From Archaeoglobaceae archaeon (GTDB lineage Archaea > Halobacteriota > Archaeoglobi > Archaeoglobales > Archaeoglobaceae): a stretch of DNA of 35,208 nucleotides. Positions 1 through 35,208 of the stretch are shown here, piece by piece; position 1 is the first letter of the stretch, and each line of letters begins with the position of its first letter. Where the stretch lies: the NCBI GenBank assembly GCA_026985525.1, contig JALSQI010000049.1:1-35208 (forward strand), written 5' to 3'. A program made the position numbers and the translations under genes. The notes under the pieces are model-generated. The model saw only the letters and a list, made by a program, of their open reading frames with translations. It searched no databases and had not been told where the DNA came from.

Positions 1-963
1 AAAGTAGTGGTAAAAGCTGATGGTTTAGCTGCTGGTAAAGGTGTTTACGTTTGTGATTGTGTAGATGAGGCTATTTTAGCTGTAGAAGAGATAATGGTTA
101 AAAAGAAGTTTGGCGACGCTGGAAATAAAGTAGTTATAGAAGAGAGACTTTACGGCAAGGAAGTGGCATTTACTGCTATAACTGATGGCAAAACAGCTAA
201 ACCCTTCGGACATGCGAGAGACTACAAAAGGGCTTTTGATCCAGATGACTTAGAAGGTATGAGAGAGTTCTACATGGGTGTTAGAAAGAAGTACATAACT
301 TTGGAAGATGCAAAGAAAATGATGGAAAAAGGAATGCTGATCAATCCAAATACGGGTGGTATGGGTGCTATTAGCCCCCACCCAGCAGTTAATAGAGAAG
401 TCGAAGAAAAAATTATGGATGAGGTCGTAAATCCGATAGTAAATAACTACGACTTTAGGGGAATACTTTACCCGGTAATAATGCTCGTAGAAGAGGGTGG
501 GGAGTTTATACCAAAGGTTTTAGAAGTTAACGTTAGAGAATGTGATCCCGGAGCCCAAGCTAAGCTTCCAAGGCTTGAAAGTGATATCTACGAACTGTCC
601 ATGGCAGTAATAAACAAGGAGCTTGAAGAATTTAATGTTAAATTTAGTAATCACTGTTGCGTAGCGATTTGCGCAGTTAGTGGGGCTTTAAAGGGGAGAG
701 AAGGTTTTAAACCCGGATATCCTGCTGACCACTACACAAATCAGCCTATAGATGGATTAGAAGAAGCTATGAAAGAAGCGATAATTTACGCTAACGGAAT
801 CGCTAAGAACTCTCACTACAGCACGACTGGTGGAAGGGTTTTGACTGTAGTCGGAAAAGATAGAGACTGCGAGTTAGCGAGGAAAAAAGCGTACTCTGCT
901 ATTTCAAAGATAAAGTTTCCGGGAATGAGGTATAGGAAAACCATAGGATTAGATGTCGAGTGA
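1..963 (+). CDS. purD: Phosphoribosylamine-glycine ligase (GAR synthetase), 5'-truncated
   Basis: Joins phosphoribosylamine, glycine and ATP to make glycinamide ribonucleotide, step two of purine synthesis in the cytoplasm. The frame is open from base 1 (K-V-V-V-K-A-D-G), so the start and the N-terminal domain lie left of the window. What remains is most of the ATP-grasp region (GLAAGKGV loop at the start, NTGGMGA, LEVNVRE with the expected Glu and Asn metal ligands) and the C-terminal GARS domain ending near STTGGRVL. The block usually written RxGDPE reads RECDPG here, an odd local change, while the metal ligands before it are intact. The 3' end overlaps the convergent cbiO by 15 bases. Family assignment is firm. 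Confidence 0.95.
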   Translation, partial: KVVVKADGLAAGKGVYVCDCVDEAILAVEEIMVKKKFGDAGNKVVIEERLYGKEVAFTAITDGKTAKPFGHARDYKRAFDPDDLEGMREFYMGVRKKYITLEDAKKMMEKGMLINPNTGGMGAISPHPAVNREVEEKIMDEVVNPIVNNYDFRGILYPVIMLVEEGGEFIPKVLEVNVRECDPGAQAKLPRLESDIYELSMAVINKELEEFNVKFSNHCCVAICAVSGALKGREGFKPGYPADHYTNQPIDGLEEAMKEAIIYANGIAKNSHYSTTGGRVLTVVGKDRDCELARKKAYSAISKIKFPGMRYRKTIGLDVE

Positions 964-1884
964 AACGTTTCTTTTTTCCATTTCTTCCAAAAACTTTTTG
1001 AGCATTTGTTTTGAGACAGAAACTCTCACTTCTTTCAAGTATGTGTTCAAAGCTATTATGTCTAAGTCGAACTCTGGACTGTCTATTTTGCTGAAATCGA
1101 CTATTCCGTAACAGTAGTCGGCTTTACCATTGACGATTTTTACTTTTCCCTTAATACCCATTCTGCTTAAATGTTCGAAAACCGTGTTTTCTATCAATCC
1201 AAGTTTTTCGAGACTGCTAAGAACGCTAACTTTTCCCGGTAACTTTACCTTAGCTTTACCTATTCTCCCGGAGTTCATAGTAATGATTCTGTCTGCCCAT
1301 GCGAATGCGAATTCGGCATCGTGAGTTGTAACTATTACCGTAATTCCTTCAGCATTGAGCTCTGTCAAAATGTTGAACACTTCGTGAATCCCTGAATGAT
1401 CTAAGCCCGCTGTTGGCTCGTCTATTAGTATTATAGAAGGCTTCATTGCTAAAACACCCGCTATTGCTACTTTTTTCTTTTCCCCACCGCTTAAATTAGC
1501 GGGATTTCTACTTGCCAAGTGTTCTATGTTCAAAAGCCTTAGAACGTTTTCTACTCTGGCTTTCACTTCACTTTCACTCAAACCCATATTTCTAAGCCCG
1601 AACGCAATATCGTCAAAAACGGTTGGCATGAAAACTTGGTCGTCGGGATTCTGAAAGACTATTCCTACGTGTTTTCTGAAGTTTTCTCTTTCACCCATTA
1701 CTTCTACTATGCCTTTCTCAGGTTCGATTAAACCGGCGATGCAAAGCAACAGTGTCGTTTTCCCAGATCCGTTTGGACCGAGAATGGCTAACTTTTCACC
1801 AATGTCAACTTCTAAGCTGACACCTTTCAAAGCCTGAACTTCTCCGTATGAGTAGTATAAATCTTTAACAACGACAGCTTTCAA
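949..1884 (-). CDS. cbiO: Cobalt/nickel ECF transporter ATPase CbiO
   Basis: ATP-hydrolysing subunit of a group I ECF transporter that imports Co2+ or Ni2+, on the cytoplasmic face of the membrane. It has a complete ABC domain: Walker A GPNGSGKTT at residues 36-44, Q-loop FQNPDDQ near 77-83, signature LSGGE at 131-135, Walker B ILIDEP at 152-157, then an H-loop TTHD. I start it at TTG 1884 rather than at the longer frame from 1968. TTG follows an AGGAGGG ribosome site, overlaps the cbiQ stop as TTGA, and puts the first beta strand at the N-terminus. The product is 311 aa. A roughly 80-residue C-terminal extension past the ABC core is of unknown role. It is last in the cbiM-N-(39 aa)-Q-O operon. 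Confidence 0.93.
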   Translation of the reverse strand: MKAVVVKDLYYSYGEVQALKGVSLEVDIGEKLAILGPNGSGKTTLLLCIAGLIEPEKGIVEVMGERENFRKHVGIVFQNPDDQVFMPTVFDDIAFGLRNMGLSESEVKARVENVLRLLNIEHLASRNPANLSGGEKKKVAIAGVLAMKPSIILIDEPTAGLDHSGIHEVFNILTELNAEGITVIVTTHDAEFAFAWADRIITMNSGRIGKAKVKLPGKVSVLSSLEKLGLIENTVFEHLSRMGIKGKVKIVNGKADYCYGIVDFSKIDSPEFDLDIIALNTYLKEVRVSVSKQMLKKFLEEMEKRNVSLDI

Positions 1885-2609
1885 ACCACAACCCTCCTGT
1901 CTATGTAAACCAAAAAAATGCAAAAGAAGAAGAACAAAATCACTTGCAAAATCTCCTTTCTTTTCCATCCGTTTTCTACCCTTAGCTTTCCTGAATAACC
2001 TCTCGCTACCATGCTTAGATAGATTCTTTCTGCTTTATCCATTGCCCTCGATATCAAAACTCCGGCAAGTATTCCCAAGTTGTGTATCCTCTTTTTAAAC
2101 GAAAGCTCTTTGGAGAAGGCGTTTTTGGACTTGGCAGCCATTTTAAGCTTACAACTCGTTCTGTAAAGAGTTTCTATGTATCTGATCATGAGAAAGGCTA
2201 TTTCGGAAACTTCGTCTGGAAGAAAACTCAGAGCGGAAACGATATCTACCATTCTCGTTGAAGCTGCGAGTATTAAAAGCAATGAAACGCAAGTGAGAAC
2301 TTTGATAAAAATGAGAGTCGAGTAATAAACGCCGTTTTCTGTAACTTTCAGTATCCACCACTTCCACAAAACTCTTCCGGGATACGTGAACAGCACGATT
2401 AAAAAGACGACTATGGCTACATAAACCGGGTAAACTAATTTTTTAACAGAAATTTTAAATTTAATTATAAAAGGTACTAACGATAAGAAAATTGCTAATG
2501 GTATGAGCAAATCCTTCATGGCGGTAACTGTAAAAAGAAGAATGAAAGTGGATATTGCTTTTACTTTTCCGTCTATTTTCTCCTTATCCTCTTTTCTTAA
2601 CTCTAACAA
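1881..2609 (-). CDS. cbiQ: ECF transporter transmembrane subunit CbiQ
   Basis: Membrane T-component that couples CbiO ATPase to the CbiM/CbiN substrate-binding part. The 242-residue protein has about five hydrophobic segments (roughly residues 18-50, 58-78, 95-115, the 185-200 region and 222-238). It carries the Ala-Arg-Gly coupling box (MVARGYSG) near residue 205, which docks into the ATPase in this family. The start is TTG at 2609 behind a GAGGTGA site. It overlaps cbiO by four bases, so translation is probably coupled. Whether the metal is Co or Ni cannot be told from this subunit. Confidence 0.92.
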   Translation of the reverse strand: MLELRKEDKEKIDGKVKAISTFILLFTVTAMKDLLIPLAIFLSLVPFIIKFKISVKKLVYPVYVAIVVFLIVLFTYPGRVLWKWWILKVTENGVYYSTLIFIKVLTCVSLLLILAASTRMVDIVSALSFLPDEVSEIAFLMIRYIETLYRTSCKLKMAAKSKNAFSKELSFKKRIHNLGILAGVLISRAMDKAERIYLSMVARGYSGKLRVENGWKRKEILQVILFFFFCIFLVYIDRRVVV

Positions 2610-2624
2610 AGAATCACCTCTTTC

Positions 2625-2744
2625 TCACTTCTTTTTTCTCATCTCCTTTATCGCCCTTCCAACTATTGCTGCCAAGAAAAATCCAACAGTCGTTCCGACT
2701 CCGTTGACGACATCTCCCGTAAACCAAGGGGGCAAGACTTTCAC
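2625..2744 (-). CDS. 39-aa single-span membrane protein inside the cbi operon
   Basis: A short frame fills the gap between cbiN and cbiQ and would be missed by a length cut-off. It reads MKVLPPWFTGDVVNG, then one hydrophobic helix (about residues 15-32, VGTTVGFFLAAIVG), then a basic tail ending in KKK. GTG at 2744 overlaps the cbiN stop (GTGA). TTG at 2735 is an alternative start with better spacing from a GAGGTGA site, giving 36 residues. The stop lies 16 bases before the cbiQ start, directly ahead of that gene's ribosome site. I do not recognise a family. By position it could be an accessory subunit of the metal transporter, for example a split part of the N component; that is inference. 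Confidence 0.6.
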   Translation of the reverse strand: MKVLPPWFTGDVVNGVGTTVGFFLAAIVGRAIKEMRKKK

Positions 2745-3016
2745 CTCGCGAGCTCTTCTATCTCGTCCCACAGGTATCCGATTATCAGCCCTGCGAATAT
2801 TCCGGCTAAGGTAAAACCTATTGGCTCCATTTCCTCTGGAATGGCAGGCAGGTAGTCAGTCGGCTTAGCTTTCGCTGCGTGTGACGCCATGTCGTTCACT
2901 ATATCGTCGGTAGCCTCCAGACTCTTGCCAGTGCTGTAGCTGTAGTAAGCTGAGGCGAGTATCGAGAGAGTAACTACCACCATCAAAATTAGGCAGGTAA
3001 TAGCGAACTTACGCAT
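2741..3016 (-). CDS. cbiN: Cobalt/nickel transporter accessory subunit CbiN (divergent)
   Basis: Small two-span protein that in CbiMNQO systems helps CbiM capture the metal. The 91 residues show an N-terminal helix (about 5-27), an extracytoplasmic stretch with TDDIVNDMA and a Pro-rich turn, and a C-terminal helix (about 65-82, FTLAGIFAGLIIGYL). This is the topology and length of CbiN, although the usual PWF and SGEIESLLF blocks are only faintly preserved (EEMEPIGFTLAG). I start at ATG 3016 with GGGGTG six bases upstream; an in-frame GTG at 3025 is possible. It overlaps the end of cbiM by 8 bases. Placement in the operon is the strongest argument for the name. Confidence 0.75.
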   Translation of the reverse strand: MRKFAITCLILMVVVTLSILASAYYSYSTGKSLEATDDIVNDMASHAAKAKPTDYLPAIPEEMEPIGFTLAGIFAGLIIGYLWDEIEELAR

Positions 3017-3656
3017 AAGCGACACCCCATGTTACGTTAGACCTTTCAGCAATGTACTGAACGACGGCAGCCGTGAATATGAATTCCCCTATGGCGAGAG
3101 GTATCTGAGTAGGCCCGTATCCCATAAAGTAAAGCCACCAGTAGTGTAGCACATTGTTAGCGTGAAGTCCAACTGCTAATTCGAAAGAGGAAGTTAGATA
3201 CGTTACCATATCTCCAACGAATCCCGCTGAGCCGGCTGAAAGCCAGAGAGGAGCTTTCGCCTTTCTAAGTAAAACGTAAGTAGCGTATCCGGTAAAAGTG
3301 CCCATAATTCCCATGGAAAAAGTGTTAGCTCCAAGAGTTGTGATACCTCCATGTCCAAGAAACGCCTGAAAGAACAGAGCTATTGAAGTTATCACTACAG
3401 TTGCAAAAGGCCCGACTATTATTGCTGCCATCGGTGTTCCCACTGGATGGGAACAAGAACCCGTTACGGGGACAGGGATGTGCCAGACCGATATTATGAA
3501 TACAGCTGCACCCATTAAAGCCAGCATTGGTTTATACTTTGGATCTTTCTCACTTTTCTTTCTTATTTCTCTTATTCCCAGATACCAAAACGGTATGCAT
3601 ACGGCATACCAGAATGCACACCACTTCAGGCTTAATATTCCGTCGGATATATGCAA
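3009..3656 (-). CDS. cbiM: Cobalt/nickel ECF transporter substrate-binding membrane subunit CbiM
   Basis: Metal-binding S-component. In CbiM/NikM the metal is held by the N-terminal amine, His2 and further His residues, so the N-terminus matters. Here the protein begins MHISDGIL, which fits the family exactly. The start is TTG at 3656 with a strong GGAGGTGG site six bases away. The loop GSCSHPVGTP near residues 66-76 supplies the other conserved His. Hydrophobic segments continue through residue 205. At 215 aa it is a normal length for the short form without fused CbiN. It is first gene of the operon, preceded by tandem operator-like repeats. MHISDG resembles both CbiM and NikM, so Co versus Ni remains open. 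Confidence 0.92.
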   Translation of the reverse strand: MHISDGILSLKWCAFWYAVCIPFWYLGIREIRKKSEKDPKYKPMLALMGAAVFIISVWHIPVPVTGSCSHPVGTPMAAIIVGPFATVVITSIALFFQAFLGHGGITTLGANTFSMGIMGTFTGYATYVLLRKAKAPLWLSAGSAGFVGDMVTYLTSSFELAVGLHANNVLHYWWLYFMGYGPTQIPLAIGEFIFTAAVVQYIAERSNVTWGVAYA

Positions 3657-3685
3657 GATACCACCTCCAATCTTTTGGAATTTTA

Positions 3686-3742
3686 ATCAAGTTGTCTTGA
3701 TATATGTCAGATTATTAAGTTTTTTGGTTAAGTTGTTTTGAT
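3686..3742. promoter_or_regulatory. Tandem operator-like repeats between cbiM and the phosphodiesterase
   Basis: ATCAAGTTGTCTTGAT (3686-3701) is a perfect 6-4-6 palindrome. A second copy, GTTAAGTTGTTTTGAT (3727-3742), matches it at 13 of 16 positions and starts 41 bases away, about four helical turns. Both are followed by a TATA-like run (ATATATG, ATAATATATG). They sit in the divergent promoter region of the metal transporter operon, which fits binding of a metal-responsive repressor such as a NikR or DtxR type protein. The regulator identity is inference. Confidence 0.5.
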
Positions 3743-3788
3743 AATATATGACGACAAAGAATTTCAATTGAAACACTAATTTCAAAAC

Positions 3789-4256
3789 ATGAAATTCGCA
3801 ATAGTTTCTGATACGCACGACAACTTGGAGGCTGTGAGAGAACTTGTAAATCAACTAAAAAAAGAGAAAATAGACTTTATCGTTCATGCGGGAGATATAG
3901 TAGCACCATTTACGCTAAAAGAGTTCTTTACATTAAACAAAAAAATGTACATAGCGTTTGGAAATAACGACGGAGAAAGAAGACTTTTGGAGAAAATCTC
4001 TGTAGAAAAGGGATGGGTTATTGGAGATGTAGTGGAGTTTCCAAGTGGAGTGGTTTATCATGGAACTGATATGGGCTTAGTTGACATTTTAAAAAAGTGT
4101 AAGGTGAGTTACTTAGTAATAGGTCATACTCACGAACCTTTTATAGAAAAAGGTGAAATTACGGTAATAAATCCGGGAGAAGTGTGCGGATATTTAACAG
4201 GAAAAAAGACGTATGCCATATGCGAGGATGGAGAAATTAGCATTTTGGAGGTGTAA
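3789..4256 (+). CDS. YfcE/MJ0936-type metallophosphodiesterase
   Basis: Cytoplasmic calcineurin-fold phosphodiesterase of the small YfcE/MJ0936 group, whose members hydrolyse model phosphodiesters with Mn or Ni; the natural substrate is not known. All metal motifs are present: DTHDN at residues 8-12, GD near 35 (HAGDIV), GNND near 59, and GHTH near 112 followed by NPGE. The length of 155 aa is standard. ATG 3789 has no ribosome site; ATAATATAT at 3741-3749 lies about 44 bases upstream. The next gene follows after 2 bases, so the two probably share a transcript. Confidence 0.9.
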   Translation: MKFAIVSDTHDNLEAVRELVNQLKKEKIDFIVHAGDIVAPFTLKEFFTLNKKMYIAFGNNDGERRLLEKISVEKGWVIGDVVEFPSGVVYHGTDMGLVDILKKCKVSYLVIGHTHEPFIEKGEITVINPGEVCGYLTGKKTYAICEDGEISILEV

Positions 4257-4258
4257 CT

Positions 4259-4486
4259 TTGTTCGATGAAAAAAGTAAAGCTATGCTGATGTTAGTAATG
4301 CTAAACGAAATCTATTCTGATGTAGCTTCTTCTCACAGAAACCTTAGAGAATTCGTATTATCTCACCCAGAGATGAGCGAGGAAATGCAAAAGTACGGAT
4401 TAATCGAACTACTAAGCTTAGCCGAGGAATTTGAAAGGGAATTAGAGGAAGTTATGAACAGATTGAAGAAAGTAGTTTATTCCTAA
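4259..4486 (+). CDS. Small helical hypothetical protein
   Basis: A 75-residue, highly charged, mainly alpha-helical protein with no membrane span and no cysteine. TTG 4259 is preceded by GGAGGTG at a normal distance, and the gene begins 2 bases after the phosphodiesterase stop, so it looks like the second gene of that transcript. The last third (about residues 50-70, LAEEFERELEEVMNRL) could form a coiled coil. I do not recognise a family, and the sequence gives no function beyond possible partnership with its upstream neighbour. Confidence 0.75.
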   Translation: MFDEKSKAMLMLVMLNEIYSDVASSHRNLREFVLSHPEMSEEMQKYGLIELLSLAEEFERELEEVMNRLKKVVYS

Positions 4487-4496
4487 GTTTATTAGT

Positions 4497-5105
4497 TTAT
4501 TCCAAAAGCAAATAGACTTCTCTCTTTTTTGACTGCATGGCATTGATAACTCTTAAAGGTTTTTCTACGTCAATTTCGTTTAACTTTACACCTTTTGCGA
4601 CAAACATTATTTTTTCTGAAAATTTGTAAACTCTTTTGACAGCTTTTAATGCACTATTTATATCGAGAGACAAATCCACGAGAGCTAAGTCAAATTCTGT
4701 TTTAACGTTAAAGCTAAAAATATCTGCAATTACAACGTCAACGTTGCTGAATTCCTTAGCGATAGCTGATAGTTGGGGCAGGAACTCTCTGCTGAACTCC
4801 ACTCCCAAAACTCTTTTGCACCTCTCTGCTGAGTATATTAAAAATCCTCCGGCACTACTGCCCACATCCAACACAAAATAATTCTTTTTTAGTAAATTAA
4901 ATTTTTCATCTATTTTCATGAGTTTCCAGTAACCTTCTGGCCTTTCGGGTTGAACGACTTCAATTTTTTCCGAGCCTATTAATTGCTTTGAAGGTTTTTT
5001 TACAACTTCTCCGTTAACGAGAACAAACCCTCTTTTTATTGCATTTTTAGCTCTGTTCCTACTGCTGAAGTAACCTGTTTTAACGAGGTAAATATCGAGT
5101 CTCAC
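4497..5105 (-). CDS. S4-domain plus Rossmann methyltransferase (TlyA/FtsJ-like)
   Basis: Probable SAM-dependent rRNA methyltransferase. Residues 1-50 form an S4 RNA-binding domain (MRLDIYLVKTGYFSSRNRAK, then GFVLVNG). After a linker with PEGYWKL comes a class I methyltransferase fold: SAM loop VLDVGSSAGGF near residues 79-88, acidic second strand GVEFS, and DLALVDLS near 138. This layout is that of the TlyA family, which methylates 2'-O of rRNA riboses. At 202 aa it is shorter than bacterial TlyA (about 250-270). It starts at GTG 5105, and I see only a weak AAGG ahead of it. It stands alone, convergent with the small gene at 4259 and divergent from the actin-like gene. Target RNA is unknown. 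Confidence 0.8.
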   Translation of the reverse strand: MRLDIYLVKTGYFSSRNRAKNAIKRGFVLVNGEVVKKPSKQLIGSEKIEVVQPERPEGYWKLMKIDEKFNLLKKNYFVLDVGSSAGGFLIYSAERCKRVLGVEFSREFLPQLSAIAKEFSNVDVVIADIFSFNVKTEFDLALVDLSLDINSALKAVKRVYKFSEKIMFVAKGVKLNEIDVEKPLRVINAMQSKKREVYLLLE

Positions 5106-5148
5106 TTAGCCTTATTTATGTGCATTGCAGTTAATTGTAACGCTGAAA

Positions 5149-5158
5149 ATCTTTTATA
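5149..5158 (+). promoter_or_regulatory. TATA box for a leaderless transcript of the actin-like gene
   Basis: CTTTTATAAT is centred about 26 bases before ATG 5180, and there is no ribosome-binding site in between. That spacing is what archaeal TBP/TFB promoters give when transcription starts at the start codon itself. Confidence 0.6.
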
Positions 5159-5179
5159 ATTCCAGCTTAACTTTGAAGC

Positions 5180-6166
5180 ATGACGCATGTAGGACTGGAT
5201 ATTGGAACGAATTATACCAAAGCTACAAAGGATGGAAAGAACGTTACGATTTTTCCGAGCATAGTCGTTTACGGGGAAGAAAAAGACTGGAATTTAACTG
5301 GAAAGTCAAAGAGCACTTATGTTGGAGAAGAGGCTTTGGCTATAATGGAGAGCCTTGAAAACGTTGAAGCTCTTAGACCCTTGCATGAAGGTAGAATCAT
5401 TCACAAGTCGTACATAGAACTTGCTAAGTACGCAGTCCAGATTTTAAAAGTTAAACCAAAAGTAGTGGCTACGGGTTTACCGGTAAAATCTTCTAAGAAG
5501 GAGAGGGAAGAGTTATCAGCCAGCATGAAGTCTGAACTTGGAGTTGACGTTTTGGTTTTTCCAGAACCGGTCGGGACTCTTGCGTATATGGGAATCGATA
5601 CGGGGGTTTGCATCGACATAGGCTTTGGTACTACTGATATGATAGTTTTGAGCAAAATGGAATACTTGAAAGGAGATACAATGTTAGTGGGTATAGACTG
5701 GCTTTTTGACAACATAGAAGTTACAGTTAGAAATAAGGCTGGAATAACGTTAACTCCTGAGGAGTTGACGAAACTAATAACTGACGAAAATTATGAGGTT
5801 GGAAGAATAAGGAGTGGTAGAAGGATTACTGTAAAGCATGAGGAAATATTTGAAGATTACAGAAAATTACTGAAAAGTTGGGTTGAAAGGATAGCGAGCA
5901 GGGCTAAACTAATGCTCGAAGGTTTGTCAACTACGATAGTTGACAACATGGTGTTAACGGGTGGAGGAGCTTTATTACCGGGGGTAAAAGAGGAGTTTGA
6001 AAATGCTTTTAGAGAGATAGCAGAAATAAAAGTTCCCGACAACCCAATTGCAGCAAACGCTCTTGGGTATTACACCTTGGCGTCTGCAATAGTAGAAGAA
6101 GTAAAGGAAGAGGAAAAAGTAGAAGAGATAAAAGAAGAGACAAAAGAAAAGAAAAAGAAAAAGTAA
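5180..6166 (+). CDS. Actin-like ATPase (archaeal ParM/Ta0583 type)
   Basis: Member of the actin/Hsp70 ATPase fold, close in size and motif spacing to archaeal actin homologues such as Ta0583 and to plasmid ParM. Phosphate 1 motif GLDIGTNYTK lies at residues 5-14, phosphate 2 DIGFGTTD near 151-158, and the adenosine motif LTGGGALLPG near 259-268. The folded part ends at about residue 298. A 30-residue tail follows that is almost only Glu, Lys and Val and ends in five Lys, probably disordered or a binding tail. No partner such as ParR lies alongside, and the gene is monocistronic. Whether it builds filaments for DNA segregation or cell shape is not shown by sequence. Confidence 0.85.
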   Translation: MTHVGLDIGTNYTKATKDGKNVTIFPSIVVYGEEKDWNLTGKSKSTYVGEEALAIMESLENVEALRPLHEGRIIHKSYIELAKYAVQILKVKPKVVATGLPVKSSKKEREELSASMKSELGVDVLVFPEPVGTLAYMGIDTGVCIDIGFGTTDMIVLSKMEYLKGDTMLVGIDWLFDNIEVTVRNKAGITLTPEELTKLITDENYEVGRIRSGRRITVKHEEIFEDYRKLLKSWVERIASRAKLMLEGLSTTIVDNMVLTGGGALLPGVKEEFENAFREIAEIKVPDNPIAANALGYYTLASAIVEEVKEEEKVEEIKEETKEKKKKK

Positions 6167-6227
6167 TTACTATTTTTCAAATTTTTCGAAATGGATTTCG
6201 AGAATCGACCCTTATTAAATTAAACAG

Positions 6228-6300
6228 AAGTAAACTTTTAATTATCGACAGAAACGCTTGAAAACAGCGCTGTATTCTTTTAACAATAATAAGTTTACTT
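6228..6300. promoter_or_regulatory. Inverted repeat and palindrome upstream of the Cys-rich gene
   Basis: The 249-base AT-rich gap 6167-6415 contains AAGTAAACTT (6228-6237) and its exact reverse complement AAGTTTACTT (6291-6300). Between them is the perfect palindrome ACAGCGCTGT (6264-6273). A TATA-like ATATTTAAAT follows at about 6357-6366, some 50 bases before ATG 6416. The rest of the gap shows no reading frame. These are candidate regulator sites for the small Cys-rich protein gene; function is inferred from position only. Confidence 0.4.
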
Positions 6301-6415
6301 TAATTTTTTATAAATTATTTCATTGCGTCGTCAAAATCGATTTTAAAAATTTAGAAATATTTAAATAACTTGGACATTAACACCGTTATGTAAACCGTAA
6401 TCGAGGTGTCAAAAA

Positions 6416-6613
6416 ATGTTGTGCTTGTGTGTTGATGATATGGTTTTTAGAAAGCCTGCTTGCATTGAGAGGGGTTGTTGTTTCAAGTGCGTTTCCGGAT
6501 TGTGTCCGTTCGGTTACGACGTTATTACTGACTGCTTTCCCCACATGAGTGATGAGGAGAGAAATCTATTCATGGAACTGTTTCACCTTCGTAGCATACT
6601 CTCAAAGATTTAG
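6416..6613 (+). CDS. Small cysteine-rich protein upstream of the hydrogenase operon
   Basis: A 65-residue protein with eight cysteines, at positions 3, 5, 16, 21, 22, 25, 30 and 40. The N-terminal two thirds is the Cys-rich part (C-x-C, then RGCCFKC), and the last 20 residues form an amphipathic helix (DEERNLFMELFHLRSIL). ATG 6416 is preceded by GAGGTG. There is no signal peptide or membrane span. Such a density of Cys suggests a metal or Fe-S binding protein or a redox switch. It lies 110 bases before hydA in the same direction but has its own promoter region. I know no family name, and its link to the hydrogenase is only positional. Confidence 0.7.
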   Translation: MLCLCVDDMVFRKPACIERGCCFKCVSGLCPFGYDVITDCFPHMSDEERNLFMELFHLRSILSKI

Positions 6614-6723
6614 TTCACTTTTTATGTAATATATTTCGATTTATTCTAATTTTTTAATACTATTTTGATGATTAGTAGCAAAAAAGATAAATTTCTAAAC
6701 ACTTATTTGTTAAGGGTGGTGAA

Positions 6724-8133
6724 ATGGTAGAAAAGATTAGAACTTTTCCACCTTCTCCAGTAAATGAAAAGTTGAGAACTTATAGAAAAGGAGAGTTAGC
6801 AGGAATTGTAAGAGTATCCGATAGATGCGTAGGATGTGACACTTGCAGAACCCAGTGTCCTACTGGAGCGATGATGGGTGAGATCGGGACGAGGCATTAC
6901 ATAGACTACGACATGTGCATAAACTGTGGTCAATGTTTGATAAACTGTCCTTTTGGTGCGATTGAACAAATGAGTTTTCTCGATGAAGTAATGAAAAAAT
7001 TAGAAGACAAAAACTCTTTTGTTGTGGCAATAGTAGCTCCAGCTGTAAGAGTTGCGATAGCTGAGGAGTTTGGGAAGCCACCAGGGACATTAACAGTTTC
7101 GAACTTGCACTTAGCTTTGAAGAAAGCTGGATTTCACATATACGAAAACAACTTTGCTGCAGATCAGACGATAATGGAGGAGGGAACAGAACTCATAGGG
7201 AGGGTTGCGTATTGGGAGTTGGGGTTGAAAGAAATTGAATTCGAAATAAAAGACGTAAGACCAATCAGCTGGGTAAAAAAAGTAAAGTTAGATCTCAGCG
7301 AGTTTAAAAACAAACCGTTACCTCAATTTACATCTTGCTGTCCTGCGTGGGTTAGATATGCAGAAGTGTATTACCCTGAAATTTTACCGCACTTGTCGAG
7401 CTGTAAATCTCCGCAACAAATGGCAGGACCAACTGCAAAGACGTATGGGGCTTTAAAAGTTTGGAAAGTAAATCCAGAGAAGGTTTACACTGTTGGGATT
7501 ATGCCGTGTACGGCAAAAATATATGAGGCTTCAAGACCTGAATTCGACAGTGCTTGGAAGTGGTTGAAGGATAAAGGATTGGTTACCACTAAATTCAGAG
7601 ACGTTGACGCTGTTTTAACTACGAGAGATTTAGCAGAGCTGTTCAGGAGGAAAGGCATAAACCCGCTAAACTTTCCAAATAACGAAGAACCAGAAAACTT
7701 CGAGTGGTATAGTGGAGGAGGCACTATTTTCGGTACAAGTGGAGGTGTTATGGAGGCAGCCCTTAGATTTGCTTGGAGTGTTCTATCTGGTCAAGAACCG
7801 CCGGCAATTAGCGAAGATTGGAACTTTGTAAAAGTTAGGGGTTACACCCATCCAAGGGTTGAAGCAAAAGTTACGATACCTCTAAAGAAAGAGCTGAGAA
7901 ATGAAACTGGATTGGATGAATTAACGCTAAACGTTTGCGTGGTTAACGGGATTGGATACAGGGGTTTGCACATAAAAGAAGTTTTAGAAGAAGTTCTCGC
8001 AGGAACGAGTAAGTACCACTTTATAGAAGTCATGGCTTGCCCCGGAGGTTGCCTTAACGGAGGAGGTCAGCCAGTAGAGCCTATGGGAACTTCTTGGATA
8101 GACCCTGTTTTACCTTTACCGCTTGTGAGGTGA
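6724..8133 (+). CDS. hydA: [FeFe]-hydrogenase catalytic subunit, periplasmic Desulfovibrio type
   Basis: Catalyses reversible H2 oxidation at an H-cluster. Residues 30-80 hold two [4Fe-4S] ferredoxin motifs (C35, C38, C41, C45 and C65, C68, C71, C75). The H-cluster domain is complete. L1 TSCCPAW has C205 (proton shuttle) and ligand C206. L2 MPCTAKIYE has C262, K265 and E268. L3 MACPGGCLNGGGQP has ligands C439 and C443, with M260 and M437 lining the active site. At 469 aa it is slightly longer than D. desulfuricans HydA because of inserts near 275-290 and 361-395. There is no own signal peptide; export would rely on HydB. ATG 6724 follows GGTGGTGAA. It overlaps hydB. Sequence shows a true hydrogenase, not a Nar1-like relative. 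Maturases HydE, HydF and HydG are not in the window. Confidence 0.95.
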   Translation: MVEKIRTFPPSPVNEKLRTYRKGELAGIVRVSDRCVGCDTCRTQCPTGAMMGEIGTRHYIDYDMCINCGQCLINCPFGAIEQMSFLDEVMKKLEDKNSFVVAIVAPAVRVAIAEEFGKPPGTLTVSNLHLALKKAGFHIYENNFAADQTIMEEGTELIGRVAYWELGLKEIEFEIKDVRPISWVKKVKLDLSEFKNKPLPQFTSCCPAWVRYAEVYYPEILPHLSSCKSPQQMAGPTAKTYGALKVWKVNPEKVYTVGIMPCTAKIYEASRPEFDSAWKWLKDKGLVTTKFRDVDAVLTTRDLAELFRRKGINPLNFPNNEEPENFEWYSGGGTIFGTSGGVMEAALRFAWSVLSGQEPPAISEDWNFVKVRGYTHPRVEAKVTIPLKKELRNETGLDELTLNVCVVNGIGYRGLHIKEVLEEVLAGTSKYHFIEVMACPGGCLNGGGQPVEPMGTSWIDPVLPLPLVR

Positions 8134-8138
8134 TGACT

Positions 8139-8462
8139 TTGAGGTGGTTTGTTGAAAAACCTGCAAGTGTTAGAATAAAGAGAAGAACTTTGCTGAAAGC
8201 TTTTGGAATTGCCGTAGCTGCAATTGCAATTGGAGCGTATAAGGTAACTGACCTGTTCGTCCATAGAAACAAGTACATAAAGATGAGACAGAGCGGACAG
8301 TATAGGGATGACGAAAGAGTTAGAAAGAAGTATAGGCTTGCAGCGTCACATCAAAATCCGATGATAAAGAAGTTCTACGACGATTTTGCTGTTCAGCCTT
8401 TTGGGGAGATTAGCGAAGAACTCCTGCACACTAAGTACTTCCCAAGAACGAGGGGGTGGTAA
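8139..8462 (+). CDS. hydB: [FeFe]-hydrogenase small subunit with Tat signal
   Basis: Partner chain that wraps the catalytic subunit and carries it across the membrane. The N-terminus has a twin-arginine motif KRRTLLK followed by a hydrophobic stretch (FGIAVAAIAIGAY). The mature part matches the iron-hydrogenase small-subunit family, including the C-terminal block LLHTKYFPRTRGW, which corresponds to the LLHT-x-x-F segment of Desulfovibrio HydB. In Desulfovibrio the Tat signal on this subunit exports both chains. TTG 8139 is preferred (five bases after GAGGTGA); ATG 8133 overlaps the hydA stop and is the alternative. About 107 aa. Confidence 0.88.
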   Translation: MRWFVEKPASVRIKRRTLLKAFGIAVAAIAIGAYKVTDLFVHRNKYIKMRQSGQYRDDERVRKKYRLAASHQNPMIKKFYDDFAVQPFGEISEELLHTKYFPRTRGW

Positions 8463-8464
8463 AT

Positions 8465-9157
8465 GTGGGAGATGTAGTTTTAAGACATCCGCTTTCAAGC
8501 AGAATAGTGCACTTCGTAAACATGATTTGCTGGTATGGACTTTTCATTACGGGAATTTTAGTTTATCTAAAACTCGTAAGTAACTCAGAAAGAGCCTTAT
8601 TGATGAAACTGCACATATTCTTTGGAGCGATACTAACGTTCGTAATAGCAGCATATCTCGCATTAACTCCAGAGAGAGCGATGCTGTTTGTGCAAGAAGT
8701 TCTTAACTGGGATAAAGACACAATAGCTTGGTGGAAAAACTTTGGAGGATATCCATACAAGTTTCTTGGAAAAACCAAGCTTTACAAGTATATAGAAAAG
8801 TTCTGGTTTGCGAAACCGGGATGTCCTCCACAGACAAAGTACAACGCTGGTCAAAAGTTGCTTGGATTGACAGTAATAGCGAGCTTGTTCATTCTCGGAT
8901 TTACTGGATGGTTCCTTTACTTCTTCAGAGAGGCATTGGGCAAAAATGGAGTGTATTTATTCTTTAACTTGCACTTATGGATAGCAATATTGGTAACCCT
9001 ATTTGTAACGTTTGTTCACATACCCTTAGTCATAGTGAACTGGCCAGACTTCGTATCCATGTTCAGAATTGGTAGTGGTACCGTCCCAGTCGAGTGGGCT
9101 AAGGAACACAATCCAAAGTGGTTTGAAAACGATGTTGCAAAACTTGAGGAAAAATAA
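8465..9157 (+). CDS. Cytochrome b subunit of the hydrogenase (FdnI/HyaC type)
   Basis: Integral dihaem cytochrome b that should pass electrons from HydA/HydB to the membrane quinone pool. Four transmembrane helices lie at about residues 14-36, 48-66, 130-153 and 165-190. Candidate haem ligands are His16, His50, His170 and His185. The KYNAGQK segment before helix three is a hallmark of the formate dehydrogenase gamma / NiFe-hydrogenase cytochrome b family. GTG 8465 follows GGGGGTGG at a good distance; an in-frame GTG at 8456 overlaps that site. It is the third and last gene of the operon. Cytochrome b of this kind normally serves NiFe hydrogenases and formate dehydrogenases. Here it is paired with an [FeFe] enzyme. 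Confidence 0.88.
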   Translation: MGDVVLRHPLSSRIVHFVNMICWYGLFITGILVYLKLVSNSERALLMKLHIFFGAILTFVIAAYLALTPERAMLFVQEVLNWDKDTIAWWKNFGGYPYKFLGKTKLYKYIEKFWFAKPGCPPQTKYNAGQKLLGLTVIASLFILGFTGWFLYFFREALGKNGVYLFFNLHLWIAILVTLFVTFVHIPLVIVNWPDFVSMFRIGSGTVPVEWAKEHNPKWFENDVAKLEEK

Positions 9158-9163
9158 TTTTTT
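9158..9163 (+). terminator. T-run terminator after the hydrogenase operon
   Basis: Six T bases directly follow the cytochrome b stop codon, before the convergent regulator gene ends at 9165. Archaeal RNA polymerase terminates on short U tracts without a hairpin. Confidence 0.4.
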
Positions 9164-9164
9164 A

Positions 9165-9923
9165 TTATAATTTAAATATTTTAGAATTTTTCAGTACGTG
9201 TATGTATAGCTGTTCACCCCATTCAACGCAGTTTGCATCTTTACAGACAAGAGCTCTCCTATAATCGAAAATTCCATTTTTTAAATAAAAATATATTATC
9301 AAATTATTTTCAGTTACGATAAAAGAGAATTTGTAACTCCTATTTGAAATATATAACTTTACATTGGGTTTAGAAATTCCAATTTTGAGTTTATCTACGT
9401 GTTTTGATAACAATTCCTCTAAAACCCCTCTACTAACGACGATTTCTATAGATTTGCTATTAGCTGCTTCGAGAAAAACATCTACGTATTCCGGAAAGAA
9501 TACGTTTGCATAACCCTTAATTCTTTTAGCGTCTCTCACAGCGTTAATGAAGGCTTTTTCAAGACAAAAGAAATCGCAACACTTCTCCGTTAAGCGAGCA
9601 TTCTCTAACATGTACAATCTATCCATCAAGTATGGGGGGATATCCTGAAAATCGTATTCTTTTAAGGCTTCAATCTCACACAGTTTTTCGAAACCTTCAA
9701 TAACTTCGTAAACGTTTAGCAGTAAATAACCTTTTGACGTCATTTTACAATAATTACCTGAAACTTCAACAAGACCTAAGTTCTCCGCTTTGTTGAGTAT
9801 CTGACTTACACGGGAAATTGAAACGTTGAGCTTTTCTTTCAACTCGTTTTTATTAACAACGCCGGAATCGAGCAGTTTTAGAACTTGGATTATTCGGGGG
9901 GAAAATAGGGCGTAGAATGACAT
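9165..9923 (-). CDS. Winged-helix transcriptional regulator, FilR1/DUF1724 family
   Basis: Archaeal DNA-binding regulator. Residues 8-70 form a winged helix (a KNELKEKLNVSISRVSQILNK type recognition region). Residues 120-250 match the FilR1 middle/sensor domain, including its typical ending of basic residues, a WG pair and a hydroxyl/hydrophobic run (CVEWGEQLYIHVLKNS). Several Cys (CCDFFC near residue 114-119, and two in the last 30 residues) could sense redox state or metal. ATG 9921-9923 has no ribosome site; AT-rich TATA-like sequence lies about 25-30 bases upstream, suggesting a leaderless message. It is convergent with the hydrogenase operon and divergent from gyrB, so either could be a target; this is inference. 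Confidence 0.82.
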   Translation of the reverse strand: MSFYALFSPRIIQVLKLLDSGVVNKNELKEKLNVSISRVSQILNKAENLGLVEVSGNYCKMTSKGYLLLNVYEVIEGFEKLCEIEALKEYDFQDIPPYLMDRLYMLENARLTEKCCDFFCLEKAFINAVRDAKRIKGYANVFFPEYVDVFLEAANSKSIEIVVSRGVLEELLSKHVDKLKIGISKPNVKLYISNRSYKFSFIVTENNLIIYFYLKNGIFDYRRALVCKDANCVEWGEQLYIHVLKNSKIFKL

Positions 9924-12764
<2,841 letters not shown>

Positions 12765-12765
<1 letters not shown>

Positions 12766-13235
12766 TAAAGCTTGCACAACCAATCGCTTATAATTCTGTC
12801 GTATTCTGAGGTGTGTTTAAAAGCTTCACAGGCATACTTTAACTTGAGTTTATCTACTTTCGGGAAATTTTTTGCTACCTCACTATACTGTTCCGGTTTG
12901 CAAACTACCAGCACTTTTTTGTAATTCTTTGCAGCAGCCCTTATCAATGCCACACCACCGACATCTATGTTTTCAATTGAGCTGGGGGAGTAGAGATTCA
13001 CAACGACTAAATCTATCTCTCCAGATTCTATCATTTCAAAAACTACTGGATGTAGCGTTTTCAGAGTTTTTTTCTCCACAATTCCCGTTAATTCAGAAAG
13101 CTTTTTTACTTCAATACCTTTACTTTTCAGGTATTCAGCCGTTCCGGAAGTAGCTAAAATATCTCTATGTTTAGCCACGACCTTAGCCAAATTTTCACAG
13201 CCTTCTTTTTTGCTCAGACTGAACAGAGCGAACAT
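12765..13235 (-). CDS. Stand-alone IMP cyclohydrolase-like domain (PurH N-terminal)
   Basis: Resembles only the N-terminal IMP cyclohydrolase (MGS-like) domain of PurH, which closes FAICAR to IMP. Matching blocks in order are ALFSLSKKEG, LATSGTAEYL, ELTGIVEKKTLKTLHP, DLVVVNLY, ENIDVGGVALIRAAAKN, and a short C-terminal helix ending DRIISDWL. The AICAR transformylase half is absent and the whole gene is 156 aa. Many archaea use PurO instead, so a PurH half-gene is a known but uncommon solution. Compared with bacterial PurH, the region after KTLHP (normally containing HGG) is shortened. It is translationally coupled to aroK. ATG 13235 has no ribosome site, fitting a leaderless message. Confidence 0.75.
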
Positions 13236-13315
13236 GCTTTGTATTGGAATTCTACTTTTACAATTTTTTCGGCTACAGGTAAGGAAGTAAAGAGAAGTAA
13301 AGAAGTAGGCTTAGA

Positions 13316-13388
13316 AGCCGCCGCCGGGATTTGAACCCGGGACCTGGTGATTACAAGTCACCCGCTCTGCCAGCTAAGCCACGGCGGC
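13316..13388 (-). tRNA. tRNA-Thr (anticodon TGT)
   Basis: Read on the minus strand: acceptor GCCGCCG pairs with CGGCGGC, a D-arm with TAGCTGGCAGAGC follows, then anticodon stem GGTGA/TCACC with loop CTTGTAA (anticodon TGT), and T arm CCGGG-TTCAAAT-CCCGG. The discriminator is T, and CCA is not encoded. There is no intron. It lies between rlmE and the PurH-like gene, all in the same direction. Confidence 0.96.
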
Positions 13389-13431
13389 TTCAATTGGTAG
13401 GTAGATGCTGGAGATAAAAAAATTTTGCTCA

Positions 13432-14046
13432 TTACTCTACAAAAAACACTTCTTTCGCTCGTTTAAATCCTTTTCCAACAAAGTATATCTCAGCACTTCT
13501 CTTTCTTGACGCTGGAGGGCTGTGGAATTTTTTAAACCTGAAAAATGGTTTTAATTCTCTAAAAACTCTTTGACTTTCTTCTCCTTGAAACATTTTGACT
13601 AAGAAGTTGCCACCCGGTTTTAAAACGATTTTAGCTATCCTAAAAGCTGATAAAACCAATTCTACAGACCTCAGGTGATCTATAGACCAGTGTCCTGTAA
13701 TCTTCGGTGCAGCATCGCAAATAACTACGTCGTACTCTTTGCAGACGGACTTTATTTTATCTAAGGTTTCTTCGTCGTTTATATCTCCCCTAATAAAAGT
13801 TACACCTTCTATTGGCCTCATAGGATTTAAATCGACTGCTACTACTTCAGCTCCGAACTCTACACACACTTGGCTCCATCCACCGGGAGTGGCTCCAAGA
13901 TCTAATACTTTGTCGCCTTCTCTTATCAATTTAAACGTTTTATTCATCTGAATTAGCTTGAAAGCGGCTCTACTTCTGTATCCTCTCTTTTTTGCTTCCC
14001 AGTAGTAGTAATCCTGCCTATCTTGACTCCTTCTCGGTTTTGGCAT
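13432..14046 (-). CDS. rlmE: 23S rRNA 2'-O-methyltransferase RlmE (FtsJ)
   Basis: Methylates the ribose of a uridine in the 23S A-loop. The 204-aa protein has YRSRAAFKLIQ (catalytic Lys), SAM loop VLDLGATPGGWSQV, acidic VAVDLNP, VICDAAP (catalytic Asp), NFLVKMFQG (catalytic Lys) and SAEIYFV (catalytic Glu), so the K-D-K-E tetrad is intact. I start at ATG 14046 (MPKPRRSQDRQDYYY), which is the family N-terminus. A longer frame to 14130 would translate a repeated promoter-like element and adds no conserved sequence. tRNA-Thr follows 43 bases downstream. Confidence 0.95.
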   Translation of the reverse strand: MPKPRRSQDRQDYYYWEAKKRGYRSRAAFKLIQMNKTFKLIREGDKVLDLGATPGGWSQVCVEFGAEVVAVDLNPMRPIEGVTFIRGDINDEETLDKIKSVCKEYDVVICDAAPKITGHWSIDHLRSVELVLSAFRIAKIVLKPGGNFLVKMFQGEESQRVFRELKPFFRFKKFHSPPASRKRSAEIYFVGKGFKRAKEVFFVE

Positions 14047-14106
14047 AAGCTTAATTGAACGATGTATGAGATTAAGTTTTTGTTCGTTTTTTGCTAACTT
14101 CGTCAA

Positions 14107-14147
14107 ATATACAAATCGTCGAATATACAAAGTGAGATATATACAAA
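14107..14147. repeat. Three ATATACAAA direct repeats with 16-bp period
   Basis: ATATACAAA occurs at 14107-14115, 14123-14131 and 14139-14147, exactly 16 bases apart each time; the seven bases between them differ. On the minus strand the unit reads TTTGTATAT, TATA-like for rlmE. It lies in the divergent gap 14047-14252 between rlmE and the PGF-CTERM protein gene. The rest of that gap is AT-rich with no frame. A protein-binding array is likely but unproven. Confidence 0.55.
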
Positions 14148-14252
14148 ACGTTACTCCATAAGGATCAAAAATTTCAAAACTATTTCAGAATTATGATATC
14201 CTACAACAAAAAATCGAAAAGTTTATAAATTTTTAAAAATTTTTAAAAAACG

Positions 14253-15167
14253 ATGAAAGATAAAACAGTGATTGCAGTATTACTAACAATAATTATAGCT
14301 TTAGTAGTTGTAACTGTAGCATTCAATCCAATTAAAAGTGAACACCCTTACATAGTAATAGAAAGAGTAAATGCAAAAATTAAAAACGTGAATTACAGTT
14401 CCGTTTCTATAGAATTTATACTAAGCATGCATTCAAACAGAGAAGTAAAAAATGCAACTTTAATTACGAGCGTTTACGATGAAAAAACGAGGTTGTTACT
14501 CGAAGAGTTGAAAAAGAACTTCAGCGGGAAAGGTGATTTTACTGTAACGGTAAACGGTAGTTTTAGCAGGCTTAGAGGCTACATCGTTAAGTTTACAGTC
14601 TTAAAACATCCGGAGGCTATGAGAGGTCTAATTTTAACCAACTTGAATGAATTAACTCCGCCAAACAGCGAGTTAATGGTTAATTTAAAGAGTATGGACT
14701 TTAGAATTTTGAATGTCAGTAATAACAAAGTAAGAGTGTGTGTGGAAATGTATTTCCAGCCTTGGAAAGCTTACAACAACGTAACGTTCCACATTAAAGC
14801 TATACAGTACGAATCTAAGGTTTTGGCTGATGAAAAGTGGATCCACAACGTAAACCTAAGTCCAGAAAGAACTGAAGTTTTACGATCAACTCTTGTTATA
14901 CCTGATAAGTACAACTACTTAATAGTCGTAGAAGCTTGGAGAAACGGATTCTTAGTAAAAAGCTGGAAGAACGTACTAAATCTAAATCCCGAAAAGCCCG
15001 TAAAAAACGTTACTCAAGTAAACTTCTCTTCTAAGAAGTTTATAAAGCCATTACCCCAACCAATTCCAAGAACGACCTATAAGAAAACTCCGGGATTTGA
15101 AGTTTTTGTTACTCTGTTGGTATTAGCTCTTACATGCTGGAGGTTTAGACGTGAGCGAAAGAATTAG
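14253..15167 (+). CDS. Exported surface protein with PGF-CTERM sorting signal
   Basis: A 304-residue protein with an N-terminal hydrophobic segment (about 5-24), a large beta-rich extracellular part with many Asn-x-Ser/Thr sites, and a C-terminal tail with PGFEVFVTLLVLALTCW followed by RFRRERKN. The Pro-Gly-Phe, hydrophobic helix, basic end layout is the PGF-CTERM signal recognised by archaeosortase A, which swaps the tail for a lipid anchor. The central domain resembles DUF7490-like archaeal extracellular proteins; I give that only as a suggestion. TTTATAAAT near 14222-14230 lies about 27 bases before ATG 14253, so the message is probably leaderless. It overlaps the next gene by 17 bases. 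Confidence 0.78.
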   Translation: MKDKTVIAVLLTIIIALVVVTVAFNPIKSEHPYIVIERVNAKIKNVNYSSVSIEFILSMHSNREVKNATLITSVYDEKTRLLLEELKKNFSGKGDFTVTVNGSFSRLRGYIVKFTVLKHPEAMRGLILTNLNELTPPNSELMVNLKSMDFRILNVSNNKVRVCVEMYFQPWKAYNNVTFHIKAIQYESKVLADEKWIHNVNLSPERTEVLRSTLVIPDKYNYLIVVEAWRNGFLVKSWKNVLNLNPEKPVKNVTQVNFSSKKFIKPLPQPIPRTTYKKTPGFEVFVTLLVLALTCWRFRRERKN

Positions 15168-15369
15168 AGCATCAGATGTGCTGATAATTGTTTTAGGGAT
15201 CTTTATCCTAATTGTTTTAATAGAACTTTACTTTACTCTAAATGAGCTAATCTCAACTTGGATTAGCTACAAATACTCTCCAATTTATCAAACTCTCCTC
15301 AACGCAGCAATTCTTGTAATATCTCTTTATTACATGAACAAGCTTATAAAAACACGAGACAAAAAATAA
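15151..15369 (+). CDS. Small two-span membrane protein
   Basis: A 72-aa protein with two hydrophobic helices at about residues 9-30 and 45-62, joined by a short polar loop and ending in Lys/Arg. GTG 15151 lies behind GGAGG at a normal distance, inside the end of the PGF-CTERM gene, so the two are translated from one message. No family recognised. It may be a membrane partner of the surface protein; this rests on the overlap only. Confidence 0.7.
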   Translation: MSERIRASDVLIIVLGIFILIVLIELYFTLNELISTWISYKYSPIYQTLLNAAILVISLYYMNKLIKTRDKK

Positions 15370-15372
15370 AAC

Positions 15373-15576
15373 TTAGGCTTTCAAAGCGAGCTTTATGTCC
15401 TCAGCTTTAACGGTCTTTCTACCAGCGTGCTTGGCTATTTCGATTGCCCTCTTAGCGACTTGTGTCGCCCACTCCTCAAGTATTTCCGCCATTGTTTCTC
15501 TTGCATCTTCACTAACTCTTTCAGCTCCAGCATTCCTTATAATTCTGTCTATTGGTGCAATGGGGAGTTCTCCCAT
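15373..15576 (-). CDS. Archaeal histone (HMf family)
   Basis: A single histone fold of 67 residues with no tails. Start [20 protein letters not shown], the central long helix and the closing [13 protein letters not shown] are the classic HMf pattern; the dimers wrap DNA in the nucleoid. ATG 15576 follows GAGGAGGTGA, the best ribosome site in the window, as expected for a highly made protein. TATA-like AATTATATATATTTG lies at 15617-15630 on the minus strand. The gene stands alone, 3' end to 3' end with the small membrane protein. Confidence 0.97.
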
Positions 15577-15724
15577 ACTTATTCACCTCCTCGACAGTTT
15601 TTCTGCCTTTTCAAATATATATAATTTTCGTTTGAATTCGGTTATAAGCCCTTTTTTGAGGCTTAAGAGTGAAGTTAGCAATTTTGTTGGAAAAACAGTA
15701 GATGTGAAATACTGGATAAAAAGT

Positions 15725-16381
15725 CTAAACGAATCTAACACCCAGATCGTGCATATCGTTCCTCAAAGCAACGTTTATCAGCAAAGGAGTTAGGCTCTCT
15801 ACAAGCCTCGAAGAGCTTAGTGGTCCAGCATCAAGCGCTCTCAATCCTTTTATGCTATTTACAACGTTTATAATTACTGTTTTTGCGTTGGAGTCATCTC
15901 CACATACAGGAACATCCCAGACGAATTCAGAGTTTAAATCAGCGAATTTTTTAGCGGGTATTGTGTGAAAAGCTGAAATTACTTTGCTGTCTTTGAGTAT
16001 AGAGGCTATTTTCTCAGCTGCTGAACCTTCTGGAGGTGGATTGTAAAAGAAAGTTTTGCCTTCTCTTCTCATCGGTACTGCTGGGGAAACAACTATTTTT
16101 CCATTTAAAGCCTCTTTAAGACGTTCAGCTGTTGAATAAATGTACTCACACGGTATTGCTAAGATAGCGACATCGCAGATCTCAGCTGCTTTCTCGTTTT
16201 CAGCGTAATCAATTTTTACTTCATGCCCTTCACTTCTTAATATTTTTTTATACTCTTCAGCTTTTTCTTTTGCTTTATCTTTACTCCTCGAACCAACTAT
16301 TACGTTGTATCCAGAAATAGCAAGCCTAAGACTTAATCCAATGCCTATGCTGCCCGTACCACCCAAAACCGCTACTTTCAT
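15725..16381 (-). CDS. fno: F420H2:NADP+ oxidoreductase
   Basis: Moves hydride between cofactor F420 and NADP in the cytoplasm. The 218-aa sequence begins with the Rossmann NADP site VAVLGGTGSIGIGL and continues GSRSKDKA, which selects NADP. Further on are VVSPAVP, SAFHTIPAKKFADL, DVPVCGDD, LDAGPLSSSRLVESLTPL and a C-terminal LGVRFV. These blocks match what I recall of the crystallised A. fulgidus enzyme closely. ATG 16381 has no strong ribosome site. A TTACTAA/TTAGTAA dyad lies 41 bases upstream. tRNA-Arg and dtdA are upstream in the same direction. Confidence 0.95.
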   Translation of the reverse strand: MKVAVLGGTGSIGIGLSLRLAISGYNVIVGSRSKDKAKEKAEEYKKILRSEGHEVKIDYAENEKAAEICDVAILAIPCEYIYSTAERLKEALNGKIVVSPAVPMRREGKTFFYNPPPEGSAAEKIASILKDSKVISAFHTIPAKKFADLNSEFVWDVPVCGDDSNAKTVIINVVNSIKGLRALDAGPLSSSRLVESLTPLLINVALRNDMHDLGVRFV

Positions 16382-16421
16382 TTGCTTGATTTTACCATAG
16401 CGAGTATTTAACTATTTTTAT

Positions 16422-16441
16422 TTACTAATTTTATTTAGTAA
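16422..16441. promoter_or_regulatory. TTACTAA-N6-TTAGTAA dyad upstream of fno
   Basis: Seven-base arms TTACTAA (16422-16428) and TTAGTAA (16435-16441) are exact inverted copies. They sit in the gap between tRNA-Arg and fno, where the fno promoter must be. The same half-site recurs in the dyad at 17480-17499. Confidence 0.4.
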
Positions 16442-16494
16442 TCTCTATAGAAATATGTCTATCCTACATTTTAGAAACGTTCGAAGTTAAAAAA

Positions 16495-16566
16495 CGCCCC
16501 GGCCGGGAATTGAACCCGGGTCGAGGGTTCCGGAGACCCTCAGGATTTCCACTACCCCACCGGGGC
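16495..16566 (-). tRNA. tRNA-Arg (anticodon CCG)
   Basis: On the minus strand the acceptor is GCCCCGG/CCGGGGC and the D-arm contains GGGGTAGTGG. The anticodon stem AGGGT/ACCCT encloses loop CTCCGGA (anticodon CCG). The T arm is CCGGG-TTCAATT-CCCGG, discriminator G, no encoded CCA and no intron. Its first 15 bases are also the last codons and stop of dtdA. Confidence 0.95.
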
Positions 16567-17409
16567 AAACTCTTTTTTTGCTTGTTTGGATTTATACAGT
16601 TTAACACCTAACTCATCGCAAACTCTCGATACCATATTTTTTATTTTTGAAACTGTAGATTTTTCATCTATAATTACAACTTCCGCTTCACTCGTTTTTA
16701 TTGCTTTTTTTAAAAACTCTTCATCTAAACCTTCAAACGTGTACTTTGCAAAGTTATGAGCAAAAGCGAGAGTCGTGCTTAGTTCAAGCTCTGTTTGGCG
16801 TGGTACGTAGTGAGTTCCGCCTATCCCAATTGCGACAGTCCAATCTCTTTTACCTTTTAGTCCTTCAAGTATTGATTCTGCAACAGCTCTTGCCGCTAAT
16901 TCATCTCTCCACTCTTTTTCTGTAGAGCCTATTTCGTAAAAAGCAGAAGGCACCCTTATCTCAGAAGGTCCGTGGTGTGTTGCTTCAAGGCTGAAAGTGT
17001 AGTCCAAACAGTACTCTTCAATTTTTTTAACGAGTGATAGTGAATAATTTTTCATCGTATGTGGGGACGGTTTAGCAAGAGAATAAGGTCTTCCACCGTA
17101 ATCAGCAGTTGAAACGTTTCCAGAAACGTGGCATGACAGCAACTTTCTACCGTCTTTGCTCGTATGGCGAGATGCAAAAATTATTTCTTTTATATTTATA
17201 TTAAAAGTTTCTGAAATTTTTTTATCTATGTTGTCTGCATATATCAGCCTCTCGCCTATCTCCACTATGCACAAATTATCTGAAAGCTCTACCATTTTCA
17301 TATCTCCTCTTTCATCTACTCTCTTTTCTTTTACAATTTCCAGTATTCTTTCTTTAATATTCATCGAAGCTGGATCAACTCTGCTACAAAGTACGACTAT
17401 GCGTTCCAT
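16552..17409 (-). CDS. dtdA: D-aminoacyl-tRNA deacylase, archaeal type (DTD2)
   Basis: Removes D-amino acids wrongly attached to tRNA; archaea and plants carry this type (GEK1 family). Diagnostic blocks are ASRHTSKDGRKLLSCHVSGN near residues 79-98, YSLAKPSPHTMKNY, LEATHHGPSE near 144, and GIGGTHYVPRQTE near 200, all rich in the His residues of the zinc site. The 285-aa length is normal. ATG 17409 is used. The stop codon TAG lies inside the D-arm of tRNA-Arg, so the gene and the tRNA share 15 bases on the same strand. Confidence 0.94.
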   Translation of the reverse strand: MERIVVLCSRVDPASMNIKERILEIVKEKRVDERGDMKMVELSDNLCIVEIGERLIYADNIDKKISETFNINIKEIIFASRHTSKDGRKLLSCHVSGNVSTADYGGRPYSLAKPSPHTMKNYSLSLVKKIEEYCLDYTFSLEATHHGPSEIRVPSAFYEIGSTEKEWRDELAARAVAESILEGLKGKRDWTVAIGIGGTHYVPRQTELELSTTLAFAHNFAKYTFEGLDEEFLKKAIKTSEAEVVIIDEKSTVSKIKNMVSRVCDELGVKLYKSKQAKKEFAPVG

Positions 17410-17479
17410 AACTTTCGAATTCCGTGATTTTATATCACACTTTCGACAGACTTTAATGACGTTAACACTCTATCTACGT

Positions 17480-17499
17480 ATTAGTAATGTATTACTAAT
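17480..17499. promoter_or_regulatory. Perfect ATTAGTAAT-GT-ATTACTAAT dyad
   Basis: A 9-2-9 exact inverted repeat in the 238-base gap between dtdA (minus) and the cytochrome gene (plus). The rest of the gap (17410-17647) is very AT-rich, with several TATA-like runs and no reading frame I would support. A homodimeric repressor could bind here. Confidence 0.5.
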
Positions 17500-17647
17500 T
17501 TTTAAAAATATTGAATTACAAAATCACAGAAACTTAAATTTATCCAAATCATTGAGATTTTTAAAATTTTAAAAATGTCTTAATTTTAATTTCTTCGAAA
17601 AATAAATTTAGTAAAATTTTAATTACATCTCAATTAATCGCCGCAGC

Positions 17648-18463
17648 ATGATATCGAGGAGAGGTTTTCTCGGCTTAATGGGTGCAATGGCTGCTGCAGC
17701 ATTTTTGGGGTGTGAAAGCAAAACTAAAACGGGTGCTGAAACTAATGTGAGAACATCAAGTGTAAAATTCCAAGATGTACCTTGGCCGTATGAAAAGTTA
17801 GATCCAAATAAAGTTGCAGATTTAGCTTACGAAAGTTACATGCACCACCACTGCATGTATGGTGTTGTAAACGCAGTTGTAGAAGCTCTTGCAGATAAAA
17901 TTGGAGAGCCTTACACTTACTTTCCAACTAAAATAACTATATACGGAAAAGCTGGAGTTTCTGGCTGGGCAACACTTTGTGGATCTCTTAACGGTGCTGC
18001 AATGGTTTGCTATATGGTTTTACCTGAGAAAATTGCTGACAGCGTTATAAACGATTTGTACTCGTGGTATGAGTACACACCTCTACCAACTTATGTTCCA
18101 GAACATCCAGTAAAAGCGGATTTAAGCCCTTTTCCAAAATCTAAAGCTAACTCTCCGCTCTGTCATGTATCTGTTAGTAACTGGTGTAAAAGCTCTGGTT
18201 ATAAAGCTTTCTCAAAAGAAAGAGAAGAAAGGTGTGGAAGATTAACTGCAAATGTGGCAAAGAAACTCGTTGAAATGCTGAACGAAGTTAAAGCTGGAAC
18301 TTTTGTTCCGAAGTATCCACTAGATAACGTTACGATAAAGTGTAGAGCTTGCCACTGCAAAGGTAGTTCTCTTGAAGACACGAGAGGTAAAATGGCGTGC
18401 TGGGAATGTCATACAAAGAACATAACTCTCGTTGACGAAATGGAGAATCATCCAAAAATTTAA
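17648..18463 (+). CDS. Tat-exported split-Soret-like dihaem cytochrome c
   Basis: A 271-residue exported redox protein. The N-terminus SRRGFLGLMG is a Tat motif, and FLGC at residues 19-22 is a lipobox, so it is probably a membrane-anchored lipoprotein on the outer face. The central region has the C-GCxxG-C-C type arrangement (HHHC69MYG, LC111GSLNGAAMVC121), seen in a family of putative Fe-S proteins. The C-terminus has two haem c motifs, CRACH (232-236) and CWECH (251-255). This combination is that of the split-Soret cytochrome c of Desulfovibrio. The electron partner is unknown; the hydrogenase 8 kb away is one possibility. ATG 17648 has no ribosome site. Maturation would need a cytochrome c synthesis system encoded elsewhere. 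Confidence 0.78.
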   Translation: MISRRGFLGLMGAMAAAAFLGCESKTKTGAETNVRTSSVKFQDVPWPYEKLDPNKVADLAYESYMHHHCMYGVVNAVVEALADKIGEPYTYFPTKITIYGKAGVSGWATLCGSLNGAAMVCYMVLPEKIADSVINDLYSWYEYTPLPTYVPEHPVKADLSPFPKSKANSPLCHVSVSNWCKSSGYKAFSKEREERCGRLTANVAKKLVEMLNEVKAGTFVPKYPLDNVTIKCRACHCKGSSLEDTRGKMACWECHTKNITLVDEMENHPKI

Positions 18464-19176
18464 TATAAATTAATATAATAATTTTTTATTTCAAGTGTTA
18501 AGTTCACGTTGTTTAAGTTAGCTGTGTTTCCAGTTAATACAAATCCTGCCTTCTTCAAACTATATATCCAATAACTTTCAAATATTGAATCGTTTACGTT
18601 TATTGTAACACTAACATTTTTAAAATTATATATTCTATTTAAAACTTCAATATTTATAAATGCTAAACCATTTCCCGATATTTCCTGTTGTTTTGTTACT
18701 AAGTTATCTACTGAGATATATACATTTTTGTTAGTTCTATAAACTCTTATGTTGGGTGGATTTAAAGTTAAGTTTTTTCCTCCCTGATAAAATTTTATAC
18801 CGCCCTCTGAAAACGTAACACTTTCGTCCGGTATTCGGGTATTGAAAACGTATAACTTTATCGCGAACAGTTTTCCATCAAACTTCCTACCCGCAACGTC
18901 GATCGTTACATCACCACTTTTCCAGAGCTTAACTGTTGCTGAAGTCTGAACGGGACTGAACACGTTACTAATTCCGAGATTTAGCGTAGTAGTGCCGTTT
19001 CCGGGGTATATCTCTTCAAGTTTTAAAAACGAATAGATTAAACTTTTTTCGTGTTTAAATTCTAACCTCTCTTCCAACACTGGCAAGTAGTGTGTAGTTA
19101 TGGCTACTATTGCCGTGGATATAACTGCCAGTATTAGTATCATTCCAACGATAGTAGATATGCCTTTTCTTTTCAT
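18460..19176 (-). CDS. Type IV pilin-like protein
   Basis: Starts MKRKGISTIVGM, a class III signal peptide that prepilin peptidase would cut after the Gly, followed by a hydrophobic helix (ILILAVISTAIVAI) that packs in a pilus core. The remaining ~205 residues are an extracellular beta-rich domain with many Asn-Ser/Thr sites. ATG 19176 overlaps the previous stop as ATGA and gives the signal peptide at the very N-terminus; a frame six codons longer is less likely. Last gene of the pilus locus. Probably a minor pilin. It ends 4 bases into the cytochrome gene. Confidence 0.8.
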   Translation of the reverse strand: MKRKGISTIVGMILILAVISTAIVAITTHYLPVLEERLEFKHEKSLIYSFLKLEEIYPGNGTTTLNLGISNVFSPVQTSATVKLWKSGDVTIDVAGRKFDGKLFAIKLYVFNTRIPDESVTFSEGGIKFYQGGKNLTLNPPNIRVYRTNKNVYISVDNLVTKQQEISGNGLAFINIEVLNRIYNFKNVSVTINVNDSIFESYWIYSLKKAGFVLTGNTANLNNVNLTLEIKNYYINLY

Positions 19177-19571
19177 CTGAAAAACAGTTTGCATATTACA
19201 ACACCTTTTGCTACTATCGTTATAGTTACATTATTTCCATAACTTCTGCTAATGTTTAAACACTCTCCAAAATTCCAGTAACCGTTTTTGTTCACATCAT
19301 TGAGTAATTTGTATATTTGAGTTGAATTGAGGACTGCTATCGTTCCGTTGTCAATTACTATTTTCATATCTGAAACGCATATGGGATACCCACCCTCTTG
19401 AATTATTGTGTAGTTGTTTCCGTTAACTTTTCCAGTAAAAATAGCGTAGGGAACGCTTTTCATTGAGGGTATATAATTGCTTATATTTGCAGACAGAAAA
19501 GCCGCTAAAATTACAACTATTACGAGTAATAACATTTCTCCAAGAATTTCAGAAACTCCTTTTTCTTTCAT
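19173..19571 (-). CDS. Type IV pilin-like protein, small
   Basis: A 132-aa protein with a class III signal sequence (KEKGVSEILGEML, cut after Gly) and a hydrophobic N-terminal helix. The extracellular part has four Cys, possibly paired. The Glu at mature position 3 region differs from the usual S-P-V-I-G pattern of major archaeal pilins, which suggests a minor or priming pilin. ATG 19571 is behind TGAGGTGATG. It overlaps the next pilin-like gene by 4 bases and follows the TadC-like gene by 9. Confidence 0.78.
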   Translation of the reverse strand: MKEKGVSEILGEMLLLVIVVILAAFLSANISNYIPSMKSVPYAIFTGKVNGNNYTIIQEGGYPICVSDMKIVIDNGTIAVLNSTQIYKLLNDVNKNGYWNFGECLNISRSYGNNVTITIVAKGVVICKLFFR

Positions 19572-19580
19572 GACATCACC

Positions 19581-21281
19581 TCAAATAAGGAATTCAAATA
19601 GTATTAGCGAAGCTAAGAAGAATACAAATACGTGTTTTAGTCCGTGAAGTACATGCCCTTTTTCCATCTGCCCTGCAATTATTCCTGAGAAAAAGGCAGT
19701 TATAAGTGTAGTTCTATACATTAGCCCTTCTACTATTGCACTGTTTGAAGAGGACAGATTTGGTAGAAAAGAGTGTTCTATCGTGTAAACTGTGTACATC
19801 AAAACAAAGAAAGAAACGTATATTATTACTAAATATGCAAAACCGGCTGTAAATCTTAAATTCTTCATTTTCAGTCCGTATTCGAGGTCGTCTATCGTAG
19901 TGAGTACGACATCTCTTATGTTCTCGGTAAACTCACTTGCCTTAACAAGGGTGGATATAGCCCTTCTCAGCTCTGCAACGCCAACTCTGTTCACAAATTC
20001 TACGAAAGCTTCATTGACGGTTGAACCCCACTCTATATCTCCAGCAACGAACTTTATTTCTCTAGAAAGAACTCCAAGCTTAGACTCTTTTAAAATCCTT
20101 ATAACGTCTTGTAGTGTCAATCCAACATCTTTTAGGTTTACTATTTTTCTTAGTAAATCTGGTATTTCTTTTTCAACTTTTCTAACAAATCCTGCTCTAT
20201 ATTCAAACGCCAGCATTAGAGGAAAGAAAGCTGAAATTGTAAGTAGAGCTATGTAGCTTTCTTCAAACCTTAGGTTAAATCTTTTTAAAATTAACAAAGT
20301 GATTAGAACTGTAGTTGGGGTGAAAATTAGCGATAAATAATAATTTTCTTTTAAACTAAATTTTTTAAATCTTTTTACTGTTTTTGTTTTAGTATTATCT
20401 AAAACTTTTACTCCTTTTGCTAGAATATCCGGCGTAAAATGACCTTTTCTTTCAATTCTTGTAACGCTCAGGTCTTCTTTAATATTTAACAAATCTATTA
20501 AATATATTAAGAAAATACCTCCTACTGGGAGGAAAAAGTAAGTGTAGATGTAGAACTCCTTTCCAAATCCTCCTCCTAAAAACTGTGAAGTTGAAAGCAT
20601 AACTAAAAGAAAAACTGGAAGAGAAACAAAGAAAACGACGAAAACTTCGGCAAGAATTTCAAGTGTTTTCATATGTATTTCCAACTGTTTTCTCGCCATT
20701 TCTCTTATGTTTTCGACTTTTGAACCCATGTAGTCTTTCATGTTTCCTCCACTCTCGAAAACTATTGTTAATCCCTCCAAAAACTCCTTTAAAGCTTCTG
20801 ACGGTGTTGTTTCCATAAGATTTTGCATTGCTTTTAAAACACTTTCACCAAATAGTTCTACATCTCTAACTATAAATCCAAATTCTTCAGAAACTTCCCC
20901 ATATAGTGATTTTTCCTTAAATATGTGTTTAAAAATTTCATATAGTGGCATAATGTCGCAGAGTGACCTCATATAGGTTATTGCATGAGGTAACTTCAAC
21001 TCTATGTTCGTTTTTCTACTCCTTGCAATTGCGTAGGTGTATGTGAGAGGTAAGAAGTAAAACGCGAGGGCAAAGAAAGGAGGAAGAATGTATGAAATTC
21101 CCGATTTTAATAGCTGTCTTAACGCGTAACCTACAGCGTATCCAGCAACTCCAAGGAATATTGAAATTAGCGATAGAAATTCTGGGGTAACGTTTAACAT
21201 GGACGCTCTTATAATTTTTTGCAAATCTTCTCTTCTAACAGGTAGAAAGTAAAAAGAGTTAATAGACTTATAAATTCTCAT
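19581..21281 (-). CDS. Type IV pilus membrane platform protein, TadC/FlaJ-like
   Basis: Inner-membrane scaffold on which the pilus is assembled. The 566-aa protein has two T2SSF-type halves, each with a cytoplasmic domain flanked by membrane helices: about residues 30-80, 215-275, 330-380, then 480-565. The C-terminal GIIAGQMEKG motif is typical of the TadC/FlaJ group. I start at ATG 21281 because GGAG lies directly before it and it overlaps the ATPase by only 14 bases; a frame 22 codons longer runs deep into that gene. It pairs with the ATPase next door. Confidence 0.88.
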   Translation of the reverse strand: MRIYKSINSFYFLPVRREDLQKIIRASMLNVTPEFLSLISIFLGVAGYAVGYALRQLLKSGISYILPPFFALAFYFLPLTYTYAIARSRKTNIELKLPHAITYMRSLCDIMPLYEIFKHIFKEKSLYGEVSEEFGFIVRDVELFGESVLKAMQNLMETTPSEALKEFLEGLTIVFESGGNMKDYMGSKVENIREMARKQLEIHMKTLEILAEVFVVFFVSLPVFLLVMLSTSQFLGGGFGKEFYIYTYFFLPVGGIFLIYLIDLLNIKEDLSVTRIERKGHFTPDILAKGVKVLDNTKTKTVKRFKKFSLKENYYLSLIFTPTTVLITLLILKRFNLRFEESYIALLTISAFFPLMLAFEYRAGFVRKVEKEIPDLLRKIVNLKDVGLTLQDVIRILKESKLGVLSREIKFVAGDIEWGSTVNEAFVEFVNRVGVAELRRAISTLVKASEFTENIRDVVLTTIDDLEYGLKMKNLRFTAGFAYLVIIYVSFFVLMYTVYTIEHSFLPNLSSSNSAIVEGLMYRTTLITAFFSGIIAGQMEKGHVLHGLKHVFVFFLASLILFEFLI

Positions 21282-22782
21282 AAAACTCCACTCTGTAATC
21301 GTTAACTTTTTTGACAAACTCTTCAGCTTCACATCTTTCGATTTCACTCAAAAATTTTGCTCTATTCTTAAGTTCATTCCTAACATCTTTATGCGTCATT
21401 CCAAACTGTTTGGCGAACTCTTCCATTAGTTGGGAGTTATACCACTCGTAACCAAACTTCTTTTTTTCCCTGAGAAAAACGGGATTGTAAACTATTTTAT
21501 TACTTTCGTCTAAGTATATGTCGTATATCGCTTGTAATTTCCTCACAGCTTTTCCTTCAGAATAATCTATGCTCAGCAATACTATTATGTCCAAAGAATC
21601 AAATATAGAAACTGGAACGTTTATTGGTTCGTGAATCAACCTATTAATAGCTGAACTTACATCCCCTGCGTGTAAAGTAGAATACGTTGTATGCCCCGTA
21701 TTCATAGCTTGGAATAGAGTTATAGCCTCTTTTCCCCTTATCTCTCCAACGAGTATGTATTCTGGCCTTTGCCTTAGAGTTGCTTTGAGCATTTCAAACA
21801 TACTTTCGGTATCTGTTATTAGTGGAAGCCAGTTTTCGTGTGGTAGTTTTATCTCTCTCGTATCTTCTATTGAAACTATCTTAGTTGCGGGAGGTATGAA
21901 GAGAGCAATAGCATTAAGCATGGTAGTTTTACCACTGGCAGTAGCTCCTACTATAATACAGTTTTTTCTACACTCAACACACAGCCAGAGAAAAGCCATA
22001 ACTTCTGGACTTACACTTTTCCAAGCTATCAAATCAACTGGAGTTATAACGAACTCTCCAAATCTCCTTATAGAGAATGAGGGACCTTTGGCGCTTATAA
22101 CGTTCCTGTACGTTAATTGGATTCTCTCACCAGTTGGAAGCGTGCTATCTGCAAGAGGTTTCTCTATTGATATCTGAACATTTGCTTTTTGAGACAACTT
22201 CAAAACGAAATTGTCCATTTCGCTTTCAGAAAAAGTTACATTAGTAGGCATACTCCCATAGACTTTGTGGTACACGTAAACTGGAGTGTTATATCCGCTA
22301 CAAGATATATCCTCCAAATACCTATCTCTAAGCAATGCATCTATTTTTCCATAACCGATAAAGTCCCTACTTAAGTAATACCAGATTTTTCCAATTGACT
22401 GGTAATTAAAATTCTCTTTTAACTCCTCTAAAGCTTCTATAAACTCTGAAAAAAGGTGTTTTTTCTTTTTTTCGAGTTCCCTAACGTCTTTTAATATTAT
22501 TCTATCTCTTAGAATTCTATAAACACTTTCTAATGCCTGAAATTCCTTGAACGTAAGCTTGGGTTCAAGTAATTCGTATTTTGGCATCTTTTTACAGTAA
22601 ATTACGGCTTTTGCAAATGGTTTATTTAACCAGTACTCTTCTATTACTTCTCCACTTTTTCTTTCGAAAAATTCTTCGTAGCTTTCGGAAAGTATTTTGT
22701 TTTGAACGTTTTCTTCTTTCTTCTTTCTTACTTTCGATAGGATGTTTTTTGAGAAAATATTCAACGAAACTGACATCATCAT
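21268..22782 (-). CDS. Type IV pilus assembly ATPase, TadA/VirB11-like
   Basis: Hexameric secretion ATPase that powers pilus assembly. Walker A GATASGKTT is at residues 279-287, the Asp box SIEDTREIKLP follows, Walker B is ILVGEIRGKEA and the His box is NTGHTTYSTLHAG. The N-terminal half (about residues 1-270) has the usual TadA-like domain with LPTGERIQLTY. The frame is open to 22881, but that part covers the end of the pilin gene. I take one of three consecutive ATG codons (22782, 22779, 22776), probably leaderless behind a TTATTTTATTC run. The exact start is uncertain by up to 33 codons. Confidence 0.9.
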   Translation of the reverse strand: MMMSVSLNIFSKNILSKVRKKKEENVQNKILSESYEEFFERKSGEVIEEYWLNKPFAKAVIYCKKMPKYELLEPKLTFKEFQALESVYRILRDRIILKDVRELEKKKKHLFSEFIEALEELKENFNYQSIGKIWYYLSRDFIGYGKIDALLRDRYLEDISCSGYNTPVYVYHKVYGSMPTNVTFSESEMDNFVLKLSQKANVQISIEKPLADSTLPTGERIQLTYRNVISAKGPSFSIRRFGEFVITPVDLIAWKSVSPEVMAFLWLCVECRKNCIIVGATASGKTTMLNAIALFIPPATKIVSIEDTREIKLPHENWLPLITDTESMFEMLKATLRQRPEYILVGEIRGKEAITLFQAMNTGHTTYSTLHAGDVSSAINRLIHEPINVPVSIFDSLDIIVLLSIDYSEGKAVRKLQAIYDIYLDESNKIVYNPVFLREKKKFGYEWYNSQLMEEFAKQFGMTHKDVRNELKNRAKFLSEIERCEAEEFVKKVNDYRVEFYENL

Positions 22783-22850
22783 CAGAAAATTTGAATAAAA
22801 TAAATAGGTTTTGGTCGTAAAAGTTGTTAAAGAAAAGTTGTTAAAAGTTG

Positions 22851-23321
22851 TTAAGGATTCATTACAAGCGTAGCTGACCATATTGGATTTCCCGTATCTT
22901 TGTCAATTATTGTCATCTTAAAAGTATCTCCTACTGCTACACTTAGGTGTATGTCTTTACCTGTAAATTCTGCACCCCACGGTCCTTTTGTGAAGTATAT
23001 GTACATAGTTCCACCGGGGGAAATGTAATCGTTGTGAGGGACAAAAGTTACGTTACTCATGTTAACGTATCCTGAAGTGAGGGGGTGTGATGTTTCAATT
23101 CTGATCTCTATGTTTGACTTATATATTGCATCTCCGCTTAACATGTCCAATTTTATGTATCCCTTGCTATAAGAAGCTTCAGCGTCAAACTGAGCTGAAG
23201 GTGTTTTCTGCTTCATCTGAACGCTGCCAGTATATGCACTTACTGCCGCTGCTAAGAGTACTGTAACTACTAACATAAGCATTACTCCAATTACTGGGCT
23301 TACAGCTTTTTCACTTCTCAT
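22851..23321 (-). CDS. Type IV pilin (archaeal pilin N-domain)
   Basis: A 156-aa pilin with the archaeal N-terminal motif EKAVSPVIGVMLMLVVTVLL, cut after Lys-Ala or near it, and a single globular beta domain. It is the best match, with its neighbour, to a major adhesion pilin. ATG 23321 follows GGAGGG. Residues 1-33 are encoded by DNA identical to the first pilin gene. Asn-Val-Thr and similar sites could be glycosylated. It lies between the first pilin and the ATPase. Confidence 0.87.
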   Translation of the reverse strand: MRSEKAVSPVIGVMLMLVVTVLLAAAVSAYTGSVQMKQKTPSAQFDAEASYSKGYIKLDMLSGDAIYKSNIEIRIETSHPLTSGYVNMSNVTFVPHNDYISPGGTMYIYFTKGPWGAEFTGKDIHLSVAVGDTFKMTIIDKDTGNPIWSATLVMNP

Positions 23322-23322
23322 A
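23224..23322. repeat. 99-bp exact direct repeat, copy 1 (pilin N-terminus)
   Basis: Identical base for base to 23938-24036, covering the start codon and the first 32-33 codons of the second pilin gene; flanks differ immediately on both sides. Confidence 0.95.
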
Positions 23323-23324
23323 AC

Positions 23325-24035
23325 TTAACCCTCCACAACAACGTTTTTCTCCCAAATTACGCTATTTGTCGGAAGATAAACTATTTTCACAGTTATATAC
23401 TGTCCGGGAGTTACATTCCACCCATCTGCAATGCACGCACAGAATCCAGTTACATTTCCACCGCCGTAAGGTTTGGCATTACCATACCAGCCAGTCGTAG
23501 CATTCCATGGATCTTGTGGATAGTTTGAATACCAATCTGCAGTTATAGTTACTCCCGGAGCTATTGTGTAGTTTCCAAAGTCAACTTTTGGATTGTTTCC
23601 AAAATATCCTTTTGAAACGTCGTTGAGATAAGGTGATGTTCCATTTTCCCATGAACTCCAGTTATACCATTTGCCAGTAGTAGGACTGTAGTAGTGAAAA
23701 TTCAGATAGTAATGTGTATTATGGCTATTTGGCAGAACTATCATTGTTTTGTGTTTACCATATGCGTTTGGATTGTAGGTTATTATCTCTAAATCCTTTG
23801 TCGGAATCTCGTCTCCAGAAACTTCTGTTATCTGAATATAAGATACTTTAGTTTTGTAGCTTCCCATTAGTACTGTTCTATTTTTAACTATAGTAACTCT
23901 GAAAACTGCCGTTGGTGTAGGCTTCTTAGTTTGAAAACTGCCAGTATATGCACTTACTGCCGCTGCTAAGAGTACTGTAACTACTAACATAAGCATTACT
24001 CCAATTACTGGGCTTACAGCTTTTTCACTTCTCAT
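23325..24035 (-). CDS. Type IV pilin (archaeal pilin N-domain), larger paralogue
   Basis: A 236-aa pilin with the same 33 N-terminal residues as the gene after it, then an unrelated, longer domain rich in Tyr, Trp, Gly and Asn (NWSSWENGTSP, WNATTGWYGNAK), with two Cys close together near residue 200. First gene of the pilus locus; GGAGGT precedes ATG 24035. The stop is only 3 bases before the next pilin start, so both pilins come from one message. Confidence 0.87.
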   Translation of the reverse strand: MRSEKAVSPVIGVMLMLVVTVLLAAAVSAYTGSFQTKKPTPTAVFRVTIVKNRTVLMGSYKTKVSYIQITEVSGDEIPTKDLEIITYNPNAYGKHKTMIVLPNSHNTHYYLNFHYYSPTTGKWYNWSSWENGTSPYLNDVSKGYFGNNPKVDFGNYTIAPGVTITADWYSNYPQDPWNATTGWYGNAKPYGGGNVTGFCACIADGWNVTPGQYITVKIVYLPTNSVIWEKNVVVEG

Positions 24036-24036
24036 A
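23938..24036. repeat. 99-bp exact direct repeat, copy 2 (pilin N-terminus)
   Basis: Partner of 23224-23322, 714 bases away, covering the start of the first pilin gene. Identity includes every synonymous position, while the rest of the two genes is not alignable. Confidence 0.95.
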
Positions 24037-24181
24037 GATATACCTCCAGATAATTTGATCTTATATCAGATTAATTTGAGTATTTAATTTTTTCGATTCA
24101 ACGATTGCTGTTTTTCCAATTCGTTTTTACAGCAATTTTCGCGACAGGCTTGATGCGAGAATTTTTGAAAAGTTGTACAAC

Positions 24182-24251
24182 TCGGCGATTGCAAAAATTT
24201 AAAAAATGTAAAAACCTTTATAAAACCATTCATCTCAGCAACAATCGCCGA
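24182..24251. promoter_or_regulatory. Inverted repeat flanking a TATA box before the C/D sRNA
   Basis: TCGGCGATTG (24182-24191) and CAATCGCCGA (24242-24251) are exact 10-base inverted copies. Between them CTTTATAAAA (24216-24225) sits about 25 bases before the predicted 5' end of the guide RNA. The upstream part of the gap (24036-24181) is AT-rich and holds nothing else I can support. Confidence 0.5.
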
Positions 24252-24301
24252 TGATGAATGATGGGCGAACTGATAGATGATGAAAAGGGAGAGGCTGAGG
24301 C
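24247..24301 (+). ncRNA. C/D box guide sRNA (2'-O-methylation guide)
   Basis: All four boxes are perfect and in the right order: C box ATGATGA (24251-24257), 12-base guide, D' box CTGA (24270-24273), 3-base spacer, C' box ATGATGA (24277-24283), 11-base guide, D box CTGA (24295-24298). A GCC/GGC terminal stem (24247-24249 with 24299-24301) closes it. Guides are ATGATGGGCGAA and AAAGGGAGAGG. A TATA box lies about 25 bases upstream. The size of about 55 nt is typical for archaeal box C/D RNAs, which act with L7Ae, Nop5 and fibrillarin. I have not assigned rRNA or tRNA targets. Confidence 0.85.
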
Positions 24302-24317
24302 TAATAGGAATTCTATT

Positions 24318-24467
24318 ATGTCTTGCCTGAGAAATCTTTCTATAGTTACCTCTGCTATTAGTATAGCTTTCATAGGTTTTTTGGCACTCTGGTTTTCGGG
24401 TTATGGTTACTACTCTTTTGCCTCGGTTTTCTTAGCTATAATCTACTTGATTTACAGAGCGAGGTGA
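24318..24467 (+). CDS. Small two-span membrane protein
   Basis: About 49 residues with two hydrophobic helices (about 8-27 and 31-46). The open frame reaches back to 24258, but bases 24247-24301 form a C/D box RNA. I therefore prefer ATG 24318, with AGGA eight bases upstream. The first 20 codons of the long form (MMGELIDDEKGE) are simply translated sRNA. No family recognised. The next membrane protein gene follows 4 bases later, with its ribosome site spanning this stop codon. Confidence 0.6.
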   Translation: MSCLRNLSIVTSAISIAFIGFLALWFSGYGYYSFASVFLAIIYLIYRAR

Positions 24468-24471
24468 TATT

Positions 24472-24891
24472 TTGATCGAAGCAATAGTCGTTCTGGTGTC
24501 TTTTATAATCGGACTGTTTCTTGCAATAATAATTTCTGGAATTTTTCTCTGGATAGCTCTCATAATTTTGGGGGAAAGAAGAAGTTTATTAGCCTCTGGA
24601 ATAGCAAACATAGTCTCTTCCATAGTTGCTGGAATATCAATTGTTCTGTTCTCATTAATACCATTTTTAGCGATTTTATCACCGATAATCGCTTTTCTTA
24701 TTTACTCCTACGTGTTGTCCAAAATGCTGGACATAAGTTATGGAAAAGCCATAGTTGCAGCTATACTATCGTTCGTAGTTCTCGTTTTCGTGAGTTATGT
24801 AGTATCACTTCTCACTTTGCCTTTAAACGTATTTATTCCTTCACACACCCACATTTCACACGTCTATATGCGTCACTGGCTGTTGCGTTAA
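24472..24891 (+). CDS. Multi-span membrane protein of unknown function
   Basis: A 139-aa, almost wholly hydrophobic protein with about four helices (residues 3-33, 42-62, 63-85, 92-115) and a short His-rich tail (HTHISHVYMRH). TTG 24472 is preceded by GAGGTGA that spans the previous stop, so it is co-translated with the small protein before it. I do not recognise the family. The clustered His could bind metal, but I see no transporter motif. Confidence 0.72.
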   Translation: MIEAIVVLVSFIIGLFLAIIISGIFLWIALIILGERRSLLASGIANIVSSIVAGISIVLFSLIPFLAILSPIIAFLIYSYVLSKMLDISYGKAIVAAILSFVVLVFVSYVVSLLTLPLNVFIPSHTHISHVYMRHWLLR

Positions 24892-24937
24892 CTACTGTTA
24901 CGTTAAAGTTAAATTTAGTTCCTTACAATTAAGCGCG

Positions 24938-25816
24938 ATGAAAAAGTTACTTCTGCTAACGATATTGATAGCTTGCTCTCTTGCTGGATGTTCTAAGCCA
25001 CAAGTTAAATCCGTTAGCATGCACTGGGGGAATGTTAATAGCTCGGTAACACAGATAGTTTCCGATGTTACCGTTAGCGATCCACTACCATTTCCAATAC
25101 CTCTGAGTGGCGTTAACGTGAAAATATACATGAATGGAATAGAAATGGGTACTGGGCATTCTATTGGAAAGGCTGAGATTACTCCACCTCAAAGTAAAAT
25201 TGAACTTTCGATAAATCTATTAAATAGAAAACTGCCAGAATGGTGGGTAACTCACATTGAAAATGGAGAAAAAACGAAAGTAGAAATCGTTTCAAATATA
25301 GTGTTCTCGATCTTAGGCTTTAAATTTGAAGTTCCCGTAACTAAGGTTAGTCAGTTCACGACTAACTTTTTAAGTAGTGTAAAGCTGAAAAACAGCGAAA
25401 TAATTTACAACGGTTTAAAGCTCGGAGAAGTTAGAGACATAAAACTCAAGTGGGGTAATGTTAATTTAAACAAAACTCAAGTAGTGGTCGAAGCTAAGGT
25501 CGTGAACGAGTGTAACGTTCCGATAGTCTTGAGGGGTATAAGCTACGACATATTTATGAACGATGTGAAAATGGGTAGCGGAAAAGTTCAGAAAGTAGTT
25601 ACAGTCCCGCCAAAGTCAGTTAAAAATATTGAGTTCTCGATGTACATAAAGAACTCTAAGATACCAGATTGGTGGATAACTCACATTAAAAATGGAGAAA
25701 AAACAAAGGTAAAAATAAATATGGGGTTGGATATATATGCAGTGAGGGAAATCTTTTTGCCACTTAACTACACTTACACTGTGAGGACGAACATCCTCGA
25801 AAGTCCCGTGGGGTAG
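24938..25816 (+). CDS. Lipoprotein with two LEA-2/WHy-type domains
   Basis: The N-terminus is a lipoprotein signal peptide with lipobox LAGC (Cys18). The rest is a tandem duplication, about residues 22-150 and 160-290, of a beta-sandwich resembling the LEA14/WHy fold. Both copies contain W-G-N-V-N, a N-G/D-V/I-x-M-G-x-G turn and an ending WW-V/I-THI-x-NGEKTKV. At 25241-25275 and 25670-25704 the two copies share 33 of 35 bases, so the duplication is young or kept alike by conversion. The WHy fold is linked to stress and desiccation proteins; the role here is unknown. The stop codon lies inside tRNA-Gln. Confidence 0.75.
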   Translation: MKKLLLLTILIACSLAGCSKPQVKSVSMHWGNVNSSVTQIVSDVTVSDPLPFPIPLSGVNVKIYMNGIEMGTGHSIGKAEITPPQSKIELSINLLNRKLPEWWVTHIENGEKTKVEIVSNIVFSILGFKFEVPVTKVSQFTTNFLSSVKLKNSEIIYNGLKLGEVRDIKLKWGNVNLNKTQVVVEAKVVNECNVPIVLRGISYDIFMNDVKMGSGKVQKVVTVPPKSVKNIEFSMYIKNSKIPDWWITHIKNGEKTKVKINMGLDIYAVREIFLPLNYTYTVRTNILESPVG

Positions 25817-25874
25817 TGGTCAATCCTGCCGGCCTTTGGAGCCGGAGACGGGGGTTCGAATCCCCCCGGGACTA
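25802..25874 (+). tRNA. tRNA-Gln (anticodon TTG)
   Basis: Acceptor AGTCCCG/CGGGACT, D-arm with GGGGTAGTGG, anticodon stem CCGGC/GCCGG with loop CTTTGGA (anticodon TTG), T arm GGGGG-TTCGAAT-CCCCC, discriminator A, no intron and no encoded CCA. A short T run follows (25876-25880). The first 15 bases overlap the end of the lipoprotein gene on the same strand. Confidence 0.96.
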
Positions 25875-25878
25875 CTTT

Positions 25879-26772
25879 TTACGTTACCACAATTACTGAG
25901 TCCTTTTCAACTATCAAAGTGTGCTCAACCTGAGATACCAATCCATTCTTTACTTCCGTTAGAACTGGATAAGCTCTAAGGTAACCGTCTCTAATGAGTT
26001 TTGAAATTATTACTTCTGGAGCTTTGCTCAGCCACCTCTTTGCGAAAGGTAGGGTTCTGTACTGTAAAGCTTCCTTAAGAATTTCTCTCGCCTGTTTCAT
26101 TCTTACAACTCTAAAGGATTTTTCACTCCAAGCTAATTCCGGATTTAAAGAAAATATCTCGACTTCACTTCTATCAACCACTTTTCCCAGTCCATTTGTT
26201 ACGAACGGTTCTATCGCTATAATCATTCCTTCTTCAATTTTAATACCTTTTCCAGCCTCGTAATTGTATATCGTTGGCTTTGTATGTGCTATCCACCTAT
26301 CCAGTCCATGACCAGTCAGGTTGTAAACAGGTCTAAATCCAAAAGATTTTATCGTTTCTTCTATTACTTTTCCAACCTTTGAAACGTCTATACCTGATTT
26401 AACAGTAGATATCGCGTTTTCTAAAGCTTTTTCAGCCGCTTCTACTAATTTCTGATTCTCCCCGCTTAAGTCAAACGTTACTGCGGTATCTGCAACGTAT
26501 CCGTCAACGTGTGCACCAATATCTACTTTTACTACGCTATCTTCTTGCAGAACTCTTTCATCTCCTTTTTTTGGTGTGAAGTGTGCAGCATCGCTGTTTA
26601 TCGATATGTTGCAAGGAAAGGCAGGTTTACCTCCAAGCTCTACTATTCTGTTTTCCACGTACTCTGCAATTTCAAGCAACTTTTTCCCCGGTTTCACAAT
26701 TGACGGCAACTCTTTTTTAACTTTTTTCAAAATTTCACCAGCTTTTAAAGTTTTTTCAATTTTTTCGCTCAA
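25879..26772 (-). CDS. map: Methionine aminopeptidase, type 2
   Basis: Removes the N-terminal Met from new proteins. The M24 pita-bread fold has FPCNISINSDAAHFTP, VDIGAHVDGYVADTAVT (two Asp metal ligands), LTGHGLDRW (His), IAIEPFVTNG (Glu) and the final QVEHTLIV (Glu). The type 2 helical insert follows the His ligand. I start at TTG 26772, behind GGAGGTG and overlapping the upstream stop as TTGA, which gives 297 aa; the longer frame to 26799 is not needed. It is coupled to a second M24 peptidase gene. Confidence 0.93.
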   Translation of the reverse strand: MSEKIEKTLKAGEILKKVKKELPSIVKPGKKLLEIAEYVENRIVELGGKPAFPCNISINSDAAHFTPKKGDERVLQEDSVVKVDIGAHVDGYVADTAVTFDLSGENQKLVEAAEKALENAISTVKSGIDVSKVGKVIEETIKSFGFRPVYNLTGHGLDRWIAHTKPTIYNYEAGKGIKIEEGMIIAIEPFVTNGLGKVVDRSEVEIFSLNPELAWSEKSFRVVRMKQAREILKEALQYRTLPFAKRWLSKAPEVIISKLIRDGYLRAYPVLTEVKNGLVSQVEHTLIVEKDSVIVVT

Positions 26773-27809
26773 GTAAACACCTCCGGAAAGTTTTCGCAAG
26801 GGGTTAATACTTCTGCTCTATCTCTCACAACTATTGTATCCTCAACTCTAACACCCCCAATGCCTTTGTAGTACAAACCGGGTTCAATCGTAAAAACCAT
26901 TCCTTTTTCTATTAAATCGTCGTTGTCGAAAATTCTCGGTTCTTCGTGAACTTCTAACCCCACTCCATGTCCCGTCGAGTGTATAAATCCCTCTGAACTG
27001 TTTTTTCTGAGAGTTTCGTATCCGTAGCTTTCTAAAACGTCGCATACAACGTTGTGTATGTCCTTAGCTCTAATTCCCGGTTTAACTATTTTTTCAGCCT
27101 TTTCCTTTGCCTCTACACAAGCTTTTAACATGTTCTTTATTTCCTCGTTGTCTTGTAAAATCAGCGTTCTGGTAAAATCTCCGTAGTATCCGTGTCTTCT
27201 ACTCTTTGGAAATACGTCAACAATTAAATGCTCTTTTATTTCACCGTAACCAAGCCAGTGCGGTTCGCAAGTTCTCTCTCCACTTGCAATTATTGTTTTT
27301 TCAGCTATAAATCCCCAGCTAAATAGCTTTAATTCTATAAGCTCTCTCAGCTCCTCACACGTTCTATTCTTCTTTTTGAGCATTTTCGTTAGAAACTTAA
27401 ACGCCTTTACAGCTGCTAAGCACGACTCTTTTATCATTTCAACTTCTCTTTTGCTTTTTACCGCTCTCATCTTTGAAATAGGACTTTTCTCAATTTTTAC
27501 ATAAAAATTTGAACTTAAATGAAAAGCAATTTTTGCTGGAAAGTCTTCGGGCAGTGAAACTCTTTTAACGCCCTTCTCTATTAAAAAATTGGATAAACTT
27601 TCCTCTATTTTTCCGTAATAACCTATTTCAGAATAAGTTAAAACGTTTCTCACTTTGGACTCTCTTTTTGCTCTCTCTCCCTCCATGTCTGGAACTATTA
27701 AAACGTTTAAGCTAAAATCGTCTGAAAAGACGTGAAATGCTCCCTCTACTTCTATTCCCGTACTGTAAGTAAAGTTTGCACTTCCCGAATGCTGGATAAA
27801 TGCGAGCAT
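26769..27809 (-). CDS. pepQ: M24 aminopeptidase P / Xaa-Pro dipeptidase
   Basis: Cleaves X-Pro bonds in peptides. The N-terminal creatinase-like domain (about 1-120) leads into the catalytic M24 domain. Metal ligands are Asp in LIVDVFP and Asp in GYYGDFTRT, His in IHSTGHGVGLE, Glu in FTIEPGLY and Glu in VRVEDT. The length of 346 aa is typical. The first Asp lies in VDVFPKS rather than the usual DxG, a mild variation. ATG 27809. Two M24 enzymes in one operon suggests a peptide-trimming unit. Confidence 0.88.
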   Translation of the reverse strand: MLAFIQHSGSANFTYSTGIEVEGAFHVFSDDFSLNVLIVPDMEGERAKRESKVRNVLTYSEIGYYGKIEESLSNFLIEKGVKRVSLPEDFPAKIAFHLSSNFYVKIEKSPISKMRAVKSKREVEMIKESCLAAVKAFKFLTKMLKKKNRTCEELRELIELKLFSWGFIAEKTIIASGERTCEPHWLGYGEIKEHLIVDVFPKSRRHGYYGDFTRTLILQDNEEIKNMLKACVEAKEKAEKIVKPGIRAKDIHNVVCDVLESYGYETLRKNSSEGFIHSTGHGVGLEVHEEPRIFDNDDLIEKGMVFTIEPGLYYKGIGGVRVEDTIVVRDRAEVLTPCENFPEVFT

Positions 27810-27832
27810 AAACTTCAGTAACTGTAAAGAAC

Positions 27833-28531
27833 TTAACTGTATCGCTGCAACTTTTTCAACTCACTAACTCTACCCAAGTAGTAAACACCCTCGCATACAG
27901 CGTAGATTTCGGAAATTTCAGGATTAAACTTCCTTAGTATTGGGGATAGAAACGAGTCCATTGTTAGTACATCGCTTCCAGAGGATAGAGGTGAAAAAGC
28001 CGGTAGAACTATGAAGTCTGAGACTTTTAAAAAGCACGGATAGTTGTAAAGTACACCTCTAACTCTAACTTTGACACTTGGGTGTTCGTGCCCCATAACA
28101 GCTCTTTTAACTTCTCTGTAAACGTGACCGTGAAGAATTTCTATTCCTGCATCGTAGCTTTCAACCAAATCTACTCCGTATTTGGAGAGTATCGTTTTCA
28201 AGAAGTTATCGTGATTACCCCTAAGTACTATTAGTTCAGCTCTTGAAGTAACGAATTCGACGAATTCTTCGATTTCTTTCCACTCCTGAGGTAGGTTTCC
28301 TCCAAACTCGTGCTTCAAGTCTCCGGCAACGACCAACTTTTTTATACCTCTACCCAGTAGCTTTTCTAACTCAACTTTAATCTCTTTCATCTGGCTTGAG
28401 GGTATGTAAACACCAACCCTTCTCAAAGCTTCTTCGTATCCTATATGCAAATCAGAGATGACGGCTGTCTTTCCTATTACAACTGCTTTTTCTGGAGTCA
28501 GTTTAACTTTAACTCCTAAATCGATTTCCAC
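27833..28531 (-). CDS. Calcineurin-like phosphoesterase (MJ0037/TIGR00024 type)
   Basis: Metallophosphoesterase with AVISDLHIGYE, VVAGDLKHEF, VLRGNHDN, ILHGHV and VMGHEHP, so all metal motifs of the fold are present. Archaeal and bacterial relatives are often found near DNA helicase or ligase genes, and some are thought to be DNA-acting; here the upstream neighbour is an endonuclease IV-like protein, which fits. The start is uncertain. GTG 28531 limits the overlap with that gene to 16 bases, giving 232 aa. ATG 28579 would overlap by 64 bases and give 248 aa. Confidence 0.82.
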   Translation of the reverse strand: MEIDLGVKVKLTPEKAVVIGKTAVISDLHIGYEEALRRVGVYIPSSQMKEIKVELEKLLGRGIKKLVVAGDLKHEFGGNLPQEWKEIEEFVEFVTSRAELIVLRGNHDNFLKTILSKYGVDLVESYDAGIEILHGHVYREVKRAVMGHEHPSVKVRVRGVLYNYPCFLKVSDFIVLPAFSPLSSGSDVLTMDSFLSPILRKFNPEISEIYAVCEGVYYLGRVSELKKLQRYS

Positions 28532-29331
28532 GCACTCTTCAGCATTAGTGCATCCTCTTCTAAATTCGGACTTTCGCATATCATAATTCCATCAGCCTTT
28601 TTGTCCTTTAAAGCTTTCAGTAAATCCAACCAATTCATGTCAGATTCTCTTAAGTTGAGGTGTTCTCTCTCCCCCCTCATCCCGTAGTCTATTCCGCTGA
28701 TGTGTATGTGCATGTCTTCTATGCCTACTTTTTCTCCGACTTTGTCTATTATTTCGCAGAACTCCTCGTAAGTATTGTATTTTCTATACCTCGCGTGTAT
28801 GTGAGCGAAATCAATACACGGCTTTACGTCATAACCTCTCTCTAAAAATTCAGAAGATAGTTTTAACAGTTCGTCTAAATCACCAAATTGTGTTTGTTTA
28901 CCCGTCGTTTCAGGTCTCAGCTTTGCAGAAATGCCATCATTATCCAATCTTTTTAAAACTTCTTCAACTCCAGCTTTAACTCTCTCGTAAGCCTTTTGCT
29001 TTGAAGACTTGAGGTAATATCCGGGATGAAAAACTATTCCTTTAGCGTCAAAGAAACTGCCTACTTTCGCTGAAGCGTAGAGTCTTTCAACGCTCGCTTC
29101 GAATTTATCTGTGGAGTTTAGATTTATGTAATATGGAGCGTGAACGGTAAGTACGACTTTTAGCATTTTTGCGACTTTTTCCACTTCCTTAGCTTTGTTT
29201 TCACCCATTCTCACCCCTCTAACGAATTGAACCTCCATAGCGTCGAGGTTAAGCTCTCTTATTGCTTTTATTCCGTCAATAGTGCTTCTACCTTTTGAAG
29301 AGTGAGGTACTCCGGCAACCCCGAAGAGCAT
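28516..29331 (-). CDS. Endonuclease IV-like TIM-barrel protein
   Basis: A 271-aa protein of the AP endonuclease 2 / xylose isomerase-like TIM barrel superfamily. The metal-binding strands are recognisable: VHAPYYINL, VFHPGYYL, RPETTGKQTQFGD, CIDFAHIHARY, HIHISGI and MICESP. True Nfo cuts DNA at abasic sites with three zinc ions; the H-x-P-Y, H-P-G, E-T-x-G and D-x-x-H residues are kept, so repair activity is plausible. ATG 29331 begins MLFGVAGVPHSSKG. It is divergent from the aIF5A gene and overlaps the phosphoesterase gene. Confidence 0.82.
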   Translation of the reverse strand: MLFGVAGVPHSSKGRSTIDGIKAIRELNLDAMEVQFVRGVRMGENKAKEVEKVAKMLKVVLTVHAPYYINLNSTDKFEASVERLYASAKVGSFFDAKGIVFHPGYYLKSSKQKAYERVKAGVEEVLKRLDNDGISAKLRPETTGKQTQFGDLDELLKLSSEFLERGYDVKPCIDFAHIHARYRKYNTYEEFCEIIDKVGEKVGIEDMHIHISGIDYGMRGEREHLNLRESDMNWLDLLKALKDKKADGIMICESPNLEEDALMLKSAWKSI

Positions 29332-29393
29332 AGAATATTACTAACGTCAAAATATTTAAATTAGCTCGCAAAAGCCATAGACGGGTGATAGAA

Positions 29394-29777
29394 ATGAAGC
29401 AGCAGGCTGAAGTTAGACAGCTTAAAGAAGGAGGTTACGTCGTAATAGACGATGAACCTTGCGAAATAGTTAGCATATCCGTAAGCAAACCCGGAAAACA
29501 CGGAGCCGCAAAAGCGAGAATAGACGCAATAGGAATTTTTGATGGGCAGAAAAGAAGCATAGTCCAACCAGTTACGGCTAAGATTTACATTCCAATCGTT
29601 GAGAGAAAGAGGGCTCAGGTAATAGCAGTTGTCAACAACGTCGCTCAGCTGATGGACTTGACGACTTACGAAACTTTTGAACTAACAGTTCCGGAAGGAA
29701 TGGAGCTTGAAGCTGGAAAAGAAGTGTTCTACATAGAATCTATGGGTAAAAGAAAGATTGAAAAGGTGACAGGATAA
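29394..29777 (+). CDS. Translation initiation/elongation factor aIF5A
   Basis: Ribosome-binding factor that relieves stalling, active only after hypusine modification of one Lys. That Lys is K35 in [13 protein letters not shown], as in all archaeal and eukaryotic IF5A. The second half is the OB fold ([13 protein letters not shown]). I start at ATG 29394, behind GGGTGA; a GTG three codons upstream lies inside that ribosome site. AATATTTAAATT at 29350-29361 is the likely TATA box. The agmatinase gene begins one base after the stop. Confidence 0.95.
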
Positions 29778-29778
29778 T

Positions 29779-30594
29779 ATGCACATAGATTCATTTTTTG
29801 CTTGTTCAAATTCTACTGAAGAAGAGTGCGATTGTGCTATTTTTGGAATTCCTTATGATCAAACTCAGTCTTTCAAACCCGGCTCGAGATTTGCTCCTAC
29901 GGCGATAAGAGAGGCGAGCTGGAACTTTGAAGATTTCTCTCTTTTCTTTAAGAAGGGAATAGATGTTGGGGTTTGCGACTTTGGAAATGTTTGCGTCGAT
30001 GGAAAATTCGAGGACGTTGTAATCGAAGCTAAGGAAATGGTGAAAAAGTTAAGGGGAAAGAAGATAGTTATGATTGGCGGAGAGCATACTGTAAGCTATG
30101 CTCTCTCCAAACATTTGGAAAAGAGTTGTTTCGTCGTTTTTGATGCACACTTCGACATGAGAAATGAATTTGACGGGAGTATTTACAATCACGCTTGTAC
30201 TGTTAGAAGGATTATGGAAAAGCACGAAGTAGTTTTAGTTGGTGTGAGAAGTTGTACTAAGGAAGAACTCGAATTTGCAGAGAGCGAGGGGGTTGAATAC
30301 TTCACGTCCTTCGAGTGTTTGAAGAATTGGGAGGGTGTTATTAAAAAGCTTGAAAAAATTTTACCAGATAGTTTCTACGTTTCAGTAGATGTAGATGCCT
30401 TCGATCCAGCTTACGCTCCGGGAGTTTCCACACCTGAGCCGTTTGGATTAAAACCTCTGCAATTTCTACAATTTCTTGAAAACTTTAGGGGAAAAATAGA
30501 GGGAATGGATGTAGTAGAGGTTATACCAGATTCCGAAAAGATAACACCTTCCTTAGCCGCAAAGCTTATTATCGAGTTTTTATGTAGTTTATGA
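29779..30594 (+). CDS. speB: Agmatinase (arginase/ureohydrolase family)
   Basis: Hydrolyses agmatine, or a related guanidino compound, to release urea on the way to polyamines. All dimanganese motifs are there: IGGEHTVSYAL, VFDAHFDMRNE and VSVDVDAFDPAYAPGVSTPEP, plus NHACTVRR in the substrate region. Length 271 aa. Spacing to aIF5A is one base, so the two are co-translated. This makes sense because spermidine, made from the putrescine product, donates the aminobutyl group for (deoxy)hypusine on aIF5A. Confidence 0.9.
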   Translation: MHIDSFFACSNSTEEECDCAIFGIPYDQTQSFKPGSRFAPTAIREASWNFEDFSLFFKKGIDVGVCDFGNVCVDGKFEDVVIEAKEMVKKLRGKKIVMIGGEHTVSYALSKHLEKSCFVVFDAHFDMRNEFDGSIYNHACTVRRIMEKHEVVLVGVRSCTKEELEFAESEGVEYFTSFECLKNWEGVIKKLEKILPDSFYVSVDVDAFDPAYAPGVSTPEPFGLKPLQFLQFLENFRGKIEGMDVVEVIPDSEKITPSLAAKLIIEFLCSL

Positions 30595-30700
30595 ATGCAC
30601 AAACTTTTCTCTTTCCTTCCAAGCACTCCTTAAAGTATTCACATTCCTCACAGGTTTTTGGAATACTTTTTGGAATACTGCGTTTCTTTACCTCAAGCAT
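30569..30700 (-). CDS. 43-aa four-cysteine protein
   Basis: An ATG frame in the 248-base gap between speB and trpS, on the minus strand: MLEVKKRSIPKSIPK, then C17-E-E-C20, C26 and C34, ending in two successive TAA codons. AGGGGG lies six bases before ATG 30700. The spacing C-x2-C-x5-C-x7-C looks like a small zinc or Fe-S knuckle. It overlaps the end of speB by 26 bases, antisense. The rest of the gap (30701-30842) holds an AT-rich promoter region for trpS. No family known to me. Confidence 0.55.
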   Translation of the reverse strand: MLEVKKRSIPKSIPKTCEECEYFKECLEGKRKVCAFINYIKTR

Positions 30701-30842
30701 GTTTAGCCCCCTTTGTTTGATTGCATTTTAACCGTAACTATTCTTATCTTTTTCTATTTTTATTCATGAATTGATGTCTAATTGATGTCTAAACACTACG
30801 ACATAAAAAATGTTATACGGCGTTTAACACAGGAAGCGGCTG

Positions 30843-32096
30843 ATGAATGCAGAGGTAACTCCTTGGGATGTTAAAGGTAAAGTTGACTACAACAAGTTGA
30901 TGAAGGAGTTTGGAATTCAGCCTTTCTCAGAGTTACTGGAAAACTGGAATGTTGATGTGGAACCGATGCACTTAATGAGGAGAGGAATAATTTTTGGGCA
31001 TAGGGATTACGATAGAATCTTGGAAGCAATGAACGGTAAGAAATGGGCAGTCATGTCGGGTTTTATGCCTTCCGGCTTACCACACTTAGGCCATAAGATG
31101 ACTATGGACGAGATAATATGGCATCAAAAAGCTGGAGGATTTGCTCACGTAGCACTTGCGGATATGGAGGCTCATGTAGTTAGAGGTCTCAGTTGGGAAA
31201 AACTCAAAGAAATAGGAAAACTTTACTTAAAGAGCTTGATAGCACTTGGTTTAAATCCAGATAGAGCTTTTTTGTACTATCAAAGTGAATTCGGCAAGCT
31301 TAAAGATTTAGCTTTTGAGCTATCTGCAGAAGTTAACTGGAGCGAATTAAAAGCCATATACGGATTTACTCCAGAAACGCCACTCGCAAAGATGTTCGTT
31401 ACTTCCGTTCAAGCTGCAGACATACTTCACCCTCAGCTTAAAGATCCAAAACCCGTAGTAGTTCCAGTTGGAGCTGATCAGGACCCTCACATAAGGCTGA
31501 CGAGAGACCTTGCGTCGAGAGTCAGCATTTTTGCATTTGAGGAGATAGACAGTGGAGTTAGAGTTAGGAGCAGGAGAGGAAGTGAATACCTTAGAATGTT
31601 GGAAAAGGAGTTGAGTTTTGAGTACAGAAGTTATGCTGAACACATCGACGTTTTTGGTGAAAGAAGGGATATTGAAGAGTTTATTAGAAAATTCGAAGTT
31701 GAAATAGGTGGTTTTGCGTTTATACCTCCTTCTTCTACGTACCACAAGTTCATAACGGGTTTGACTGGCGGTAAGATGTCGAGTAGTAAGCCTGAAAGCT
31801 ACATATCTCTTTTTGACGAACCAAGCGTTGCAGAGAAAAAAGTTAAAAGAGCAATAACGGGTGGGAGAGGAAGTGCAGAAGAGCAGAGAAGACTTGGTGG
31901 CGAGCCAGAAAGATGTGCAGTTTTCGAGCTGTTTGCAATACACTTGATTGAGAGAGATGAGGATTTAGAAGAAATAAGGAGGAAATGCGTAGAAGGTGAA
32001 ATGCTTTGCGGAAATTGCAAAAAACTGGCATCTCAGCTAATAGGAGAGTTTTTAAAAGATTTTCAAGAAAAAGTGAATTCCGTAGAGTTACGATAA
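30843..32096 (+). CDS. trpS: Tryptophanyl-tRNA synthetase
   Basis: Class I synthetase charging tRNA-Trp. It has the archaeal/eukaryotic-type N-terminal extension (about residues 1-65), the HIGH motif as PSGLPHLGH near 77-85, VPVGADQDPH for Trp binding and the KMSKS loop as GGKMSSSKP near 307-315. The C-terminal helical region ends with CGNCKK. The 417-aa length is normal. ATG 30843 has no strong ribosome site; TTATAC at about 30812-30817 lies some 28 bases upstream, suggesting a leaderless or nearly leaderless mRNA. It overlaps the convergent transporter gene by 9 bases. Confidence 0.95.
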   Translation: MNAEVTPWDVKGKVDYNKLMKEFGIQPFSELLENWNVDVEPMHLMRRGIIFGHRDYDRILEAMNGKKWAVMSGFMPSGLPHLGHKMTMDEIIWHQKAGGFAHVALADMEAHVVRGLSWEKLKEIGKLYLKSLIALGLNPDRAFLYYQSEFGKLKDLAFELSAEVNWSELKAIYGFTPETPLAKMFVTSVQAADILHPQLKDPKPVVVPVGADQDPHIRLTRDLASRVSIFAFEEIDSGVRVRSRRGSEYLRMLEKELSFEYRSYAEHIDVFGERRDIEEFIRKFEVEIGGFAFIPPSSTYHKFITGLTGGKMSSSKPESYISLFDEPSVAEKKVKRAITGGRGSAEEQRRLGGEPERCAVFELFAIHLIERDEDLEEIRRKCVEGEMLCGNCKKLASQLIGEFLKDFQEKVNSVELR

Positions 32097-33254
32097 ATCT
32101 AAGGATTTGATTATTTTTTCTATGTCTTTTTCTTCACTCAACTTAACAGTAATACCTGCGTTTTTGAAATGACTTTTTGCCCCTTCTCCTACCTTGCTGA
32201 GAACTATACAATCAACTCCTACGTTTTTCAGCATTTCAGCTATCAAATAACCTTTCCTTCTTTCAGCTTCTCTATATTCGTTTACTATTTTCATCTTAGT
32301 TCCTTTTTTTAGATCACGTATCTCGAAGAAAGGTGCGTTTAAATCTCCAGTGTAATTTCCATTCTCGTCAACTGGAATTGCGACTTTCGAAATTTTTTTG
32401 CTAACCCTTACAACCGGTATTATCTCTTTTATTTCAGGGATTTCTTTTTTTATGTCCTCTATTCTTTTTATTATTGCTTCTATATCTTCAGCACTCGATC
32501 CAGGGCTTACTGTGAAGTGAACTTCTACTATTTTATGTCTCCACGTTCCTCTAACTCCCACGAAGTTTACGGATTCGACGCCCCTTATACCTTCAACGTA
32601 ACTCGTTACTTTAAAAGCGAATTCGGGATCGAGCCTATCCATCAAAACGTCTATCGCATTTTTTAATATTTCGCCTCCTATCTCCAATATTAAAACTGCT
32701 ATGCCCATTGCAACAACTGCATCTGCCCACCAATAGCCAATATAGACGAGTAAAAAACCAAGTACTACCGCTACGCTTGCGATTACATCAGTTCTCGAGT
32801 GTTTTCCTTCAGCTATTAGAGAACTCGATTTAGTTCTTACTCCGACACTTATTTTATACCTTGCGAGTGCCTCGTTTACCACAGCCGAAAAAACTGCTGC
32901 TGCGAGAGCGTAAATTTCGAATTCAGGAGATCTACCAGATATAAGCTCGTTTACAGCATCGTACATTATCAAAATGGCTGTAAAAATAATTGCTATTCCA
33001 ACTGCTAATTCAGCTAAGCTTTCAGCTTTAAAATGTCCGTACGGGTGTTCTTTATCTGGAGGGGTTTCTGCAATTTTTATTCCGATCCAAACAGCTGCAG
33101 AGCTAAGAATATCGACCATGGAGTGTAGAGAGTCTGCAATTAATGCAGTACTATTAGCAGCAATTCCTGCAATTCCTTTAACTATTGTTAAAATAACATT
33201 TGCTACAATTGATACTTTTCCAGCTTTTATTGCTTCCGAGATGTCGCTATCCAT
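32088..33254 (-). CDS. CDF cation efflux transporter fused to a NifX/NafY-like domain
   Basis: Proton-driven exporter of divalent metals. Residues 10-205 hold six membrane helices, with IADSLHSMVD in helix 2 and GKHSRTDV in helix 5 giving the metal site. Residues 210-290 are the cytoplasmic CDF dimer domain (VHFTVSPGSSAED). The last ~90 residues (from KVAIPVDENG to GITVKL) are a dinitrogenase iron-molybdenum cofactor-binding-like domain, found also as small free proteins in archaea. This tail could sense or hold an iron or other metal cluster and gate the pump; that is inference. ATG 33254. Total 388 aa. Confidence 0.88.
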   Translation of the reverse strand: MDSDISEAIKAGKVSIVANVILTIVKGIAGIAANSTALIADSLHSMVDILSSAAVWIGIKIAETPPDKEHPYGHFKAESLAELAVGIAIIFTAILIMYDAVNELISGRSPEFEIYALAAAVFSAVVNEALARYKISVGVRTKSSSLIAEGKHSRTDVIASVAVVLGFLLVYIGYWWADAVVAMGIAVLILEIGGEILKNAIDVLMDRLDPEFAFKVTSYVEGIRGVESVNFVGVRGTWRHKIVEVHFTVSPGSSAEDIEAIIKRIEDIKKEIPEIKEIIPVVRVSKKISKVAIPVDENGNYTGDLNAPFFEIRDLKKGTKMKIVNEYREAERRKGYLIAEMLKNVGVDCIVLSKVGEGAKSHFKNAGITVKLSEEKDIEKIIKSLDLS

Positions 33255-33489
33255 GATTGTATTTTTCTGAATTATTATTTAGCTTTTCTCTATTGTTTAG
33301 TGCGATCCTAAAAATATCTTAGCCTAAAAATATCTTAAAAATATATTATGAGTTATTGTCTTAGAACTACACGCGTTTTAACTGTATGTTGATTGTATAT
33401 TAAATGTATTATGTAGAAAAAATTATATTTTTAAATATTTCGTTATGGAAACCGCAACTTTTATCTACTTTAAATATCATACTGCCTTT

Positions 33490-33557
33490 GGGGGTGCCAT
33501 CGCATTGGTAACAGCCTTCCCGCCGTCACCGCCATAGCGTTTTTTAACGGCACCCCC
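33490..33557 (-). ncRNA. Candidate structured RNA in a GC-rich intergenic island
   Basis: The 317-base gap 33255-33571 is AT-rich except for this stretch. A 9-bp outer stem joins GGGGGTGCC (33490-33498) to GGCACCCCC (33549-33557). Inside, a second 9-bp hairpin joins 33507-33515 to 33522-33530 over a 6-base loop; a CGC/GCG pair (33501-33503 with 33537-33539) lies between. On the minus strand both non-standard pairs of the inner hairpin are G-U; on the plus strand they are A-C mismatches, so minus is favoured. I cannot match it to a C/D, H/ACA, SRP or known riboswitch pattern. A cis role as leader of the gene at 33572 is the alternative. The remainder of the gap shows only promoter-like AT runs. 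Confidence 0.6.
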
Positions 33558-33571
33558 TCTTAAGCAAATTA

Positions 33572-34270
33572 ATGCACAGGTACGATAGATTGATAAAATT
33601 AATAGGTGCTGAAAATCAGAAAAAACTATTAAATTCTTCAGTTTTAGTCGTTGGGGCTGGTGGTCTCGGTAGCGCCGTTTTAGCTTACTTATCTGGTTCT
33701 GGTGTTGGGAGAATTGGTATTTCAGATGGAGATTTAGTTGAATTGCACAACTTAGATAGACAGTTCGTTCACGCTAACAGAGTTGGAATGAATAAAGCTC
33801 TATCTGCCAAGTTATTCGTTGAAACTTTAAATTCAGATGTAGTAGTTGAAGTCTTTGGAGAGTTTGAAGAAATTCCTGTAAAAAAGATTTCCGAATACGA
33901 TGCTGTCGTTTCATGTGTCGATTCGATATTGCTTAGGCATAAAATAAACGAAGTGTGTTTTAAGACGAAAACGCCTTTAATTCACGCTGCAATTTCAGGA
34001 TTTGAAGGAGAATTAGCAGTTTTCGATTTTAGAGACGAATCTCCTTGCTACGCTTGTATATATCCTCCAATTGAAGCTGAGGAAAGTCCTGTAATTCCGC
34101 CAGTTGCTGGAATAGTTGGTAGCATGCAAGCGTTGGAAACGATAAAATTGCTGTGCGGGTTTAAACCTTTAAAAGACTTGCTTAGAATGGACTTCAAAAA
34201 CTACGAGCTCGTAAAGATAAAGATTGCTAAGAGAGAGAACTGTCCCGTTTGCTCAAAAACTCCTCTATAA
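33572..34270 (+). CDS. ThiF/MoeB/HesA-family adenylyltransferase (E1-like)
   Basis: Activates the C-terminal Gly of a ubiquitin-like sulfur carrier (MoaD, ThiS or SAMP) with ATP. The sequence has VLVVGAGGLGSAVLAYL (nucleotide loop), GISDGDLVELHNLDRQ, the catalytic Asp in DAVVSCVDS, and two zinc CxxC pairs, CYAC near 159 and CPVC near 226. The length of 232 aa is short, as for archaeal MoeB without a rhodanese domain. ATG 33572 directly follows the hairpin island and AT-rich spacer. It overlaps tmk by 44 bases at the 3' ends. Which carrier it serves cannot be told. Confidence 0.9.
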   Translation: MHRYDRLIKLIGAENQKKLLNSSVLVVGAGGLGSAVLAYLSGSGVGRIGISDGDLVELHNLDRQFVHANRVGMNKALSAKLFVETLNSDVVVEVFGEFEEIPVKKISEYDAVVSCVDSILLRHKINEVCFKTKTPLIHAAISGFEGELAVFDFRDESPCYACIYPPIEAEESPVIPPVAGIVGSMQALETIKLLCGFKPLKDLLRMDFKNYELVKIKIAKRENCPVCSKTPL

Positions 34271-34820
34271 TTTTAATTGCACTCTCAAAAACTTCTTTTT
34301 CACTTTTTTCTGCGTTTATAATTCTAACTCTTTTATCGGTGGAAGCTATTTTCAGAAATAACTCCCTTACCTTTTTGAGGTAGTCGAGTTTTTCAAACCT
34401 GCTCGCTTTTCCCCTCTTTTTTACCCTTTCGACACACTTTTCTGGACTGCAATCGAGTAGCAAAACTATGTCGGGTTTTGGTGCGATTCTTTCATTTTTG
34501 ACTTTTATTTCTTCAATACTTAGTCCTTTTGCACCCTGATATGCGATGTTCGAGTAGTAATACCTGTCCATTATAACCACATTTCCTTTACTTATTTCAG
34601 GTAAAATCTTTTCTTTTACGTTTACTTCTCTATCCTTTAAAAATAGTTCCAACTCTTCTTCTGCACTGAAGTTTCTTTCCCTAACAATTTTACCCCATTC
34701 ACTCTCTCCCGGCTCTTTTACAATCGTAGCTTTTATACCTCTGTCTTCGAACCATTTCTTTAACTTTTTTGCCAAAGTAGTTTTTCCCGCTCCATCTATT
34801 CCTTCAATTGCTATTAGCAT
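34227..34820 (-). CDS. tmk: Thymidylate kinase
   Basis: Phosphorylates dTMP to dTDP. P-loop IEGIDGAGKTTLAKKL lies at residues 5-20, the DR(Y) motif is MDRYYYSNIAYQG near 84, and DIVLLLDCSPE and the LID region RGKASRFEKLDYL follow. The length of 197 aa is typical. GTGGTGAAAAA precedes ATG 34820. Its end overlaps the ThiF-like gene by 44 bases in the antisense direction. It is divergent from topoisomerase I. Confidence 0.94.
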   Translation of the reverse strand: MLIAIEGIDGAGKTTLAKKLKKWFEDRGIKATIVKEPGESEWGKIVRERNFSAEEELELFLKDREVNVKEKILPEISKGNVVIMDRYYYSNIAYQGAKGLSIEEIKVKNERIAPKPDIVLLLDCSPEKCVERVKKRGKASRFEKLDYLKKVRELFLKIASTDKRVRIINAEKSEKEVFESAIKIIEEFLSKRDSSLS

Positions 34821-34880
34821 TTTTTCACCACTTGCACAGCTATCGAAACGCTTTAAATGTAATGCGAAAATTCACGAGTG

Positions 34881-35208
34881 ATGGGTTGGTTGATAATAAC
34901 TGAGAAGCACAACACGGCTAAGAGAATAGCTTCAATTCTGTTCAAAAAAGTTGAAGCTAAAAAGAAGTACGGAATAACTTACTACCAGAGTGGAAATACG
35001 TACATCGTTGGTTTGAAAGGTCATATTGTGGAGTTAGATTTTCCGGGTGAATTTAGAAACTGGAAAAGCGTTGAGGTAAGAGATCTGATTAAAGCTAAAT
35101 TAATTAAAAAAGTTAAGGAAAGAGGAATTGTTAGGCTTTTAAAGGAGATAGCAAAAGACGTGGATAGAGTTACTATTGCTACGGACTACGATAGAGAAGG
35201 AGAATTGA
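34881..35208 (+). CDS. topA: DNA topoisomerase I (type IA), 3'-truncated by the window edge
   Basis: The frame is open to the last base, so only the first 109 codons are seen. They form the start of a Toprim domain: WLIITEKHNTAKRIASIL near residues 3-20, GLKGHIVELDFP near 46-57, and TIATDYDREGE near 98-108, the acidic metal-binding loop. This is the start of archaeal topoisomerase I, which relaxes negative supercoils and would balance the gyrase at 10027. CTTTAAATG near 34852-34860 lies about 25 bases before ATG 34881, fitting a leaderless start; GTG 34878 is adjacent. Confidence 0.92.
   Translation, partial: MGWLIITEKHNTAKRIASILFKKVEAKKKYGITYYQSGNTYIVGLKGHIVELDFPGEFRNWKSVEVRDLIKAKLIKKVKERGIVRLLKEIAKDVDRVTIATDYDREGEL

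Follow-up and report, generated by a model that had tools for sequence, protein, structure and literature searches.

[FeFe]-hydrogenases were long held to be absent from Archaea. The periplasmic HydAB of Desulfovibrio desulfuricans (1hfe) is a two-subunit enzyme that presumably uses soluble cytochrome c3, not a cytochrome b subunit. A three-subunit membrane [FeFe]-hydrogenase, Hyd2ABC, was detected in the membrane fractions of Syntrophomonas wolfei, showed hydrogenase activity in gels and has been modelled to make H2 from menaquinol (PMC5101538). Group A [FeFe]-hydrogenases were previously reported in archaea, namely in Korarchaeia and DPANN (PMC10667645, PMC11094006); the archaeal forms described in the literature searched are cytoplasmic (Korarchaeia) or linked to fermentation (H2 evolution in DPANN). 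The hydABC operon analyzed here, from an archaeon of the Archaeoglobaceae, is predicted in contrast to encode an exported, quinone-coupled enzyme. Bacteria are known to have enzymes of this type, but an archaeal host is unexpected; by its sequence the operon is complete and probably functional.

The operon lies in a 35,208-nucleotide stretch of DNA (the window), in which an earlier note had claimed a complete exported [FeFe]-hydrogenase operon at positions 6724-9157. This was borne out: hydA, a hydB with a Tat signal suggestive of export, and a cytochrome b gene follow one another, and the matches that identify all three products are far above chance. The hydA stop and the hydB start overlap as TGATG and the cytochrome b start overlaps the hydB stop, and the three genes are therefore tightly coupled. 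The first gene, hydA (6724..8133, + strand), encodes a 469-aa large subunit with two N-terminal 4Fe-4S clusters and an H-cluster domain, an assignment based on profile match, catalytic residues and tree position. In profile searches, HydA matched Fe_hyd_lg_C (PF02906) at 245 bits, plus 4Fe-4S domains. The D. desulfuricans large subunit was matched at 328 bits, and among solved structures the periplasmic Desulfovibrio [FeFe]-hydrogenases come closest to HydA. Against the NCBI subfamily profile TIGR02512 the score was 389.5 bits (E 1e-116), below the cut-off of 405.95, and HydA carries insertions relative to D. desulfuricans HydA. All residues listed in the note are at the positions claimed: the H-cluster ligands Cys206, Cys262, Cys439 and Cys443, which sit in the L1/L2/L3 motifs; the proton-shuttle Cys205; and Lys265 and Glu268. 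Eight further cysteines (Cys 35, 38, 41, 45 and 65, 68, 71, 75) supply both ferredoxin-type clusters. The catalytic residues and the eight cluster cysteines are invariant across 14 aligned relatives.

HydA has no signal of its own; a Tat-type signal is instead carried by the separate small subunit, HydB (8130..8462, + strand), which matched Fe_hyd_SSU (PF02256) at 57.6 bits against a cut-off of 24. As had been noted, HydB has a Tat motif, KRRTLLK followed by a hydrophobic stretch, and an LLHT ending (LLHTKY). The score with the general Tat profile, 14.4, is slightly below the cut-off of 16.7; orthologues in congeners bear the cleaner motif SRRTFLK, and the RR pair is invariant in 13 aligned HydB sequences. 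TatC is encoded in the same genome. Based on the orthologue N-termini and the TGATG overlap with the hydA stop, GTG 8130 or ATG 8133 is the likely hydB start, and TTG 8094 is unlikely. The window enzyme resembles D. desulfuricans HydAB in its predicted export, its two 4Fe-4S clusters, its TSCCP, MPC and CPGGC motifs, the RR of its small subunit and the LLHT ending.

The third gene, a hydC/fdhC-like gene (8456..9157, + strand), encodes a dihaem cytochrome b of the FdnI family of membrane anchors. It matched PF01292 at 56.5 bits and TIGR01583 at 56 bits and is nearest to formate dehydrogenase gamma. Four histidines (His19, His53, His173 and His188) are invariant among 15 aligned sequences, as is N130-x-GQK. 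Four long helices are predicted in its AlphaFold model (mean pLDDT 89), whose sole convincing PDB match is E. coli FdnI, the gamma subunit of formate dehydrogenase N (1kqf_C; E 1.6e-6, TM 0.71/0.77). FdnI, the closest solved fold, is about 21% identical to the window protein and serves a molybdenum formate dehydrogenase. These results agree with the dihaem cytochrome b that the note had placed after HydB. FdnI and the window cytochrome b share a KYNAGQK stretch; its NAGQK part lies at the quinone site in FdnI, and by homology a quinone site is predicted here. In FdnI, the arrangement carries electrons inward across the membrane from its outer face, and the window cytochrome b may do likewise. 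The note had also called a cytochrome b partner for HydAB unusual. This is contradicted by our survey, in which a cytochrome b gene directly followed hydB in 16 of 16 bacterial loci of the clade that have a separate HydB, and by S. wolfei Hyd2ABC (PMC5101538).

We consider it highly probable that the locus encodes an outward-facing, membrane-bound H2:menaquinone oxidoreductase that was gained horizontally from bacteria; the proposal of an H2:quinone oxidoreductase in the note is likewise probable given the gene content, the FdnI-like dihaem cytochrome b and the Tat signal. In such a complex, HydE, HydF and HydG, whose genes are present, would insert the H-cluster into HydA inside the cell, and the signal on HydB would direct the folded HydAB dimer to the Tat system, by which it would be exported to dock onto cytochrome b. 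H2 would be split outside, with electrons passing through the two 4Fe-4S clusters to the two haems b, and menaquinone would be reduced near the inner face; as in formate dehydrogenase N, this would make up an electrogenic half-loop. The reduced quinone would most likely feed sulfite/sulfate respiration. DsrAB was found in the window genome, and each genome has two genes of the MqnA/MqnD menaquinone type, an assignment made at the level of the PF02621 family. The searches proposed in the note for CODH/ACS and [NiFe]-hydrogenases returned CdhC and both a group 1-like and a Vhu/Mvh-type [NiFe]-hydrogenase. The enzyme would add an H2 entry point to sulfite/sulfate-reducing archaea alongside their [NiFe] enzymes.

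The direction of electron flow cannot be read from the genes, since the model for S. wolfei Hyd2ABC, a homologous complex whose genes are ordered alike, has it making H2 from menaquinol (PMC5101538). The same complex might accordingly run in reverse, with menaquinol oxidized and H2 made outside at the expense of the proton motive force, as a way to dispose of electrons in syntrophy or fermentation. As a rule [FeFe] enzymes produce H2 well, and the genome already has a likely uptake enzyme in the group 1-like [NiFe]-hydrogenase; against this, DsrAB and CODH/ACS are encoded, a setting in which oxidizing external H2 pays, and the Campylobacteraceae and Shewanella relatives of the operon are respiratory bacteria. 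We therefore regard H2 production as possible but unlikely, and uptake as the more likely direction in a Dsr-bearing organism. The claim that H2 feeds the menaquinone pool stands as the likely direction, but as one deduced in the face of a homologue modelled the other way. The group 1-like [NiFe]-hydrogenase (L149:6224-9663, - strand), which has a Tat signal on its small subunit and a cytochrome b of its own, provides a parallel route from H2 to quinone. Because of its presence, the [FeFe] enzyme may be redundant with it or may serve special conditions. We also note that a gene for a type III RuBisCO large subunit (L150:4462-5877, - strand) adjoins the Vhu/Mvh-type [NiFe]-hydrogenase genes.

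We examined the origin of the operon with trees of HydA (46 sequences) and cytochrome b. The five archaeal HydA copies form one clade (100/99) nested inside bacteria; it is sister to Campylobacteraceae (100/99) and is joined next by Shewanella (99/93) and then by D. desulfuricans (98/91), with the Syntrophomonadaceae outside this grouping. In the cytochrome b tree, the archaeal copies again group with Campylobacteraceae (95/89). Bacterial sampling in both trees was limited to near relatives; since HydA nests within a bacterial clade, the best reading is that hydABC was acquired from a bacterium of the wider Campylobacteraceae/Shewanella/Desulfovibrio group. This agrees with the acquisition from bacteria that the note had suggested. 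Its term "Desulfovibrio-type" is loose, as the nearest relatives are Campylobacteraceae and D. desulfuricans HydAB is farther from window HydA than those of Campylobacter or Shewanella. The Campylobacteraceae loci (Campylobacter majalis, L008, and a MAG, L009) share the order hydA-hydB-cytb with the window and encode HydA proteins 52-54% identical to that of the window, but they have hydG-hydE-hydF directly downstream, genes that lie on other contigs in the window genome. The HydA-HydB-FdhC genes of Shewanella corallii (L010) are in the same order; they are more distant, with HydA 50% identical and a strongly diverged cytochrome b. S. wolfei Hyd2ABC and its relatives (L011-L022) share the three-subunit layout and gene order but belong to a separate HydA clade, with about 49% identity to window HydA.

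These trees also bear on vertical descent of the enzyme from an ancient [FeFe]-hydrogenase of Archaea, which would be conceivable given that other archaea, such as Korarchaeia, have [FeFe]-hydrogenases (PMC10667645). The HydA clade sits among bacterial HydABC, however, apart from the remaining archaeal sequences of that tree, and among 394 genomes from the phylum just 8, 6 of them in Archaeoglobaceae, were found to have an [FeFe]-hydrogenase of any kind. Grouping HydA with HydA2, a second [FeFe]-hydrogenase of the same genomes, as one archaeal [FeFe] lineage was rejected (AU p 6.5e-5). We thus consider vertical inheritance very improbable. If the operon did come from bacteria, an entire electron-transport module, together with the maturases dedicated to it, can pass from one domain to another and be retained as species diverge.

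A bacterial origin of the operon would also be expected if hydABC were bacterial contamination or part of a chimeric contig. The window comes from an Archaeoglobaceae MAG of 1.34 Mb in 81 contigs, 95% complete with 0.04% contamination, and the GC3 of hydABC agrees with that of the neighboring genes. The window genes checked include archaeal types (an archaeal pilin, D-aminoacyl-tRNA deacylase and FilR1). An independent Archaeoglobaceae MAG, JALSLC01, has hydABC on JALSLC010000004.1 (G042) with HydA 93% identical to the window and with the same flanks, gyrB and a FilR1-like gene on one side and an MreB-like gene on the other, whereas the nearest bacterial HydA is 54% identical. Two further congeners, G044 and G041, carry the operon at other sites, and hydABC is intact in four species of the genus (those of the window, G042, G044 and G041). 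As three congeners thus share the operon and one other genus of the family has a broken copy, a chimera is refuted to a high degree, and contamination or misassembly appears the least probable of the explanations considered. The archaeal host named in the note is accordingly well founded.

The broken copy is in G036 (L144:4067-6515), where hydA has a frameshift and cytb has two Trp-to-TAG codons, while HydA2 is intact despite the broken hydABC. The operon has apparently decayed there and is therefore dispensable in that organism. Recoding of the TAG codons was considered and set aside, since decay or sequence error is simpler given the hydA frameshift. Identity between G036 and G041 is about 71% for core proteins, 79% for HydA and 86% for HydA2; as the hydrogenases are more alike than the core proteins, this suggests a second transfer of the hydrogenases, within the family. 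No such HydA was found in the remaining Archaeoglobi searched; two congeners lacking it are represented by incomplete genomes.

Two genes next to the window operon may be mentioned. A FilR1-like winged-helix regulator (9165..9923, - strand; PF08350, 92.8 bits) is convergent with hydABC and syntenic in G042 at 46% identity, and is a possible regulator of hydABC. Upstream of hydA is a small Cys-rich ORF of 65 aa (6416..6613, + strand), whose membership in the operon is uncertain. It has a counterpart in the same place in a sister species (63% identity; tblastn E 2e-28 against L145/L007), was not found near hydA in G041 or G044, and gave no family match in the profile search.

Absence of the maturases HydE, HydF and HydG would have spoken against a working enzyme, an objection that falls because all three were found in the window genome above curated cut-offs (HydG 483 bits, HydF 485 and HydE 293). 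In G044, the operon is flanked by the genes for HydF and HydG at one end and by that for HydE at the other, and in G041 the HydE gene comes immediately after hydABC; this adjoining position ties the maturases to HydABC. The maturase trees held too few reference entries for naming a donor. A serine hydroxymethyltransferase gene adjoins hydF and an aspartate ammonia-lyase gene adjoins a hydF paralogue, neighbors that fit the route by which the amine of the H-cluster is known to be supplied (PMC11736057). The diverged paralogue (L152:6292-7422 and L146:15435-16694, both - strand) has lost the C-terminal cluster motif in the window genome and retains it in G041. Between hydG and hydF, several congeners encode a conserved protein of about 100 aa (L146:8127-8429, + strand; L142:1562-1855, - strand), for which the copy tested had no Pfam or NCBIfam match.

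No earlier report of an Archaeoglobaceae HydABC was found in the literature searched, which did not include Greening et al. (Cell 2024), and priority is uncertain. We would give about even chances to the broader proposition that this is the first respiratory, exported, quinone-linked archaeal [FeFe]-hydrogenase and that a sulfite-reducing lineage acquired two unrelated [FeFe] enzymes, the cytoplasmic one of G041 replacing the [NiFe] module of an MvhD-HdrABC electron-bifurcating complex. The family includes known thermophiles, making it a source of HydAB enzymes open to expression and testing. HydA2 itself has 633 aa with a fused small domain and, by the AU result above, an origin separate from HydA. 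In the window genome, it is encoded beside hydG, without hdr genes (L087:10773-12674, - strand). In G041 it lies in an operon with MvhD, HdrB, HdrC and HdrA2-like genes (L146:136-6117, - strand), which suggests an [FeFe]-Hdr electron-bifurcating complex. HydA2 has TSCSP in place of TSCCP; loss of function was not concluded from this, as the solved [FeFe]-hydrogenase HydA1 (7q4v) shares TSCSP.
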